57,787 nt of DNA from Thermomicrobiales bacterium (lineage in GTDB: Bacteria > Chloroflexota > Chloroflexia > Thermomicrobiales > CFX8), in assembly GCA_023954495.1 (NCBI GenBank), contig JAMLIA010000013.1:1-57787 (forward strand), in the 5' to 3' direction. Both the position numbers and the translations under genes were made by a program. Below the pieces are notes generated by a model. It was not told where the DNA came from, searched no databases, and was given only the letters and a program-made list of their open reading frames with translations. Shown here one piece after another: positions 1 to 57,787 of the stretch. Each line of letters begins with the position of its first letter. The first letter of the stretch is position 1.

Positions 1-44
1 CAAAGCGGCGGGGGGATGCGCCGCTATTGAATATGTCGACCTTC

Positions 45-425
45 TTACAAGAACGAGAACACAGCGGCGAGCAGCACAATCACCACGATGGCAATGATGA
101 GGATGACGACGACGCCGAGGGCAGTCTCCCCCGGCGTCGGTCCCTGTCGATTAACCTGGACTTGTCCGCCGGGGGTTACAACGATATCGACAATCTCATC
201 CCGGCTGGTCGCGTAGTAGATCAGATAGATGAACAGGCCGCCTCCGAAGAAGAGGAGCCAGAGCACAGCGGCCATGACGTTGAACCGCTTCGGCTTCACG
301 ACTCGCGCCGCAGCCGGGGAGAGTTGGGCAACGAAATACCCGTGACGCAGATACGAATCAACCGCGCTGCGCAGGTCTGGATCGATTCTCATGCCGTCGC
401 CGGTGAAACCTGCTTCCGCCACCAT
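45..425 (-). CDS. Small two-helix membrane protein, unknown function
   Basis: The product is 126 residues and is not assigned to a family. After a soluble N-terminal part of about 45 residues there are two hydrophobic stretches, roughly residues 49-70 (rich in W, L, F) and 101-125 (a nearly pure V/I/L/A run ending the protein), joined by a short polar segment with DEIVDIVVTPGG and NRQGPTPGE. This predicts a membrane hairpin with the N-terminal part on one face. The ATG at 425 has GAGG about 11 nt upstream; an ATG 11 codons further in is an alternative. It lies downstream of the DUF488/dual-OB genes on the same strand but 165 bp away, so co-transcription is uncertain. Confidence 0.6.
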   Translation of the reverse strand: MVAEAGFTGDGMRIDPDLRSAVDSYLRHGYFVAQLSPAAARVVKPKRFNVMAAVLWLLFFGGGLFIYLIYYATSRDEIVDIVVTPGGQVQVNRQGPTPGETALGVVVILIIAIVVIVLLAAVFSFL

Positions 426-590
426 ATGACCAACCTCATTACGTCAGGCGGGCAATGCACGCCCAACCTGACCCTATCGCTCTATGGTATTGTTTCGCGT
501 TTCAAATGTCCTGTTTGCGCAATACTTGATGGGTCAACTCCAACAATAAGGTAGATCGCGAGGAGCATCAGATTGTTGCTTTGACTGGTT

Positions 591-1385
591 TCAACTCAGC
601 CGAACGTCACGGTCCCTTAGAGACGCTGATGCATCGCGAGCTAACGATTCGAGACCCCACAGTGGATCATCCTCCAAATGAATATTGTTCACCTGCAGCC
701 AGTGCATTGGTTGCTCGTTCGAGCGGCGCTTGAATGCGCGTGTCAGACCGACTGCAAGGACAACGGGTACACCTGACCGAATGCGATGGATGACAGAGTC
801 AACGAGATCGCGATAGACAACCCATGCCAGGCCGTCTTCGCGCATACCGCAGAAGCGGAGATCTGTGACTGGCAAATCGAACTCGCGTCGATTTACCTGC
901 ACGCTCATCCGCAACGTGTCGTGCGAACCAAATTCATCGTCTCTCCGAACGAGTCGCAAATCCTGAATCTCTGTTGGGATCAGGTATCCAAGCGACGCAA
1001 CGCCCTTGTGCGCCGCCACCGCGCACGACCGCCCTTCTCCCATGGGATGCAGATCTGAGCCGAAGATCCGCTGCAGATACGTCTCAGCAGATTCCATCAG
1101 GCCAGACCAGAAGAGGTCAGATCGCATCGAACCAACAGCCCGGAGTCGGTGTTCAACGAAATGCCGATCTTCAACTTCGGGCAACTCCCCAATATGTCGG
1201 ACCTTACCCAAATCCACGATGCGGCCAATAGCAAATGGGCCGCCGACATTGGTGAGATGTTTCAGTTGCAGATTCTGGTTTGTCAGTGGTCGGATATGTC
1301 GATGGGTCGCCGTATCGGTGCCGGCCACGCAGATGAAGCCTGGCCTCATCTTCGTCAAGTGGCTAACAACGATTTGCGTACCCAC
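591..1385 (-). CDS. Probable dual-OB-domain protein linked to DUF488 genes
   Basis: The protein has 264 residues, no signal peptide and no membrane segment. The N-terminus (IVVSHLTKMRPGFICVAG, then HIRPL) and the repeated beta-rich pattern resemble the bacterial dual-OB family that is often found beside DUF488 genes; I recall this from family context and cannot confirm it here. No catalytic motif stands out. It begins only 3 nt after the stop of the second DUF488 gene, so it is very probably the last gene of a DUF488-DUF488-OB transcription unit. OB folds bind nucleic acids or small ligands, so a nucleic-acid-related role with the DUF488 proteins is an inference. A different beta-barrel family is the main alternative. 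Confidence 0.55.
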   Translation of the reverse strand: MGTQIVVSHLTKMRPGFICVAGTDTATHRHIRPLTNQNLQLKHLTNVGGPFAIGRIVDLGKVRHIGELPEVEDRHFVEHRLRAVGSMRSDLFWSGLMESAETYLQRIFGSDLHPMGEGRSCAVAAHKGVASLGYLIPTEIQDLRLVRRDDEFGSHDTLRMSVQVNRREFDLPVTDLRFCGMREDGLAWVVYRDLVDSVIHRIRSGVPVVLAVGLTRAFKRRSNEQPMHWLQVNNIHLEDDPLWGLESLARDASASLRDRDVRLS

Positions 1386-1388
1386 GGT

Positions 1389-1826
1389 TCACAGATGCGT
1401 CACTGAGGTGCCAGGCCAGGCACGCACCAAATGCTCCGCTACAAGGCGACGGTGGCACTGGTCAGCTGTCGCCTCGCTACAAAGCAGCACTGATCGCTGT
1501 TCAAACTGCGTGCGATCGAGCAGGTCCGCAATCTTGCGGTCGACCATGATCTGGTCAAATATACGTTCGTAGTCTGGCCAGCTATAGCGCCGGTCTCGAT
1601 ACCCCTTCAGGAGTTCCTTCGTCGGTGTGAGCAATGGCTCGTGTACGTAGCTCGCCGCACACAATTCGCGCAGGAAGTACACCAGGTCAGCCTGCTTTGC
1701 GAAACCGGAAAGCTGGCCGCCAGGATTCAATCTGATGTCAACGAGCCGTTCAATCTCATGAGACTTCAGGAGTCCGAAGAATTGCTCGGCCGTCTTCTGG
1801 GTAAAACCGATAGTGTAGATCTCCAC
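1389..1826 (-). CDS. DUF488 family protein (second of a tandem pair)
   Basis: This 145-residue protein carries the DUF488 pattern: an opening strand with YTIGFTQK, then LVDIR (residues 28-32), and a late VLLCSEATADQCHRRLVAEHL segment whose Cys and CHRR are the most conserved part of the family. DUF488 proteins have no established biochemical activity. The start is a GTG at 1826, which lies inside the upstream DUF488 gene, so the two reading frames overlap by 61 nt and translation is probably coupled; only a weak AGAAG precedes the start. It is about 60 residues shorter than its upstream paralogue because it lacks the C-terminal extension. It is followed after 3 nt by the probable dual-OB gene. 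Confidence 0.85.
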   Translation of the reverse strand: MEIYTIGFTQKTAEQFFGLLKSHEIERLVDIRLNPGGQLSGFAKQADLVYFLRELCAASYVHEPLLTPTKELLKGYRDRRYSWPDYERIFDQIMVDRKIADLLDRTQFEQRSVLLCSEATADQCHRRLVAEHLVRAWPGTSVTHL

Positions 1827-2380
1827 GTCGCACGCTTCTGTTGCGCCAAATCCTCAAACAACCCTGCTTGCTGCGGTCGGTCAAACATAGTTTGCGGGAG
1901 TGAATCCTCGTCGTCAATATGTCCGTCGCCACGAATGTGTCGTACCTCTATACCATCCCGCCGTAAGACTGTTCCGACGAGTAAACGACGATGGCAGTCC
2001 AACGGGTCTTCTTCACTACACATTAGCGCAATCGTGATTCCGCGAGAAAGGCCGGTCTTCAGCCGACCTATGCCGGTACGGAAGTCCGTCGTCTCGGACA
2101 TCCGCTCATAGTCGGCATGACCCTCCGAGTCATAGAGCGCGGTATCGGCGGGTCGCCCCCCCAACTCATGCCCCATATACACGTACTGCATACCCGCGCC
2201 GTTGATCGTCTGTTCCAGGTTCGGCCTGTTGAACTGCGAAGCGTAGCGTGAATACGGGGCTGAGCGGACATCAACAAGCACCTCAATGTGATGCGCCAGC
2301 AACAGATTGAGGAAATGTTCGACTGTCTGGTTTGAGTGGCCTATGGTGTACACCACTCTTGTCGGTCCGTCAGCAGGCAT
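1766..2380 (-). CDS. DUF488 family protein (first of a tandem pair)
   Basis: The 204-residue product opens with VVYTIGHSNQTVEHFLNLL, the DUF488 hallmark, followed by VLVDVRSAPYSRY, HELGGRP and the conserved IALMCSEEDPLDCHRRLL segment near residues 115-132. The Cys-Ser-E and Cys-His-Arg-Arg residues are intact. The function of the family is not known. The last 20 or so residues (RATWRSTLSVLPRRRPSNSSDS) are basic and low in structure, and they are encoded over the start of the next DUF488 gene in another frame, so this tail may be a read-through extension. The ATG has GAGG upstream and lies 18 nt after the CoA-transferase gene on the same strand, which makes a shared transcript likely. Confidence 0.88.
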   Translation of the reverse strand: MPADGPTRVVYTIGHSNQTVEHFLNLLLAHHIEVLVDVRSAPYSRYASQFNRPNLEQTINGAGMQYVYMGHELGGRPADTALYDSEGHADYERMSETTDFRTGIGRLKTGLSRGITIALMCSEEDPLDCHRRLLVGTVLRRDGIEVRHIRGDGHIDDEDSLPQTMFDRPQQAGLFEDLAQQKRATWRSTLSVLPRRRPSNSSDS

Positions 2381-2398
2381 TACAGATCCTCAGCAAGC

Positions 2399-3589
2399 TC
2401 ACGTTGCCGCACGCATCTCCTCCTCGCTAAACCCAAGCTCACTCAACACCTCAGCCGTGTGTTGGCCGTGCAGCGGGGGCGGGGTGCGCAAGGTGGCGTC
2501 GGACTCAGAAAGACGATACGGGAAGCCGGTGACGGAGATTTCGCCGAGCGTCGGGTGTTCGATTCTGCGCTCCAGCCCGACTTCCTGGACGTGCGGGTCG
2601 GCGAACGTCTCATCGACGGAGTAGATTGGTCCGCAGGGCACACCGGCGGCGTCGAGCGTGGCGACCACATCGGCGGTCGAGACGCTGGCGAAGCGGGCGG
2701 TGATGACCTCGCGGAGCGCCGGCAGGTTCGTGATGCGGCCGGAGTTGTCCTGGAAGCGCGGGTCGGCGGCAGCTTCGGCCATACCCATCGCGTCGGTGAA
2801 GCGCTTCCAGAGTCCATCGTTGCCAACGGCGATGTTGACGAACCCATCACTGGTGGGGAACGTCTCGTACGGCGCGACGATCGGGTGCGCATTCCAGGTG
2901 CTGGGCGGTGTCCCGCCGGTCGCGAAGTAGATCGCCGCCTGATACGACAGCAGCGCGATCTGGCCGCCGAGCATCGAGGTGTCGATGACCTGGCCCTTGC
3001 CAGTCCGCTCGCGGCGGTATAGCGCCGACGCGATGGCATACGACGCGAACATCCCACTGGCGATGTCGGCGATCGGCACGCCGAACTTGGTCGGCTGCCC
3101 CGGAGGGCCGGTGACGCTCATCATCCCGCTCATGCCCTGGACGATCAGGTCGTAGGCGGTGCGCCCGCTGGCCGGGCCGGTCTGACCGAAGCCGGAGATC
3201 GAGCAGAAGATCATCTCCGGGCGGCGTTCGAGCACCTTCTCAGCGCTGAAGCCGAGACGGCCGATCGTGCCCGGCGAGAAATTCTCGACCAGCACATCGC
3301 CCTGATCGATCAATCGCCAGAGCGCCTCGCGGCCGAGGTCGCTCTTCAGATCGAGGACGATCGAGCGCTTGTTGCGGTTGACCGACAGGTAATAGGCAGA
3401 CTCTCGCGCGCCGTCCGGACCATCGACCCAGGGCGGGCCCCAGGCGCGGGTGTCGTCGCCCTTGCCGGGCGCTTCGATCTTGATGACGTCCGCGCCCATA
3501 TCGGCTAGCATCATCGAGCAGTACGGTCCGGACATGACGCGCGTCAGATCAACGACACGGATGCCGGTCAACGGCCCCTGGTTCTCCAC
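2399..3589 (-). CDS. Family III CoA-transferase (CaiB/BaiF type)
   Basis: The enzyme would move coenzyme A between acids, as formyl-CoA:oxalate CoA-transferase and CaiB do; the substrates cannot be read from the sequence. It shows the family features in order: LTGIRVVDLTRVMSGPYCSMMLADMGADVIKIE at the N-terminus, ENFSPGTIGRLG, and the catalytic Asp in AYDLIVQGMSG at about residue 147. The length of 396 residues is normal. I place the start at the GTG at 3589 because GGGAGGGA sits just upstream; reading five codons further upstream would run through this site. It lies 29 nt after the beta-lactamase-like gene and 18 nt before the DUF488 genes. Confidence 0.9.
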   Translation of the reverse strand: MENQGPLTGIRVVDLTRVMSGPYCSMMLADMGADVIKIEAPGKGDDTRAWGPPWVDGPDGARESAYYLSVNRNKRSIVLDLKSDLGREALWRLIDQGDVLVENFSPGTIGRLGFSAEKVLERRPEMIFCSISGFGQTGPASGRTAYDLIVQGMSGMMSVTGPPGQPTKFGVPIADIASGMFASYAIASALYRRERTGKGQVIDTSMLGGQIALLSYQAAIYFATGGTPPSTWNAHPIVAPYETFPTSDGFVNIAVGNDGLWKRFTDAMGMAEAAADPRFQDNSGRITNLPALREVITARFASVSTADVVATLDAAGVPCGPIYSVDETFADPHVQEVGLERRIEHPTLGEISVTGFPYRLSESDATLRTPPPLHGQHTAEVLSELGFSEEEMRAAT

Positions 3590-3618
3590 GTTCCCTCCCA
3601 CCAACTGCGGTTACGCGC

Positions 3619-4509
3619 TTAGGACAATGTCTCCCAGACGATCTTCGACAGGTCGGCCATCGTCTGAATTCCGGCGCTCTCGTCGCCGAGGCGCTTGGAG
3701 AAGATTGCCACGGTGTACGGGCCGGATGGCGCGTAGACGATGCCGGCGTCGTTGCGTACGCCCTTGAGCGAGCCGGTCTTGTGCGCGACGATGGTCTTCT
3801 CCGGCACACCAGCAGGGATGCGATCGTTGAACTTCTGGCGCTTCATGATGTCCAGCATATCGTCCCGCGAAGCAGCGCTCAGGCCGACACCCTGCTCAAT
3901 CGCCTCGCACAGTCGAGCCAGCTCGCGCGGCGTCGTCAGGTCGTTGCCACTGCCGTCCACGTCCGACCAGGCCGGGCTGTCATAGTTGAATTCATCGTTG
4001 CGCATGCGCTCGATCGACATCTCATAGGTGTGCTCGGGGTTGTTCACGTCCAGTCCAACGTAGTCGAAGAGCAGCTGCTTGGTCGGCATTGGGACGCGGG
4101 TGCGATGTAGCCCCAGCTCGTCCATCGCGGTGTGGATGCGGTCCGCGCCGACGATCGAATAGAGCATGTCGGTCGCCTGGTTGTCCGACAGGACGATCAT
4201 CAGGACTGCGAGGTCGCGAATCGTCGGCTCAAGGCCGGGGCCCAGATCCTGCAGCACGCCCGAGCCGGGCACGAGGTGCTCGCGCTCAACGCGAATGCGC
4301 GTCGTCAGGTCGACTTCGCCGCGATCGACCATCTGGTACAGCGCGTAGAGTTCTGGCACCTTGAAGACGCTGGCGGTCGGGAATGACTCGTCCATGTTCA
4401 GCCCGATAGCCTGCTCCGGCTTACCCACTGGCCAGGCAGCCAGGCCAAATCGACCCTCGACATCGGCGACCCGCTCTTGAAACCTATCCACGATCTGCTG
4501 TGCGTCCAC
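3619..4509 (-). CDS. Class A beta-lactamase-like serine hydrolase, no signal peptide
   Basis: The protein has 296 residues with the three motifs of penicillin-recognising serine enzymes: S47-V-F-K50, S108-D-N110 and K244-T-G246. The order and spacing fit the beta-lactamase class A fold (the beta-lactamase2 family). Two things are odd. There is no signal peptide: the GTG start at 4509, with GAGGAG upstream, leads directly into a soluble sequence. I also cannot find the omega-loop ExxLN motif that supplies the deacylating glutamate in true class A enzymes. It is therefore more likely a cytoplasmic esterase or amidase-like relative than a resistance enzyme. It begins the minus-strand gene string that continues with the CoA-transferase. 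Confidence 0.85.
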   Translation of the reverse strand: MDAQQIVDRFQERVADVEGRFGLAAWPVGKPEQAIGLNMDESFPTASVFKVPELYALYQMVDRGEVDLTTRIRVEREHLVPGSGVLQDLGPGLEPTIRDLAVLMIVLSDNQATDMLYSIVGADRIHTAMDELGLHRTRVPMPTKQLLFDYVGLDVNNPEHTYEMSIERMRNDEFNYDSPAWSDVDGSGNDLTTPRELARLCEAIEQGVGLSAASRDDMLDIMKRQKFNDRIPAGVPEKTIVAHKTGSLKGVRNDAGIVYAPSGPYTVAIFSKRLGDESAGIQTMADLSKIVWETLS

Positions 4510-4919
4510 AGATTCTCCTCATTCACTGCAAATGGCCACGCATTGACCCGCCAGTAGAATACCGGCTCTTGGAGACGACGCAATGAGGAACAGTGTGGTC
4601 GAGCAGGTTGCGGCTAAGATCATAGGATCGTCGCAGTCGTAGTGCTACAACGTGTGCTGGCGGAGGAAGAATTAGCAGTGGGCGCAGGAGTACAGGTTGT
4701 CGGATAGCACGTTGCCCACATAAAATCCGCAGGTTGAATTGCCCCGCTGGGGAATCCTGGAGCCTTCAGCCCGTGCGCCGACTTGCATCGCGGCAGCCGT
4801 ACTGGCAGCCCGAGCCATTCACCAAAATGAGCGACACCCCGCTGTCCTGACAACTGCGCAGTGGACAGCGGGAGAGGGCGCACTGATCCCTCTCCCAACG
4901 ACGTTTGGGAGATCCCACC
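4510..4919. other. Divergent intergenic region, no convincing gene
   Basis: About 410 bp separate the beta-lactamase-like gene (minus) from the MFS gene (plus). Short open frames exist here on both strands but have no ribosome binding site, no family resemblance and poor codon bias. The region must hold promoters for both flanking genes, but I see no clear -35/-10 pair. The last 30 bp contain the hairpin described separately. Confidence 0.5.
4891..4912 (+). promoter_or_regulatory. Hairpin covering the MFS ribosome binding site
   Basis: TCTCCCAA at 4891-4898 and TTGGGAGA at 4905-4912 are perfect inverted repeats with a 6-nt loop. The 3' arm contains GGGAGA, the best Shine-Dalgarno sequence for the ATG at 4920. 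If the stem forms in the mRNA it would hide the ribosome binding site. The same arm sequence occurs in the 28-bp palindrome at 33258-33285, so it may instead be a member of a small palindromic repeat family that landed here. Confidence 0.5.
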
Positions 4920-6227
4920 ATGTTTCCAATACGGCGGCGGGCGCGCCGCTCCGGCCGTTCATCGCTCGGACAGAACAGCCACTTCCTGCACTTGTGGGCG
5001 GCTGAGACCGTCTCGCAATTCGGCGCGCAGATCACAACCGTCGCGCTGCCGCTGGCCGCGGCAGTCACGCTCGATGCGACAGCCAGCCAGATGGGTCTGC
5101 TCGGCGCAGCCGGTACCGCCCCGGCGCTCGTCTTCGGCCTGCTCGCCGGCGTCGCAATCGACCGCACTCGCCGCCGCCCGATCCTGGTCTGGACCGACAT
5201 CGCTCGCGCGATCGTCCTCGCCACAGTGCCGCTGGCCTGGGCATTCGGCGCGCTACGCATGGAACTGCTCTACCTCGTCGCCTTCATCAACGGCGCGCTG
5301 ACGCTGTTCTTCAACGTCGCCTACATCTCGTACATGCCGAGCATCGTACTGCGCGAGGACCTCGTCTCGGCGAATGCGCGACTGGAGGGCAGCGCGTCGA
5401 CGGCGCAGGTGGCAGGGCCGGGGCTCGGCGGCATCCTCGTCGGCGTGCTGACGGCTCCAGCTGCCTTGCTGATCAACACGGCGTCGTACCTCGTCTCGGC
5501 GTTGTTCATCAGCCGGATCACGGCGGTCGAACCTGAACCCGAAAAGACGGAGCGCCTGCATCTGCGCCGCGACATCAGCGAGGGCATCCGCATCGTTTGG
5601 GCCGACGCGCGGCTGCGGGCGATCCTGCTGTCGTCGGCGATGGTCAGCCTGTTCGGCTACATCTTCCTGGCGGTGTATGTCCTCTATATGCTGAACGACC
5701 TCGGCTTCAGCTCGACGCAGGTCGGGTTGGTACTGAGCCTCGGCGGCGTCGGCGCGGTCATCGGCGCAGTCATTGCCGGGCCAATGACTCGGCGGATCGG
5801 CGTCGGGCGCGCGATCATCGTTGGACGGTCGCTGTTCGGCATCTTCGGCATGCTCGTCCCGCTGGCCGTCAGCGTGTCGCGGCTGGAAGTACCGATGGTA
5901 CTGGCAGCCGAGTTCCTGCAATGGATGGCGTTGATCATTGCGCTGGTCAACGAAGTGAGCGTGCGCCAGACACTGGTGCCGGAGCGCCTGCTCGGCCGCG
6001 CGACGGCAACCTACCGGTTTCTGGGCGGCGGCATGATCCCGATCGGATCGATCATCGGCGGATTCCTCGGCGAGCTGATCGGGCTGCGTGAGACGCTGAT
6101 CGTCGGCTGTCTGGGCATGCTGCTGGCCAGCATCTGGGTGGTAGCGTCGCCGCTGCGCCAGCGCGACAACGGCGTCATGTCGCTCAGCGGCAGCGTTACC
6201 GCGAGGCTCGAAGAGGCAGCGAACTAA
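4920..6227 (+). CDS. MFS transporter, drug-efflux-like
   Basis: The product is 435 residues with about 12 hydrophobic segments. It resembles the MFS_3/MdtG-like group of 12-helix exporters: the N-terminus reads HFLHLWAAETVSQFGAQITTVALPLAAAV, followed by a cytoplasmic DRTRRRPILVWTD loop after helix 2 and GPMTRRIGVGRAI after helix 8. Substrates cannot be inferred. I choose the ATG at 4920, which has GGGAG 8 nt upstream, over an in-frame TTG 15 nt earlier that falls inside the upstream hairpin. The gene stands alone on the plus strand. The hairpin across its ribosome binding site is the only visible regulatory feature. Confidence 0.88.
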   Translation: MFPIRRRARRSGRSSLGQNSHFLHLWAAETVSQFGAQITTVALPLAAAVTLDATASQMGLLGAAGTAPALVFGLLAGVAIDRTRRRPILVWTDIARAIVLATVPLAWAFGALRMELLYLVAFINGALTLFFNVAYISYMPSIVLREDLVSANARLEGSASTAQVAGPGLGGILVGVLTAPAALLINTASYLVSALFISRITAVEPEPEKTERLHLRRDISEGIRIVWADARLRAILLSSAMVSLFGYIFLAVYVLYMLNDLGFSSTQVGLVLSLGGVGAVIGAVIAGPMTRRIGVGRAIIVGRSLFGIFGMLVPLAVSVSRLEVPMVLAAEFLQWMALIIALVNEVSVRQTLVPERLLGRATATYRFLGGGMIPIGSIIGGFLGELIGLRETLIVGCLGMLLASIWVVASPLRQRDNGVMSLSGSVTARLEEAAN

Positions 6228-6257
6228 GCGCCCGGCGAGGCATCTGTACCGATGCTC

Positions 6258-6263
6258 TATAAT
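6258..6263 (+). promoter_or_regulatory. Consensus -10 box (TATAAT)
   Basis: A perfect TATAAT at 6258-6263 lies about 125 bp upstream of the small unknown gene at 6389. No matching TTGACA is visible 16-18 bp upstream. The implied leader contains an 8-bp GCGGCCAC/GTGGCCGC inverted repeat near 6330, so a structured 5' leader is possible. I could not match it to a known riboswitch class. Confidence 0.35.
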
Positions 6264-6388
6264 GGGTGCATCGGCGGCATCCAACGGGAGAACCTGCGGA
6301 TCGCCGACACGCTGGGAAACTGGCGTGAGCGGCCACGGTGGCCGCGATGTCCCAACACGGGGGTATGCACAAGCGGACAGGTGCGCAG

Positions 6389-6859
6389 ATGAGTCGTGAA
6401 CAACGACGATCGCGCGAGGAGTCCGCGTCCGAGCTCGGGGACACTCGTGAGAGCGGGTGGTTTGACTCGCAGGAGAACGGCGAGTCTTTCCCATGTGGTT
6501 GTTCGATGCTATCGCGGATTCGCCTGCGACCGCGTAACACGCAAGCCTTTGCGACCATGCGCTGCTCACTGGGGTACGCGCTCCGAACTGACGACGACGT
6601 CGCGAAGTGCCTTGAAGTTGAAGGTCCCGGCGAATGCTGGAAGACGGAGCATAACTGGCGAGTCGCACCGGTCGAATCCCCACGGATGGCCGAGCAGACC
6701 CGTCGACAAATCGCCGCAATCACGCACAACGGCGAGTCCACAGAGCCGTTGGCACCATCATCAACAGACCCGGTTACCACACCACCAAAGATCACGGTAA
6801 CTGAGGTCGTCCAGGTGACGCAGATCCGCGTCATTGGTGACGCTGACGGAACGGACTGA
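6389..6859 (+). CDS. Small Cys-containing soluble protein, unknown
   Basis: This 156-residue product is not recognised. Codons in this frame have a G/C-rich third position, particularly after codon 57, and the gene ends just before a strong terminator, which supports it being real. The central part is the most protein-like: MRCSLGYALRTDDDVAKCL then GPGECWKTE, with several cysteines (including CGC near residue 35 and the pair in the MRCS...KCL...ECW stretch) that could bind a metal or form disulfides. The tail is a low-complexity linker (PLAPSSTDPVTTPP) ending in VTEVVQVTQIRVIGDADG. The ATG at 6389 has AGGTG upstream; ATGs at 6362 and 6557 are alternatives. No signal peptide is visible. Confidence 0.55.
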   Translation: MSREQRRSREESASELGDTRESGWFDSQENGESFPCGCSMLSRIRLRPRNTQAFATMRCSLGYALRTDDDVAKCLEVEGPGECWKTEHNWRVAPVESPRMAEQTRRQIAAITHNGESTEPLAPSSTDPVTTPPKITVTEVVQVTQIRVIGDADGTD

Positions 6860-6908
6860 TCTTCTCTTCACAACAACAACGGACGCGATTCGACGCGATC
6901 GAGACACG

Positions 6909-6944
6909 GAAGCCGACGACACAAATCGTCGGCTTCATCTTTTC
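6909..6944 (+). terminator. Rho-independent terminator
   Basis: An 11-bp perfect stem (GAAGCCGACGA at 6909-6919 pairing with 6926-6936) encloses a 6-nt loop and is followed by ATCTTTT. It ends transcription of the small unknown gene and insulates the leucyl aminopeptidase gene that follows. Confidence 0.85.
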
Positions 6945-7027
6945 CCGCCGACTCTGGCGTAGAATGCGGCAGCCTCCGACCCCGCTCGGAGCACTCCGAT
7001 CCGCCGCAGATGATCGAAAGGACCTGC

Positions 7028-8542
7028 ATGCCTGCCCGTACAACCGGCCAGCCCCCAACAATCACGCTCGCCTTCGCCGCCGATAGCCCGACCGCATCGA
7101 CCGCCGACGCCCTCATCCTCGCAGTCCCGCCAGGCGACGACGCATGGCAGGGCCCTCTTGCTGACGTCGATGGCGCGCTCGACGGTGCGCTGCGTCAGGC
7201 GCTAACCGACGCCGACTTCGACGGCAAGGTCGGCTCGACACTGACGATTCCGACGTTGGGCCGTCTGCCGGCCAAGCGCATCGTTGTCACCGGCCTGCCC
7301 GCCTCGGGCGCTGGCGTCACCGAGACGCGGCGTGCCTACGGCGCAGCCGTCTCTGCCGCCGCGAAGGCCGGCGCGAAGAACATTGCCGCCCCAGCGCCGG
7401 GCGGATCCGAAGGCGAAGTCGCGCGCTACCGCGCTGCGATCGAGGGCGTCCTGCTGGCCAGCTACGACTTCCGCGGCTACAAGGCCAGCCGCGGCGAAGC
7501 CAGCGGCATCGACTCCTGGACGTTCCTGACCACCGAAACCGATGCGGCCCGCAAGGGTGTTGCCGAAGGGTTCGCCATCGCCTCGGGCATCTACCTGGCC
7601 CGCGACCTCGTCGCCGAGCCAGGCCAGACGATCTACCCCGAGACACTGGCCGCCGCCGCGAAGCAGATGGCGACTGACAACGAGCTCGACTACCGTGAGT
7701 ACGACGAGAAGCAGCTAGCCGAGATGGGCGCGAACGCGATCGTCGATGTCGGCAAGGGCAGCGTCCACCCGCCGCGCCTGCTGCACCTCACCTACACGCC
7801 GTCCGGCGAATCGAAGGGCACCATCGCCTTCGTCGGCAAGGGCATCACGTTCGACACCGGCGGCATGAACCTGAAGCCGACCGGCGGCATCGAGACGATG
7901 AAGACCGACATGGCCGGTTCGGCAGCCGTCCTCGGCGCGATGCGCGCCGTCGCCGGACTGGACCTTCCCTTCACCGTCTACGGCATCATCGCCAGCGCCG
8001 AGAACATGCCCAGCGGCACCGCGTTCCGCCCCGGCGACGTCCTGACCGCACTGAATGGCAAGACGATCGAGATCATCTCGACCGACGCCGAAGGCCGCCT
8101 TGTCCTGGCCGACGCACTCGTCTATGCCGCCCGCGAAGGTGCTGACGAGATGATCGACCTGGCGACGCTGACCGGCGCGAAGATGATCGCGCTGGGTGCG
8201 GAGTCGGTCGCCGTCTTCTCCAACGACGACGATTTCGCGGCACGGGTCGTCGACGCCGGCACTGAGGCGGGAGACCTGTTCTGGCACATGCCGCTCTGGG
8301 ACGCGCTCAAGAAGCAGATCAAGAGCGACATCGCCGATATGAAAAACAGCGGTGGCCGTGGCGGCGGCGCGATCACTGCCGCGCTGCTGCTGGCCGAGTT
8401 CACCGAGGGCAAGCCCTGGGTACACCTCGACATCGCCGGCGCAGCTTACACCGACTCAGCACGCGACGATACGCCGAAGGGCCCGACCGGCATCGGCGTC
8501 CGCGCTTTGGTGAACTACCTGGAAGCGAAGGCGCGCGCATAG
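7028..8542 (+). CDS. pepA: Leucyl aminopeptidase (M17 family)
   Basis: The enzyme removes N-terminal residues from peptides in the cytoplasm, normally as a hexamer with two divalent metals per active site. The C-terminal catalytic domain is complete: FVGKGITFDTGGMNLKP (Lys at about 271 and Asp at about 276) and the signature STDAEGRLVLADAL at about 351-364, in which the usual first Asn of the signature is Ser. Further metal and active-site context appears in KTDMAGSAAVLGAM and NSGGRGGGAITAALLL. The length of 504 residues is typical. The ATG at 7028 has GAAAGGA 7 nt upstream and is preferred to an ATG 18 nt earlier. The gene is flanked by terminators on both sides, so it is monocistronic. Confidence 0.95.
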   Translation: MPARTTGQPPTITLAFAADSPTASTADALILAVPPGDDAWQGPLADVDGALDGALRQALTDADFDGKVGSTLTIPTLGRLPAKRIVVTGLPASGAGVTETRRAYGAAVSAAAKAGAKNIAAPAPGGSEGEVARYRAAIEGVLLASYDFRGYKASRGEASGIDSWTFLTTETDAARKGVAEGFAIASGIYLARDLVAEPGQTIYPETLAAAAKQMATDNELDYREYDEKQLAEMGANAIVDVGKGSVHPPRLLHLTYTPSGESKGTIAFVGKGITFDTGGMNLKPTGGIETMKTDMAGSAAVLGAMRAVAGLDLPFTVYGIIASAENMPSGTAFRPGDVLTALNGKTIEIISTDAEGRLVLADALVYAAREGADEMIDLATLTGAKMIALGAESVAVFSNDDDFAARVVDAGTEAGDLFWHMPLWDALKKQIKSDIADMKNSGGRGGGAITAALLLAEFTEGKPWVHLDIAGAAYTDSARDDTPKGPTGIGVRALVNYLEAKARA

Positions 8543-8560
8543 AGCGCAGCCTGCGTTAGC

Positions 8561-8605
8561 AACGAAGCACCCTTGCGAGTTGTCGCAGGGGTGCTTCGTT
8601 GTTGC
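8561..8605 (+). terminator. Terminator hairpin after pepA
   Basis: A long stem of about 17 bp (CAACGAAGCACCC... pairing with ...GGGTGCTTCGTTG, with one G-T pair) encloses a 6-nt loop some 20 nt after the pepA stop. The following GTTGCG gives only a weak T tail, but position and stem strength fit a terminator. Confidence 0.65.
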
Positions 8606-8634
8606 GAGGATGAGCGCGCAAATCCGTTCCCAGG

Positions 8635-8676
8635 AACAGCGCTGGCGCTGTCATCGCCGTGAGGCGACCCTCCCGC
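8635..8676 (+). repeat. Two-hairpin repeat motif, copy R1
   Basis: Stem 1 is ACAGCGC (8636-8642) with GCGCTGT (8645-8651). Stem 2 is TCGCC (8654-8658), loop GTGA, GGCGA (8663-8667), followed by CCCTCCCGC. An 88-bp direct repeat links this copy to R2: both are preceded by AGCGCGCAAATC, at 8613 and 8701. In this copy stem 1 differs in sequence from R2 but still pairs. Confidence 0.75.
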
Positions 8677-8714
8677 AGGCGTGCACTGATTGGCAAAGAA
8701 AGCGCGCAAATCTT

Positions 8715-9072
8715 CCGTACGGACAGGACCCGGCCTGTCCTCGCCGTGAGGCGACCCTCCCGCGTCGAAGTGCAACCTTCCAACCACTGAACCCGCGTGA
8801 CTGGGGGTCTGCATACATCCGCGCATCACGAACATGCGTTATGGCCGTCGAAATGTAGGGGCATATCGCATACGCCCGTATAACACCACGACCTGATCGA
8901 ATCGACAGCCACAGTGTCCGGGTGCCCATTATGGATGGTCATGTATCTGGCCGGGCGTATGCGATACGCCCCTACATTTTGGGGCAGACGCGTGGCGACA
9001 CGTAGAGGCCGCCGTCAACCGAACCGGGAGGGTCGCCTCACGGCGAGGACAGGCCGGGTCCTGTCCGTACGG
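8715..9072. repeat. Nested inverted-repeat cassette A with 48-bp perfect ends
   Basis: The sequence at 8715-8762 is repeated without mismatch as its reverse complement at 9025-9072. Each arm holds the two-hairpin motif (GGACAGG/CCTGTCC stem, then TCGCC-GTGA-GGCGA). Between the arms lies the 129-bp palindromic element at 8851-8979. No gene and no clear target-site duplication is visible. The cassette occupies the whole space between pepA and the small gene downstream of ispH. A second cassette built on the same plan spans 36969-38746, interrupted by an IS. Confidence 0.85.
8851..8979. repeat. Palindromic MITE-like element, copy A
   Basis: Terminal arms at 8851-8878 and 8952-8979 are 28-bp inverted repeats with one mismatch, beginning AAATGTAGGGGC and containing the sub-palindrome CGCATACG/CGTATGCG. 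The internal 73 bp includes a segment (about 8911-8940) that reappears in reverse orientation inside copy B. There is no open reading frame, so any movement would need an enzyme supplied elsewhere. Copies B and C are at 38441-38559 and 40239-40360. Confidence 0.85.
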
Positions 9073-9123
9073 GGGATAGGACGCCGATTGTCTCTCCAAC
9101 GCACTGCACGGGAGGATTCGCCC

Positions 9124-9498
9124 TCAGCCGCCCAGCAGTGCGATCTTGCGCTCGGCCAGCTCGGTGAACACGTCCATCAGCCAGGGGATCATCTCTTCAG
9201 GGACCTGGCTGTCGGCTATGAAGTCCTGCAGCATGAGCGCCTGCGTCTGGGCGTCGAACTCGGTCGCCATCCAGACAAACTCGGCGATCACGGCTGCCGA
9301 TTGAAACTCGGTTTCGTTGCGCGCGTTGAGCAGCAGCGGAGCAGCGTACTCGAAGAACAATTCGCTGGCCGGGTCGATTTCGACCGGCATGGTCGGGTCT
9401 GCCGCGACCTGCTGGACGGCCTCCTGTGCCTGCGAGACGGACTCGCGTGCGTTGCGCAGTCGCCGGTTGCTAGTACGCTGGCGTCGCTTCGAGGTCAA
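9124..9498 (-). CDS. Hypothetical helical protein overlapping the end of ispH
   Basis: This 124-residue protein is not recognised. It begins with a strongly basic stretch (KRRQRTSNRRLRNAR) and is otherwise acidic and predicted mostly helical, with no signal peptide. The proposed TTG start at 9498 lies inside the 3' end of ispH (29-nt overlap) and is preceded by AGGAGGG, so it is probably translated from the ispH transcript. The acidic helices, for example PASELFFEYAAPLLL and DVFTELAERKIALL, give no functional clue. It ends 50 bp before cassette A. Confidence 0.6.
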   Translation of the reverse strand: MTSKRRQRTSNRRLRNARESVSQAQEAVQQVAADPTMPVEIDPASELFFEYAAPLLLNARNETEFQSAAVIAEFVWMATEFDAQTQALMLQDFIADSQVPEEMIPWLMDVFTELAERKIALLGG

Positions 9499-10426
9499 CC
9501 TGGCGCAGCCCTCCTATCGGCGCGGGATAGCCGCAGCCGACGAGAAAATCGATGACCGACTGAATCACGTCGTCCGGCGTCGACGCACCGGCGGTGATAC
9601 CGGCGGCGTCCTTGCCCTCTAACCAGGCAACGTCGATATCCTCAGCCCGTTCGATGTGGTAGCTCGGAACACCCATGAGGTTGCCGACCTCAGCCAGTCG
9701 CGCCGTGTTCGACGACTTCTTGCCGCCGATCGCAAGGATCACATCGGCCTCACGCGCAAGCTGCTTCAGCGCATTCTGGCGCTCGAAGGTCGGCTCGCAG
9801 ATCGTGTTGGTGATACGGATCTCGCCACCCTCCGGCGACACCAGCGCCGTCAGCTCGGCGACAAAGCGCAGCATCTCATCGGTGTTCTTCGTCGTCTGCG
9901 AGACGATCGCGACTTTGCGCGGAGGAGTCTTCGCGCCCTCTTTGCGCGAGCCGCGCGGCGCGTCCCACGGCAGATCAGCGATCTTCTTTGCCGGATAGAT
10001 GCGCGACGTTCCGGACCAGGCCATGATGCCCTTGACCTCGGGATGGAAGTAATCGCCGTAGACGACGACGGTGTAGCCCTGCTTGGCGAGCTTGTTCGCC
10101 ATGCGCTGGACCTTGGTCACGAGCGGACAGGTCGTGTCGATCAGCTCCAGCCCGAACTTCTCCGCCTCGGCCTTGCGCTCCGGGCCGGCGCCGTGGGCGG
10201 TGATCGCCACACGCTTGTAGCCGCGGTTGGCTGCCTCCTCGACCGAGGTGGCCGTATCGACGCCCTTGGAGTGCAGACGTTCGACAACCTGCGGGTTGTG
10301 GATCACGTCGCCAATCGTCGCCACTGGATTATTGACGTCGCCCGCATCCTGGATAATCTCCAGCGCGCGCCGCACGCCCCAGCAGTAACCCATCTCGTTC
10401 GCCAGAATAATTCGTCGGTCGCCCAT
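9470..10426 (-). CDS. ispH: 4-hydroxy-3-methylbut-2-enyl diphosphate reductase
   Basis: IspH catalyses the last step of the MEP isoprenoid pathway, reducing HMBPP to IPP and DMAPP with a [4Fe-4S] cluster. The three cluster cysteines are present at C15 (GYCWGVRR), C100 (DTTCPLV) and C210 (TICEPT). Substrate-binding residues are seen in VIHNP (His43), AHGAGP (His78) and DYFHPEV (His128, Glu130), plus SQTT near residue 176. The protein has 318 residues, near normal, with a small basic insertion around residues 155-170 (APRGSRKEGAKTPPRK). AAGGGG lies upstream of the ATG. The overlapping small gene downstream shares the transcript. Confidence 0.95.
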   Translation of the reverse strand: MGDRRIILANEMGYCWGVRRALEIIQDAGDVNNPVATIGDVIHNPQVVERLHSKGVDTATSVEEAANRGYKRVAITAHGAGPERKAEAEKFGLELIDTTCPLVTKVQRMANKLAKQGYTVVVYGDYFHPEVKGIMAWSGTSRIYPAKKIADLPWDAPRGSRKEGAKTPPRKVAIVSQTTKNTDEMLRFVAELTALVSPEGGEIRITNTICEPTFERQNALKQLAREADVILAIGGKKSSNTARLAEVGNLMGVPSYHIERAEDIDVAWLEGKDAAGITAGASTPDDVIQSVIDFLVGCGYPAPIGGLRQVDLEATPAY

Positions 10427-10790
10427 GGCCGTGGCATCCCCTTCCGGACCGGTCTTCCTTGCCGCAACCCAACAGGATGGCTGGGTATGGCGCTCTGAGT
10501 ATACGAATTCAGGAGCGGGGTGGCGGGTTATGGTGAATGAAACGGTGAGGCGAACGGCCAGACGATTGCGATCCTCGCTCTTGCGGTACTAACCGAGCCG
10601 CCTCGGCCCAGGTGATAGTTTCGTGGTGTTGCGTAGTGGGACCGCGTCATGTCGATTCAATAGACATTCTCATGCGTATCCAGGCGCAACGCCTCACCTA
10701 TGCGTGGGTAGCATGTAGTAGCATTGATAGTTTCACAATACACGACTACGTCCATGATACAATGATATTGGAAGTCGAGAGGGCAACGAT
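10427..10790. other. Divergent intergenic region between ispH and the TA pair
   Basis: No convincing gene is present in these 364 bp. A 60-codon open frame at 10612-10794 lacks a ribosome binding site and any family resemblance and ends inside the antitoxin gene. The right-hand 100 bp is clearly more A+T-rich than its surroundings and contains the promoter of the antitoxin gene. Confidence 0.5.
10755..10763 (+). promoter_or_regulatory. Extended -10 promoter for the antitoxin-toxin pair
   Basis: TGATACAAT at 10755-10763 is an extended -10 element (TGn plus TACAAT) placed 28 bp before the antitoxin ATG. The -35 region is weak (TTCACA, with a 20-bp spacer). GAGAGGG follows as ribosome binding site. 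AbrB-type antitoxins usually bind their own promoter, so autoregulation here is likely but not shown. Confidence 0.5.
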
Positions 10791-11057
10791 ATGAAGGAAC
10801 TAATCACGACAATGACTCAGCGCGGTCAGATCACCGTACCCGCTGAGATTCGACGCATGCTTCGACTCAGGCCACACGACAAGGTTGCGTTCACCGTTGA
10901 GGATGGTGAGGTCAGGATCGTTCCGGTTGCCTTTACCGCCGCTTCGGCATTTAGCTCAATTGAGCCGGTGGATGAATCTCAAGACTTCGAGGATCAAATT
11001 CGCCAGGCGAAGGTGGAACGGGCTGAACGGACGATCCGTTCACTGTCAGTCCGATGA
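10791..11057 (+). CDS. AbrB/MazE-family antitoxin
   Basis: The 88-residue protein starts with the swapped-hairpin DNA-binding pattern of the SpoVT-AbrB fold: TMTQRGQITVPAEIRRMLRLRPHDKVAFTVEDGEVRIVP (residues 7-45). The C-terminal half is acidic and probably unfolded until it wraps the toxin (SIEPVDESQDFEDQIRQAKVERAERTIR). It overlaps the PIN toxin gene by 4 nt (ATGA), the usual arrangement for coupled antitoxin-toxin translation. The predicted role is to bind and neutralise the PIN RNase and to repress the operon. Confidence 0.88.
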   Translation: MKELITTMTQRGQITVPAEIRRMLRLRPHDKVAFTVEDGEVRIVPVAFTAASAFSSIEPVDESQDFEDQIRQAKVERAERTIRSLSVR

Positions 11058-11485
11058 GGTTCGCTGATACCAACATCTTCCTTCGCTACCTGGTACGACC
11101 GGTCACAGACGCTGACCAGGTTCGCGCCGTAGCCTGCCGCGCGTTGATTGAACGCATAAGCACCGGCGAGGAAGAGATCACGACTTCGGAAGCCGTGTTG
11201 GCGGAGATCGTCTATGTGTTGTCCTCGCGCCGTCAGTTTGGATTGAGACCGGACGAAATCGTGGCAAGATTGAATGCCATTGTGATGTTGCCGGGTCTGA
11301 AAATCACTCAGAAGCGGCTGTATCTTCGCGCGCTCGACATCTATGCGTCGCATACTGATCTTGATTTTGAGGATGCTATTACGATCGCCATCGTCGAGCG
11401 AATGGAACAAGCCGAGCTTTACTCGTATGACACTGATTTTGATCGAGTCTCAGGAATCACCCGCTTGGAACCTGGGACTGACTGA
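11054..11485 (+). CDS. PIN-domain RNase toxin (VapC-like)
   Basis: This is a 143-residue PIN domain, predicted to cut RNA with Mg or Mn ions. The acidic residues expected for catalysis are visible: Asp5 in FADTNIFLRYL, Glu46 in TSEAVLAE, Asp104 and/or Asp107 in DLDFEDAI, and Asp126-Asp130 in SYDTDFDRV. It is paired with the upstream AbrB-type antitoxin through a 4-nt overlap. A+T content is slightly higher than in the neighbouring housekeeping genes, consistent with a mobile module. The family name VapC is used loosely, since the partner is AbrB-like. Confidence 0.88.
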   Translation: MRFADTNIFLRYLVRPVTDADQVRAVACRALIERISTGEEEITTSEAVLAEIVYVLSSRRQFGLRPDEIVARLNAIVMLPGLKITQKRLYLRALDIYASHTDLDFEDAITIAIVERMEQAELYSYDTDFDRVSGITRLEPGTD

Positions 11486-11645
11486 AAACTCTGCATGTCT
11501 GAATTCTCCGAGAACTGTCCAGTGAGCGATCTGACACGAGCACGCTCACTGGAATATTGCCCGCCCGCTCGATCAGATCGGGCGGGCGGGCCAACCCGGG
11601 TCAGGATGTAATGGTAAACTCCCTATCCGACCGCGCTTCTGTGTC

Positions 11646-11719
11646 GGCGTCGTAGCCAAGTGGCAAGGCAGGAGTCTGCAAAACTCTGATCGGCGGTTCG
11701 AATCCGCCCGACGCCTCCA
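11646..11719 (+). tRNA. tRNA-Cys (GCA anticodon)
   Basis: The acceptor stem GGCGTCG at 11646-11652 pairs with CGACGCC at 11709-11715, followed by discriminator T and an encoded CCA at 11717-11719. The anticodon loop CTGCAAA gives anticodon GCA, with a 5-bp anticodon stem that has one G-T pair. The T arm GGCGG-TTCGAAT-CCGCC is standard. The length of 74 nt including CCA has a short variable loop, as expected for a class I tRNA. Confidence 0.95.
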
Positions 11720-11726
11720 GGTTTCA

Positions 11727-13304
11727 ATGATGCGCCGGTGGACGGCGCCCGCGTTTGCGGGCGTCGTTGTGCTTTGTGCGGCACTGCTGCTGGCGAGTTG
11801 CAGTGGACCGAACCGGCGTGAGGCGGAACCTAGCGCGACGGTCGCGATCGCGGCGACTGAGACGCTAGCAACCAGCGCGCCGACTGCGACACCGCCGCCG
11901 ACAATGACCCCAACTCCCCCACCACCGACCGCAACTGCGCCTCCAACGGCGACCACCGAGCCAACAGCAAGCCCAACGGTGGAGCCAACGGCCACGCCAA
12001 CACCGGAGCCGACTCCTGCCGATCAGGCGCTTGGGCTGCCGGACGTCGATGCGCATTACCAGCTGGACATCACGTCGGTGGATGTCGGCAGCGGCGCGGT
12101 TGAGGCGCACGAGGTGGTGACGATCCGCGAGTTCCGCGGGGCAGTGCCGGATGCGCTCTACCTGCAGGTTGTGCCGGCCTGGGATGGCTTCTTCACGCTG
12201 GACGCGATGACAGTGCAGGGGCAACTGATGGAGCCTGAGGTGCGCAACGATGGAGTGATACTGGTTGTACCGGTACCGGGCGGTCAGGCCGCGCCATTCG
12301 TGATCGAGCTGGATTTCCGGCTGGACGTTGGCTACGAGGCGAGCGGCTGGGGCGGCACTTCGCGCGACGGGCAGGTGCTGCGGCTGGGCTACTGGTTCCC
12401 GATCATTTCGACTGATCACCCGTTCAGCTCGACGCTCGACCCGTCGTATACGGCCGTCGCAGAGTTTGATGTCTCGCTGGCGATAGATGCGGGCGTGCAG
12501 TTCGCACACACCGGCGAGATCAGCGGTCGCGAGGAGCTAGCTGATGGCCGGGTGCGCTACGCGATGCACGCCAAGGATGTGCGCGACTTCGCGCTGACCA
12601 TCTCGCCTGCCTATGCGGTCGATACGACGGTCTCGGCAGGTGGCGTGACGGTTGAGCTGTATACAGTCAACGCGTCGGACGAAACGAAGCAGGTGATTCT
12701 GGCGGCGGCGGTGGATGCGCTGGATCAACTTTCGGCGCTGCTAGGTCCGTATCCCTATGCGACCTACCGGATCGCCGACGCCGGGCCGTCGATGCCGGGT
12801 GGAGTTGAGTTCCCGATGCTGATCTACATCAACACGGCCTACGTGCCGCTCGACCGACTGATCTATCACGAGACGGCCCACCAGTGGCTGTACGGGATCA
12901 TCGGCACGCGGACGCTACTGGATGGCTGGATCGACGAAGGCGGCGCGGAGTTCTTCGAGCGCGGACTGCCGACCGGTTTCAGGGAGGTGCCGAGCGTCGT
13001 CGAGGGTGGCTATCGCTACCCGATTGACGCGACGGCGGCCGAGATGTCTGGTGCCGACCGGCAGTGGTACTACTCGATCTATGAGCAGGGCGCGCGGTTC
13101 TGGTACGCGGTGGCGGACCAGATGGGTTCAGACTCGTTCTGGGCGGCGCTGCAGAACGTCTACGCCGAGCACGCCTTCGGCATCGTCACGCCGTGGGATC
13201 TGCTGTCAACCTGGCAGCGTTACTCGTCCGTCGATCTGCGGCCGCTGTTCGCCGAGACCTTCCGCTACGGCTGGATCGACCAGCTGCCGGCGCCCGGCAG
13301 CTAG
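11727..13304 (+). CDS. Lipoprotein with M1-like zinc peptidase domain
   Basis: The 525-residue protein begins with a lipoprotein signal: hydrophobic residues 8-22 and a lipobox LLASC with Cys25. A Thr/Pro-rich spacer of about 50 residues (45-98) would tether it to the outer membrane face. The rest looks like an M1 gluzincin: H381-E-T-A-H385 and E404 (in DEGGAEFFE), with the 18-residue gap typical of M1. The upstream GGVEFPMLI resembles the GAMEN exopeptidase loop. The beta-rich N-terminal domain, residues 105-300, precedes it. It starts 7 nt after the tRNA-Cys gene and so may share its transcript. The substrate is unknown. Confidence 0.85.
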   Translation: MMRRWTAPAFAGVVVLCAALLLASCSGPNRREAEPSATVAIAATETLATSAPTATPPPTMTPTPPPPTATAPPTATTEPTASPTVEPTATPTPEPTPADQALGLPDVDAHYQLDITSVDVGSGAVEAHEVVTIREFRGAVPDALYLQVVPAWDGFFTLDAMTVQGQLMEPEVRNDGVILVVPVPGGQAAPFVIELDFRLDVGYEASGWGGTSRDGQVLRLGYWFPIISTDHPFSSTLDPSYTAVAEFDVSLAIDAGVQFAHTGEISGREELADGRVRYAMHAKDVRDFALTISPAYAVDTTVSAGGVTVELYTVNASDETKQVILAAAVDALDQLSALLGPYPYATYRIADAGPSMPGGVEFPMLIYINTAYVPLDRLIYHETAHQWLYGIIGTRTLLDGWIDEGGAEFFERGLPTGFREVPSVVEGGYRYPIDATAAEMSGADRQWYYSIYEQGARFWYAVADQMGSDSFWAALQNVYAEHAFGIVTPWDLLSTWQRYSSVDLRPLFAETFRYGWIDQLPAPGS

Positions 13305-13525
13305 CCAAGCAATCGACGGATGACTGCGCTGACGATGCTGAGGGCAATCGAGATGAGCAGCATCGAGGCCAGCGGGATGTAGACGCGGCTGTTGCCACGC
13401 TCGATTCGGATGTCGCCGGGCAGCCGGCCGAACCAGGAAAACGCGCCAGTCATCACGAGCAAGCCGATGAGGATGGCCAGAACACCGAGTGCGATGATGA
13501 GCAGGCCGATGTCGCGTTCGCTCAT
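13301..13525 (-). CDS. DUF2905 family small membrane protein
   Basis: The 74-residue protein has two membrane helices (about residues 5-27 and 48-70) around the family signature FGRLPGDIRIERGNSRVYIPLASML. DUF2905 proteins are widespread but uncharacterised. I start it at the ATG at 13525, which has AAGGGAT upstream; ten further in-frame codons upstream are probably untranslated. It converges with the M1-like lipoprotein gene and overlaps its end by 4 nt. Confidence 0.85.
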   Translation of the reverse strand: MSERDIGLLIIALGVLAILIGLLVMTGAFSWFGRLPGDIRIERGNSRVYIPLASMLLISIALSIVSAVIRRLLG

Positions 13526-13607
13526 GCAGCATCCCTTCCACAACAAGCGAACCACAGGTGTGCGGCGGCTGGGTTACACTGCGCCGACGACCGACAGAGG
13601 AGGACAG

Positions 13608-14378
13608 GTGGGCGAGACATCATCGCGGCAGATTCGGCGGTCTGACGAGCATTACACGCCGATAGCAAGCGCGTACACGACCAGCGCTATTCACGCGCAG
13701 GGCGCGGACCTCGCCCGGCTCGTCGAGCTTGCGGCGCTTGCACCGGGCGCGCTTGTGCTGGATGTCGGCACCGGCACCGGCCACACCGGTCTGGCTTTCG
13801 CCGCTGCCGGGGCAAGCATCGTCGGACTGGACCTGACCCATGCGATGCTGGCGGAGGCACGCGCTCTGGCAAAGGAGCGCGGCGCGGCGCTCGCGCCGGT
13901 CCGTGGCGCGGCGGAGCTGCTGCCGTTCTCAGATGCGACGTTTGACGCGGTCGTCTGCCGGTACTGCGCGCATCATTTTATGGATGTAGCGGCGGCAATT
14001 GCCGAGATGGCGCGTGTCGTGAAACCGGGTGGGATCGTCCTGCTGGACGACCATGTTGCGCCGGAGGATGACGCTGCCGACGAATTCATCAACCGGCTCG
14101 ACTGGCTGCGCGATCCGTCGCACCGGCGAGAGCCACGACTCAGCGAGTACGAGGGCTGGTTCGGAGCAGCCGGACTGCGGGTGACGGCGGTTGAACACCG
14201 GCGGGAGCGAATCCATGTCGACGAGTGGTTCGCCCGGGCACGCACGACACCGGAGCGCCAAGACGAAGCTCGGACGCTGCTGGCAACTGCCGCGCCCGAG
14301 CTTCAGGATCTCTTCGCGATTACTGCCGATCCGGTCGGCTTCGATCTGCATGCCGTGATCGTGAGCGCCGTGCGCTAG
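13608..14378 (+). CDS. Class I SAM-dependent methyltransferase (UbiE/Methyltransf_11 type)
   Basis: The protein is 256 residues. Motif I is LVLDVGTGTGHTG (residues 49-61), motif II ends in VGLDLTHAML, and the acidic/aromatic region PFSDATFDAVVCRYCAHHF and post-motif VVKPGGIVLLDDHV complete a standard Methyltransf_11 fold. The substrate is unknown. The start is the GTG at 13608 because AGAGGAGGACAG lies immediately upstream; the open frame extends further 5' but overlaps the divergent DUF2905 gene. Its stop overlaps the end of the convergent aminotransferase gene by 4 nt. Confidence 0.87.
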   Translation: MGETSSRQIRRSDEHYTPIASAYTTSAIHAQGADLARLVELAALAPGALVLDVGTGTGHTGLAFAAAGASIVGLDLTHAMLAEARALAKERGAALAPVRGAAELLPFSDATFDAVVCRYCAHHFMDVAAAIAEMARVVKPGGIVLLDDHVAPEDDAADEFINRLDWLRDPSHRREPRLSEYEGWFGAAGLRVTAVEHRRERIHVDEWFARARTTPERQDEARTLLATAAPELQDLFAITADPVGFDLHAVIVSAVR

Positions 14379-15520
14379 CGCACTGGAAGCGCTTCGAGCA
14401 GCCGGTCGATGTCGCTGGCTGTGTTGAAGAAGTACGGCGCGACACGAAAGCCCGACGCCCGTTGCGTCACCGATACGCGCGCATCCTTCAGACGCTGGGC
14501 GATCTCGTCATCTTCGGTCGCGCCACCGCTGGTGAAGGTCAGAATCTGCGACCGCCGCGCCGGTGTGAGATCGGAAACGATCTGATAGCCCGCGCCGGTC
14601 AAGCCCTCGGCCAACGTGTCCAGCAGCGCCAGTGAATGCGCGGCGCTGCGCTCGGGACCAACTTCGGTGACGAGCGAAAGCGATGAATGGAGCGCTGTCA
14701 TTCCGGCCTCGTTGAGACCGCCAGTCTGAAATCGTGCAGCACCGTCGCGCCAGTCGAGCGCATATTCAGGATCGTCGAACGGGCTGCGGACTGACAGACG
14801 ACCAGCGTAGGTTACCTGTAGTCGCTCAGCCGCGCCGGGAGCGAAGACGACGACACCGAGGCCGAACCCGGCCATCAGCCACTTGAAGCAATGGGACACG
14901 ACGGCAGTCGCGCCGAAGTCAGACATGTCGACCGGCTGAATGCCAAGTGCCTGTGTCGCGTCCACGAAGAGCTCAACGCCACGCTCGCGACAGAGTGCGC
15001 CGAGTGCCTGGATGTCGTTCCGATAGCCGTCGATGAATTCGACGTATGAAATCGCCATCGCCCGCGTGCGGTCGTCGATGCTGTCCGCGATCAGATCGAG
15101 GTCGGCGCGGCCAGCTTCGTTGCGCGGCACCAGACGGACGGATACCTCCTGGCGCTGCAAGTTCCGAAACGGATAGACGACCGACGGATATTCGCCTTCG
15201 AGGAGTACGACGTTGTCGCCCGGCCGATAGTCGATGCTGTGGGCCAGCAGGTTCATTCCGTCGGCCAGCGACGGCACCCAGGCGATATCTGCCGGCGTCG
15301 AACCGGTCAATGTCGCCATCATCTGAGCGGTCTCTGCCGCGATGTCGGGACGCTCCGTCTCGAAGAAGTTCGGCGCATCGCCAATGTTGGCGACCCATGC
15401 CTGCGTTGCGCGCACGGTGCGCTGAGGGAATGGGCCGAACGAGGCGGTGTTGAGATACGCCCACTCGGCAGTAAACGGGAACTCGCTCCGCAGCGCTTCC
15501 ACGTCGATCGGTTCGGACAC
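14375..15520 (-). CDS. Class V PLP aminotransferase, tandem copy 1
   Basis: The 381-residue product is a PLP enzyme of the class V group that includes cysteine desulfurases, isopenicillin-N-epimerase-like proteins and EgtE-like lyases. Conserved elements are YLNTASFGPFP (residues 22-32), WVPSLADGMNLLA, FVDATQALG (PLP-ring Asp) and SHCFKWLMAGFG with the Schiff-base lysine at K213. No cysteine-desulfurase loop is recognisable, so the reaction is not defined. The GTG at 15520 follows AGGAGG closely. Without the apparent 41-residue upstream extension it has exactly the same length as its neighbour, of which it is a clear paralogue. Confidence 0.88.
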   Translation of the reverse strand: MSEPIDVEALRSEFPFTAEWAYLNTASFGPFPQRTVRATQAWVANIGDAPNFFETERPDIAAETAQMMATLTGSTPADIAWVPSLADGMNLLAHSIDYRPGDNVVLLEGEYPSVVYPFRNLQRQEVSVRLVPRNEAGRADLDLIADSIDDRTRAMAISYVEFIDGYRNDIQALGALCRERGVELFVDATQALGIQPVDMSDFGATAVVSHCFKWLMAGFGLGVVVFAPGAAERLQVTYAGRLSVRSPFDDPEYALDWRDGAARFQTGGLNEAGMTALHSSLSLVTEVGPERSAAHSLALLDTLAEGLTGAGYQIVSDLTPARRSQILTFTSGGATEDDEIAQRLKDARVSVTQRASGFRVAPYFFNTASDIDRLLEALPVR

Positions 15521-15653
15521 TCGATACCTCCTGTGCGGGGTGCTCGTGAAAACAAGTCGGGGGTTGATGCGAGCGCCGCCCTGCCACGACGCGGCGGCGG
15601 ATTCTCGCCGCCGCGTCGTGTTGACGCCCATGCGATCGGGCAATGTAATCTGA

Positions 15654-16799
15654 TCAGCGCAGCGGCAGCGCGCGCACTAAGCGCTCGATGTCGTCGGCGG
15701 TGTTGTAGAAGTACGGTGAGACGCGGATGCCGCGCCCACGCAGCGTCACGGAGATCTTCGACGCTTCCAGGTCGGCGACGATCTGGTTGTCGCGGTCGCG
15801 GTCACCACTGGTGAAGGTGATGATCTGCGAGCGGTGGTCGGGGTCCATGTCAGACGCGATGTCGTAGCCTTTCTCATCGACGCCCTCGGCGAGGCGCGAC
15901 GTGAGGTCGAACGTGTGGGCCGACGACCAGGCCGGACCGACCTGCGTCACGAGCGACATCGAGCTGAGCAGCGCCGCCAGGCCGAGCTGGTTCAGACCGC
16001 CGGTCTGGTAGCGGCCAGCGCCGTCGCGCCAGTCCAGCGCGTAGTTGTGATCTCCATAATCGACCTTGACCCCCGATCGTCCGGCGTAGGTAACGTCGAT
16101 GCGCTCGATCGCGTCCTCGGCAAAGATGACGACGCCGACGCCGAACCCGGCCATCAGCCACTTGTAGCCGTGCGAGGCAACGGCGCTGACTCCCGTGCCG
16201 ACGAGGTCGACCGGCTGCGCGCCGAGCGATTGAGTGGCGTCGACGAACAGCTCGATGTTGCGCTCGCGGCAGAGCTTGCCGAGCTTGACCAGGTCGTTGC
16301 GGAAGCCGTCCATATACTCGACGTGCGAGATCGCCAGCGCTCGGGTGCGATCGTCCATCGCCGCTTCGATCAGGGCCGGATCGGTGCGGCCCTCGGCGTT
16401 ACGCGGGACGAAGCGGATCTCGACACCGCGGCGCTGGAGATTGAGGAAGGGGTAGACGACCGAGGGGAACTCGTCGGTCGGGATCAGGACGTTGTCGCCT
16501 TCCTTCCAGCTGACGCCGTGGGCGAGCAGGTTCATGCCGTCGGCGAGGGACGGCACCCAGGCGACCATGTCGCCGCTGGTACCGGCCAGGCTGGCGACTG
16601 CCGCTGCGGCCTTGTCCGGCACCGACTCGCGATCGGAAGCGAAGAAGTCGCCGGGGCTGGCGAAATCCTCGGCCCAGCGGTGGACTGCTTCGACGGTACG
16701 CCTCGGGAACGGACCATAGGCCGCGTGGTTCAGGTACGCCCATTCGCCAGCCATTGGAAATTCATCACGCAAAGTCTGAAGGTCAACCGATTGAGCCAC
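15654..16799 (-). CDS. Class V PLP aminotransferase, tandem copy 2
   Basis: This 381-residue enzyme is co-linear with the downstream copy along its whole length: YLNHAAYGPFP, VAWVPSLADGMNLLA, FVDATQSLG and SHGYKWLMAGFG with the PLP lysine. The N-terminal DEFP and C-terminal YFYNTADDIERLVRALPLR also match, so the pair arose by tandem duplication. The GTG start has GGGAGGG upstream. It is transcribed first; 133 bp separate it from the second copy, whose own ribosome binding site is strong. The reaction is unknown; related families include epimerases and C-S lyases. No neighbouring biosynthetic pathway fixes the substrate. Confidence 0.88.
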   Translation of the reverse strand: MAQSVDLQTLRDEFPMAGEWAYLNHAAYGPFPRRTVEAVHRWAEDFASPGDFFASDRESVPDKAAAAVASLAGTSGDMVAWVPSLADGMNLLAHGVSWKEGDNVLIPTDEFPSVVYPFLNLQRRGVEIRFVPRNAEGRTDPALIEAAMDDRTRALAISHVEYMDGFRNDLVKLGKLCRERNIELFVDATQSLGAQPVDLVGTGVSAVASHGYKWLMAGFGVGVVIFAEDAIERIDVTYAGRSGVKVDYGDHNYALDWRDGAGRYQTGGLNQLGLAALLSSMSLVTQVGPAWSSAHTFDLTSRLAEGVDEKGYDIASDMDPDHRSQIITFTSGDRDRDNQIVADLEASKISVTLRGRGIRVSPYFYNTADDIERLVRALPLR

Positions 16800-16865
16800 G
16801 CAAAGCCCTCCCCGTCATCTGTCTACTGCATGCCGCTGCTACGAACGGCGGCATCGTACCGCAGG

Positions 16866-17486
16866 TCAGTCCTCGCGTCCTGCCGTGGTGGCGTGCGGCT
16901 CGCCGGTGACGTCGGTGAGGGTGTCCTTGTCGACCGACAGGTGGACGACGACATCGTCGGCGTGCTCGACGAGGGCGATCGAGATGTAGCGCTCGTGGTG
17001 GCGGAAGAAGCCCTGTTCGACGCGGAAGCCCTGGACGCGACCCTGGCCATCGCTGGCGATCTCGGTGATGCGCCCGACCTCGTCCTCGTTCTTATCGACG
17101 ACCATCGTTCCTTCCGAGAGCATGATCGCGTTCGGCATGCGCTCGCGGACCTCGTCGTCGACCATCAGGTCCTCGGTAACGAACGGCGTCGACGGCCACA
17201 TGTAGCCACCGGCACCGTAATAGCCGGCCGGCGGCACGATGTAATCCGAATCCAGGTACTCCATCATCTGGTCGGCTTCGGCCTCGGTCAGTCGGACATG
17301 CACCTTGCCTTCTTCGACATTAATGACCTGCTCGATCGGTACGATCTTGTCGGTCGGGAAGAACCAGCCCTTGCGGACGATGATTGCGCGCTCGCGGCGG
17401 GTGGCCGGGTCCATGACGATGCTGTCGACAATGCCGAGCTTCTCGCCGTCTGAGCCGATGATGTCTGCTCCGAGCTCAATGGTCAT
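16866..17486 (-). CDS. Double PRC-barrel domain protein
   Basis: The 206-residue protein has two PRC-barrel-like halves. The first is residues 1-70 (GADIIGSDGEKLGIVDSIVMDPATRRERAIIVRKGWFFPTDKIVPIEQV). The second is about residues 110-190 (GTMVVDKNEDEVGRITEIASDGQGRVQGFRVEQGF). They are linked by a Tyr/Gly-rich segment (PPAGYYGAGGYMWPSTP). PRC-barrels act in RNA maturation (RimM) and photosynthetic reaction centres, and stand-alone versions are thought to be stress-associated adaptors. The role here is unknown. The ATG has AGGAGG upstream. It is a single gene between the aminotransferases and the divergent HAD gene. Confidence 0.85.
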   Translation of the reverse strand: MTIELGADIIGSDGEKLGIVDSIVMDPATRRERAIIVRKGWFFPTDKIVPIEQVINVEEGKVHVRLTEAEADQMMEYLDSDYIVPPAGYYGAGGYMWPSTPFVTEDLMVDDEVRERMPNAIMLSEGTMVVDKNEDEVGRITEIASDGQGRVQGFRVEQGFFRHHERYISIALVEHADDVVVHLSVDKDTLTDVTGEPHATTAGRED

Positions 17487-17658
17487 CTATCTGCCTCCTC
17501 AGTCGTCGTGTGCCGGACGGAAGCTCCGGCCCAGGTCAGGTACGCAAGGCGTATTCCCCAAGTGCAGGTTTGGCCGCATGCCAGATGCCCGTGTATCATC
17601 GGCGACACAGTAGCGCACGACTTCATGCCGCGCCGGTCGGTCCGGGTGGTCGGCGTGT

Positions 17659-18360
17659 TTGATGGAGATGCCGCGGACAATGCCCATGCCAGCGCCGTTC
17701 ACACCACAGCCAAGGCTGGTTCTGTTCGACCTCGATGACACGTTGTGCGATTATCGCACCGCGCGAAGAACCCGCACGCAGCACGCGCTTGAGCCGTGGT
17801 TCACCGCTGCCGACGACCTCGCTGCTGCCGTTGATCTGGCGATGTCGTACCCGACTGAGGGCGACGAACATTTCGCCGCCGTGCTCGACAGTCTTGGTGT
17901 GGACGCACCCGACGCGACCGACGTGACCCGCGCGCGGTTTGTCGAAGATCGCTACCGTGGCCTGGCGATGTTTGACGATTCGCTGGAGGTCGTCGCGGCG
18001 ATCAGCGAGATCGCCAACGTCGGGATCATCACCAACGGGCCAACAACGATCCAGCGCGCCAAGATCGACATGTTCCATCTGACGGCGCACTTCCCGGTCA
18101 TCGTCGTCTCAGAGGAAGTCGGCGTCTGGAAGCCGGACCCGCGCATCTTCGCCATCGCTCTGGAACGCTCGGGGCATCGGCCGGAAGACGCGATCTACGT
18201 CGGTGATTCGATCGAACACGACATCCCGGGGGCGCACGCTGCCGGTATGCGGTCGGTCTGGATGACCCGCCGAGAGCGCGCATGGACCGGCGGCGAGCCG
18301 CCGGACGCCGTCGTCGCAAGCCTGCAGGAGCTGCTTCCTCTTCTCGGAATCAGAACGTAA
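17659..18360 (+). CDS. HAD-superfamily hydrolase (YjjG/pyrimidine nucleotidase-like)
   Basis: The 233-residue protein has the four HAD motifs: VLFDLDDTL with nucleophile Asp24 and Asp26; NVGIITNGPT (motif II Thr); VGVWKPDPRIF (motif III Lys); and IYVGDSIEHDIPGA (motif IV acids). A helical C1 cap fills residues 30-105. This arrangement fits YjjG-like phosphatases acting on nucleotides or related phosphates, but the substrate is not certain. The start is ambiguous: a TTG at 17659 and ATGs at 17662, 17668, 17680 and 17686 are in frame, and GGAG at 17663-17666 would best serve the ATG at 17680. Confidence 0.88.
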   Translation: MMEMPRTMPMPAPFTPQPRLVLFDLDDTLCDYRTARRTRTQHALEPWFTAADDLAAAVDLAMSYPTEGDEHFAAVLDSLGVDAPDATDVTRARFVEDRYRGLAMFDDSLEVVAAISEIANVGIITNGPTTIQRAKIDMFHLTAHFPVIVVSEEVGVWKPDPRIFAIALERSGHRPEDAIYVGDSIEHDIPGAHAAGMRSVWMTRRERAWTGGEPPDAVVASLQELLPLLGIRT

Positions 18361-18383
18361 CGTTCAGCCTATCGGAGGTACCA

Positions 18384-19526
18384 TTGAACCGTTGGTTCGG
18401 ATTACTGCTGGTCATCGTCATGGTCACCTCCGTAGCCTGCGGCGGGGACGATCAAACTCCCACCACAGACCAGACGCAGTCAACGGTTCCAGCCGGTGTG
18501 GGCGCTGCGGACACAACCGCGACGACGCAGACGATTGAGCCAACCGCGCCACCGGTGGATCTGACAACACCGACGCCTGGCCCGCTCACCCCTGAACAGA
18601 TTCAGCAGCTCCAGCCGAACGAGCTGGGACAGATTCCGGTCCTCGAGTATCACCAGATTGGCGCGGTGCCGGAGCAATTTGTCCGAACACCAGATCAAAT
18701 GCGCGGCGATCTCCAGTGGCTCTACGATCATGGGTTCTATGTCGTTAATCTGAGCGACATCGTGAACGATACGCTGAACGTGCCGGCGGGAAAGAAACCG
18801 GTGGCATTGACGTTCGACGACAGCCCGGCCGGACAGTTCCGGCTGATCCAGCTCGACACAGGGCAGTATCTGATCGACCCGGATTGCGCCGTCGGCATCA
18901 TGGAGTCGTTCTTTGGCAAGTATCCGGACTTCGGTCGCGGTGGGCAGTTCGCTGTGTTGCCAACGATGTTGTTTGACTGGACGACCGTGGCCGCCGAGCC
19001 GGATCAGCAGCAGTTTGGCCAGATGAAACTGCAATGGCTTGTGGACAACGGCTACGAGCTGGGCAATCACACAATCGACCACGTCAGCTTGGCCGGACTG
19101 ACGAACGACGAAATCATGTACCAGCTGGCCGAGGCGAACATGGCGATTCAGCAGCTTGTCCCCGGCGCAGCGATCGACGCCATCACGTTGCCGTTCGGCG
19201 TCTATCCGGATGGCGGCGACGACACGCTCTTCCGTGGATTCGATTACAAGGGTCAGCACTTTGTCTGGCAATCGGCATTGCTGGTCGGTGCGAATCCGAC
19301 GGTCGTGCCGATCAGCACCGAGTGGGACCAATACGCGGTGGCGCGCATCCAGGCGTTCGACGATGAGCTCAACAAGTGGTTTGGCGTATTTGAGGACAAT
19401 CCGGGCCTGCTGTACGTCAGCGATGGCGACCCAAACACCCTGACGATTCCAAATGATCTCCATCCATGGTTGGTCGGTACATTCGACGAAACCAGGGCCA
19501 ACGGGCGACAGATCATTCGCTACTGA
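18384..19526 (+). CDS. Lipoprotein polysaccharide deacetylase (NodB family)
   Basis: The product is 380 residues. The lipoprotein signal runs from residue 1 to the lipobox with Cys19 (TSVAC), followed by a Thr/Pro-rich spacer to residue 70. The NodB fold shows PVLEYHQIG at 85, motif 1 TFDDS (Asp145, Asp146) and motif 2 NHTIDH (His229, His233), the residues that bind the metal and act in deacetylation. The likely substrate is an N-acetylated surface glycan or peptidoglycan. An insertion of about 60 residues sits between the motifs. I choose the TTG at 18384 because GGAGGT lies 6 nt upstream and the lipoprotein signal starts exactly there. Confidence 0.85.
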   Translation: MNRWFGLLLVIVMVTSVACGGDDQTPTTDQTQSTVPAGVGAADTTATTQTIEPTAPPVDLTTPTPGPLTPEQIQQLQPNELGQIPVLEYHQIGAVPEQFVRTPDQMRGDLQWLYDHGFYVVNLSDIVNDTLNVPAGKKPVALTFDDSPAGQFRLIQLDTGQYLIDPDCAVGIMESFFGKYPDFGRGGQFAVLPTMLFDWTTVAAEPDQQQFGQMKLQWLVDNGYELGNHTIDHVSLAGLTNDEIMYQLAEANMAIQQLVPGAAIDAITLPFGVYPDGGDDTLFRGFDYKGQHFVWQSALLVGANPTVVPISTEWDQYAVARIQAFDDELNKWFGVFEDNPGLLYVSDGDPNTLTIPNDLHPWLVGTFDETRANGRQIIRY

Positions 19527-19818
19527 GTGACACAACGGGGAAACCAGTCGGGAACGACGTTCCGTCCCGGCAGGTATCTGTGTCTGCACGGGCAGTATCA
19601 ACCGCATGAACATGCTGCGTTCTTGCCGGGACGCACGCTCGCAACATCTCAGATTTCGCACAGAAACCGCAAACCCCGAATTGCTCGACCACTGTTGCAC
19701 AGCCAAGCGTGCATCTGGTGGTCAAGATAGTGCATGATTATTGATGCAGTCTGGAGTACCATGACGCTGCTCAAGCGACGTACTATACGCGTGCAGTTAT
19801 CGATGAAAGGGTGAAACC

Positions 19819-20118
19819 ATGAAATTCCGAATGGTAACCGGCGAAGAGCGCGAACGGCTCCTCGGAAGCAAGAAGTCAACCGGTTTCAACTATCAGCCAT
19901 ATCTTGAGGTCATCGACAGCGCGAACGATGGTGAAGTCGTCGCGGTTGAGATTGATACACGCTACGAGCGCGGAGAGAAGATTCGCTTCAGCCGCGCCGC
20001 GCGCTTGCGCGGAAAGTCGCTGACCTGGTTGACTCCGTCCGAAGACGACGAAGTCGTGTTCCAGCTTGGCCCGGCCAAGGCACCGCGCAACCGCACACGC
20101 AAGACCCCGATGGCCTAG
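19819..20118 (+). CDS. Small basic protein, unknown
   Basis: This 99-residue protein is not recognised. It opens MKFRMVTGEERERLL, continues with a strand-rich middle (YLEVIDSANDGEVVAVEIDTRYERGEKIRFSRAARLRGKSLTWL) and ends in a basic tail (KAPRNRTRKTP). Charge and size would fit a nucleic-acid-binding protein, but this is a guess. AAAGGGTG lies upstream of the ATG. The preceding 292 bp contain no gene; CGTCCCGGCA at 19563 and its reverse complement at 19624 form a distant inverted repeat, and TACTAT near 19779 could be a -10 box. Confidence 0.6.
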   Translation: MKFRMVTGEERERLLGSKKSTGFNYQPYLEVIDSANDGEVVAVEIDTRYERGEKIRFSRAARLRGKSLTWLTPSEDDEVVFQLGPAKAPRNRTRKTPMA

Positions 20119-20146
20119 CGCCCACACGACGCTTCGGAGCGTCCAG

Positions 20147-21139
20147 CTATTTGGGTGAGCGGCCCGCTTCGTTGTACGGATCGTGACCACGCTCGTCGCT
20201 CAGATGCACTTCGTCAGCCGGCTCGACGTGGACAGTGACGTCGGCCGGCTGGCCGAGACTCTCCTCAACCCGATGTGCGACCACACTGGCAATCTCGTGC
20301 GATGTGTGGACAGACATTTCCGGATCGACCTGAATGTGCAGATCAACCCAGGTGCGGCCCTCGCCACCCCGCGACCGGATGTTGTGCGTCCCCTGCACAC
20401 CCGGAATGGATAGCGCGACAGCCTCGATCTCCTCCGGCTCGGCTGCCACTGCATCACTCAGCACAAACGTCGCATCGCGCACGATCTCCCAGGCACCCCA
20501 GGCGATGGCCACCGCAATCACCAGTGTGATCGCTGCGTCCGCCCAGTGATAGCCAAGCGCGACGACGATCAATGCGCCGATGACGGAGAGTGACACATAG
20601 ATGTCGCTGGTTGTGTGGCGTGCATCCGCCATCAGCAGGCTACTGGCCAGCCGCTTGCCGGCCCGACGCTCCCAGATCGTCACACCGGTGTTGATACCCA
20701 ACGTCACCAGCATGATGACGAAGCTGATGATCGACACATCCGGTGAGTTACCAGACTGCAAGCGCCCCCACGCCTGCTGGACGAGCGTGAACAGCGCCAG
20801 CAGCATCAATGCGGCAATCGCCAGCGAGGCGAGCGTTTCGTAGCGGTGGTGGCCGTAGGGGTGGTCACGGTCCGGTGGGCGGGAGGCGATCGAGATCCCG
20901 ATCAGGGCGACGACATTTCCGGACGCGTCGAGGATCGAATGGAAGCCATCGGCGGCGATCGCCAGCGAGCCGCTGAACATGCCAAACGCGATCTTCGCCA
21001 CGGCGACGAGCAGATTCAGCAACAGGATAATCGCCAGCATACGCCGGACTTCGGACGTGCGTTCCGCAGGCGCAATGAACTGCGGGCGCGACGATGTTCG
21101 TGCCCCATCAGTGCGTTGCTTTTCCGCGATTTTCACCAT
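20147..21139 (-). CDS. Cation diffusion facilitator (CDF) metal exporter
   Basis: The 330-residue protein has the six-helix CDF membrane domain, with two metal-site motifs in helices 2 and 5: AADGFHSILDASGN (residues 62-75) and DARHTTSDIYVS, each holding acidic and His residues. A C-terminal cytoplasmic ferredoxin-like domain follows (residues 235-310, HNIRSRGGEGRTWVDLHIQVDPEMSVHTSHEIASVV). It would export divalent metal, such as Zn, Fe, Co or Mn, in exchange for protons; the ion is not determined. The His-containing motif in helix 2 differs from the D-D form of FieF. It converges with the small basic gene and lies alone on the minus strand. Confidence 0.92.
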   Translation of the reverse strand: MVKIAEKQRTDGARTSSRPQFIAPAERTSEVRRMLAIILLLNLLVAVAKIAFGMFSGSLAIAADGFHSILDASGNVVALIGISIASRPPDRDHPYGHHRYETLASLAIAALMLLALFTLVQQAWGRLQSGNSPDVSIISFVIMLVTLGINTGVTIWERRAGKRLASSLLMADARHTTSDIYVSLSVIGALIVVALGYHWADAAITLVIAVAIAWGAWEIVRDATFVLSDAVAAEPEEIEAVALSIPGVQGTHNIRSRGGEGRTWVDLHIQVDPEMSVHTSHEIASVVAHRVEESLGQPADVTVHVEPADEVHLSDERGHDPYNEAGRSPK

Positions 21140-21257
21140 GACGACTCCGCCTGCCCGGTCGGCTGTAGTGCCGGAATACCGAGTCTATCGACCGGCGAGG
21201 CGGAAGTCAGGGGGCAATTCGCCGATTAGCGGCGGCGAATTGAGGAAGTGCAGCCGC

Positions 21258-22001
21258 TCAAACCGCGGCTGCTTCCTCCGTGAACGATGCATTTGTGAAG
21301 ACTTCCTGGACATCGTCCAGATCCTCAAGTGCCTCCAGCAGCTTCATCGCCGTTTGCGCCTGCGCGCCCTCGATGTCGACGTGGTTCTGCGGCACGCGGG
21401 TAACATCCGCAGCTTCGACATCCAGGCCGGACGAGCGCAATGACTCGGCAACGGCGTTCACCTCAGCAGCCTCAGTGGTGATCACGACTTCGCCATCTTC
21501 GCTGCTTACGTCGGTTGCACCGGCGTCGATCGCCTGCAGCTCAATCTCGTCCGGGTCGGCCTCACCGGCTGCGATGATGATCTGGCCGATCGTGTCGAAC
21601 TGCCAGCCGACCGTGCCGGTCTCGCCCAGCGCGCCGCCGTGACGGTTAAACGCCTGGCGCACTTCGGCTGCGGTGCGATTGCGATTGTCAGTCAGCGCAA
21701 CGGCCATAACGGCGACACCGCCCGGCCCGTAGCCCTCGTAGAAGACGGTCTGATATTCGACACCGTCGGCACTCGCGCCGCTGCCCTTGGCGACGGCACG
21801 CTCGACTGTGTCGCTGCCCATGCCTTCGCGCTTGGCGCGCTCCATTGCCAGACGCAGGCGCACGTTGATATCCGGGTTCGGCCCGGCTTCCCGCACAGCA
21901 ACGTAAATCTCACGAGCGATCTTGGAAAAGACCTGCCCCTTTTTGTGGTCGTTTGCGGCCTTCTGGCGCTTGATCTGCGCCCACTTGGAATGTCCGGCCA
22001 T
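21258..22001 (-). CDS. YebC/PmpR family protein
   Basis: The 247-residue protein begins MAGHSKWAQIKRQKAANDHKKGQVFSK, diagnostic of the family, and continues with NVRLRLAMERAKREGM, the YEGYGPGGVAVMAVALTDNRNRTAAEVR core and the acidic C-terminus. Members act as DNA-binding regulators (PmpR) or, as shown for some YebC proteins, as factors easing translation of difficult stretches such as proline runs; which applies here cannot be told. I use the ATG at 22001 with GGGAGGA upstream rather than a longer upstream reading that lacks family similarity. It converges toward nothing nearby and is followed by 118 bp to the divergent region of the CDF gene. Confidence 0.93.
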   Translation of the reverse strand: MAGHSKWAQIKRQKAANDHKKGQVFSKIAREIYVAVREAGPNPDINVRLRLAMERAKREGMGSDTVERAVAKGSGASADGVEYQTVFYEGYGPGGVAVMAVALTDNRNRTAAEVRQAFNRHGGALGETGTVGWQFDTIGQIIIAAGEADPDEIELQAIDAGATDVSSEDGEVVITTEAAEVNAVAESLRSSGLDVEAADVTRVPQNHVDIEGAQAQTAMKLLEALEDLDDVQEVFTNASFTEEAAAV

Positions 22002-22107
22002 CGCGGTCGTCCTCCCTTGCTCGGAACGGCGCGGGGCGGCAACCAGCCAGGTGCCGCTCGCCGGCGACTCGTAATGCGACCCGTAATTGTAGCAAGCCCC
22101 CGGAGCG

Positions 22108-23388
22108 TCAGGCCGGTGAGACGCGCAACTGCGGTGAGAACGATGGTCGCCGTTCGTCAATCAGCAAGCTGGCGACGCTGCCGGCCAGCAGCAGTCCGAT
22201 GCACGGCGCGAGCGCGATGTTGTATGAGCCGGTCATGTCATATGCCAGACCACCAACGAACGCACCCAGTGCAGCGAAGAGCTGATGGAACATCGTCGTG
22301 TAGCCGAGGATCGACCCGACAGCACGACGGCCATACAGGTCGATGACCGACGCCGAGACGAGCGCGCCATTGGCACGCGAGAGCCCGAACATCACCGCGA
22401 AGAGATACAGCGCGCCCGTCGTATCAGCAGCCATCAGGACCGCAACAGAAGCAGCACGCAGGAGGTACAGACCGGCGAGCAGGTGCTTGCGTCCGATCCG
22501 GTCGGAGAGCGACCCGACGATCACACCGGAGACCAGGCTCGTGCCGCCAACGACACCGAGCGCTGTGCCGGCCTGCGCCGCCGAGATACCCCGGTCGGTT
22601 GCCAGCGCCACGACATGCGTCATCAACAGGTAGATCGTGAAGCCACAGCCCATAAAGCCGCCGATGAGCAGCCAGAATGATTTGCTGCGAAAGGCAATCC
22701 GCGTGTCCTGGCGGATCAGGTCGGCGGCGAGGCAGGGATCAACCGGCTCCTTCGTCGGCTCCGCCTGGCCGCCGGTCTCACTATGCCCTTCCGGCGGTTC
22801 GGGCCGGGCGAGCAGGAAGAAGCAGATCGGCACCAGCACCAACGAGAGCGCACCAATGACCGCGAAGGAGACGCGCCACGAGAAGTTGATGATCAGGATC
22901 GTCGCCAGCGGGAGCAGCACTAGCTGCCCGAGGCCGCCGCCAGTTGATGCAACGCTGAGGGCCATACCGCGGCGCTTGACGAACCAGCGCGCCAGCAGCG
23001 CTGCGTTGGTCGACTGTCCCGCGATACCGAAGCCCAACCCGATGATGCCGCCATAGACCAGATACGCGAACCAGAGGCTGGATGTGAACGCCATCAGGAT
23101 CATGCCGACGCCATTGAGCAGCGCGCCGAGGGTCAGCACCAGTCGCGGGCCGTAGCGATCAGCCATTCGGCCAGCAAATGGGGGGATCACCGCCGAAACG
23201 ACGGCGAAGAGCGACATCGCCAGCGCGAAGGATGACCGGTCCCAGCCAAAGTCCTCAGTCATCGGCTTAAGAAATACGCCGAATGCTTGCGAGAGACCGG
23301 CGGTGAAGAACATCAGCAGGTAGGAAACAAAAAGGATCACCCACCCATAGTAGAATCCGTTAGAACGCTGTCGTGATTGTCTGCGCAC
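22108..23388 (-). CDS. MFS transporter, OFA/monocarboxylate-like
   Basis: The 426-residue protein has 12 predicted helices in two halves with a long charged loop at about 205-235 (RPEPPEGHSETGGQAEPTKEP). The opening FYYGWVILFVSYLLMFFTAGLSQAFGVFLKPMTEDFGW is typical of the oxalate/formate antiporter (OFA) and monocarboxylate-type MFS group. The loop motif GRMADRYGPR follows helix 2 and GSLSDRIGRK follows helix 8. The likely substrates are small carboxylates; this is family inference. The start is GTG with GGGGGATAGG upstream. Confidence 0.88.
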   Translation of the reverse strand: MRRQSRQRSNGFYYGWVILFVSYLLMFFTAGLSQAFGVFLKPMTEDFGWDRSSFALAMSLFAVVSAVIPPFAGRMADRYGPRLVLTLGALLNGVGMILMAFTSSLWFAYLVYGGIIGLGFGIAGQSTNAALLARWFVKRRGMALSVASTGGGLGQLVLLPLATILIINFSWRVSFAVIGALSLVLVPICFFLLARPEPPEGHSETGGQAEPTKEPVDPCLAADLIRQDTRIAFRSKSFWLLIGGFMGCGFTIYLLMTHVVALATDRGISAAQAGTALGVVGGTSLVSGVIVGSLSDRIGRKHLLAGLYLLRAASVAVLMAADTTGALYLFAVMFGLSRANGALVSASVIDLYGRRAVGSILGYTTMFHQLFAALGAFVGGLAYDMTGSYNIALAPCIGLLLAGSVASLLIDERRPSFSPQLRVSPA

Positions 23389-23480
23389 CCTATCCCCCGC
23401 GTTTCAGCGATAATTGTTGAGAGGTGTAGCACGGAGCGCCGCTCGTTGTCGAGACTGGCTACGTATTGAGGAGAAGCCCA

Positions 23481-23903
23481 ATGTCAAAGTCAAGTCGGTC
23501 TAACCCCAAGCCGGTCATTGATGACATTTCAAAGTTGACGGCACCGGAGGCATTCCGCAACGCAATCACGATGGATCCGTTCGCCAGCACCTTCACGTTC
23601 GATTACGACGCGTATCGCGGCGAGCCGATCGATCCTCGTGACACGTACCCTGGTGGAACGGATGTGCCACTCAGCGGATATTACATTGATATTGATGGCG
23701 CGGTGGTCGACTACTACAACGAGGGCGATCTGTTCCCGCACCTCGGCCCCGGCGACGGCGGGCACTTTGTCTTCCTGACCGATCGCCGCAACGCGACGGT
23801 GTCCGATCTACGCTTCATCGCCTTGCGTCGTGGCTGGCACGGGAATGTTCGCGAGCTGCACAGCTTCTGGACCGGACGCCCCCGCCAGCTGCACATTCGC
23901 TAA
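23481..23903 (+). CDS. Hypothetical soluble protein
   Basis: The 140-residue product is not recognised. It is acidic and aromatic-rich in the middle (TFDYDAYRGEPIDPRDTYPGGTDVPLSGYYIDIDGAVVDYYNEGDLFPHLGPGDGGHFVFLTDRRNATVSDL), with a more basic end. No signal peptide or membrane segment is present. The start at 23481 has GAGGAGAAG upstream; a TTG 15 nt earlier would include that site. It stands alone between the divergent MFS gene and a convergent regulator gene. Confidence 0.65.
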   Translation: MSKSSRSNPKPVIDDISKLTAPEAFRNAITMDPFASTFTFDYDAYRGEPIDPRDTYPGGTDVPLSGYYIDIDGAVVDYYNEGDLFPHLGPGDGGHFVFLTDRRNATVSDLRFIALRRGWHGNVRELHSFWTGRPRQLHIR

Positions 23904-23918
23904 CGACGGAGCGCAGCC

Positions 23919-24641
23919 TCAGTCGCCGCCACCATAGGCTTGGTGCGCGCGAATCGTGGCAATGAGCACCTGATCCATGAAGTGGGTGAGATCGCCGGAA
24001 ATCCGGTTCGCCCGCTGACTTGGCAGGTGCTCATCGAGTATCTGCGTGGATACCGACTGAATCACCGGCATTCGGAAGAACAGAAACGCTTCTAGCGCAT
24101 CAGCGGTCGTCAGCCCAACTCGCGCTGAGTAGTAGCCATACTCCCGGCCCAGCTCCCGACCCTCATCAAGGAGGGCATCGCGGTCGCTGCGTGCGCTAAT
24201 GTAGCGAATCGTCAGGTCGACCATGCGGCGACCGAGTGGGCGCATCTCATCGAGCGTGCGCGCGTTATACGCGCGATACCACGGGCGGTTGCGCACCTGG
24301 GCCAGGTAGTCGTGCTCGTAGGCAGACATCGAGCGCGATGTCAGCATCCGCCGATTGATGCCGCTACGCTGCGTGTCTCCGGCAACGATCGCCTTGAGAT
24401 CGTCTTCGGCGTAACGGCGATGGCCACCGGGCGTGCGGAACACCGGTACTTTGCCGCTGTCCGACCAGCGACGCAACGTCGATTGATCGACACCAAGCAT
24501 GCGACAGGCCTGATCGATCGACAACCAGCGCGATCCAAGCGATGCGGGCTGGTCGGCAGGCGGACTAGCAGGACGCGTTTGCGGTGCATCGTCCTCAGGA
24601 ATGGGCAGATCCGCGTCGTACGCGGTAGAAAAAGCAGTCAT
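23919..24641 (-). CDS. Helix-turn-helix regulator with possible RsbRD-type domain
   Basis: The 240-residue protein has an excisionase/MerR-like HTH at about residues 41-92 (LSIDQACRMLGVDQSTLRRWSDSGKVPVFRTPGGHRRYAEDDL), a pattern well known from BldC-like proteins. The C-terminal 130 residues are helical; the GREYGYYSARVGLTTADALEAFLFFRMPVI segment resembles the RsbRD N-terminal (globin-like) domain, which I cannot confirm. It is probably a DNA-binding regulator with a sensory domain. I prefer the ATG at 24641 with GGAGC upstream; ATGs up to 30 codons earlier exist. It is divergent from the MazG-like gene. Confidence 0.75.
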   Translation of the reverse strand: MTAFSTAYDADLPIPEDDAPQTRPASPPADQPASLGSRWLSIDQACRMLGVDQSTLRRWSDSGKVPVFRTPGGHRRYAEDDLKAIVAGDTQRSGINRRMLTSRSMSAYEHDYLAQVRNRPWYRAYNARTLDEMRPLGRRMVDLTIRYISARSDRDALLDEGRELGREYGYYSARVGLTTADALEAFLFFRMPVIQSVSTQILDEHLPSQRANRISGDLTHFMDQVLIATIRAHQAYGGGD

Positions 24642-24761
24642 GGGCGCTCCAGACATAGTGGCTGCGGATTCCGCGTGCCGTTGCTGGGCGAGAATGCAAC
24701 CGGTGACGCATTGTCGGTGCGTACGCAACACCTGTCAACTCGATGATTGGAAGGGGTGACG

Positions 24762-25100
24762 ATGGCGACCTCACTCGCGGCACTTCAGCGTCAGGTCGAT
24801 GAATGGGCGCAACGCTACTGGGCCGGTGAATACTGGCCACCGATCAACAACTTTGCGCGGCTGGCGGAGGAGGTCGGGGAACTGGCACGGGCGCTGAATC
24901 AGCACCACGGGCCAAAGCGCATCAAGCCCGATGAAGCCGCTGCCGAGATCGGGGCAGAGCTGGCCGATGTGCTCTTCGCGCTGGTCTGTATCGCCAACAG
25001 CACCGGCGTCGACCTGCAAGATGCCTGGGACGCCACGCTCGAAAAATACCGCGTTCGTGACGAAGAGCCAGGAGCTGCCGAGCCAGGCGGGAGTGCCTAA
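24762..25100 (+). CDS. MazG-like nucleotide pyrophosphohydrolase
   Basis: This 112-residue all-helical protein has the metal-binding pattern EExxE...ExxD: E36-E37-V-G-E40 and E66-L-A-D69, typical of the MazG/all-alpha NTP pyrophosphatase fold, which hydrolyses (d)NTPs to NMP and pyrophosphate to clean nucleotide pools. The single domain is a normal length for short MazG-like proteins. GGAAGGGGTG precedes the ATG at 24762. Its stop overlaps the end of the convergent SDR gene by 4 nt. Confidence 0.88.
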   Translation: MATSLAALQRQVDEWAQRYWAGEYWPPINNFARLAEEVGELARALNQHHGPKRIKPDEAAAEIGAELADVLFALVCIANSTGVDLQDAWDATLEKYRVRDEEPGAAEPGGSA

Positions 25101-25900
25101 TAGTACGCGCCGATGTTGTGCAGCGACGTCATGCCGCCATCAATCGCCAGCGCAACACCAGCGATGTACGAGGCATCGTCACTGGCCAGGAACACAGCGG
25201 CTCCGGCCATCTCGTCGGTCTGCGCCTGCCGGCCAATCGGCTGGATCGCGGCCTTGGCGTTGCGATCCGCCAGGTGTTTCGCGGCGTCCTCCGGCGTCAT
25301 CCGCGCGCGGCGACCACCGAGATCCGTATCGACGTAGCCGGGGCAGATGCAGTTCACGCGGATGTTCTCGCGGGTGTAATCGACTGCCATCTGGCGAGTC
25401 AGCATGATGAGTCCGCCTTTGGAGGCCGCGTACGGCGCGATGTTCGGCACGGCGATGAGTCCATAGGCGGACGCGACGTGCACGATTGCACCGCCACCGG
25501 CCGCTCGCAGATGTTGGATCGCGTACTTCGAGCAGTAGACCGGGCCGAGCAGATTGATGTCGATCACGCGGCGGAACTCATCGATCTCGATGTCTTCCAG
25601 CCGCTTGCCGGGGCCACCGATGCCAGCGTCATTCACCAGCACGTCCAGCCGCCCCGCTTCGCTGACCGCCGACTCGACCATCGACCTGGCCGCCTCCGGA
25701 TCTGAAACATCGCAGGTGATGAAGCGCGCGTCTCCCCCGTTGCTGCGGATCATCTCAGCCGTCTCGTTGCCGCCAGCCTCGTTGATATCAGCGATCACGA
25801 CGCTGGCACCCTCCACCGCATAGCGCAACGCAATCGCCCGCCCGATTCCCGAAGCCCCACCCGTCACAATCGCAACCTTGTCCTGCAGCTTGCCTGCCAT
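25097..25900 (-). CDS. Short-chain dehydrogenase/reductase (SDR, classical)
   Basis: The 267-residue enzyme has a Rossmann fold with TGGASGIG at residues 13-20, an acidic Asp38 after strand 2 (IADIN), which favours NAD(H), and the catalytic set Ser144, Tyr157 and Lys161 (YAASK). The usual NNAG is NDAG here. The C-terminal PIGRQAQTDEMAGAAVFLASDDASYIAGVALAIDGGMTS is typical of the classical family. The substrate cannot be read. AAAGGAAAA lies upstream of the ATG. Confidence 0.9.
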   Translation of the reverse strand: MAGKLQDKVAIVTGGASGIGRAIALRYAVEGASVVIADINEAGGNETAEMIRSNGGDARFITCDVSDPEAARSMVESAVSEAGRLDVLVNDAGIGGPGKRLEDIEIDEFRRVIDINLLGPVYCSKYAIQHLRAAGGGAIVHVASAYGLIAVPNIAPYAASKGGLIMLTRQMAVDYTRENIRVNCICPGYVDTDLGGRRARMTPEDAAKHLADRNAKAAIQPIGRQAQTDEMAGAAVFLASDDASYIAGVALAIDGGMTSLHNIGAYY

Positions 25901-25991
25901 GCTGGTTTTCCTTTCATAGCACTTTCAGCCTGTTACCTTATTGGGTGCATATTCACATGATCGAGCCTTTACACCGCCACGCTGACCCGCC

Positions 25992-26813
25992 TCACGACAC
26001 GCTGCGGGCCAGGTAGTAGCTCGCCAGGAACGTGCGATAGGCGGTGATGGCGTCCGGGGAGCTGAAGCGGACGGTGCGGTCGCCGATACGCTCGACGGTC
26101 GGGATGAGCGCCGAGAGGTCTGCTTCGGGCGAGTAGTAGAAGTCGATCTCGATATCGACCGGTGTCTCGACCTTCAGCGGCTCGAACTCGTTGCGCTGCA
26201 GCCGCTCGACGGCCTCGCAGGCAGCGGCGCGGATCAGGCGACGCGCTTCTTCTGGGTGGACGGAATCGCCGGCCAGTCGCGAGATGCCGCGCTTGACCGA
26301 GACACCAACGTGCGGTCCGAGCAGCGTCTCGGCGTCGCGAACGGCGGCGTCATCACCAGTCACCAGCGCAACCGGCACGCCATAGTGTCCGGCAACTGAG
26401 GCGGCCAGGCCGGTCTCGCTATAGACCTGGCCGTTGTAGCGCAGCTCGTAGGGATGGAAGGCATGGTTGAGCACACCATCACGGACGCCAGCCGGAGCGT
26501 GATAGCCGACGAGGAAGACGGCATCGAACGTCTCGTCCAGTCCTTCGACCATGAACATGTGCTTGACGCGGCCCTGGATGAGGCGTGTCTTCGGGTGGAG
26601 TTCGGCCGGCACGATGTTGCGCATCAGCGCGTGGCTATCGTTGACGACGATTTCGGTTGCACCAGCCTCCAGCGCGCCTTCGATGGCGGCGTTCGCTTCG
26701 GCGGTCATCAGGCGACGGCCCATCTCGTACTCTGCGCCACCGGCGATGTTGCCCTGCTCGCGGGCGACAATGCCGGCGCAGCCTTCAATATCGACTGACA
26801 GATAGATCTTCAT
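25992..26813 (-). CDS. M55 family D-aminopeptidase (DppA-like)
   Basis: The 273-residue protein matches zinc D-aminopeptidase DppA closely in its metal ligands: Asp8 and Glu10 (SVDIEGCAG), His61 (NDSHALM), His105 (VGYHA) and Glu133 (YSETGL). The family releases D-Ala and similar residues from peptides, perhaps recycling peptidoglycan fragments, as a ring-shaped decamer. The ATG at 26813 follows AGGGGAGCAGG. It is divergent from moaC with 80 bp between the starts, so the two promoters share that gap. Confidence 0.9.
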
Positions 26814-26893
26814 CCTGCTCCCCTTCACGTATCAGCGTTGCTGGTGGGGCATCATACGGGCAGATCATGATCTGTGAGCAGGAGGAGGAATCG

Positions 26894-27394
26894 ATGGACG
26901 AGGAACAGCGCCTCACGCACTTCGATACGGCAGGGCGCGCGCGGATGGTCAATGTCGGAGACAAAGCAGAGACGCGACGCGTGGCAATCGCCCGCGGCCG
27001 GGTCAGCATGCAGCCGGAGACGTTGCGCATGATCGTCGAAGGCCGCGCTGGCAAGGGCGATGTGCTGGGAGTCGCACAGGTCGCCGCGATCATGGGGACG
27101 AAGCGCACCGCCGACCTGGTGCCGATGTGCCATCCGCTGCCGATCACTTCTGTCGACGTCGCGCTCTCACCGGATGAAGATGCTTCGGCGGTGCAGATCG
27201 AAGCGCGCGTTGAGACACGGGGGAAGACAGGCGTCGAGATGGAAGCGCTGACGGCGGTGACTGTTGCGGCGCTGACCGTCTACGACATGGTTAAGGCAGT
27301 CGACCGTGGCATGCGCATCGAGGAGATCCGCTTGATGCATAAAAGCGGAGGTCAGAGCGGCGAATGGAATGCCGAGGGCAAGTCGGGCGTGTGA
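26894..27394 (+). CDS. moaC: Cyclic pyranopterin monophosphate synthase
   Basis: MoaC converts the MoaA product to cyclic pyranopterin monophosphate in molybdenum cofactor synthesis. The 166-residue protein has the expected residues: [31 protein letters not shown] (Lys54, Cys79-His80) and [25 protein letters not shown], followed by LMHKSGG at about 148-153. The strong GGAGGAGGAA ribosome binding site fixes the ATG at 26894. No other moa gene is in the window, so the pathway is completed elsewhere in the genome. Confidence 0.95.
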
Positions 27395-27453
27395 TACGGT
27401 TTTGGTGAGGAGTTGAGACGAGCCGACGGGCGTCGCATCGTGCGATCAAGACT

Positions 27454-27918
27454 ATGACACGACCAGCCTGGTTCATTCGACGAGCGCTTGCATTCATCCC
27501 GGCCGCACTTGTTGTCGGGCTCCTGACATTCCCGACGATCTGCTTCTGCGGCGGCCAGACACCCCACAGCCACGCACTCTTCCTGCTTTCGCATCACGAC
27601 CATCACGCTGAGGCGAGCGCCGCCGAGCGCAGCGATAGCCACGAGCATCACGACCACGCTGAACATGCAGACGGCGAGCAGGTGAGCCAGAGTGTCGCCG
27701 CACGGCGGGCGACAGCGGGGGCGCAGCAGGTCTCCGTTCAAGCACCGGCGGCTGAGGGCGGCATCAGTATGCCGCTGAGTGTCATGACCCCATTCACCCT
27801 CGTGTTCAGCACGATTTCCGGCACCGCCTTGCAGTATCAGGTGGTGCGCGTCGCAATCGGCGTCCACCTGCTTCCGGATACCCCGCCTCCGCGTCTGCGC
27901 CTGACGTATTCCCTCTGA
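27454..27918 (+). CDS. His-rich exported protein of the copper cluster
   Basis: The 154-residue product has an N-terminal membrane or signal segment (residues 9-27, ending in TICFCGG) followed by a strongly His-rich stretch: PHSHALFLLSHHDHHAE and SDSHEHHDHAEHADGE (residues 37-75). The two cysteines and about 12 histidines suggest binding of Cu, Zn or Ni. The rest has one hydrophobic patch near 105-130. No family is recognised. It sits directly upstream of the YtkA/FixH-like and CopC-CopD genes on the same strand, 55 bp before the next start, which makes a role in copper capture or sensing likely. The ribosome binding site is weak. Confidence 0.65.
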   Translation: MTRPAWFIRRALAFIPAALVVGLLTFPTICFCGGQTPHSHALFLLSHHDHHAEASAAERSDSHEHHDHAEHADGEQVSQSVAARRATAGAQQVSVQAPAAEGGISMPLSVMTPFTLVFSTISGTALQYQVVRVAIGVHLLPDTPPPRLRLTYSL

Positions 27919-27973
27919 TTCACTGCGAATACGTACATCGGTCATGCATGCCGATGTCTCAATGGGAGGCCAG

Positions 27974-28606
27974 ATGAGGCTCACGAAGTCCATGATGCGG
28001 GCAGCGGTCAGCGCTGTGACGCTTTCGCTTATTCTGTCGATCGTCTTTGCTGGCGTCGCGAGCGCTCATGCGCACGTGCACGTCGGCGACTACGAGCTGA
28101 CCGTCGGATTTACCGGCGAACCGGCGCTGGTGAACCAGCCGAACGGTCTGGACCTGCGGGTTGCCAAGGGCGAAGGCGAGTCGGCGACGCCAGTCGAGGG
28201 TCTGGAAGAGACGCTCAAGGCGGAGATCTCCGTCGCTGGTCAGACAATGCAACTACCGCTGCGCGGTGTCTGGAACACGCCGGGCTCGTACACGTCCGAC
28301 ATCATCCCGACCGAAGTCGGTGCCTACACGATCCGCATCTACGGCACGATCGAGGGCACGGACGTGGACGAATCGATCACAGCCGGACCGGATACGTTCT
28401 CCGAGATCGAGTCAACCGACGACATTTCGTTCCCGGCAGTGGCGAGCAGCGCCAGTGATGATGGCGATAGCGACTCGTCGCAGACGCTGGCGATTGCCGG
28501 GCTGATTGCCGGGCTGCTCGGGCTGGCAGCCGGTGGGTTCGCGCTGATGCGCTCGCGGCCGGCTTCGGCCAACAGTGCATCTGCCACCACAGACGAGGAT
28601 ATGTAG
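27974..28606 (+). CDS. Exported YtkA/FixH-like protein with C-terminal anchor
   Basis: The 210-residue protein has a signal peptide ending in GVASAHAHVHVG, so the mature chain begins with His-Ala-His-Val-His, similar to the amino-terminal copper site of CopC-like proteins. An immunoglobulin-like beta domain follows (YELTVGF...ALVNQPNGLDLRV...GVWNTPGSYTSDIIPTEVGAYTIRIYGTIEG), as in YtkA/FixH-type proteins. An acidic linker (SASDDGDSDSS) leads to a C-terminal membrane helix at about 172-193. It lies 4 nt before the CopC-CopD gene and shares its transcript. The likely role is periplasmic copper binding or delivery; this is inference from context. Confidence 0.75.
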   Translation: MRLTKSMMRAAVSAVTLSLILSIVFAGVASAHAHVHVGDYELTVGFTGEPALVNQPNGLDLRVAKGEGESATPVEGLEETLKAEISVAGQTMQLPLRGVWNTPGSYTSDIIPTEVGAYTIRIYGTIEGTDVDESITAGPDTFSEIESTDDISFPAVASSASDDGDSDSSQTLAIAGLIAGLLGLAAGGFALMRSRPASANSASATTDEDM

Positions 28607-28610
28607 CACG

Positions 28611-30638
28611 ATGTCCCCAGCGAATCTGGGGAGGGCAGGATGGCGCTGGTGCGCCGTCCTGCTGATCCTCGTCGGCGTGACGGTCGCCGGGGCGCTCGGA
28701 GCTGATCAGGCCTCGGCCCACGCGTTCCTTGACCGCAGCACGCCGGCAGCAAACGCAGTCGTTCCAGAGCAACCGGAGGAGGTTCGCCTCTGGTTCACCG
28801 AACCGTTGGAGCCAAGCTTCACGAAAGCAAACCTGTATGACTCCAGCGGCACACTGATCGAAACACCGGCGAGTCGGATTGAGAACGACAACGAGCTCGT
28901 TCTGCCGCTGCCGGACGGGCTACCGCGCGGCACCTACACCGTCCAGTTTGCCAACGTGTCGGCCGCCGACGGGCACCCGCAACAGGGCTATCTGCCGTTC
29001 ACCATCGGCGATCAGTCCGACATCGTCGTGCCGGCCAGCCCGGAGCCGTACGACTTCAGCCAGCCGCCGGTCTGGCTCAGCGGCATCGCCCGTTGGCTGG
29101 CGTTGCTCGGTATCTGCGCTGGGGTCGGCGGCTTCGCCTGCTGGCTGTGGGTGGTGCGGCCCGCCGCTGCCGGCCTGCCGGAAGAACGCAGACGACTACT
29201 TGGAGCGCGCACGCAGCGGTTGGCCCTGTACGGCATCACGATCTCGGTTGTCGGCAGTCTGCTGGCGCTCGTCCTGCAGGTCTGGGCAGGTGGCAACGGC
29301 TTCGGCCCGAGCGCGTTTTATGACGTAATCTTCGATACGCGCTACGGTCGTTTCTGGCTGATGCGCGTCTCGCTGGCGCTGCTGCTCGCCTGGGCGCTGA
29401 TGCTGGATGAAGCGTGGCAGGAGACGATCTCGCCGCGGCTGAGCGCCGGACTGCTGGCTCTCAGTGGCGCGACATTGCTCCCCTACGCGCTTGTCTCGCA
29501 CGCCGCCGCCTTCCCAACTGGCAGCAACACGGCGATCGTGATGGACTGGATCCATCTCGCTGCGTCCACAATCTGGCTCGGCGGTGTCGCCACGCTCCTG
29601 ATCGTCCTGATCTACGGCTTGCGCGGTGTCCCTCGGCAACAACGGCACGAAACCTACGCCGTCGCCGTTGAGCGCTTCTCGACCTTGGCCATCGCCAGCG
29701 TCATCGTGCTGGTCGTCACCGGCTTCTACAGCGCCTGGCTCGAGGTAGGGAATCTTTACGCCCTGCGCAACACCGGCTACGGGCAGGTGTTGGCGATCAA
29801 GCTGGCGCTGATCGTCGTTCTCCTGCTGCTCGGCTTCACCAACCAGCGATTGATCGGTCCGCGCCTGCGGAAATCTGCCGCCAGCGGCAAGCAGTTCGGT
29901 CGCGCAATCGCCGCTGAAACGGTCGTTGCGCTGGGCGTGCTGTTTGCTGTCGGGCTGCTCGTCGGGATGCCGACCGCGCGCGAGGTCGTCCGCAATCGCG
30001 CCGAACGCACGACGTTCCACCTCGATAGCGGAGCGGTGCACGCGGTTGTCTATCTCGCGCCGGGGTCGGTTGGCGTCAACACCTACACGGTTGATCTGGC
30101 AATCGACGGGCGGCCAGCCTCGGATGATGTGCAACTGCTGATGCGCTTCGAACGCAACGATGAGCAGTCGATCGAAGGCATTCGCGAGGTCGAGCTGACG
30201 CACGTCAACGGGCCGCGCTACCAGGCGGAAGGCGCAGAGCTCAGTGTCGTCGGCGAGTGGGATCTAACGCTGATCGTGCGGCCACCAAACGTCGCCGAGA
30301 CGCGGTTCACCCGCCAACTGGATGTCCCGAAGGTGCCGCCGGCATCGACCATCCCCGGCACTCCGCCAACGTTCAGCGGGGCGCTCGCCCCACTCTCGGC
30401 GCTGTTCGGTGCGCTGGCCGTCGCGCTGATCGTCATCGGTCTGCGGCGACCGCCATTCGGGCTATCACGCATGACGGTTGTGTCGGCCGGGCTGGCCCTC
30501 GTCCTCGTTGCCGGAGCGATCCTCTGGCTGACCCGCGACCCAGCGAACGAGGCATCAACGACAGCCCTGTCCGGGCACGATCTGCCAGCGGTGGCCGTCA
30601 TACTCCACGAATCGGAAGGAGTGCACGCCAGACAGTAA
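28611..30638 (+). CDS. CopC-CopD copper transport fusion with C-terminal YtkA-like domain
   Basis: The 675-residue protein has a signal peptide cleaved before His37 (SA|HAFLD), giving the N-terminal histidine ligand of CopC. The CopC domain, residues 37-135, contains the second site motif SAADGHPQQGYLPFTI. From about 145 to 460 follow some eight membrane helices of CopD with conserved SHAAAFPTG and DWIHLAASTIWLGG histidines. Residues 470-590 form a second extracytoplasmic beta domain (YtkA/FixH-like), and two more helices close the protein. It imports or transfers copper, perhaps for cytochrome oxidase assembly or resistance. The start at 28611 is 4 nt after the preceding stop. Confidence 0.92.
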   Translation: MSPANLGRAGWRWCAVLLILVGVTVAGALGADQASAHAFLDRSTPAANAVVPEQPEEVRLWFTEPLEPSFTKANLYDSSGTLIETPASRIENDNELVLPLPDGLPRGTYTVQFANVSAADGHPQQGYLPFTIGDQSDIVVPASPEPYDFSQPPVWLSGIARWLALLGICAGVGGFACWLWVVRPAAAGLPEERRRLLGARTQRLALYGITISVVGSLLALVLQVWAGGNGFGPSAFYDVIFDTRYGRFWLMRVSLALLLAWALMLDEAWQETISPRLSAGLLALSGATLLPYALVSHAAAFPTGSNTAIVMDWIHLAASTIWLGGVATLLIVLIYGLRGVPRQQRHETYAVAVERFSTLAIASVIVLVVTGFYSAWLEVGNLYALRNTGYGQVLAIKLALIVVLLLLGFTNQRLIGPRLRKSAASGKQFGRAIAAETVVALGVLFAVGLLVGMPTAREVVRNRAERTTFHLDSGAVHAVVYLAPGSVGVNTYTVDLAIDGRPASDDVQLLMRFERNDEQSIEGIREVELTHVNGPRYQAEGAELSVVGEWDLTLIVRPPNVAETRFTRQLDVPKVPPASTIPGTPPTFSGALAPLSALFGALAVALIVIGLRRPPFGLSRMTVVSAGLALVLVAGAILWLTRDPANEASTTALSGHDLPAVAVILHESEGVHARQ

Positions 30639-30671
30639 ACTTCCGGGAACGGATGTATGGAAGGAGCGCCG

Positions 30672-31490
30672 GTGCTACCGCGCTTGACGTGTCGTCGTTA
30701 TGTCGTGCCGCTGCGCGAAGGCGGATCACTCCCTGCGGTGGTTGACACTGTAGAGGACGGGCAGTTCGTCGTGAAGCTCCGCGGCGCGGGGCAGGGCGAG
30801 CGCGCGCTGATCGCGGAGCTGATCGTCGCGCGGCTGGCGCGGACGCTCGGGCTACCGGTCCCGGACGATGCCATCCTGATTCTCGGTGAGGGGTTCGGCA
30901 AAGGTGAGCCGGACCCCGAAATTCAGGATGTGCTGCGCTGGAGCGTCGGGTTGAACTTTGGCCTGCGCTGGCTCCCCGGTGCGTTGCCGTTCGACCCAGC
31001 GGTCGAGAGCAACGTGTCGCCTGACCTGGCCGCTGAGATCGTCTGGCTCGATGCCTGGCTGACGAACATCGACCGGACACCACGCAACCCGAACCTACTG
31101 GTCTGGCAAGGTGGGCTCTGGCTGATTGATCACGGCGCGGCGCTTTACATCCACCATAGCTGGGGCGGTTGGGAGAGTCGCGTGCAGTCGGCGTTTCCGC
31201 AGATCAAGGATCACATCCTGCTGCCGCTCGCCGGCGATCTCCGTGCCGCCGACGAACGGATGCGATCGCGGCTGACGCTGGACAGCATTCGCGCGGTCGT
31301 CGACGATGTACCGGACGAATGGCTGGCGGGTGACAGCCAGTTCGGCAGCGTCGACGAGCATCGCGAGCGCTACGTCACCTATCTCGACGCGCGGCTCAAT
31401 GGACCGCGTGCCTGGCTTCAGGAGGCGATTGATGCACGAGAGCGCGGCCCGGACACCTACCAGCCCCGTCTCACCCACCGGGTGGTATAG
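30672..31490 (+). CDS. HipA-like kinase family protein (HipA_2)
   Basis: The product, 272 residues from the GTG at 30672, resembles the stand-alone HipA-like kinases. Features are FVVKLRGAGQG (Lys for ATP, near residue 35), ELIVARLARTLGLPVP, the catalytic-loop region DAWLTNIDRTPRNPNLL with Asp and Asn residues, and LWLIDHGAAL, whose Asp would bind metal. Unlike HipA toxins there is no HipB-type HTH antitoxin beside it. It is followed by a DUF3037 gene overlapping by 59 nt, a pairing I recall as recurrent. The start is chosen because AAGGAG lies 7 nt before the GTG; an ATG 15 nt earlier would include that site. The phosphorylated target is unknown. Confidence 0.82.
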   Translation: MLPRLTCRRYVVPLREGGSLPAVVDTVEDGQFVVKLRGAGQGERALIAELIVARLARTLGLPVPDDAILILGEGFGKGEPDPEIQDVLRWSVGLNFGLRWLPGALPFDPAVESNVSPDLAAEIVWLDAWLTNIDRTPRNPNLLVWQGGLWLIDHGAALYIHHSWGGWESRVQSAFPQIKDHILLPLAGDLRAADERMRSRLTLDSIRAVVDDVPDEWLAGDSQFGSVDEHRERYVTYLDARLNGPRAWLQEAIDARERGPDTYQPRLTHRVV

Positions 31491-31869
31491 CTACGCCGTC
31501 GTCCGCATCGTGCCACGCATCGACCGTGGCGAGTGCATCAACGTCGGCATCATCCTGTTCGCTCGTGAGCAGGGCTTTCTCGACGCGCGCATCGCGCTGG
31601 ACGCCGAACGGCTGCAACTGCTCGACCCTGGCGTCGACCTGGAGCTCGTCGAGCGCCACCTGGCGACGTTTCAGGCAATCGCTCGTGGCGATACAACTGC
31701 GGGTGGCTCGATGGCCGAGTGGCCACCATCCGAGCGATTTCATTGGCTTACCGCTCCGCGCAGCACGATCATCCAGACGTCGCCGGTTCACATCGGTGCG
31801 ACCGACGATCCGGCTGGGTCGATCGAAATGCTGCTCGATACGCTGGTCCGTCGACCAGTGCCGAACTGA
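31432..31869 (+). CDS. DUF3037 family protein
   Basis: The 145-residue protein has the family opening WYSYAVVRIVPRIDRGECINVGIILF (residues 19-44), followed by FLDARIALDAERLQLLDPGVD and a C-terminal region with FHWLTAPRSTIIQTSPVHIGATDDP. DUF3037 has no known activity; the opening strands resemble a small alpha/beta fold. Its ATG lies inside the HipA-like gene with AGGAGG upstream, so translation is coupled to the kinase. The close link suggests the two proteins act together, perhaps as substrate or modulator of the kinase. Confidence 0.85.
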   Translation: MHESAARTPTSPVSPTGWYSYAVVRIVPRIDRGECINVGIILFAREQGFLDARIALDAERLQLLDPGVDLELVERHLATFQAIARGDTTAGGSMAEWPPSERFHWLTAPRSTIIQTSPVHIGATDDPAGSIEMLLDTLVRRPVPN

Positions 31870-31893
31870 CGCACCGTACGCAAGGAAGATGTC

Positions 31894-32760
31894 ATGATCC
31901 GTCGCTCGCCATTACACCCGGACCCGCAGGAACTGTATGCGGACTGGGCCAGGATTGTTGCTGCCGAGAAGGAGCAGGTCGAACGCCTGCGTGAATGGCA
32001 GGAAGCTGATTACTACGCGCCAGTCGCGCACCACTTTGCGGTCGATCCACATCGCACCGACGATCCGGTACTGGAACTCCTCTACAGCCTCGGCGGTCCG
32101 GGCACGCGCTGGCTCGACATCGGCGCGGGTGGGGGCAGATACGCGTTGCCGCTGGCCGTTTCCGGCCGCCCGGTTGTCGCGGTCGAGCCCAGCGAATCCA
32201 TGCGCAACGTCCTGCAGGAGGGCATTGAGGAGCACAACGTCTCCAACATCGAGATCCTCGCTGGGCGCTGGCCGGCTGTCGCAAATGGCGTCAGCGTCGA
32301 TGCCGCGCTGATGGCGCACGTCGGCTACGATCTGCCGAACATCGGCGAAGTACTGGATGCAGCCGAGGCGGCGGCGAGCCAGTGGTGCTGCGTCATCACG
32401 ATGGACCGTGCGCCGTCCGGCGGCTTCGTCAATCTCTGGGAAGCTGTCCATGGCGAGGAGCGCTACCTGTTGCCGGCCATGCGTGAGTTGCTGCAGGTGC
32501 TGCTGGCACGTGGAGCAACGCCCGAAGTGCATATCATCGAGCGGCAGTTCCGCGCGATGGATGAGGACGACATGCGCGCCAGTGCCCGCCGCCGCCTGTG
32601 GCTGTCGGAAGGTTCGGAGAAGGACCGGAAGTTGCAGTCGCTGATTGATGACATGCTTGCTCGCGGCGAGAGCGACTGGGGCTTCCCCAACTCAATCGTT
32701 GCCATCGTCTGGCAGCCGCCGTCTGCCACGCTGGGGGATGGAGACGCAGGTGCGCATTGA
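31894..32760 (+). CDS. SAM-dependent methyltransferase
   Basis: This 288-residue protein has a helical N-terminal region (residues 1-65, EKEQVERLREWQEADYYAPVAHHF) and a class I core with motif I at TRWLDIGAGGGRYALPLA (71-88), motif II VVAVEPSESM, and later the DAALMAHVGYDLPNIGEVLDAAEAA stretch. The substrate is unknown. AAGGAAGATGTC precedes the ATG. It lies 24 nt after the DUF3037 gene and its end overlaps the RidA gene start by 23 nt, so it is probably in one operon with both. Confidence 0.85.
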   Translation: MIRRSPLHPDPQELYADWARIVAAEKEQVERLREWQEADYYAPVAHHFAVDPHRTDDPVLELLYSLGGPGTRWLDIGAGGGRYALPLAVSGRPVVAVEPSESMRNVLQEGIEEHNVSNIEILAGRWPAVANGVSVDAALMAHVGYDLPNIGEVLDAAEAAASQWCCVITMDRAPSGGFVNLWEAVHGEERYLLPAMRELLQVLLARGATPEVHIIERQFRAMDEDDMRASARRRLWLSEGSEKDRKLQSLIDDMLARGESDWGFPNSIVAIVWQPPSATLGDGDAGAH

Positions 32761-33217
32761 GCAACGCCTCAACGAAATGGGCCTGGTTCTGCCGCCACAG
32801 CTCCCGGTTCAGCTGCCGTTCCCATGGGTTCGCACGCATGGCAACCGGGTGTTCGTCTCCGGGCACGGGCCGCAGAATCCTGACGGCTCGTTGGCCGGAC
32901 CGTTCGGCAAGGTCGGCGGCGAGCTGACGCTGGAAGACGGCTATCAGGCCGCCCGACTGACGGCGTTGGCGATCCTCGGCAGCCTGCAACGCGAGGTCGG
33001 CGATCTCGATCGCATCACAGCCTGGCTGCGCGTCTTCGGCATGGTCAACGTCGCGCCTGGCTTCAACCAGACGCCGTCCGTAATCAACGGCTTCTCCGAC
33101 CTGATCCTTGAGCTGTGGGGCGAGGAGTCCGGCAAGCACGCGCGCTCGGCCGTCGGCATGGCGGCGCTGCCGTTTGACATCGCTGTTGAGATCGAGGCTG
33201 AGGTGGAGATTCGGTAG
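32738..33217 (+). CDS. RidA/YjgF family protein
   Basis: The 159-residue protein is of the RidA group, whose best-known members hydrolyse reactive enamine/imine intermediates from PLP enzymes. Characteristic parts are NRVFVSGHGPQNPDGSLAGPFGKVGGELTLEDGYQAARLTALAILGSL and VRSAVGMAALPFDIAVEIEAEVEI-like ending (here ARSAVGMAALPFD). It belongs to the longer 155-residue subgroup. The expected Arg of RidA (position 105 in the E. coli protein) is not obvious, so hydrolase activity is uncertain. The start overlaps the preceding methyltransferase gene. Confidence 0.87.
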   Translation: METQVRIEQRLNEMGLVLPPQLPVQLPFPWVRTHGNRVFVSGHGPQNPDGSLAGPFGKVGGELTLEDGYQAARLTALAILGSLQREVGDLDRITAWLRVFGMVNVAPGFNQTPSVINGFSDLILELWGEESGKHARSAVGMAALPFDIAVEIEAEVEIR

Positions 33218-33257
33218 GAGCCTGTCGGCCCTCACCTGCGACCCAGAGGGTACTCCG

Positions 33258-33285
33258 CCCCCTCTCCCAACGTTGGGAGAGGGGG
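33258..33285. repeat. Perfect 28-bp palindrome
   Basis: CCCCCTCTCCCAAC at 33258-33271 is followed directly by its exact reverse complement, giving a 14-bp stem with no loop. It sits 40 bp after the RidA stop and about 95 bp before the next start. It could end transcription or act as a protein-binding palindrome. A shorter relative is found at 4891-4912. Confidence 0.7.
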
Positions 33286-33380
33286 TGTTCTGTGTTTGGG
33301 GGTGGGTGCCGGTCCACGCGTTGCATTCTCGATATTACGGTGGTATTACCCTGGTATCAGTGAATAGCGGGGAGAGTATT

Positions 33381-33746
33381 GTGCCGAGTAGTTCTAACCG
33401 GCGGCGGATTGAGATTCCGGCCGGGTTGTATGAGCGGTTGCGGGAGCGGGCGGAGGAGCGGGGGATTCCGGTGGCGGCGTTGGTGACGTGGCTGCTGACG
33501 GAGACCCTTGATGAGCAGGGGCGGCCGCAGTTGCACCCGACTGCTGACCAGCGCCTCGACGAAGTCCTCGCGATCGTGCGGAAGATGCAGGCCGACCAGC
33601 AGGCGCAGGCGGCACGCGAGTACGTGCGCTTGCGCATTCCCGAGGGCTATGTGCCGCTGATGGTGCCGAGCGAGTCCGAGCGCTTGTCGCGGCATCACGA
33701 ACGGCTGATCGTCGAGTTGCGGCAGGAAGCTGAGGGCGAGACATGA
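33381..33746 (+). CDS. Small helical protein, possibly ribbon-helix-helix
   Basis: The 121-residue product starts at a GTG at 33381 with GGGGAG upstream. Its first 45 residues, RRRIEIPAGLYERLRERAEERGIPVAALVTWLLTETL, have the strand-helix-helix pattern of CopG/MetJ-type DNA-binding proteins. The remaining part is helical and charged (RLDEVLAIVRKMQADQQAQAAREYV). It overlaps the methyltransferase downstream by 4 nt (ATGA), so the two are translationally coupled. A DNA-binding role is inferred only from the pattern. Confidence 0.65.
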   Translation: MPSSSNRRRIEIPAGLYERLRERAEERGIPVAALVTWLLTETLDEQGRPQLHPTADQRLDEVLAIVRKMQADQQAQAAREYVRLRIPEGYVPLMVPSESERLSRHHERLIVELRQEAEGET

Positions 33747-34885
33747 GTGCCGGCACGCTACGGCAGGCACTCGTTGCCCGGCTCCGACGCAACGGCTTTC
33801 TCAGCGACCCGGCGGTCGAGCAGGCGTTTCTGCGCGTGCCGCGCGAGGCGTTCCTGCCTGGCGTCGAGTTGGACGAGGTGTATCGCGACGCGGCGATCCT
33901 GATTAAGGAGCAGAGCGGCGTTGGGGTGTCGTCGTCGTCACAACCGGCGATCATGGCGATCATGCTGGAGATGCTCGCTGTCCAACCCGGAGATCGTGTG
34001 TTGGAGATCGGGGCTGGCTCCGGCTACAACGCCGCGTTACTGCGCGAGCTCGTCGGGCCGCGTGGTCAGGTGACGACGATCGAGATTGATCCCGAGGTGG
34101 CGCAGTGGGCGTGGGAGCGGCTCAACGCAGCGGGCTACGCAGATGTCGAGGTATATGAGATCGACGGCGCGCTGGGCTGGCCGTCTGGCGCGCCGTGGGA
34201 CCGGATCATTGCCACGGTCGGCGCGAGCGACATTGCTGCCGCCTGGGTCGAGCAGCTGCGCGACGGCGGCGTGCTGGTACTGCCGCTGGGCCTCGGCCCG
34301 CTGCAGGCGGTCCTCAGTCTGGAACGCCGTGGGCAGCGCCTCGTGTCGCGCAAAATAGAGCCGGCCGGGTTCATTCGCATGCGCGGGATGATGGCCGACG
34401 CGTTCCGGCAGTACGAGGTCGCACCCGGCGTCCACCTCATGACCGACAGCGACGCGGTGGCCGATCGGATCTCCGTCCTGCTGCGCACGTCGCCGGTTGA
34501 CGAGCCGTGGCTGTCCGGCGCGCGTGATGGTCTCTTCGCCTTTGCCGTCATCAGCGGCAGCCCGGTGGTCGCGCTCTGGTCGACCAACGCCGACTTCGGC
34601 TTCACCGGCGCTGCCGGTGGTCGGCTGAGCCACGATGGACGCGGCCTCGCACTCGCGAACGATTCGGCGCTTGGCAGCAGGCTGCTGACCTACGGTGACG
34701 CCAGCGCCAGTGAGGAATTGCGCGCTGACGAGGAGCGCTGGCTACGCGCCGGGAAGCCACACCTGCGCGACATGCACATTGCAGCCTGGCCGCGAGGCAC
34801 GGCCCCGCAGCCGGGCTCCGGACGGCTCACCTACGAGCTACCGAGCTGGACGCTGGTCATCGACTGGCAGCACGGGGAGCGCTAG
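33743..34885 (+). CDS. Protein-L-isoaspartate O-methyltransferase-like, long form
   Basis: Residues 1-210 match PCMT: the helical start (LRQALVARLRRNGFLSDPAVEQAFLRVPREAFLP), the SSSSQPAIMAIMLEML segment that binds the isoaspartyl substrate, motif I RVLEIGAGSGYNAALL (85-100), and TTIEIDPEVAQWA. PCMT repairs isoaspartate in aged proteins; long forms also serve peptide modification systems. At 380 residues it is about 170 longer than the repair enzyme. The C-terminal extension (VADRISVLLRTSPVDEPWLSG... to the end) is beta-rich and unassigned. The 4-nt overlap with the small helical gene suggests a dedicated partner. Confidence 0.85.
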   Translation: MSAGTLRQALVARLRRNGFLSDPAVEQAFLRVPREAFLPGVELDEVYRDAAILIKEQSGVGVSSSSQPAIMAIMLEMLAVQPGDRVLEIGAGSGYNAALLRELVGPRGQVTTIEIDPEVAQWAWERLNAAGYADVEVYEIDGALGWPSGAPWDRIIATVGASDIAAAWVEQLRDGGVLVLPLGLGPLQAVLSLERRGQRLVSRKIEPAGFIRMRGMMADAFRQYEVAPGVHLMTDSDAVADRISVLLRTSPVDEPWLSGARDGLFAFAVISGSPVVALWSTNADFGFTGAAGGRLSHDGRGLALANDSALGSRLLTYGDASASEELRADEERWLRAGKPHLRDMHIAAWPRGTAPQPGSGRLTYELPSWTLVIDWQHGER

Positions 34886-35463
34886 ACTCTGCTGGCCAGC
34901 CTCTCCCGCCACGCTTCGCGCCCGTCGATCCACTCGTCACGCAGGATGTCGAACAGCAACGTGTCGCGATGGACGCCGTCCTTGATGTCATCCCACTTGA
35001 TCCGCCCGGCGGGTCGATAGCCCTGCTTCTGCACCGCCGCCGCCGAGCGCCAGTTCGGCTCCCAGACGTAGGAAATCAGCGAGTGCATATGGAGATGATC
35101 GAACGCGTACTCCAGCAGAAGATGCTTGGCTTCCGTGCCGTAGCCCTTGCTGCGATAGGCCGGATCGTGAATCCACGCGCCAGTTTCGGCGTGACGGTTG
35201 ATCCAGTCGATATCGAAGAGATTGAACGTGCCGATGGCCGTATCGTCTTCGTTGACGCAGGCGGTCAGCCAGATCGTCGACGGCGGCTGCTGCTTGTAGA
35301 TGTCATCCATCAGCGACTCGAACGCCAGGGGGCTGAACGGAACCCGGCCACGATCCATGAACGTCTCTGGCTCGACCGATTGAAAGTGTGAAACGATCTC
35401 GCCGTCGGATTTCTCAGATGGGCGCAGATAGATCCTGGGGCCAACAACGAGCGGATTACGCAT
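34882..35463 (-). CDS. GNAT N-acetyltransferase (RimJ-like)
   Basis: The 193-residue protein has the GNAT elements: IYLRPSEKSD at the N-terminus, the beta-strand GTFNLFDIDWINRHAETGAWIHDPAYRSKGYGTEAKHLLLEYAF with the acetyl-CoA pyrophosphate-binding loop RSKGYGTEA (residues 104-112), and a final NWRSAAAVQKQGYRPAG. It is closest in style to RimJ/RimL-type proteins acetylating protein N-termini or small amines. It overlaps the upstream GNAT-like gene by 8 nt on the same strand and the convergent PCMT-like gene by 4 nt. The substrate is unknown. Confidence 0.87.
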   Translation of the reverse strand: MRNPLVVGPRIYLRPSEKSDGEIVSHFQSVEPETFMDRGRVPFSPLAFESLMDDIYKQQPPSTIWLTACVNEDDTAIGTFNLFDIDWINRHAETGAWIHDPAYRSKGYGTEAKHLLLEYAFDHLHMHSLISYVWEPNWRSAAAVQKQGYRPAGRIKWDDIKDGVHRDTLLFDILRDEWIDGREAWRERLASRV

Positions 35464-36013
35464 CGCCGGTCTCCTCGTCCTCGAATCGCCAGTTGCGATT
35501 GATCATCTGGTAGTAGTAGAGATCGGCCCAGCCGCCCGGGCGCGCGAGGTGCTCACGGAGCCGGACTGCCTGAGTCATGCCAAGTGCCTCGGCTGCAGCG
35601 AGCTCTTCCGGCTCGTCACCAGGAATTTCTGCCGTCGTCGTGAGCATCTCGCGTTCGCTGGCCAGCCACGGAATGACGAACGTCAGGACGTCAGCGCGGA
35701 TCGCTCCGGCGTCTTCGACCAGCGGCGCAATGTGGGTTTGAACGGTTGAGTGCAGCCCGTTGTTCCAGACTTTGACCGAGCCGACGATGTCGTCGTCGCT
35801 CGCCTCCGGGGTTGCGGCACCGGCGATGCGCACGATCGCGTAGTACATCGTCCGGCCCCACATGCCGGCCTTGTGGGTCTCTTTCAGCCATTCCTCGGCG
35901 CGGGCGGAATCCAGCGGATAGGGCGAGGGGTGCCAGCGTCCGGCGGTGTCCTTGTCGGCAAGCGTCAGCGGTCGCAATGCAGCAACCTGACCCGTGAGGT
36001 ATTGAACGCGCAT
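35456..36013 (-). CDS. Divergent GNAT-like protein
   Basis: The 185-residue product begins like a GNAT (VAALRPLTLADKDTAGRW) and has central strands (DDIVGSVKVWNNGLHSTVQTHIAPLVEDAGAIRADVLTFVIPWLASEREMLTT), but the RxxGxG/A acetyl-CoA loop is missing, so binding of acetyl-CoA is doubtful. The C-terminal DLYYYQMINRNWRFEDEETG is unlike the usual ending. The ATG has GGAG upstream. It overlaps the intact GNAT gene by 8 nt and may form a heterodimer with it. Confidence 0.65.
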   Translation of the reverse strand: MRVQYLTGQVAALRPLTLADKDTAGRWHPSPYPLDSARAEEWLKETHKAGMWGRTMYYAIVRIAGAATPEASDDDIVGSVKVWNNGLHSTVQTHIAPLVEDAGAIRADVLTFVIPWLASEREMLTTTAEIPGDEPEELAAAEALGMTQAVRLREHLARPGGWADLYYYQMINRNWRFEDEETGDA

Positions 36014-36169
36014 GTGCAGGTCGCTCCTTCATCATTTCGACGCATCGTGTAGCAGAACCGAATGAGTATAGCGGGCGTGTCGAATAGCCTCCGTGCTTCA
36101 CAGGCACGCGCACACAAAGATCCGCCTCCCCAAATCGCCGGAGAAGGCGGGATCTGAGGACAGAACGCG

Positions 36170-36805
36170 TCAGTAGAGGCGGACGTTCGACTCTGCGAGC
36201 GAGCGGTCGATATCCTCTCCGGTCACGTCTTTCGGCTTCGTCTGGTCGGCGATGATCTGGCCGAGTGTCGGCAGCGTCTCGCGCTCCGGCCAGGTCTCCG
36301 GCTCCCAGAGGCGTGAGCGCCGGAATGCGCGCGCGCAGTGGAAGAAGACCTCTTCGACCTCGACGACGACACCGAACAGCGGCTTCTTGCCCTTCACCGC
36401 CATCGGGCCGAGCAGCTCGGGGTCGTCGGTGACATAGGCACCACCATTGACCCGCAGCGTCTCATCCATGCCCGGCACGAGGAACAGCAATCCAGCGTGC
36501 GGATTCTCCATCAGGTTTTGCATCGAGTCGATACGCTTGTTGCCCGGTCGGTCGGCGATGACGAGCGTGTTGTCATCGATGACATTCACGAAGCCCGGAC
36601 CATCGCCACGCGGGGTGACGTCGCAGCGGCCCTCGGCGTTCGAGGTCGCCAGCAGAACAAACGGCGAAGCGGCGATGATCGTGCGGCAGTGCTCATCCAG
36701 CGCCGGCAGCTGCTTGCGCATGACGATGCTATCCGGCGGCGGGGCCGGAATTGCTGCCCTGAGGTCGTCTACGCTGGATACACGTCGCCAGGTCGTCGTC
36801 ACCAT
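36170..36805 (-). CDS. FMN-dependent PPOX-type flavoprotein
   Basis: The 211-residue protein has the split beta-barrel of pyridoxamine-phosphate-oxidase-like proteins: SPFVLLATSNAEGRCDVTPRGDGPGFVNVIDDNTLVIADRPGNKRIDSMQNLMENPHAGLLFLVPGMDETLRVNG. The DVTPRGD and ADRPGNKR segments are typical of the subgroup related to mycobacterial MSMEG_1061, whose members bind FMN or F420. The C-terminal HCARAFRRSRLWEPETWP fits the same group. The physiological substrate is unknown. GGGAGGAGC upstream supports the ATG at 36805. It is the last gene before the repeat/IS region. Confidence 0.88.
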   Translation of the reverse strand: MVTTTWRRVSSVDDLRAAIPAPPPDSIVMRKQLPALDEHCRTIIAASPFVLLATSNAEGRCDVTPRGDGPGFVNVIDDNTLVIADRPGNKRIDSMQNLMENPHAGLLFLVPGMDETLRVNGGAYVTDDPELLGPMAVKGKKPLFGVVVEVEEVFFHCARAFRRSRLWEPETWPERETLPTLGQIIADQTKPKDVTGEDIDRSLAESNVRLY

Positions 36806-36968
36806 CCGTATATAGCTCCTCCCGTACGTGCAAACAAAGATCACGCGACGGTACTACATACGGCGAGGTTTCGGTATTTCCGAGTGAGTAGCCAGTGATT
36901 GAGTATCCGGGCGTGGAAATAGCGGAGTGCAGTGAGGTCGACAGGCGAGAGAAGTGCCCCTGCCGCCC

Positions 36969-37102
36969 GTGAGGGTTCGCGGCTGGGTTGGACTGTATCG
37001 AGCGGGTGGGAGATCTTTCGGTTGCGACCTCAAGATGACAGAGGGCGGGATTGGCTGTCGGGAAAGCGAGTACTTGATCGTGACGTAGGGACAGCGCTCG
37101 CG
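36969..37102. repeat. Left outer arm of interrupted repeat cassette B
   Basis: This segment is about 85-90 percent identical, in reverse orientation, to 38615-38746. It includes a core (GACTGTATCGAGCGGGTGGG near 36991) also found at 48968-49060, and ends in the first half of the two-hairpin motif (GGGACAGCGCTCGCG), where the IS is inserted. The motif continues on the other side of the IS at 38353-38386. There is no gene in 36806-37102. Confidence 0.75.
37095..37102. repeat. Target-site duplication, left copy
   Basis: CGCTCGCG lies immediately outside the left terminal repeat of the IS and matches 38353-38360 exactly. Removing the IS and one copy restores the uninterrupted hairpin stem GACAGCGC-TC-GCGCTGTC. 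Confidence 0.85.
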
Positions 37103-38352
37103 CCAACGTTGTCGCATTAACCGGGGACAGGCGGCGACCCGTCCTGTGCACAGAGATCCATGAGCAGCGCCATGCCACAGGCACGCTGAAAGGCGACCCG
37201 TGAGACTGCCGCCGGTCGGTGCTGCTCCAGATAGGCCAGCACCGCCGCGACCGTGACCGCGATCACCAGCGTCAACCAGACCGCTTCCGGACTCGTCCCC
37301 AGCGGTCGGATGACCCCCAACTCCTGCTTGAGCCACCGAAAGGTCAACTCAATCTGCCAGCGCTCCCGATACAGCTGTACAACCTCCGCAGCGCTGAGAT
37401 CGTGCCGATCCGTAATGAAGCGCTGCTCAACCCCTGCCGGATTCCGACTGGTAATCAGCCGGATATTAGGCAGCACCGCACCATTCCGATTGTTCGGACT
37501 ACCCAGCGTGATGATGGCATCGCTCACGATCGTGTCACCAGCCGGTGTGTTCGTGTCCGGCACGGACTGCTGCGTCGTGATAGCGATCCGTGCCTGGGGG
37601 TGCAGGCGCGTGATGAAGGCGACCTCAGCCTGCTGGAGGCGCGCAAGATAGCGATGGCCGTAGTAGCCCAGATCGCAGACGATGGTCCAGCCACACCAGG
37701 GTTCGAGGTCAACCGTCGCCAGGAAGGTCGGTCATTGGTCGGGAGATCGGTGACGGTGAGCTGGATGGGGATCGTGTCGGACAACGGCAGAAAGGTCTGG
37801 ACCCGCACGCCCGCATGCGTTCCCGCACGACTCCAGGGACTGCGCGCGGCGCTGAGGGTCACGATGGTGTGATCGAGCGCGACGACATGCTTGGTGGGCA
37901 GGGCGCGTCGTGTGCGCCGGGCGCGCCGACCAGGTGTCTGCTGCGCCAGGGTGGTCACGGCGCTGAGGAGGGCTTCAGCACATGCTGGTGGTCGACTGGT
38001 GGAGGAGCGTGCCAACTGACTGAAGCTGACCCAGTGCGACATGCCCCAGTCCCGCCACATGGCAGGCTCATGCTGAGAGGATGGCGTGGGTCTGGCGCAG
38101 ACTGCCTGCGCCGTGCAGGACATGCAGCAGCAAGGTCCAGAGATGGGCGGTGGCGGGAAAGACCTTCCGATAGCGGTCGGCACCAGGCGTCTGGCCGGCG
38201 GCCTCGACGAGTGGGGCGAGGAACCGACGGAACTGGCGCTGGTGGATGACTGGTTGGCTTGATAGCATGATGGTGGCTCCGCTTGATAGACCGATCGGCT
38301 CGACACCATCAGTCTATCCGGAGCCATCTCTTTTTTAATGCGACAACGTTGG
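37103..38352 (-). mobile_element. IS4-family insertion sequence, 1250 bp
   Basis: The ends are 18-bp perfect inverted repeats starting CCAACGTTGTCGCATTAA (37103-37120 and 38335-38352), bordered by the 8-bp duplication CGCTCGCG. The only gene is a minus-strand transposase that fills the element. The duplication length and the Y-R-E signature of the transposase fit IS4. Because ends and duplication are perfect while the transposase has two frame changes, the insertion is recent, or the frame changes are sequence errors. Confidence 0.92.
37117..38268 (-). pseudogene. IS4-family DDE transposase, two frame changes
   Basis: The coding sequence starts at the ATG at 38268 (GGAG upstream) and would give about 383 residues. 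The N-terminus (VIHQRQFRRFLAPLVEAAGQTPGADRYRKVFPATAHLW) is in one frame until about 38070, where one extra base shifts it. The middle (RDWGMSHWVSFSQLARS, VALDHTIVTLSAARSPWSRAG with the first catalytic Asp) runs to about 37735. There a lost base restores the first frame, which continues with DLGYYGHRYLARL (second Asp) and YRERWQIELTFRWLK, the IS4 Y-(2)-R-(3)-E-(6)-K signature. All catalytic parts are present, so the two compensating indels are the only defects. Confidence 0.88.
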
Positions 38353-38360
38353 CGCTCGCG
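38353..38360. repeat. Target-site duplication, right copy
   Basis: CGCTCGCG immediately follows the right terminal repeat of the IS and equals 37095-37102. Confidence 0.85.
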
Positions 38361-38775
38361 CTGTCATCGTCGTGAGACGACAATTCCTCGTAAACCGAGG
38401 CGTGCTGTACGCGAGGTTCGATTTTGGCGCGTCGCCCTCAAAATGTAAGGGGCGTATTGCATACGCCGGCCGGAATCACGCTCATCCAGCATGGGCACCC
38501 ATGCACCGTGGCTGCCGGTCAAAGCGGGTCAGACAAAACGGGCGTGATACGCCCCTACACACGGGTGCAGACCGTCCCACGCACCGGTGACGACAGTGTC
38601 GCCTCACGGCGATGACAGCGCGAGCGCTGTCCCTGCGTACGATCAAGTATGCCGCCCGACAGCCAACCCAACCCTCTGTCATCTTGAGGTCGCAACCGAA
38701 GATCTCCACCCGCTCGATACAGTCCAACGCAGCCGCGGGCACTCACCGCACCTGCCAAATCAACGGTGAGTCTGC
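38361..38775. repeat. Repeat cassette B, right part
   Basis: In order this gene-free 415 bp holds: the rest of the left two-hairpin motif with stem 2 TCGTC-GTGA-GACGA (38367-38380); the palindromic element copy B (38441-38559); the right motif in reverse (stem 2 at 38599-38612, stem 1 at 38614-38631); and the right outer arm to 38746, which mirrors 36969-37102. Before the IS inserted, the whole cassette would have been about 520 bp. Confidence 0.8.
38441..38559. repeat. Palindromic MITE-like element, copy B (degenerate)
   Basis: The left arm AAATGTAAGGGGCGTATTGCATACGCC and right arm CGGGCGTGATACGCCCCTACA are the same terminal repeats as in copies A and C, with a 4-bp gap and several changes. 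The internal segment 38488-38521 is the reverse complement of the core of copy A at about 75 percent identity, so the copies are related along their length, with B inverted relative to A. Confidence 0.75.
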
Positions 38776-39392
38776 TTATGGCACGACGATTTGCCAGGGG
38801 TAATCGACCACGATCTCGCCGCTGCCTTCGTAGATCTCAACGATGCCGGTGACGCAGATCGTCTTGTCGGCATAGGTTTGCTCCGGCGGCTCATCGAAGC
38901 GGAAGCGGGCGTCGATCCAGAGCAGGACGGTGAAGCGCTCGGGGTCGGGGTAGCTGCGGCCGATGTTGAGAAACGTTGGCTTGCCGCGGCTGTCGCTGGC
39001 CCAGGCGGTGCTCATGACCGGTCCGATGATGGTGATTTCCTGCCCGATGTAGTTCAGTGCCTGATCCCATGTGACCGCGCAGGGCACGCATCCGGCGTCG
39101 GGGGCGTTGGTTCGAGAGGAACTTCGGTCGGTGGCGGCAGGACGAACAATACGGTCGGAGTGGGTGACGGCGGCGACGTGGGTTGCAGCGCCGGTTGCGT
39201 CGGTGCGATGGCTAGCGGCGTCGACCGGACCTGAGTCGGAGAGGCGGTGGCAATCGGAGAAGGCGTCGCCGTGGCGGCGGGAGCAGTCGTCGTGGTCGGC
39301 AGCGGCGTGGCCGTCGGGTCCGCTTCTCCGCAGCCAGGCGGGAGCGCAAGGATCACGAGCCATGCGCATGGCAGCAGACGCGTGCGCTTCAC
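38776..39392 (-). pseudogene. Lipoprotein with OB-like C-terminal domain, frame shifted at a poly-C run
   Basis: The ATG at 39392 opens a lipoprotein: MKRTRLLPCAWLVILALPPGC, lipobox Cys21, then a 75-residue Thr/Pro linker. This frame stops at 39054 with no domain. The next frame carries a well-formed domain from about 39085 to 38776: CVPCAVTWDQALNYIGQEITIIGPV, then FTVLLWIDARFRF, TICVTGIVEIYEGSGEIVVDYPWQIVV, an OB-like beta pattern. Joining the frames at a run of five C (39100-39104 on the plus strand as G) by adding one base gives LEPTPPDAGCVPCAV. So it is either a recent frameshift or a homopolymer sequence error; the intact product would have about 205 residues. Confidence 0.75.
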
Positions 39393-39548
39393 AACGCCGA
39401 TTCCGTTCGTTGAATCTCACTCAAAGATTGTGAGAGCATAGCACGCTCGATCGCGGAATTGGTCTTGTCGCGTGGAACCCGAAGTGGCTCTTGTCAGCGA
39501 GCTTGTTTCGGCGACGATAGCCGGAATGGGGGAACAGAAAGGGAAGCA

Positions 39549-40244
39549 ATGAACGATCGACCATTTGGTGAGGCATTGCCCAAAGAGGTGCTGGAACGTG
39601 CGGCGAGCCTGCCAGTCAAGCCTGACGCGGTGATCCTCGAAGGGAAGCGTATCCGTTTGCGCCCGATCGACTTCGAGCGCGACATCGAGCCGCTGCACGC
39701 AAGGTCGAACGGCCAACCCGCTCAGCTCGGAGATCGCAGTATCGACGCCTACGACGCCGATGCCGATGTCTGGCGCTACATGCCGGCTGGGCCGTTTGCG
39801 ACATCCGCAGATCTCGCTGCGTACTTGCGCGGGCTCGACAACACGCCGAATCTGCGCTTGCTCTGCGTTGAGAAGATTGCGACCGGCGAGCAAATCGGGG
39901 CGGCGGCGCTGATGAGCAACGAGCCTGCGCATCTGAAGATCGAGCTGGGCAATATCTGGTACAGCCCGCTCGTACAGGGCACCGGCGCGAACCGCGAGGC
40001 GACCTACCTGATGCTGGCGCACGCGTTCGGGCTGGGTTATCGCCGTGTCGAATGGAAATGCGACTCGCTCAACGCGCGTTCGCGGCACGCCGCCGAGCGA
40101 ATGGGGTTTACGTTCGAAGGCATTCAGGACGCCCACTTCATCGTCAAGGGCCGCAACCGCGACACCGCCTGGTTCCGCATTCTCGACCACGAATGGCCGG
40201 ACGCGAAGGCGCGGCTGGAGGAGATGATGGGGCAACCAATGTAG
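39549..40244 (+). CDS. GNAT N-acetyltransferase, stop codon inside a repeat
   Basis: The 231-residue protein is RimJ/RimL-like: GKRIRLRPIDFERDIEPL near residue 35, a long middle segment (DADADVWRYMPAGPFATSADLAAYLRGLDNTPNLRLLCVEK) and the acetyl-CoA-binding region LGNIWYSPLVQGTGANREATYLMLAHAFGLGYRRVEWKCDSLNARSRHAAERMGFTFEG. The start at 39549 has AAAGGGAAG upstream. Its stop TAG (40242-40244) is part of the left arm of palindromic element C, and the last residues (QPM) are read from the junction, so the repeat may have changed the original C-terminus. The substrate is unknown. Confidence 0.87.
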   Translation: MNDRPFGEALPKEVLERAASLPVKPDAVILEGKRIRLRPIDFERDIEPLHARSNGQPAQLGDRSIDAYDADADVWRYMPAGPFATSADLAAYLRGLDNTPNLRLLCVEKIATGEQIGAAALMSNEPAHLKIELGNIWYSPLVQGTGANREATYLMLAHAFGLGYRRVEWKCDSLNARSRHAAERMGFTFEGIQDAHFIVKGRNRDTAWFRILDHEWPDAKARLEEMMGQPM

Positions 40245-40360
40245 GGGCGTATCGCATACGCCCGTTCAAATGCCTATCCGCCAGAATGGCATCCGCCACG
40301 CCGAACCATCACCGCCACCGTGTCGCGTATCCAGCCGGGCGTATGCGATACGCCCCTACA
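40239..40360. repeat. Palindromic MITE-like element, copy C
   Basis: Arms ATGTAGGGGCGTATCGCATACGCCCG (26 bp, 40239-40264) and its reverse complement at 40336-40360 match the ends of copy A almost exactly. The 71-bp interior is diverged but keeps a GCCACCGTGTC segment like that of copy A. The element fills the entire gap between the convergent GNAT gene and dnaA, ending 5 bp before the dnaA stop. As a hairpin in RNA it could serve as a two-way terminator. It lacks the outer two-hairpin motifs seen around copies A and B. Confidence 0.85.
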
Positions 40361-40364
40361 GGAT

Positions 40365-41774
40365 CTAACCGTACAGGGCTTCGCGGATGGTGCTGACGTT
40401 TTGCCGGAGGGTGGTGTTGGTTTCGATCTCGCGTTCGATCTTGGCGATGCCGTGCATGACAGTTGAGTGGTCGCGGCCACCGAGCAGCGAGCCGATCTCC
40501 ACCAGCGACGAGCCGGTCTCTTCACGCAGGACGTACATCGCGACTTGCCGCGGAAGGACGACGTCCTTGCTGCGGCCACGTCCGCGCAGGTCGGTGAGGG
40601 TCGCTTTGTAGAACCGCGTAACTTCTTCCAGCACGCGCTCGGGCGTGATCTGGGCGCGGCGCGCCTCCATCGCCGAATCGTTGAGCGCCTGAATGGCGAT
40701 CTCCATGCGAATCGGCGCGTTGAAGAGTTGGGCCAGTGCGATGATCTTGTTGAGCGCGCCCTCCAGTTCACGGATGTTCGACTGGACCTTGCGGGCGACG
40801 TACTCAAGCACATCGCTGGGGACATGGACGCCGAGCGACTGACCCTTGCGCGACAGGATCGCCGTGCGCGTCTCAATGTCCGGTGGCTGCACGTCGACGA
40901 TCAGGCCACCCTCGAAGCGCGAGCGCAGGCGTTCGGCGAGCGTCGGGATCGCTTTCGGCGGTCGGTCGGACGAGACGATGATCTGGCGACCCGACTGAAA
41001 CAGATCGTTGAAGGTGTGGAAGAACTCTTCCTGCGTCGCTTCCTTACCGGCAATGAACTGGATATCGTCGATCATCAGGATGTCGGCGGAGCGGTAGCGA
41101 TCGCGGAACTCATCGGTGCGCTGGCTCATGATCGACTTAATCATGTCGTTGGTGAACTTCTCGGAGGAGACGTAGAGCACGCTCGTTTCCGGGCGCTGGT
41201 CCATGGCGCGGTGCCCGACCGCGTGCATCAGATGTGTCTTGCCCAACCCGACTCCGCCATAGATGAAGAGCGGGTTGAACGCCTGCGCCGGTTTGTCGCC
41301 GACCGCCATCGCCGCCGCGTGCGCCAGCCGGTTCGACTGCCCGACGACGAACGTGTCGAAGGTGTAGCCGGGGTTCAGGCCCGGACGCGCATCGGCGGCG
41401 AGCGTCATCTGGTGCGTCTCCGGTTGCGGCGCGGGGCTCTTCTGGCGCGCGCCGGGCGGCGTCGGCCGGGGCTTCGGGCGCGGGGCGCGGCTACCGGCCG
41501 CCGGTGCCTGGCTTACGACGTAGTCAACGGAGACGCGGCGATTCGCGATGGCCGAGAGCGTCGCGACGATCTCGTCGTCAAACTTGATGCGCAACTGCTC
41601 AACGGCGAACGCATTCGGCGCAGCAACGGTCGCGACGCCGTTCTCGATGCCGAGCAGCGTCGTCGAGCGCAGCCAGGTTTCGTAATTTGCCCGGGTGATT
41701 CGCCCCTGCATGTCGGACAACGCCGATTGCCACAGTTGCTGAAATCGAGGATCAGGCGTGGCGTGGTCTTCCAT
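40365..41774 (-). CDS. dnaA: Chromosomal replication initiator DnaA
   Basis: DnaA binds the origin and opens it for replication. The 469-residue protein has the N-terminal interaction domain (residues 1-85), a proline-rich linker (90-125), the AAA+ core with Walker A GGVGLGKT at 173-180 and Walker [11 protein letters not shown] at 231-240, and the C-terminal DNA-binding signature [19 protein letters not shown]. The ATG at 41774 follows GAGAGGGTG; an ATG two codons earlier is less well placed. No dnaN or recF is adjacent: the downstream side is repeat C and a convergent gene. DnaA-box-like sites lie about 60 bp upstream of the start. Confidence 0.97.
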
Positions 41775-42091
41775 CAGCACCCTCTCGCGATACGTCGTAC
41801 GCCGTCTCGCTCTGGTTGTACCCTGTGGACAGATTCATCCACAAGGTGTACGTACACAAAGTCTAGCAGAGCGATGGTGCTGATTGCATCCAGACAGCCA
41901 CAGACCGGGCCTGGGGACGGCCCGGTCTGCGCGGGAAGGGAGGGTGGAGCGTAGGGAGCTCCACGTGCGACGCTGTCACTGACGGCATGCATCATGACCT
42001 CGTCATTTCTATATACGTCGCAATGTGCAACATGGTTCCACTTAATAGCCACGAATTGCATCGACCCGGCTCGAGATGGAAAGAGATCGCT
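41775..42091. promoter_or_regulatory. dnaA upstream region with box-like sites, palindrome and hairpins
   Basis: On the minus strand TGTGGATGA and CTGTCCACA (41824-41843) form two facing DnaA-box-like sites, with one and two differences from TTATCCACA. GTGTACGTACAC at 41846-41857 is a perfect 12-bp palindrome. Two strong hairpins follow: an 11-bp stem at 41901-41929 (CAGACCGGGCC) and GTGGAGC/GCTCCAC near 41945-41966. No gene is present. The sites could mediate dnaA autoregulation. The AT-rich unwinding stretch and box cluster expected of oriC are not evident. Confidence 0.5.
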
Positions 42092-42403
42092 GTGCAACCG
42101 ATTGACCCGTGGATGAAGAGCCGCGTCGATGCGGCGCGACGCGATCTTTCCGAGCGTGCGCAGATACAGGCTGACGAGATTGAGGTTGTGCGTGCCGAAC
42201 GCGTGACCTGGCCAGACGGCAGCGTCGGCTGCCCGCGACCCGGGATGCGTTACACACAGGCACTGGTGCCGGGGTGCTTCGTGCAATTGCGCGCGCAGGG
42301 GCGATTGTGGAACTACCACGGCGGTCGCGGGATGCCACATCTGTGCAATTCGCCCTCCGAACGGCTTCCTGAAGACGTGCCCGGAGCCGATCGCGATCTT
42401 TGA
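42092..42403 (+). CDS. Small conserved protein with WPDGSxGCPxPGMxYTQ motif
   Basis: The 103-residue protein contains VRAERVTWPDGSVGCPRPGMRYTQALVPGCFVQLRAQGRLWNYHGGRGMPHLC, a pattern I recall from a family of uncharacterised bacterial proteins often carried as secreted or lipoprotein domains. Here the protein has no signal peptide. The three cysteines and the GCP-PGM motif are the conserved part. The function is unknown. The GTG at 42092 follows GGAAAGAGAT; the open frame extends upstream to 41987 but with no better start. Confidence 0.7.
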   Translation: MQPIDPWMKSRVDAARRDLSERAQIQADEIEVVRAERVTWPDGSVGCPRPGMRYTQALVPGCFVQLRAQGRLWNYHGGRGMPHLCNSPSERLPEDVPGADRDL

Positions 42404-42410
42404 GGCCTGA

Positions 42411-42456
42411 ATCACAGAGCGTGCCCAGCTGCATCAGCCAGGCACGCTCCGTGATG
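42411..42456. terminator. Bidirectional hairpin between convergent genes
   Basis: A 15-bp stem with one mismatch (ATCACAGAGCGTGCC paired with GGCACGCTCCGTGAT) encloses a 15-nt loop. It lies between the small conserved gene (plus) and the subtilase gene (minus), where a shared terminator is expected. There is no long T run on either side. Confidence 0.6.
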
Positions 42457-42513
42457 GTTCGGTTGTGATTATGCCGCCGGTGAAATCAGCATCACCGACG
42501 GATCATGCCGTCG

Positions 42514-45504
42514 CTACTCGGTATCGACGGAGACCAGCGTAAACGCGTGGATCCCCGATCCGTCGCTGTGCGAGACAGCGCCGAGGTACTTCTCGTCGGC
42601 ATTCAGTCCGGACCAGCCGACGACCACGGTGCCGACCTGGCCAACCGTGACGGTGGTCGGTGCCGAGACGACTGCAAGGCTGCCATCATCGGCCGTCGGG
42701 TCGGTCGGGATCATCCACGAGAAGAGCGTGTAGTCTGCGCTCGGACCGTCGGTCTCCCAGCCGTGGACGACCACGTAGTAGGTACCGGCGTCCGGGTTGC
42801 GCAGCGTCACCACTTCGTTCGTCGCCTCGTTGCCGCTGTAGTCCACGAGAGACGAAAGTGACAGGCTCGGATCCGAGAAGATATACAGGTCGAGATCAGT
42901 GTTGCCGGTCACAAAGTCCTGGTACAGCGCGAAGCGCGCTGCGAGGGTTCCGGCGGGCACGGTGAACTCGTGGACGTTGATGCCCACCTTATCCGGACCC
43001 AGGTCGATTGTGATGTCATCATCGGGGTCATCGACAACGGTGTCGTTGGTTCGCGTTGCGGCGAACAGTCCGTGGGCACCCGGCTCGTAGTCCCCGGCGA
43101 AGCCGAAGATCATATCGAATGATGTATTCCCACTGACACCAGTGCCGGAGACCTCAGCCGGGGCTGCGACCAGCACCGGGCGGACGACCAGCGGGCTGCG
43201 GACATGATGTCGTCCGTCGCTCCAGGTCAGCGAACCGTCGGTCCACTCGCCCGCCTCGGCGGTCGTCGTGGAGAACGTGACGGTATAGGTCGCCGACTGG
43301 TTGCGTCCGACATACAAGGTTGTCGGGCTCACCTGCACGTTGACGCCATCCGGTGCGTCAACTGAGACGGTGTAGGTTGCAGCTGCTCCGACGTTGGTGA
43401 CGGTTCGCGTGACCGTCTGTATGCCGGCCAGCTGGCCGATCGAGATCGACGGATAGTTCAGATCACTCGGGTCAATCGCCTCATCCGGCGAGCAGTTGAG
43501 TTGGCCGGTGCCGCAGATGAACGCGAAGTAGTCGTCGAACGTCGCGTTGTAGACCAGGCCCGGATCGGTCGCGCTGTTTGGCACAACCGCGCCCGCTCCA
43601 TAATCGAACGGACCACCATCGATCGGATCGCCGTTCTTCATCGTCTGCGACGCCGTCGTCATGATGGCCGACTGAATCATCGCCGGAGTCCAGTTGGGGT
43701 GCGCGTCAGTAAGCAGTGCCGCGATACCGGCGATGTGCGGACTGGCCATCGACGTACCACTCAGGAAGTCGAAGTTGCGCCCGTGGTCGCCGGTCGGCGA
43801 GATCGCTGCCAACACATCTTCGCCTGGTGCCAGGATGTCCGGCTTGAGGATGTCTCCGCCAGCGAGGGACGGGCCGCGAGACGAGAACGTCGCGACCTGC
43901 GGAGCGTTCGAAATCAGGCCGGACGGGTCCGGTGTGATCGTGGCGGTCGGCGATCCGCCTGCGTTGATGTAGGCGAGGATGGCCGTTCGGGCGACCTCAT
44001 CGACATGGATGCTGGGCACCCAGTGCATGTCGGCGTTCACCGAATTGGGCGACGTGTTGGCCAGGATCATGCCGACGCCGCCAGCCTGCTTGACTTCGAG
44101 ACTCTTGTCGGTTCTCGGATTCACGCCGCGATCACAGAGCACAATCTTGCCGGCCACCAGGGTCGGGTTGAGTGTGCCGAGGATGCAGAGAGCGGCGTCG
44201 TCCACTGTTGCGTCCGCTGCGGCAACGTCGCCGGCGTAGACGAGCGGCGCGGGGCCGACAGCGGCCGTGCGCGACTTGCCGGTATAGACGGCGCTGTTGC
44301 CGAGTGTGACATGGCCGGGATATTCGTCATCCTTCGTGCCGGCGGCGACGGTCATCAGCCACGGGCTCGGATGGTCCAGCGTCGACGCATCCGGACCCTC
44401 GTTACCTGCCGAGGCAGCAACGAAGATACCGGCGTCGTTGGCGAACAGGAAGGCTACCTCGACGGCGTCCAGGTAGGAATCTGCGGTGCCGCTAATCGAG
44501 AAGTTGATGACGTCGACGCCGTCAGCGACGGCCTGGTCGATTGCAGCGACGCTATCCGAACCGTAGCAGCCGCCGTCATCACCACCCCAGCACACCTTGT
44601 AGACAGCGATACGTGCGCGTGGTGCCATGCCGCTGATGGTGCCGAGATTCTGACCGTCGACGAGCGCGGTCACGCCATAGTTTCCACCAGCGGTGCTGGC
44701 AGTGTGCGTGCCGTGGCCGTTGGCATCACGCGCTGAGATGTACTCCGACTTGAATTCCGCGTTGACGGCAGCGTCACCACCGAAGCCGTCGCTGTACCAC
44801 TGCGCGCCGATGATCTTGCCGTTGCACATGTCCGGCGTGAACTGCTCACCCGGGCGGCACTTGCCGTACCAGTCGCGCAACATCTTGTAGTCGGACGGTC
44901 CACGACCGCGCCGGTCATTGCGCGTCTTGTCAGCGAAGCTCTCGCTCTCCGGCCAAATGCCCGAGTCAATGACGCCTATGATGACGTCTTCACCAGCGTT
45001 CTGCACGCCACCGAGCTGATTCCACAGCCCGTTGGCTGCATCCAGCCCAAGCATGGTTGGCGTCCGGTTCGTGTCGAGATGGTAGAGGCGATCCTCCTCA
45101 ACCGATGCGATGCCGGACGATTTCTTCAGCTCGTTTGCCTGCGCCGCAGTCAGCTCAGCAGCAAATCCGTTCACCGAGTAGACGTACGAATACATCTTCT
45201 TGCTGCTGCTTGCGCCGACCGAGGAGAGGGCTGCGTTCTGTCGCTGCGCCAGGAAGCCTGCGTAACCCCGAACGCGCGAACTGTTTGGATCGATCCGCGA
45301 ACCAGCGGCAGGTCGTGTTGCAGCGTATCCAGAGATGCCGCCGTCGTATGCAACAACCGGCGGTTCGATGAGACGAACGATGTAGGTCCCGTTGCGGGTA
45401 AACGGGCCGCTACCAGCAGCCGTTTCCTGTGCGCCGACGCTGACGGGAGCAGCAGCGACGACCAGTAAAGAAAGCGTCGTGAGAATCGCAATCAACCTTC
45501 TCAC
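42514..45504 (-). CDS. Secreted subtilisin-like serine protease (S8), multidomain
   Basis: The 996-residue protein has a signal peptide (residues 1-25), an I9 propeptide (about 40-145, ending near RLYHLD), and an S8 catalytic domain with Asp180 (GVIDSGIWPE), His264 (NGHGTHTAS), oxyanion Asn368 (ASAGNEG) and Ser585 (SGTSMASPH). A PA domain is inserted at 415-525 before the serine, and Fn3-like domains (about 655-800) and a C-terminal PPC-like domain (about 850-930) follow. This I9-S8-PA-Fn3 order is the one typical of plant cucumisin-type subtilases and some bacterial ones. It is likely a secreted scavenging protease. The start is GTG. It is divergent from the amidohydrolase gene. Confidence 0.93.
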   Translation of the reverse strand: MRRLIAILTTLSLLVVAAAPVSVGAQETAAGSGPFTRNGTYIVRLIEPPVVAYDGGISGYAATRPAAGSRIDPNSSRVRGYAGFLAQRQNAALSSVGASSSKKMYSYVYSVNGFAAELTAAQANELKKSSGIASVEEDRLYHLDTNRTPTMLGLDAANGLWNQLGGVQNAGEDVIIGVIDSGIWPESESFADKTRNDRRGRGPSDYKMLRDWYGKCRPGEQFTPDMCNGKIIGAQWYSDGFGGDAAVNAEFKSEYISARDANGHGTHTASTAGGNYGVTALVDGQNLGTISGMAPRARIAVYKVCWGGDDGGCYGSDSVAAIDQAVADGVDVINFSISGTADSYLDAVEVAFLFANDAGIFVAASAGNEGPDASTLDHPSPWLMTVAAGTKDDEYPGHVTLGNSAVYTGKSRTAAVGPAPLVYAGDVAAADATVDDAALCILGTLNPTLVAGKIVLCDRGVNPRTDKSLEVKQAGGVGMILANTSPNSVNADMHWVPSIHVDEVARTAILAYINAGGSPTATITPDPSGLISNAPQVATFSSRGPSLAGGDILKPDILAPGEDVLAAISPTGDHGRNFDFLSGTSMASPHIAGIAALLTDAHPNWTPAMIQSAIMTTASQTMKNGDPIDGGPFDYGAGAVVPNSATDPGLVYNATFDDYFAFICGTGQLNCSPDEAIDPSDLNYPSISIGQLAGIQTVTRTVTNVGAAATYTVSVDAPDGVNVQVSPTTLYVGRNQSATYTVTFSTTTAEAGEWTDGSLTWSDGRHHVRSPLVVRPVLVAAPAEVSGTGVSGNTSFDMIFGFAGDYEPGAHGLFAATRTNDTVVDDPDDDITIDLGPDKVGINVHEFTVPAGTLAARFALYQDFVTGNTDLDLYIFSDPSLSLSSLVDYSGNEATNEVVTLRNPDAGTYYVVVHGWETDGPSADYTLFSWMIPTDPTADDGSLAVVSAPTTVTVGQVGTVVVGWSGLNADEKYLGAVSHSDGSGIHAFTLVSVDTE

Positions 45505-45864
45505 AATGGTACCCCCATTATGTTGAGCATCTGTGTGTTGCCGGTAGTCAGCCGGTCACTCGCGGCCACCCTGGCCGCGCCACCCCCATTTTCCGGGACA
45601 CTCCTTTCCGGTCGTGATTCCGGAGTCTCGGAATCGGCCAGCCGAGATGGTCCGCACCTGCTGCATTCTAATGAGCGTCGGTCACAGAACGTATCGGCGC
45701 TTCGCGAGGAGCTCCGGATACAATCCGGGATAGCAGGGCGGTGTTCAATCTCGCTTTGGTCGAACTTGATCGCATGGTACGCATCTCGTGCCTGTTCGTC
45801 AATCGACACCAGAACGCATGATGAACAATCGGTCATGTTGCACATTACAGGATGGGGAGGAAAT
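45505..45864. other. Divergent intergenic region, no gene seen
   Basis: The amidohydrolase frame stays open through these 360 bp, but without a ribosome binding site or family similarity, so I treat it as non-coding. It must hold the promoters of the subtilase and amidohydrolase genes; no clear -35/-10 pair or repeat is evident. Confidence 0.5.
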
Positions 45865-47307
45865 ATGGTCGATACACTCATTGTTGGTGGGCATCTGCTG
45901 ACGATGCAGGGGGACGGTGCCGGGTTCATCGAGAATGGCGCGATCGCGATCGAAGGGCGGCGGATCGTCGCCGTTGGCCCGCGCGACGAGGTTGAGCGCC
46001 ACGGGGCGGCCGCCAGGACGATCGACGCAACCGGCAAGCTGCTGATGCCGGGCCTGATCGACGCGCACACGCATTCTCCGGCGGTGCTGGGGCGCGGCTG
46101 GGCGCAGGAAGTGCAGCCCTGGATGGCGTCGTCGTACGGCCCGCTGATGCGCCACGCCGATAGCAAAGACAACCCGCTCGGCACGATGCTGGCACTGATG
46201 GAGGGCGTCGCGAACGGCACGACGACCTTCGGCGACTACGCCGCGCCGATGACTGATTTGCTCAACAGTCACGATCGCCTCGGCAACCGCGCCGTTGTTT
46301 GCGAGAGCATCACTGAGCTGAACTGGGACAAGCGCGAAGAGTGGATTGCCCAGGGCTGGACGCCCGGCGAGCCGACGCCGCTCGACCCTGAGACTGGCGA
46401 GCGCACTCTCGCGACGGCGCTGGAGCTCTACGAGCGCTGGCACGGCCATGATGAGGGACGCATCCGCGTCATCCTCGGCCCGCACGCCGCCGACTTCCTG
46501 TCGAAAGAGATGCTGCTGCGCATTCAGGAGGAGGCGCGCAAGCGCAACACGCTGATGCACCTGCACGTCGCCCAGGATCCGCGTGAGAACAACGCGACGC
46601 TGCAGCGCTACGGCTTGCGGGCGATCCCGTTCCTCGATTCGATCGGGCTGCTAGCGCCGGACCTGATCGCCGTCCACCTCTGCTTCGCCGAGTCGGACGA
46701 GGTCGAGCTGGTCGCCAGGCGCAACGCACCGATGACCTGCTGCTCGAATTCGATCGGCATCATCGACGGCGTCGTCCCGCCCGCCTGGCAGATGACGCAA
46801 CTCGGCGGCACGGTCGCGCTCGGCTCCGACCAGGCACCGGGCAACAACTCGCACAACGTCTTCTCCGAGATGCGCGCGACGGCGATGTACGCCAAGATCG
46901 CGGCGAGCAGTCCGCTACCGATGCCGGCCTGGCAGGTGTTGCGCATGGCCACGATCGACGGCGCGAAGGTGCTCGGCATTGATGACGTGGTCGGCAGCCT
47001 GGAGGTCGGCAAGGAGGCCGACATCATCATGCTCGACCTGACCCGCCCGCCGCTGGCTCCAGTGCTGCTGCGTCCTGCGCGCAACATCGTGCCGAACCTC
47101 GTCTATGCCGAGACTGGCTCGAACGTGGTGATGACGATGGTGGCCGGCAAGGTGATCTATCAGGACGGCGAGTACACCAACGTCGATCGCCACGAGGTCA
47201 TTGCCCAGATCGCCGAAGCCTCGGAGCGCCTGCAAACCGCCGTCGCCGCCGACCCGCTGACCCACGATCTCGCCATCACCCGGCTGACGAACGAAGGCAA
47301 GATCTAG
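45865..47307 (+). CDS. Metal-dependent amidohydrolase (TrzA/AtzA/SsnA group)
   Basis: The 480-residue enzyme is of the cytosine-deaminase-like amidohydrolase class: GKLLMPGLIDAHTHS (His68 and His70 bind metal), LMHLHVAQD and IAVHLCFAESDEV (further His), and VALGSDQAPGNNSHNVFSEMRATAMYAKI (metal Asp). The C-terminal VGSLEVGKEADIIMLDLTRPP completes the small beta domain. The reaction is hydrolytic deamination or dechlorination of a ring amine, or similar; the substrate is not known. GGGGAGG fixes the ATG at 45865. A terminator-like hairpin follows the stop. Confidence 0.9.
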   Translation: MVDTLIVGGHLLTMQGDGAGFIENGAIAIEGRRIVAVGPRDEVERHGAAARTIDATGKLLMPGLIDAHTHSPAVLGRGWAQEVQPWMASSYGPLMRHADSKDNPLGTMLALMEGVANGTTTFGDYAAPMTDLLNSHDRLGNRAVVCESITELNWDKREEWIAQGWTPGEPTPLDPETGERTLATALELYERWHGHDEGRIRVILGPHAADFLSKEMLLRIQEEARKRNTLMHLHVAQDPRENNATLQRYGLRAIPFLDSIGLLAPDLIAVHLCFAESDEVELVARRNAPMTCCSNSIGIIDGVVPPAWQMTQLGGTVALGSDQAPGNNSHNVFSEMRATAMYAKIAASSPLPMPAWQVLRMATIDGAKVLGIDDVVGSLEVGKEADIIMLDLTRPPLAPVLLRPARNIVPNLVYAETGSNVVMTMVAGKVIYQDGEYTNVDRHEVIAQIAEASERLQTAVAADPLTHDLAITRLTNEGKI

Positions 47308-47316
47308 CACAGTTTC

Positions 47317-47350
47317 GTCTGCCTCTCCCCATGTCCGGGGGGAGGCAGAC
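47317..47350 (+). terminator. Hairpin terminator after the amidohydrolase gene
   Basis: GTCTGCCTC and GAGGCAGAC, extended by CCCC/GGGG, form a stem of about 13 bp around a short loop 10 nt after the stop codon. A T run is lacking, so termination may be partial; the gltX gene starts 54 nt later. Confidence 0.6.
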
Positions 47351-47403
47351 CCTGTAGTAGACTCAACGGTTGACATACGACGATGAGATGAGGCTGGCAG
47401 AGA

Positions 47404-48918
47404 ATGACAACCGTAGATAGCGGGGCCGACAGGAAGGTGCGCGTCCGCTTCGCGCCAAGCCCGACCGGCGACCTGCATGTAGGTGGCCTGCGTTCGGCGC
47501 TCTTCACCTGGCTGTTCGCGCGCAAGAGCTCCGGCGACTTCATTCTGCGCATCGAGGACACTGACCGACGCCGGTATAAAAAAGAGAGCGTCGAGAGCAT
47601 CACCGGTTCACTGCGCTGGGCCGGGCTGGACTGGGACGAGGGGCCGGAAGTAGGCGGCCCGCACGGGCCCTACTTCCAGAGCGAGCGACTGCCGCTCTAC
47701 CAGCGGTACGCGCAGGTGCTGCTCGACAGCGGCGACGCCTACGAGTGCTATTGCACTCCGGAGCGGCTAGAGACGTTGCGCGCCGAGCAGGTCGCACGCA
47801 AGCAGCCGCCGGGCTACGACCGTCACTGCCGCAACCTGACCGACGAGGAGCGCGCGGCCAGGCGCGCCGAGGGCATCACGCCGGTGATCCGCTACAAGGT
47901 ACCGCTCGATGGCGTCACCGTCGTGCGCGATGAGTTGCGCGGCGAGATCACCTACGAGAACCGTCTGGTCGAGGACGCTGTGCTGCTGAAGTCTGACGGC
48001 TTCCCGACCTACCATCTGGCTGTCGTCGTCGATGACCACCTGATGGAGATCAGCCACGTCATGCGTGGCGAGGAGTGGATCCCGTCGTTCCCGCTGCACG
48101 TGCTGGTCTACGGCTCGTTCGGCTGGGAGCAGCCGCTCTTCTATCACCTGCCGGTCATCCTCAGCCCGGAGGGCGGCAAGCTCTCCAAGCGGCACGGCGC
48201 GGCCGGCGCGCTGCAGTACAAGGAGCAGGGCTATCTGCCGGAGGCGCTGCGCAACTATCTGGTGCTGCAGGGCTGGTCGTACGACGATCGCGAGGAGTTC
48301 TTCCCGACGCTTGAGGATCTGATCGAGAAGTTCTCGATGGAACGGGTCAGCTCCAGCCCGTCGAAGTACAACTTTGACAAGGTGCTGTGGTTCAACCAGC
48401 AGTACATCAACCACATCGTCGAGCTGGACGACCTGACCCAGCGCTGCCTGCCCTGGCTACAGGATGCGGGACTGATCGGCGATGCCGCTGCCGGATCAGC
48501 TGAGTACGAGCGCGTGCGTGGCGCGGTGGCGCTGATCAAGGACAAGATGCGGCTGCTCAGCGAGGCTCCCGAGCTGCTCAGCTTCTTCTTCCGCGACGCC
48601 GACGAGTACGCGCCGGACATGCTGATCCCGAAGAAGACGGAGCCGACCGCGATCGGGCCGGCGCTGGCACGCGTGCGTGAGATCATCGCCGAGACCGGCG
48701 TCGACGACGAGGAGGCGCTGGAGGCGAGGCTGCGCGAGCTCGGGGCCGAGATCGGGCTGAAAGCCGGCCAGCTGTTCATGCCGATCCGCGTCGCCGTCAG
48801 CGGCCGGACCGTCTCGCCGGGCCTCTTCGGCACACTGCGGGTGCTCGGCAAGGATCAGACACTGGCGCGCCTCGATCACGCCATCGACATTCTCGGCGCA
48901 ATCAACCCGGCGGGGTAG
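47404..48918 (+). CDS. gltX: Glutamyl-tRNA synthetase
   Basis: The enzyme charges tRNA-Glu (and tRNA-Gln where GatCAB is used). The 504-residue protein has the class I signatures: FAPSPTGDLHVGGLRSALF (HIGH-like, residues 17-35) and KLSKRHG (KMSKS-like, residues 259-265), separated by the usual acceptor-binding insertion (residues 95-185). IEDTDRRRYKKESVESI is standard. The C-terminal anticodon-binding domain is of the bacterial discriminating or non-discriminating type; which one cannot be told. AGAGA precedes the ATG. Confidence 0.96.
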   Translation: MTTVDSGADRKVRVRFAPSPTGDLHVGGLRSALFTWLFARKSSGDFILRIEDTDRRRYKKESVESITGSLRWAGLDWDEGPEVGGPHGPYFQSERLPLYQRYAQVLLDSGDAYECYCTPERLETLRAEQVARKQPPGYDRHCRNLTDEERAARRAEGITPVIRYKVPLDGVTVVRDELRGEITYENRLVEDAVLLKSDGFPTYHLAVVVDDHLMEISHVMRGEEWIPSFPLHVLVYGSFGWEQPLFYHLPVILSPEGGKLSKRHGAAGALQYKEQGYLPEALRNYLVLQGWSYDDREEFFPTLEDLIEKFSMERVSSSPSKYNFDKVLWFNQQYINHIVELDDLTQRCLPWLQDAGLIGDAAAGSAEYERVRGAVALIKDKMRLLSEAPELLSFFFRDADEYAPDMLIPKKTEPTAIGPALARVREIIAETGVDDEEALEARLRELGAEIGLKAGQLFMPIRVAVSGRTVSPGLFGTLRVLGKDQTLARLDHAIDILGAINPAG

Positions 48919-48967
48919 CGGCGAGTGGCTTTATGATGGCGGTTTTGCGCGACAGCCATTCTGTTGT

Positions 48968-49060
48968 CCTGTCATCTCGAACCGCAGTGAGAGATCTCCC
49001 ACCCGTCCGATACAGTCCGACGCAGGGGAGATTTCTCGCGTGCGCGCTCGAAATGACAGG
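48968..49060. repeat. 93-bp imperfect inverted repeat related to cassette B arms
   Basis: CCTGTCATCTCGAA...GAGATCTCCC on the left pairs imperfectly with GGGGAGATTTCTCG...CGAAATGACAGG on the right over about 33 bp. The middle TCCGATACAGTCCGACGCAG matches the core of the cassette B outer arm (CTCGATACAGTCCAACGCAG at 38713-38732). The repeat sits between gltX and the convergent FAD oxidase gene and contains no gene. Confidence 0.75.
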
Positions 49061-49160
49061 ACGCGGGGGCGACTGCCGCGCCAGGTTGCTCGGCATGTTG
49101 GCGCCGACGGATCACCAAGGTGAACCCGCTCGTTGCAGCACCAATCACCTACCGCACGCA

Positions 49161-49189
49161 AACGGCGGGACCGCAAAGGTCCCGCCGTT
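49161..49189. terminator. Bidirectional terminator hairpin
   Basis: AACGGCGGGACC (49161-49172) and GGTCCCGCCGTT (49178-49189) form a perfect 12-bp stem with loop GCAAA. It lies just beyond the end of the minus-strand FAD oxidase gene and after gltX on the plus strand, with a pyrimidine-rich CGTCTTCT on the plus side. Confidence 0.8.
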
Positions 49190-49206
49190 CGTCTTCTATC
49201 GAGTGC

Positions 49207-50304
49207 CTACGCGAAGCGGTTGGGCGTGAACGGAGCCAGCAGCGGGTCGGTATCGCCTTCGACGATCTGGCGGGTAACGAGCTTGGCCAGCAGCTGGCTG
49301 AGGGTGACGCCGGAGTGCGTGACGACCTCGGCGTAGCCCGGCAGGCTGTCGACCAGGCCGGCAGACGTTCGGCCATCGTCCGGGATCGGGCGCGTGCCGA
49401 CCGACCAACGGGAGATCCGCGCATCGGCCAGAACCGGTAGGTACTGTTGTGCTCGGCGCAGCAGCTCACTCGCCCACTCGGCAGGAGATTCGCCGGCCAT
49501 GATGGCGTCGTCGGCATCGCCGTGATGCAGCATCAGCAGATCGCCATCCGGGCGCATGTGCACCGTCGGCGCATGCACGATCCGATTGACCGCTCCTGCT
49601 GCGTGGCTGACGCGCACGATCAGGCCTTTGGTCGGAGCCAGTGGCAGGTTACGTCCGGCTAGCTTTGCGATGATGTCCGCAGCCGCACCGCCGCAGTTCA
49701 CCAGCAGGTCGGTCGGCAATTGCTGGCCGTTGGCGAAGCGGACGCCAGTGATGCGGTCACCATCGCGATCGACGGCGGTGACCTCGCAGCCGAAGAGCAC
49801 TGTCGCGCCGTGCTTGCGCGCCAGCTCGGTCATCGCGCGGGCAAGCTGCGGGCCATCCACCCACGATTCGGTGGGGAAGAAGGCCGCCTGCTCGACGTCG
49901 GCGTCCACCTGGAGGTGTGGCTCCAGCTCCCGGACCTGCTCGCGACTCAGCCACTCCGCCGGGTAGTCCCACGAGCGCAGGCGCGCGACACGACTTTCGA
50001 GCACGTCCATATCGTTGGTGGAGGCGTCCATGCCCGACCAGAGGAGATTGCCCCCTTCGGTGAACCAGGGCGCTTCGCCAAGCTCTTCGCGCGTATCGAG
50101 GTGGGCCTGCATGCCGGCGAGGTTCAGCGCGAAATAGTCTTCCGGCGTCTTCGAGTTCGAGTTTGTCCAGGCGAAGCTCGACCCGCTGGTCCCCCAGCCA
50201 GACTCGCCCCGATCGACCAGCGTGACATCCTGACCGGCCTGCGCCAGCCGGAATGCGAGCGACGAGCCGACAACACCGGCTCCGACAACGACGATCTTCT
50301 GCAT
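49207..50304 (-). CDS. FAD-dependent oxidoreductase (D-amino-acid oxidase family)
   Basis: The 365-residue protein begins with the ADP-binding fold IVVVGAGVVGSSLAFRLAQAGQDVTLVDRG (residues 4-33), followed by WGTSGSSFAWTN, a covalent or close FAD contact region, and LLVNCGGAAADIIAKLAG near 215. The C-terminal SRWSVGTRPIPDDGRTSAGLVDSLPGYAEVVTHSGVTLSQLLAKLV closes the DAO fold. Members oxidise glycine, D-amino acids, sarcosine or similar amines; the substrate is not known. It stands alone and ends at a terminator. Confidence 0.9.
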   Translation of the reverse strand: MQKIVVVGAGVVGSSLAFRLAQAGQDVTLVDRGESGWGTSGSSFAWTNSNSKTPEDYFALNLAGMQAHLDTREELGEAPWFTEGGNLLWSGMDASTNDMDVLESRVARLRSWDYPAEWLSREQVRELEPHLQVDADVEQAAFFPTESWVDGPQLARAMTELARKHGATVLFGCEVTAVDRDGDRITGVRFANGQQLPTDLLVNCGGAAADIIAKLAGRNLPLAPTKGLIVRVSHAAGAVNRIVHAPTVHMRPDGDLLMLHHGDADDAIMAGESPAEWASELLRRAQQYLPVLADARISRWSVGTRPIPDDGRTSAGLVDSLPGYAEVVTHSGVTLSQLLAKLVTRQIVEGDTDPLLAPFTPNRFA

Positions 50305-50367
50305 CCGTCCGAATCCTCACCTACCTGCGGGCATCTCACTCGCTGGGCAGGATACCGCAGGCGCGCG

Positions 50368-51015
50368 TCAACTGGCCTCGCGTAAGTGCTGCCGCGCGAT
50401 TGAAATGATCGTCGGCCAGTGGCGCTGAATCGTCCGGCGGTCGAGGTCGATCACTTTGGCGATGTGCGCGTCGCCGAGACCGTTATCGACGGTGAGGCGA
50501 AGAATCTGCTGGTCAACCGAGTTCAGGTGACCGCAGATCTCCGCCATGACCTGGGCGATGATGACGCTGTCTTCGATGTCGATCACGTCCGGCTCGTCGG
50601 GCGCGCATGCGTTGTCGGCCGCTTCGATCGTGGCGTGCCGCAGCATCGTGCGCACGCGTGAGGCGAGGCGCAGCGGGAATACGCGCAGGAAGTAGTAGCC
50701 GAATCCGGCGGGTCCGTCGGCGCTATCCAGCGGCACCCAGTCGTGCAGCACCTCAACGAACACGAGGTACGACTCCTGAATAACGTCGTCGTGCGTCCAG
50801 GGGGCCAGGTTTCGGGAGTGATAGCGATTGCAGTAGCGCGCGATCTTGTAGGCGAGCTGCACCAGCAGATCGTCGCGCACATCGGGCTGGTGCAGGGCAC
50901 GCAGCGCGTCGCGGGAGAGGCGCAAGTCAAGATCGGGTGTGATCTCGACATCGCCAAGCGAACGCTGCGCGAGCAACGCCAACCAGTCAGGGGATTGCGA
51001 AGTTGATGTGTTCAT
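50368..51015 (-). CDS. Sigma-70-family-like factor (ECF-type), orphan
   Basis: The 215-residue protein has a sigma region 2-like part, residues 55-125 (RDDLLVQLAYKIARYCNRYHSRNLAPWTHDDVIQESYLVFVEVLHDW...FGYYFLRVFPLRLASRVRTML), and a region 4-like HTH, residues 165-210 (LNSVDQQILRLTVDNGLGDAHIAKVIDLDRRTIQRHWPTII). A linker with acidic residues joins them. No anti-sigma gene is adjacent. The ATG at 51015 follows GGAG. Its leader contains a strong hairpin (ACGGCCGGAG paired with ACTCCGGGCCGT near 51035-51085), suggesting post-transcriptional control. The target promoters are unknown. Confidence 0.75.
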   Translation of the reverse strand: MNTSTSQSPDWLALLAQRSLGDVEITPDLDLRLSRDALRALHQPDVRDDLLVQLAYKIARYCNRYHSRNLAPWTHDDVIQESYLVFVEVLHDWVPLDSADGPAGFGYYFLRVFPLRLASRVRTMLRHATIEAADNACAPDEPDVIDIEDSVIIAQVMAEICGHLNSVDQQILRLTVDNGLGDAHIAKVIDLDRRTIQRHWPTIISIARQHLREAS

Positions 51016-51116
51016 GTGCCACTCCATAGGCCAAACGGCCGGAGGGCGGTGAGACTGAGCCTTCCGCCACTCCGGGCCGTCCGGATGTCGTGGCGCTTAT
51101 GCGCTCAGTCAAGAAG

Positions 51117-51140
51117 GGGACAGCACCTGGTGCTGTTGAT
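51117..51140 (-). terminator. Hairpin after the dinB operon
   Basis: AACAGCACC and GGTGCTGT form a tight 8-9-bp stem 20 nt downstream of the zinc-ribbon stop codon, followed on the minus strand by CCCCTTCTT. This is a plausible terminator for the dinB/zinc-ribbon unit, though the T run is interrupted. Confidence 0.5.
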
Positions 51141-51159
51141 TATTCTGCCTGCGTCTGCC

Positions 51160-51417
51160 TCAGCCCTTGGCGGGCTGCTTTGACAAGACAGTGCTGCGGC
51201 CAGTCTTCTCCAGGTCGAGCTCGTGGACGGTGCCGCAGCGCGGACACGTCGCGTGGACACGACCCAACGCACCGTAGAAGTGGTAGAAGCGGTCGCGTAT
51301 CTTAATCTGGACCTGGCCTTCCGAGTCGTACATCGCCAGCAGCACCGACGGCTCGCAGAACTGGCACTCCCAGCGATAGCTGATTGCTTTCCCACGGTGG
51401 GGCGTTCGTTCGGTCAT
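51160..51417 (-). CDS. Small zinc-ribbon protein downstream of dinB
   Basis: The 85-residue protein has two CxxC knuckles: ECQFCEP at about residue 19 and ATCPRCGTV at about 57, which together can bind one zinc ion. Between them is a beta-rich segment (LLAMYDSEGQVQIKIRDRFYHFYGALGRVH). No family is recognised. The ATG at 51417 lies 5 nt after the dinB stop with GAGGTGAGGAG overlapping the dinB end, so it is translated from the SOS-controlled dinB mRNA. A link to DNA damage is inferred from this position only. Confidence 0.8.
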   Translation of the reverse strand: MTERTPHRGKAISYRWECQFCEPSVLLAMYDSEGQVQIKIRDRFYHFYGALGRVHATCPRCGTVHELDLEKTGRSTVLSKQPAKG

Positions 51418-51422
51418 ACTCC

Positions 51423-52643
51423 TCACCTCCTTTCATTCCCATTCATCCTCGCCTCGCGCCGCGTCGATGCCCGAGCGAAGCGGGCCGGGACGATCACGTT
51501 CGAGCCGGTGCGCTCGGCGATCCGGTCGATCGCGGCGTTCAGTTGCCGGAGCCGCTGGCGGTGGTCATCCCACAGATCGAGCTGGTGGGAGGCGGCAGTC
51601 AGGCTGGCGACACGCACACCGAGCAAACGCACCGGATCGCGCCGCACCGCCAGCGCCTGATCGAGCAACTCCCCGGCGATCGCGAAGATGTCCTGCTGGG
51701 CATCGGTCGGGCGCTCGAACGAACGCTGCCGCGACACGGTTGTGAAATCGGCGTAGCGCAGCTTGAGCGCAACCGTCGTGGCCGCCAGCCCGCGACGACG
51801 CACGGACGCGCCGGTGTGGTCGCACAGCTCGTACAGCGCACGATCCAGCTCCTCGCGGCGCACGACGTCGTGGTCGAACGTCCGCTCGCGGCCCAGCGAC
51901 TTGCGTGCGTCCGGCTCGGAGCGCACCGGTCGGCTGTCCTCGCCACGCGCTCGTGCCCGCAGCCGCGCGCCGTCGCCCCCGGCAACGTCCAGCAGCAGCA
52001 GGTCGGGCGCGTTGGCCAGCTCGCCGAGCGTGGCGATCCCGCCCGCACGCAACCGCGCGCTCGCCTTTGGCCCGATGCCGGGCAAGCGTTCGATCGCCAG
52101 CGGACTGAACGTCGCCGCCTCCGCACCGGGCGGGACAATCCGCAGCCCGTCCGGCTTATCGAGGTCGGACGCGATCTTGGCCACCAGCTTGTTGGTCGCC
52201 ACACCGAGCGAGACGGCCAGGCCAACCTCGTCGCGCACCCGTTGCTTCAGCGACCGCGCCAGTGTCTCGATGCTGCCGAACAGCCGCTCGGAGTTGCTGA
52301 CGTCGAGGTAGGCTTCGTCGATGCTGACGACTTCGACCATCGGTGAGAAGTCGTCCAGCACGATCCGGAAGCGCTGCGACAGCTCGCGGTAGAAGGTGCC
52401 ATCTGGCCGCACGATGACGGCCTGCGGGCACAATCTCATCGCCTGCGCCGTTGGCATCGCCGATCGCACGCCGTACTGGCGCGCCTCGTAGGTGGCCGAG
52501 GCAACGACGCCACGACCATCCGGCGATCCGCCGACGATGACAGGACGCCCGGATAGCTCTGGCCGCCGTAGCACCTCGGCTGCGGCGAAGAACGCGTCGA
52601 GATCGGCGTGGATGATCCAGCGGTCGGCATCGCGCACGTTCAC
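51423..52643 (-). CDS. dinB: DNA polymerase IV (Y family)
   Basis: DinB is a translesion polymerase induced by DNA damage. The 406-residue protein has the palm metal ligands Asp14 (HADLDAFFA) and Asp109-Glu110 (VVSIDEAYLD), the finger motif SATYEARQYGVRSAMPTAQA, the thumb HhH region LPGIGPKASARLRAGGIATLGELA, and the little-finger domain. The C-terminus lacks the QLxLF clamp-binding motif in the usual form; HQLDLWDD at about 363 is the likely equivalent. The start is GTG with GGGAGGTAGAA upstream. A LexA operator lies 28-47 bp before it. The zinc-ribbon gene follows in the same operon. Confidence 0.94.
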   Translation of the reverse strand: MNVRDADRWIIHADLDAFFAAAEVLRRPELSGRPVIVGGSPDGRGVVASATYEARQYGVRSAMPTAQAMRLCPQAVIVRPDGTFYRELSQRFRIVLDDFSPMVEVVSIDEAYLDVSNSERLFGSIETLARSLKQRVRDEVGLAVSLGVATNKLVAKIASDLDKPDGLRIVPPGAEAATFSPLAIERLPGIGPKASARLRAGGIATLGELANAPDLLLLDVAGGDGARLRARARGEDSRPVRSEPDARKSLGRERTFDHDVVRREELDRALYELCDHTGASVRRRGLAATTVALKLRYADFTTVSRQRSFERPTDAQQDIFAIAGELLDQALAVRRDPVRLLGVRVASLTAASHQLDLWDDHRQRLRQLNAAIDRIAERTGSNVIVPARFARASTRREARMNGNERR

Positions 52644-52670
52644 TTCTACCTCCCGCTTTCCAGAGCTGAG

Positions 52671-52690
52671 ATTAGAACAGATGTTCTAAT
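52671..52690 (-). promoter_or_regulatory. LexA (SOS) operator upstream of dinB
   Basis: ATTAGAACAGATGTTCTAAT is an 8-bp inverted repeat around AGAT and contains GAAC-N4-GTTC, the SOS box used by LexA of Gram-positive and Chloroflexota type. It lies 28-47 bp upstream of the dinB GTG, where it would overlap the promoter. An imperfect second site, GTTC and GAAC 8 bp apart, follows at about 52693-52708. Confidence 0.88.
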
Positions 52691-52854
52691 CTGTTCGGAT
52701 AGTAGAACGCAGATGTATGGTTGTCAACTATGTGACGCAGAGTCAAATCCTGTTGGATCGTCGCGAAGCATGGCGCACCTCCGGTCGTTGCCGTGCGCGG
52801 GTGTTGCGGCTATCCTGACTTGGATGAGAGCCGGAGCGGGCGAAGGAGAACAGT

Positions 52855-53625
52855 GTGACGAACACGAAGCGACTGGCGATCCTGTCCGATGCACATGGCA
52901 ACCTGGCGGCACTGCAAGCCGTCCTCGCTGAGGTCGACCGTCGCGGCCCGTTCGACACGCTGGTCGGTGGTGGGGACTACGTGCTGGGCGGGGCATTTCC
53001 GAGCGAGACGCTGGCGCTGGTTATCGAGCGCGGCCTGGAGTGCGTGCGCGGCAATACTGACGAATGGCTCGTCGAGGCAGCGACTGGTGGCAAGCAGCCA
53101 GCGACTGGCTACACTCCCGAGCAGGCGCACACTGGTGTGCTGCGTGAGATGGACGAGTGGGCTGCAGCGCATCTCAACGCCGATCAGCTGGAGTTCCTGA
53201 AAGGTCTGCCGCTGCGCTGGGAGACGACCGGACCGAGCGGGCAGACGATTGTCTTCGTCCACGCGACGCCGTGGAGTACGCACCCAGGCGTGCTACCCGA
53301 CGCACCCGAGGATGTCGCCGAGCGGATGCTCGACGAGGCTGGATCACCGATGCTGCTCTACGGCCACATCCACCATGCATACATCCGCACCATCGGGGAC
53401 CGCACGCTTGCCTGTGTTGGGAGCATCGGTATGCCGTTCGATGGCGACTGGCGACCGTGCTTCGCGATCGCCGCGGACGATGGTACTGGCTGGCGGGTGG
53501 AACACGTCCGCGTCCCGTACGACCAGGCGGCGTACCTCACGGCGCTGGCCGAATCCGGCGTGCCGAATGCTGACGGCACGATTGCTTCGATCCGCGAGCG
53601 CGGCGGGGTCGCCCCGGCCGGTTGA
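52855..53625 (+). CDS. Calcineurin-like metallophosphoesterase (YfcE/MJ0936 type)
   Basis: The 256-residue protein has the phosphoesterase metal motifs: ILSDAHGN (Asp12, His14), VGGGDYVLGG (Asp), VRGNTDEW (Asn), FVHATP (His) and LYGHIHHAY (His pair). The GDYVLGG and GNTDEW motifs place it in the MJ0936/YfcE-like group of phosphodiesterases. The physiological substrate is unknown. The GTG at 52855 has AAGGAGAACA upstream. It is divergent from dinB and may share the intergenic control region. Confidence 0.88.
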   Translation: MTNTKRLAILSDAHGNLAALQAVLAEVDRRGPFDTLVGGGDYVLGGAFPSETLALVIERGLECVRGNTDEWLVEAATGGKQPATGYTPEQAHTGVLREMDEWAAAHLNADQLEFLKGLPLRWETTGPSGQTIVFVHATPWSTHPGVLPDAPEDVAERMLDEAGSPMLLYGHIHHAYIRTIGDRTLACVGSIGMPFDGDWRPCFAIAADDGTGWRVEHVRVPYDQAAYLTALAESGVPNADGTIASIRERGGVAPAG

Positions 53626-53735
53626 TGCCGCTGCCGTGATAAGATCGCGCCGATGACGTGGGCGGCTATTGATCGCACATACGCCTGTCACACACCGAGC
53701 GGCCATCCGGTCGCAGCAGGCGGTTTGTAACTACC

Positions 53736-54224
53736 ATGGCCAGAGCGTCCTTCGCCCTCCTCCTGGCGCTGACGGCGTTGCTTCAGGCAACGTTCTTTCC
53801 GGCGCTCGGCATGCTCACGATCCTGCCCAACATCGCGCTGATCCTGCTCCTGATGTGGAGTGCCTCACGCGGCATCGCTGAGGGCGCAGTCTGGGCGCTT
53901 GGGCTGGGGCTGTGGCTCGATTTCCTGACGCTGGACCCGCTCGGGACGCACAGCCTGTCGTTACTGGTCGTCGCAGCGATCGGCGGATATGCAGGCCAGC
54001 GCCTGTTCCGCTCCGGCGTCGTGCTGCCGATCGTCGTCGTCGTGCTGACCACATTCGCCAGCGGACTGATTGCTGCTCTTGTGGCACGCTTCGGTGGGGA
54101 TGCCGTGAGCTCGGTCGCCACGATGCGCCCGATTATCGCAACTGCCTTCCTCAACGCCGTGCTGGTATCGGTCGGCTGGTTCGTTCTACTCGTCATAGAT
54201 CGCTGGATACCGCGCCATGTTTAA
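53736..54224 (+). CDS. mreD: Rod shape-determining protein MreD
   Basis: The 162-residue membrane protein has about five helices and the MreD features: an N-terminal LLLALTALLQATFFPALGMLTILPNIALILLLMW and the internal GLGLWLDFLTLDPLGTHSLSLLVVAAIGGYAG. MreD is part of the elongasome that guides lateral wall synthesis. It overlaps the PBP2 gene by 8 nt. The usual upstream mreC and mreB are absent; instead a metallophosphatase precedes it by 110 bp. The ribosome binding site is weak. Confidence 0.88.
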   Translation: MARASFALLLALTALLQATFFPALGMLTILPNIALILLLMWSASRGIAEGAVWALGLGLWLDFLTLDPLGTHSLSLLVVAAIGGYAGQRLFRSGVVLPIVVVVLTTFASGLIAALVARFGGDAVSSVATMRPIIATAFLNAVLVSVGWFVLLVIDRWIPRHV

Positions 54225-56514
54225 GAAGCGAAAGCGCATGGAGTTCGCCCGTCCGGGTGAGCGCCGTCGTCACGAAGAACACGATAGTGCCGATAACCAG
54301 ATCTCGCGTCGCGTGCTGCTGGCCCGTGGTGCGATCGGAGTCGGCTTCGCCGCGCTGGGCGGCAAGCTCTGGCAGATGCAGATTGCCGAGGGCAACGAGT
54401 TCCGCCGCATCGCGCGCGAGAACGTCGTCGAGTTTCAACGCCTGAAGGCACCGCGAGGCCGCATTCTCGACCGGGCTGGGAAGCCGCTGGCCGAGAACCG
54501 CCGCTCCTGGAATGTCGAGGTCGTCCAGAGCCGCCTGCCGGAGGACAAAGCGCAACGGCAGCAGATCCTCGACTCCGTCGCGCAGCGGCTAGCGCTCGGG
54601 AAGGCGCTGGTCATCGACCGCGCGCTCGTGCCAGTCGGCTCGGAGGCTGCCGTCGTCAATGCCGTCTCCAAGCGGCTGGAGGTCGATAGCGCCGCGCTGA
54701 TCGCCAAGCTGACCCGCACCGAAGATGCGATGCTGATGCTGCGCGAAAATCTCTCTGACCAGGACGCTGACGGCTACACACAGAGCATGATGGATATCCC
54801 GGGTGTCCGCGTTGTGCAGACCATTGATTTCCTGCTGGCCAACCACCCGCTGGAGGATCTGCCGCTCGCGATCAAGAAGGATGTCGAGCAGGAGGTCGCG
54901 CTGGAGCTGGCCTCGAACGCACTCTCGCTCCCCGGCATCGTCGTCGATGACACGACGCTGGTGCGCTCCTATCCGGGTGGACCGATCTTTTCGCACATCC
55001 TCGGGTATGTTGGGCCGATCACCGAGGAGGAGTACAACAGCGAGCTGACGACCAGCGGCAGCCGCATCTATGAGCCGGACGATCGCGTGGGACGCGGCGG
55101 CATCGAGCAGGCACTCGAGGAAACGTTGCGCGGTGAAAAGGGTGCGCGCTGGGTGCAGATCGACGCCAACGGCGTCATCCGCTACGAGCTGCTCGATCAG
55201 CGCAAGGAGCCGCGCGGCGGACTCAGCGCCCGACTCACCGTCATCCGCGACCTGCAAGTCGCCACCGAAGCCGCGTTGCGCGATGGCATCGCGCAGGCGA
55301 ACGTCGATGCCAGGGAGAACAAGCTCGATGAGGTCGGAGCCGGTATCGCAATCGCGATGAACCCGCAGACCGGTGAGATCCTGTCGATGGTCTCGCTGCC
55401 AACGTTCGACAACCAGAAGTTCGTCGACGGCATCTCGGACAAGGACTATCAGGCGTACCTGGATGATCCGTTCGAGCCGCTGCTCGACCGCACGATCTCC
55501 GGTCAGTTCCCGCCCGGCTCGACATTCAAGCCGATGATGGCTGCTGCCGGACTGCACGATGGCGCGAAGCGCCCGGACGGTCTACGGCCCGAGACGAAGT
55601 TCCGCTGCCTCGGACGCATCCGCGTGCCGTGGACGTGGGACGAGACGCAGGGCAACGACTATCCCTGCTGGGAGCTCGAGATTGGCCACGGTGAGGTCGA
55701 TGTGCTCTCAGGCATCGCCCACTCCTGCGACGTCTACTTCTACAACGTCGGCGCGCCGGACTCGATCGCCGACAACGGCGTGCGAGTGCATTACTACATC
55801 CCGAACGACCCGGAACAGCACTTCTTCATGGGGATGGGCGTCGACAAGATGTACTCCTACATGACGAAGGCGTTCGGCTACGGCAGAGCGAGCGGCATCG
55901 AGCTGGCCGGTGAGGCGGACGGCATTGTGCCGAACCCCAAGTGGCTCTTCCAGACGCTCGATCAGAACTGGTCGATCGGTGACACGATCAACATGTCGAT
56001 CGGTCAGGGCCACCTGCTCTGTACGCCACTCCAGCTGGTCAACAGCACGGCGGCGATCGCATCCGGCGGCAAGCTCTACCGGCCACGCCTGATCCGCGAC
56101 CTCGTTCGTGAGGACGGCTCGGTCTACCGTTCATTCGAGCCGGACCTGATCAACGACATGAGCGTTGACAAGGGCGACGAGGAGACGTGGATCGCTGCCG
56201 AGCACCTCGCGACGGTGCGAGAGGGCATGCGGATGACAGTCACTGAGGGCACCGGCCTGGGGAAGATCGATGTCCCGGGAGTGAACATCGCGGCCAAGAG
56301 CGGTACCGCCGAGTACGGCATCGCCGTCGATGGCAAGTACACGCAGGGCCATGCCTGGTTCACCGCGTTCGGCCCGTACGAGAACCCCGAGATCTGCATC
56401 GCCGTCATGGTCGCCGGTGGTGGCGCAGGTTCGGTCTATGCCGGCCCGGTGGCGAACGCGATGTTGAACGCCTACTTCGGAAACCAGGCGATTCGCGATG
56501 CGGCGCAGAGCTGA
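54217..56514 (+). CDS. mrdA: Penicillin-binding protein 2 (elongation transpeptidase)
   Basis: The 765-residue class B PBP crosslinks peptidoglycan in lateral wall growth. After a basic cytoplasmic tail (residues 1-30) comes a single membrane anchor at about 33-50, preceded by SRRVLLAR. The pedestal follows (KAPRGRILDRAGKPLAENR), then the transpeptidase domain with S435-T-F-K438 (PPGSTFKPM), SCD near residue 508 (HSCDVYFYN), and K694-S-G-T (AAKSGTAEYG). The first residues MFKKRKRMEF contain a second possible ATG. It pairs with mreD by an 8-nt overlap. The SRRVLL pattern before the anchor resembles a twin-arginine signal. Confidence 0.93.
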   Translation: MFKKRKRMEFARPGERRRHEEHDSADNQISRRVLLARGAIGVGFAALGGKLWQMQIAEGNEFRRIARENVVEFQRLKAPRGRILDRAGKPLAENRRSWNVEVVQSRLPEDKAQRQQILDSVAQRLALGKALVIDRALVPVGSEAAVVNAVSKRLEVDSAALIAKLTRTEDAMLMLRENLSDQDADGYTQSMMDIPGVRVVQTIDFLLANHPLEDLPLAIKKDVEQEVALELASNALSLPGIVVDDTTLVRSYPGGPIFSHILGYVGPITEEEYNSELTTSGSRIYEPDDRVGRGGIEQALEETLRGEKGARWVQIDANGVIRYELLDQRKEPRGGLSARLTVIRDLQVATEAALRDGIAQANVDARENKLDEVGAGIAIAMNPQTGEILSMVSLPTFDNQKFVDGISDKDYQAYLDDPFEPLLDRTISGQFPPGSTFKPMMAAAGLHDGAKRPDGLRPETKFRCLGRIRVPWTWDETQGNDYPCWELEIGHGEVDVLSGIAHSCDVYFYNVGAPDSIADNGVRVHYYIPNDPEQHFFMGMGVDKMYSYMTKAFGYGRASGIELAGEADGIVPNPKWLFQTLDQNWSIGDTINMSIGQGHLLCTPLQLVNSTAAIASGGKLYRPRLIRDLVREDGSVYRSFEPDLINDMSVDKGDEETWIAAEHLATVREGMRMTVTEGTGLGKIDVPGVNIAAKSGTAEYGIAVDGKYTQGHAWFTAFGPYENPEICIAVMVAGGGAGSVYAGPVANAMLNAYFGNQAIRDAAQS

Positions 56515-56544
56515 ACCGCCGCAGTGCGTAGAGAGAGTGAGTGA

Positions 56545-56994
56545 GTGGCAACGACGAGCGACGAGACGGCGCTGCATGACGCACTGCGACCCGGACCGAT
56601 CCACCACATCGGCATCGTCGTGCCCGACATCGCCGCCGCTGTCGCCCAGTATCTCGCGCTCGGCTTCACCGGCGGCGCGGTCTCGCGAGTTGCCGAGCAG
56701 AACGCCGACATCGCGGCACTGCGAGCTGGAGAAAGCTGGATCGAGATCCTCGCGCCGATCGAGCACGACTCGCCGATCGGCCGGTTTCTGGACTCGCGCG
56801 GGTCAGGCGTGCATCACATCGCCTACCTCGTCGACGACCTGCCGACGGTACTGGCGCATCTCGCAGACTCCGGCGTCGAGCTCATCGACCGCCAGGCCCG
56901 CCGCGGCCTGCACGACTGGCTCATTGCCTTCGTCCACCCACGCGCCTGCGCCGGTGTCCTGACGGAGTTGGTGGATCGGGCTAGCGTGGAGTAG
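56545..56994 (+). CDS. Methylmalonyl-CoA epimerase-like VOC protein
   Basis: The 149-residue protein has the vicinal-oxygen-chelate fold and MCE features: GPIHHIGIVVPDIAAAVAQY (metal His), IAALRAGESWIEILAPIEHDSPIGRFLDSRGSGVHHIAYLVDDL with a second His pair and the acidic Glu. It would interconvert the two methylmalonyl-CoA epimers, and this is strongly supported by the mutase gene that follows in the same orientation 78 bp later. The start is a GTG at 56545 with GAGAGAGTGAG upstream. Confidence 0.88.
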   Translation: MATTSDETALHDALRPGPIHHIGIVVPDIAAAVAQYLALGFTGGAVSRVAEQNADIAALRAGESWIEILAPIEHDSPIGRFLDSRGSGVHHIAYLVDDLPTVLAHLADSGVELIDRQARRGLHDWLIAFVHPRACAGVLTELVDRASVE

Positions 56995-57072
56995 CGCCAC
57001 TTCCAGCCACAGCCTGACCGATGGTACGCTCCTCGCGGCAGCGAATGGGCATGGAGCAGGGAGGCGTGCGGC

Positions 57073-57787
57073 GTGAGCACCAGAGAGAAGTCCGACCAGC
57101 GGTTCACCACCTCGGGGATTGAGATCAAGCCGGTCTACCGGCCAGACGATGTCGCCGACGAACCCGCGCCGGATCCAGGACAGTTTCCCTACACGCGCGG
57201 TCCCTACCCGACGATGTATCGCGGGCGGCTCTGGACGATGCGGCAGTACGCCGGGTTCGCCTCGGCGGAAGAGACTAACAAGCGCTTCAATCTGCTGCTG
57301 GAACGCGGCCAGACCGGCCTGTCGTGCGCCTTCGACTTGCCAACCCAGCTCGGGCTCGACGCCGACGATCAGCGTGCACAAGCCGAAGTCGGCCTCGTCG
57401 GCGTCTCGATCTCGACGCTCGACGACATGCGCCGTCTGTTCAACGACATCAAGCTCGACCAGGTGACGACGTCGATGACGATCAACGCACCAGCGTCGAT
57501 CCTGCTGCTGATGTACCAGATCGTCGGCGAGGAACAGGGTGCGGACCTGACGAAGCTGGGCGGCACGATCCAGAACGACATTCTCAAGGAGTTCATGGTC
57601 CGCAACACCTACATCTATCCGCCGCAGCCCTCGATGCGGATCATCTCCGACATTTTTGCGTACACGTCGCAGCACATGCCGAAGTTCAACTCGATCTCGA
57701 TTTCCGGCTATCACATGCAGGAAGCGGGCGCGACGCAGGACCTCGAACTCGCCTATACGCTCGCCGACGGCGTCGAATATCTGCGCG
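57073..57787 (+). CDS. Methylmalonyl-CoA mutase, large subunit (5' part, runs off window)
   Basis: The first 238 codons are present and open to the window end. The product starts at GTG 57073 (GGAGG upstream) with VSTREKSDQRFTTSGIEIKP, then YTRGPYPTMYRGRLWTMRQYAGFASAEETNKRFNLLLERGQTGLSCAFDLPTQLGLDADD, the substrate-barrel region of the adenosylcobalamin-dependent mutase, and TSMTINAPASILLLMYQ. It continues with GTIQNDILKEFMVRNTYIYPPQPSMRIISDIFAYTSQHMPKFNSISISGYHMQEAGA. The alpha-type N-terminal domain isomerises methylmalonyl-CoA to succinyl-CoA. The B12 domain, if on this subunit, lies beyond the window. Confidence 0.95.
   Translation, partial: MSTREKSDQRFTTSGIEIKPVYRPDDVADEPAPDPGQFPYTRGPYPTMYRGRLWTMRQYAGFASAEETNKRFNLLLERGQTGLSCAFDLPTQLGLDADDQRAQAEVGLVGVSISTLDDMRRLFNDIKLDQVTTSMTINAPASILLLMYQIVGEEQGADLTKLGGTIQNDILKEFMVRNTYIYPPQPSMRIISDIFAYTSQHMPKFNSISISGYHMQEAGATQDLELAYTLADGVEYLR

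Follow-up and report, generated by a model that had tools for sequence, protein, structure and literature searches.

GTAG REPs, the REPINs that they form, the RAYTs (TnpA-REP) encoded beside them and the targeting of REPs by insertion sequences are already known (PMC2817692, PMC3116915, PMC3733652, PMC6006769, PMC1525189). In a REPIN, two REPs lie as an inverted pair with their feet facing outward (PMC3116915), and published search rules for REPs allow for a single hairpin, with or without an extension through a bulge (PMC6006769), so that they would record only the first hairpin of the repeat described here. RAYTs are regarded as domesticated transposases; the rules for their substrates have been worked out in three gammaproteobacterial systems, with functional tests carried out on one-hairpin REPs, and in two of the RAYTs studied a GTAC foot abolished or redirected cleavage, the published model being that GTAC would either abolish cutting or redirect it to GT or GA (PMC8266576). 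Insertion at the axis of a REP palindrome has been described for the IS4-family element ISRm22 (PMC1525189), and the double stem-loops at Pseudomonas RAYT genes (PMC3733652) are a precedent for a REP-like unit joined to a further hairpin.

The window analysed here, a stretch of 57,787 nucleotides from a Thermomicrobiales bacterium (contig JAMLIA010000013.1), holds five copies of a two-hairpin motif, R1 to R5, all of them at the positions that an earlier, sequence-only reading had given. The conserved unit, whose full extent that reading had missed, is about 50 bp long and runs TTCGTA[G/C]-G-hairpin 1-hairpin 2-CNCTCCCGCG; in an alignment on hairpin 2, conservation spans both hairpins with about 8 bases ahead of them and 10 bases behind, then stops, and the most conserved part of the unit is hairpin 2. 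Subtype A has the foot GTAG, a hairpin 1 of the form GACAGCGC-TS-GCGCTGTC and an extra A ahead of hairpin 2; subtype B has the foot GTAC, the hairpin 1 GGACAGG-ACCNGG-CCTGTCC and no extra base. The GTAG foot of subtype A agrees with the GT[AG]G consensus of REP feet, and the GTAC foot of subtype B is a variant outside it. DNA folding of R2 gives exactly hairpins 1 and 2; the folding z-scores are modest (-1.0 to -2.9) and were set aside as evidence. Two subtype-B copies elsewhere in the genome (L034, L054) carry CCGGGT for ACCCGG in the hairpin-1 loop on the same stem, as if template switching or recombination between the arms had flipped the loop.

R1 to R3 lie between a gene for an M17 aminopeptidase, upstream, and a convergent gene. 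R1 (8627-8677, plus strand; covariance-model match of 69.2 bits) is a subtype-A unit with a degenerate foot, CCAG, hairpin 1 at 8635-8652 and hairpin 2 at 8654-8667. R2 (8714-8764, plus strand; 75.4 bits) is a subtype-B unit with the foot GTAC at 8717-8720, hairpin 1 at 8721-8740 and hairpin 2 at 8741-8754, and R3 (9023-9073, minus strand; 68.2 bits; hairpin 2 at 9033-9046, hairpin 1 at 9047-9066, foot at 9067-9070), also of subtype B, is its inverted partner in a REPIN, the two being identical over 48 bp in a self-comparison. R4 and R5 form the other inverted pair and, the insertion sequence (IS) that splits R4 aside, also lie in a gene gap. The left part of R4 (37085-37103, plus strand) comprises the foot GTAG at 37085-37088 and the start of hairpin 1, and the right part (38352-38390, plus strand) comprises the remainder of hairpin 1 and hairpin 2 at 38367-38380; R5 (38589-38639, minus strand; 67.3 bits) is a subtype-A unit with hairpin 2 at 38599-38612, hairpin 1 at 38614-38631 and the foot GCAG at 38633-38636. 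Stem 1 pairs in every copy, as had been claimed, apart from an A.C at the bottom of the R1 stem. The description of stem 2 is borne out, with TCGTC-GTGA-GACGA in R4 and TCGCC-GTGA-GGCGA otherwise; genome-wide, the latter form is found in 54 copies and the former in four, which lie on both subtype backgrounds. A few copies have the loop variants ATGA, GTCA or GGGA, and a subfamily (L118, L119, L153) has a longer hairpin 2 (TCGC...GGGCCATGGCGA).

The IS within R4 (37104-38351) belongs to the IS4 family (Pfam DDE_Tnp_1, NCBIfam IS4), has ends CAACGTTGTCGCATTAA at its junctions and carries a transposase with a broken reading frame. It is flanked by a 10-bp target duplication, GCGCTCGCGC (37094-37103 and 38352-38361), centred on the axis of hairpin 1, and the same CAACGTTGTCGCATTAA end is found at one identical point of hairpin 1 in four REP copies (that of the window, L033:1435, L054:1220 on the minus strand and L119:48).

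Other repeats share these intervals. A second REP family, with one hairpin of the GTAGGGGCGTATCGCATACGCCC type, forms inverted pairs at 8852-8879/8952-8978, 38440-38550 and 40238-40360, two of which are nested within two-hairpin pairs, one of them within R2-R3. Identified by self-comparison, this inner pair consists of a plus-strand unit at 8852-8879 (foot GTAG at 8855-8858, hairpin GGGCATATCGCATACGCCC), of which the genome holds more copies, and a minus-strand partner at 8952-8978 (foot at 8972-8975). In G003, which belongs to another family of the order, hairpins of the same type flank a RAYT gene (L171). R4 and R5 are enclosed by a longer inverted repeat (36969-37103 and 38618-38746, 87% identical), parts of which also occur in the same-genus genome (G001, contigs C20, C206 and C255), and which is probably another dispersed repeat. 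Elsewhere in the window, the neighbouring segments 14403-15643 and 15682-16799 share about 70% DNA identity, with long minus-strand frames in both, and are probably a tandem gene duplication.

The two-hairpin motif is a real, genome-specific repeat family. Its core pattern, with up to 3 mismatches, matches 57 times in the window's genome (3.36 Mb, 152 contigs), 29 times on the plus and 28 times on the minus strand, and a reversed-pattern control gives no match there. The genome-wide covariance search that the sequence-only reading had proposed as a check, with a model built from 32 distinct copies and 97 candidates scored per genome, so that copy numbers are lower bounds, returns at least 85 copies, and the possibility that there were no further ones is thereby refuted. 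The same model finds 8 matches in the one same-genus genome (G001); of the 59 remaining genomes of the order, 10 have one or two matches, all of them weak. Exact core matches are absent from the 60 other genomes of the order, and an exact-pattern scan of 84,980 species yields six single matches and no named relative, which is about the level of chance (an estimated 7 to 8 for a 36-bit pattern searched on both strands of 257 Gb).

The copies, at least 85 in number, fall into 57 clusters, of which 35 are single units; tandem units also occur. Wherever neighbouring copies face in opposite directions, their feet point outward (19 cases, with none inward), and these inverted pairs lie 80-360 bp apart with spacers that vary in both length and sequence and without any target duplication seen around them. 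In the same-genus genome, the genes that flank R1-R3 here are adjacent (83% and 80% identity), and the orthologous site is a 77-bp spacer holding only a terminator-like palindrome (L108). A 591-bp block with R1-R3 (8533-9123) was either gained here or lost there; given the high copy number, gain is the likelier of the two. A corresponding comparison for R4-R5 gave no empty site, the left flank being without a match in G001.

The only Y1 transposase match that Pfam gives for the genome lies at the end of contig C36, 94 bp from a subtype-A copy on the visible flank. The contig ends inside the gene, so that one flank can be read, and the 75 readable residues are the C-terminus of a RAYT (NCBIfam REP_Tyr_transpos, 44.8 bits, below the cut-off for the whole protein). 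This truncated gene, the sole RAYT of the assembly, adjoins subtype A and not subtype B, and no Y1 gene lies between the ends of R2-R3 or R4-R5. The flanks of subtype B were searched for the redirected cutting at GT or GA, and no subtype-specific dinucleotide was seen. RAYT matches occur in 30 of the order's 61 genomes, and GTAG or GTAC hairpins, usually inverted and of species-specific sequence, flank most of the strong loci that were read. In two RAYT genes of the same family (L096, L098), REP pairs are inserted in frame between the HuH and Tyr motifs; in-frame REP insertion has been reported as a feature of RAYT subclass 2.4 (PMC6006769).

The sequence-only reading had taken paired changes in both stems as a sign of selection on structure. 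Within the genome this evidence is modest: 3 of 11 pairs change on both sides, a number that 116 of 500 shuffles match, and the signal is mostly the split between subtypes, GTAG/GACAGCGC versus GTAC/GGACAGG. Selection on structure is supported far better by related genomes than by the five copies. The same-genus genome keeps the subtype-B hairpin 1 with different second hairpins (GGCGCCCGGGCGCC; GCCGTC-CGCA-GACGGC), and G036 has GTAGGGACATGGCTTGCCTTGTCC followed by GCGCC-GCAA-GGCGC. Among the G044 copies listed, 49 of 60 form a second hairpin (at least 6 of 7 pairs within the 17 bases immediately 3' of hairpin 1), against at most 4 of the 60 at 15 other offsets; these copies were chosen by their hairpin 1, the rows of another hairpin-1 family being omitted save three with a second hairpin. 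In G050, 12 of 13 copies have a second hairpin directly after hairpin 1; this count does not include about 14 copies with an interrupted hairpin 1. In the latter, hairpin 1 (GTAGCGGCGATCCCTTGTGGTCG) is broken at one point by the palindrome GTCCTGAGCGAAGTCGAAGGA, a repeat inside a repeat.

The covariation test in relatives took 34 distinct sequences, with 95.4% of cells paired and two-sided changes at 6 of the 7 pairs. Its score of 0.496 compares with 0.171 in shuffles and no more than 0.111 when the partners are slid. Sequences entered this test when 4 or more of the 7 pairs formed, and copies that are related lack independence, which means that shuffle counts are not probabilities, and the weight of the test lies in the slide control and in the separate genomes. 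Hairpin 2 tolerates other sequences while its stem and, in most families, its loop type are kept. In G044 it occurs in two types, GTGGC/GCCAC (13 copies) and GTCGG/CCGAC (41 copies), and every one of the 11 close pairs combines the two types, against 37% expected from their frequencies. This is not a general rule, since in the window's genome hairpin 2 is mostly alike within a pair. In G036, a genome of another family, one locus (L161, contig C286) holds precisely TCGCCGTGAGGCGA downstream of a GTAG REP whose hairpin 1 is unrelated; the likeness may reflect shared origin, transfer or convergence.

The loops of hairpin 2 follow a common rule. The window's genome has GTGA, G036 has GCAA, and G044, G048 and G050 have mostly GCA, GGA or GAA; in all five genomes the loops are closed by a C-G pair; the second-hairpin loops of G001 do not clearly follow the GN(N)A pattern. 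As DNA, GNNA and GNA loops form exceptionally stable, nuclease-resistant mini-hairpins (PMC4686876). Near the RAYT genes of the order, positional controls at +20 to +40 nt are contaminated by REPIN partners (2 to 14 matches), and shuffles and a loop-specific count were used in their place. By that count, six distinct cGNAg hairpins lie directly 3' of GTA[GC] hairpins, where position would predict 0.05; with three genera of a single family as their sources, they represent fewer than six independent origins.

We put the probability at roughly 85% that the motif is a GTAG REP/REPIN moved as RAYT-cut single-stranded DNA, with hairpin 2 as a second part selected for its structure. The sequence-only reading had been unable to name the family; GTAG REP, or REPIN for the pairs, is the name available. 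The other option that it had raised, a DNA-hairpin substrate for transposition, is upheld by the GTAG foot, the outward-facing inverted pairs, the neighbouring RAYT and the empty site. On the model considered here, the foot (GTAG or GTAC) and hairpin 1, which match published elements (PMC8266576), would form the recognised, cleavage-guiding part. A cognate RAYT, a Y1/HuH relative of the IS200/IS605 transposases, would cut the REP, and the REP would spread as single-stranded DNA. Hairpin 2, 3' of hairpin 1, most likely folds first and would hold the 3' side of the REP open as a single strand, and it may serve as a second contact for a RAYT dimer or as a block to reannealing and to 3' exonucleases. 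More tentatively, and at somewhat less than even odds, such units may make up a distinct, bipartite class of REPs in this order, whose RAYT substrate would be a foot-bearing hairpin 1 beside a required hairpin 2 selected for the exceptional stability of the cGN(N)Ag mini-hairpin in DNA, and in which the REPINs of some species need unlike hairpin-2 ends that mark left and right.

The closest rival holds that these are ordinary one-hairpin REPs and that hairpin 2 is a passive passenger, carried along from beside the founding copies. The functional tests of PMC8266576 were done on one-hairpin REPs, and many RAYT-adjacent REP families of the order lack a second hairpin (74 of 84 distinct cores); yet hairpin 2 is the most conserved part of the unit here, and in other genera it recurs directly 3' of hairpin 1 with unrelated sequence and covarying pairs. 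A passenger would not keep stem and loop amid sequence change, and we consider this reading unlikely. It had also been suggested that the motif acts "possibly as RNA", and a structured RNA, whether a regulatory element or the 3' hairpins of an mRNA, spread by some unknown route, would fit with GTGA being a GNRA loop in RNA too, with the paired nature of the changes and with the position of R1-R3 between convergent gene ends, where transcripts may run through. The suggestion fares poorly on several counts: an Rfam search of the window finds only a tRNA, with no family match for the motif; no T-run follows hairpin 1 or hairpin 2; and G.T wobbles in the stems do not significantly outnumber A.C wobbles (20 versus 12, p = 0.22), so that nothing in the pairing demands RNA. 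Furthermore, the inverted pairs are strictly outward, the orthologous site is empty, and the GNA triloops of relatives, special to DNA, speak for DNA, which together make an RNA very improbable. The spacing of the inverted pairs and the identity of R2 and R3 could also suggest a MITE, mobilised by a DDE transposase, with the motifs as its terminal inverted repeats. The spacers are, however, variable, units also stand singly or in tandem, the pairs show no target duplication, and the ends of the IS4-family element are unlike the motif, which serves that element as a target; of all the readings this is the one to which we give the least credence.

If hairpin 2 does act as a selected part of a mobile REP, it would be a new element of RAYT substrates: a hairpin whose loop is stable specifically as DNA, which compensatory change maintains and which one species uses in unlike pairs. 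It would also be clean evolutionary evidence that REPs work as folded single-stranded DNA and not as RNA. The literature consulted does not describe hairpin 2 as a conserved component of REPs, nor a REP built of two adjacent hairpins that shows compensatory change and a rule for its loop. The IS4-family insertion resembles that of ISRm22 into Sinorhizobium REPs, at a constant point on the palindrome axis of a REP hairpin, and differs in host and in its 10-bp target duplication, against 6 bp for ISRm22 (PMC1525189). The ends of IS200/IS605 elements such as IS608 and ISDra2 likewise involve Y1 transposase relatives, subterminal single-strand hairpins and a 5' guide tetranucleotide (PMC6006769), whereas here no transposase gene lies between the paired ends. 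The BIMEs of Escherichia coli join unlike REP subtypes, Y and Z, in inverted pairs (PMC6006769, PMC8266576), as do the 11 pairs of G044, but their units are single bulged hairpins, while the difference in G044 sits in hairpin 2. The double inverted repeats at the RAYT genes ppf 607 of Pseudomonas putida and pfs 4255 of Pseudomonas fluorescens, shown in PMC3733652 (Figure 8B), also join a REP-like unit to a stem-loop, in hundreds of copies; they are described there as a degenerate GTAG-1 unit with an unrelated stem-loop, and it is on this description that the comparison with the present family rests. With the GTAG REPs and REPINs and their RAYTs (PMC2817692, PMC3116915, PMC3733652, PMC6006769), the family shares a GTAG-type foot, a G+C-rich hairpin, high copy number, genome-specific occurrence, outward-foot pairs and, as far as the copies of the window and the truncated gene show, an intergenic position and a RAYT beside one copy, and it differs from them in the GTAC foot of one subtype and in the second, side-by-side hairpin within the conserved unit.

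Follow-up and report, generated by a model that had tools for sequence, protein, structure and literature searches.

One REP family nested within another in a Thermomicrobiales genome: a likely composite REPIN/BIME recurring at many loci

Introduction

REPINs and BIMEs, together with their RAYT transposases (TnpA-REP, Y1 HUH transposases), are the described systems that come closest to the locus reported here. In the sections of the central papers available to us (PMC3116915, PMC3733652, PMC2817692), these systems have several traits in common with our locus: inverted pairs of head-tagged hairpins, a high copy number, an intergenic position (seen here for the copy in the window), a related spacer within heads-out (HH) pairs, and a cognate RAYT bordered by its own repeats. 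Two other traits set our locus apart from the REPINs/BIMEs of these sections. At many loci, one REP family encloses another, unrelated one in an order that is fixed, and the unit of the outer family consists of two successive hairpins that mostly carry a GTAC head.

GTAG-tagged REP dimers residing inside longer palindromes are recorded, in the accessible part of one of these studies, for A. variabilis (GTAG-15) and, within small palindromes, for T. roseum (GTAG-23) (PMC3733652). The GTAG-15 arrangement resembles ours in that a REP dimer lies within another palindrome; according to the same part of that paper, the outer palindrome was not observed alone in A. variabilis, whereas in our case it represents a RAYT-linked REP family that is also found alone, as is the inner one. 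The excerpted description of the TnpA-Y1 subclass 2.4 REPtrons names the motifs NH[IFV]H, WQ and YIxNNP, and long as well as double-foot REPs (PMC6006769). For ISPsy8, ISPpu9 and other insertion sequences, the targeting of REPs is likewise on record (PMC1525189). Hence, REP doublets, RAYTs bordered by repeats, REP dimers in other palindromes, double-foot REPs and REP-targeting insertion sequences have all been described in the available texts. Searches of the partially accessible literature for REPs in connection with Chloroflexi, and for REPs in nested or composite form, brought up no account of a recurrent REPIN-in-REPIN, and we therefore take the nest as a new form of a known kind of repeat: a passenger repeat of familiar type whose recurrent nested form is apparently undescribed.

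Results and Discussion

Anatomy of the cassette

The window, i.e., the whole stretch of 57,787 nucleotides that we analyzed, comprises all of contig 13 of a Thermomicrobiales genome of 3.36 Mb in 152 contigs (GCA_023954495.1). An initial annotation had drawn attention to a 358-bp cassette with perfect 48-bp inverted ends, and these ends are indeed present at 8715-8762 and 9025-9072 without a single mismatch; when widened to 58 nt, they are 93% complementary. The nested 129-bp palindrome is located at 8851-8979 as proposed, but its 28-nt arms, described as inverted repeats, agree at 27 of 28 positions, with one base differing. The extent of 358 bp needs to be revised, since a fifth outer-type hairpin lies just 5' of the cassette at 8628-8676, so that the feature spans about 8628-9072. 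The cassette had also been described as free of ORFs. No gene was recognized within it, the ORFs there being known from mechanical calling alone; two such ORFs do overlap the cassette (8515-8835, minus strand; 8914-9555, plus strand), and the latter is antisense to 9124-9498, a stretch whose DNA is kept in a relative. The window copy is intergenic, positioned between an aminopeptidase gene and a conserved ORF (Table 1), and a promoter scan returned 0 promoters.

When folded as single-stranded DNA, the 358 nt reach -129.7 kcal/mol as compared to -69.0 +/- 4.0 for 100 shuffled sequences (z -15.2; 0/100 as good); the corresponding RNA fold yields a z of -18.7. The predicted fold is one long hairpin, in which the outer arms form the first stem and the inner arms the second.

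Table 1. Positions of the repeat units and of their neighbors in the window
Feature	Coordinates	Strand	Basis
Flanking gene: leucyl aminopeptidase	7010..8542	+	Pfam PF00883, NCBIfam NF002073, both above cut-off
Additional REP hairpin of the outer type (O), subtype ACAGCGCTGGCGCTGT, with degenerate head	8628..8676	+	Repeat search, architecture, R1 (covariance model) E 5.6e-22
Left O arm: head GTAC, hairpin 1 GGACAGG/CCTGTCC, hairpin 2 TCGCC/GGCGA	8715..8763	+	R1 E 2.0e-30
Left O-I spacer, ~40 nt over the usual ~50	8764..8849	.	Comparison with other loci
Left inner (I) REP: GTAG head, hairpin GGGC(A/G)TAT-CGC-ATACGCCC	8850..8879	+	R2 E 2.6e-9
71-nt core separating the I arms; kin to cores of other loci, reversed here	8880..8950	-	Core comparison
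Right I REP, GTAG head outward	8951..8980	-	R2 E 1.5e-10
Right O-I spacer, usual length, kin to spacers of other loci	8981..9023	.	Spacer comparison
Right O arm, inverted copy of left arm, perfect over 48 nt	9024..9072	-	R1 E 1.0e-29
Flanking ORF without family match; DNA conserved in G001	9124..9498	-	Family search, G001 comparison
Flanking gene ispH, convergent with aminopeptidase gene	9470..10426	-	TIGR00216 above cut-off
Left O arm of second composite, first portion (CGTAGGGACA + GCGCTCGCGC)	37084..37103	+	Ends of the insertion sequence and 10-bp duplication
Insertion sequence, 1248 bp, ends CAACGTTGTCGCATTAA, within O hairpin	37104..38351	.	Ends and 10-bp duplication GCGCTCGCGC at 37094-37103 and 38352-38361
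Second composite, remainder of left O arm	38352..38389	+	Profile scan, architecture
Second composite, I REP pair	38440..38563	.	Profile scan, architecture
Second composite, right O arm	38590..38638	-	R1 E 7.4e-21
I REP pair lacking O arms, immediately downstream of dnaA stop codon	40236..40364	.	Repeat search, covariance model, dnaA call

The perfection of the outer arms had been read as a sign of recent formation or of gene conversion between them. We found that the left arm (49 nt, including one flanking base) has an identical counterpart on contig 140 and shares 96-98% identity with many further copies; the existence of this identical arm means that neither recent formation nor gene conversion is needed to account for the perfect arms. 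Across 12 elements, arm identity amounts to 83.6% within and 80.9% between elements, with 278 of 10,000 permutations yielding a value as high. Judged from these comparisons, the perfect arms reflect the homogeneity of the family, any local effect being weak at most.

Copy number and head sequences of the two repeat families

Used as a BLAST query against its own genome, the cassette recovers 139 matching pieces, and a covariance-model census at E<=0.01 places the outer family (O) at 103 and the inner family (I) at 114 positions. Profile scans for both families covered the window and 40 further stretches that were mostly picked at matches (referred to below as the scanned sequence); six 20-kb stretches picked independently of matches, on contigs 1-6, contained no O or I match. 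Contigs 27, 36, 55, 68, 72 and 97 end in or beside O, I or the RAYT gene, so that further copies are probably missing from the assembly.

Of the 62 O and 67 I candidates, 58 each went into the alignments, the most degraded ones having been dropped by eye. Among the I units, GTAG is the head in 46/58 and GCAG in 7/58, whereas GTAC dominates among O heads in register (32/58, as compared to 9/58 with GTAG) and is also the head of the window's own arms. The stem of O carries 15 cells altered on both sides, a number matched by 0 of 500 shuffles; pair 14-21, for instance, is G-C in 42 sequences and C-G in 11. A short conserved motif (about CNAACCTT) lies 8 nt upstream of O units genome-wide, just outside the 48-nt arms, and is possibly a part of either the element or its target. 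We also noted one I hairpin (L017:19333-19462; contig 21 near 24430) that is fused and carries GTAG at either end, as would be expected after a deletion between I arms (double-foot REP).

Organization of the nest

In the order that recurs in this genome, O is separated from I by about 50 nt, I from an inverted I by about 70 nt, and the latter from an inverted O by about 50 nt again, with the GTAC and GTAG heads facing outward. Thirteen complete O-I-I-O loci are present in the scanned sequence, others being cut by contig ends or decayed. The census of pairs was based on those O and I places that are among the matches listed (100/103 and 93/114, respectively; 97 and 92 after removal of overlaps), and the following counts refer to these. 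Out of 23 heads-out I pairs, nine have an O unit within 110 bp on both sides, five on one side and nine on neither; O thus flanks 14 of the 23, as compared to about 0.6% expected by chance for each. Each of the 23 O units that flank these pairs has the correct orientation, and no O flanks any of the nine heads-in I pairs. Other O pairs enclose a different core of about 122 nt, and extra O units were found on one side only, with nine tandem cases.

The I-I cores are related across loci, with 127 of 344 pairs lying beyond the 99% null, and so are, more weakly, the O-I spacers (108 of 545 pairs). End-to-end alignment of full composites works in one orientation, and two loci, L014 and L024, have both side spacers in common. 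Strict co-inheritance of core and spacers was considered as well and is not supported: their similarities are uncorrelated (Mantel r 0.04 and 0.17, values that 1786 and 601 out of 5000 permutations also reach), and there is little side specificity (49/1000). These two findings leave room for mosaic exchange or repeated nesting.

Occurrence in related genomes

A search with the cassette at 1e-6 in 61 order-level genomes retrieved its own genome as the sole match; at 0.001, 4 of 31 genomes matched, its own included. The two families are distributed differently. G001, a member of the same genus, contains O at 13 places, with the same hairpin 1 and a different second hairpin, and I at 0 places. 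In another family, G007 and G011 carry I at 135 and 18 places, respectively, O matches there being few and weak (best 4.2e-4 and 4.6e-6). As O occurs without I in G001, and I without clear O in G007 and G011, two separately distributed repeat families meet in the genome studied here.

The initial annotation had suggested comparing the locus in close relatives for presence or absence, and had named a cassette sitting at the same site in all of them, with no copy elsewhere, as evidence against its proposal. What we found is a cassette with many copies elsewhere and a site in G001 that lacks it. G001 keeps the aminopeptidase gene, the conserved ORF and ispH in convergent order, and the interval of about 82 bp between the aminopeptidase gene and the ORF, as compared to about 600 bp in the window, indicates that the cassette is absent there; this short gap contains a terminator-like hairpin by eye, and its intergenic flanks are strongly diverged from those in the window. 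The aminopeptidase gene and ispH are also kept in G003, where the intergenic alignment is poor, and in G002 and G004 they reside on different contigs.

Association with RAYT genes

A match to the Y1 transposase family is present in 7 of 13 genomes, including the one studied here. In the latter, there is a single match, which scores 22.3 bits against a cut-off of 23 and represents a C-terminal fragment located where contig 36 ends. The nearest NCBIfam family of this fragment is the REP-associated tyrosine transposase NF047646 (44.8 bits over 59 residues; cut-off for the full length, 80). It displays the motifs WQ...YIANNP, and its HUH half would lie off the contig. These motifs, together with the fused double-foot I hairpin, which has the form that a central deletion would give, resemble what the available part of PMC6006769 reports for TnpA-Y1 subclass 2.4, and at most suggest that the fragment might belong to this subclass.

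An O unit with a GTAG head is positioned 96 bp beyond the stop codon of the RAYT fragment. The initial annotation had proposed to search the genome for a REP-type Y1 nuclease flanked by the same arms, and this single case answers the question for one side: the gene is a fragment and its other side is off the contig. The GTAG head is thus found in the O copy beside the genome's own RAYT, and it is also carried by O-like hairpins next to RAYTs of other phyla. At named genome loci with related RAYTs, O-like hairpins of the GTAGGGACAGGTCGCGACCTGTCC type were detected in 7 of 80; across these 80 loci, 12 of 13 places with an O-like hairpin 1 lie no more than 700 bp from the RAYT match, where 28% of the bases lie. 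The RAYT loci of G004 and G010 are accompanied by other GTAG hairpins, and no RAYT match was found in G001, despite its O copies. The link of the I family to a RAYT is seen in G011, an order-level relative, where I pairs stand on either side of a RAYT whose open frame comprises 267 residues (L190); in the genome studied here, no RAYT bordered by I was found.

Origin and spread of the nest

We consider it likely that the cassette is a composite, nested REPIN/BIME, in which a heads-out I pair resides inside a heads-out pair of two-hairpin O units, both families being linked to RAYTs. As far as its sequence allows one to judge, it is probably a passenger element that is moved by an enzyme encoded elsewhere, a point on which the initial annotation is borne out by the RAYT fragment that adjoins an outer-type arm on contig 36. 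The spread of such an element would begin when its DNA becomes single-stranded, for example at a replication fork, and the outer arms fold. A RAYT would then recognize the head and the hairpin of the O REPs, nick beside the head and join the strand elsewhere, with the enclosed I pair travelling as cargo. The I pairs themselves would probably have spread earlier by means of an I-specific RAYT, none of which is seen in this assembly. Since the genome's own RAYT is a C-terminal fragment cut by the contig end, the active enzyme is at present only a candidate.

How the nests arose is a matter on which we are more guarded. The RAYT-linked outer arms might serve as exchangeable ends for different cores, one of them being a complete REPIN of a second RAYT family, with the whole nest of about 310 bp copied as a unit and two transposase lineages sharing one passenger; we put this forward tentatively and with some doubt. 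Serial nesting would explain the same loci through I pairs that inserted independently and repeatedly into the centers of O pairs, palindromes being preferred targets, so that each nest would be a separate event. We regard this origin, which is likewise compatible with a REP nature of the element, as conceivable though far from assured. It would account for I pairs that occur alone (9 of the 23 heads-out pairs among the matches listed), for O pairs that surround a different core of about 122 nt, and for the lack of correlation between core and spacer similarity. There is also precedent: A. variabilis and H. neapolitanus have REP dimers that lie within longer palindromes (PMC3733652), and P. 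fluorescens SBW25 has five regions where unrelated REPINs are inserted in or beside one another (PMC3116915). However, the O-I spacers are related across loci (108/545 above the 99% null), and those of both sides are common to L014 and L024, which serial nesting fits only if the targeted O pairs already had these spacers in common.

Readings outside the REP framework fare less well. Long perfect terminal inverted repeats, the lack of genes, many copies, absence from a relative and the presence of an insertion sequence in the same window are all traits that one would expect of an ordinary MITE, whose outer arms would be the terminal inverted repeats of a DDE-type insertion sequence with target duplication. 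Yet the arms are two-hairpin units that are found singly and in tandem as well, an O unit adjoins a RAYT, and the insertion sequence in the window has unrelated ends and sits inside an O hairpin; we therefore judge this explanation to be very improbable. A structural RNA or terminator kept for a host function, such as a bidirectional terminator or an mRNA stabilizer between convergent genes, instead of mobile DNA, would suit the location of the cassette, its RNA fold (z -18.7) and its one terminator-like site (8953-8971; 0.4, sd 0.6, in shuffled sequences). We hold it to be unlikely, as no Rfam family apart from a tRNA was detected in the window, the orthologous site in G001 lacks the cassette and has a terminator-like hairpin in its short gap, and the element is multi-copy and RAYT-linked. 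A secondary use of the cassette by its host is possible.

If the cassette is a composite REPIN/BIME, as we favor, it bears on two still-open questions, namely, which unit of a REP replicates and how RAYTs bring about its spread. Two REP families that are distributed independently of each other and nest recurrently provide a natural test of which arms move together and of whether the inner pair travels as cargo. At the same time, the nesting of REPs within REPs can account for striking palindromes that appear layered in raw sequence, without local gene conversion.

A second composite and other features of the window

The initial annotation had recognized the same plan in the 37-38.7 kb region. 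The plan is present there, with the qualification that the left outer arm is split by an insertion sequence of 1248 bp and that the composite lies between two arms (36972-37059 and 38658-38743) belonging to a third palindromic family. The insertion sequence is unnamed and has a weak match to an IS4-type transposase (37524-38327, minus strand). One of its ends was found by pattern four times in the scanned sequence, and all four of these ends abut an O hairpin, a likeness to what the available text on ISPsy8 and ISPpu9 describes (PMC1525189); this pattern suggests that the element at 37104-38351 represents a REP-targeted insertion. The third palindromic family, whose consensus includes CTGTCATCTCGAGGCCGCAACCGAGAGATCTCCCACCC, has 54 matches in the scanned sequence, many of them next to O or I, and occurs in the window also at 48951-49076. 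Further along, two neighboring minus-strand ORFs within 14375-16799 have long direct repeats in common (71-75%), which likely stem from a tandem gene duplication.
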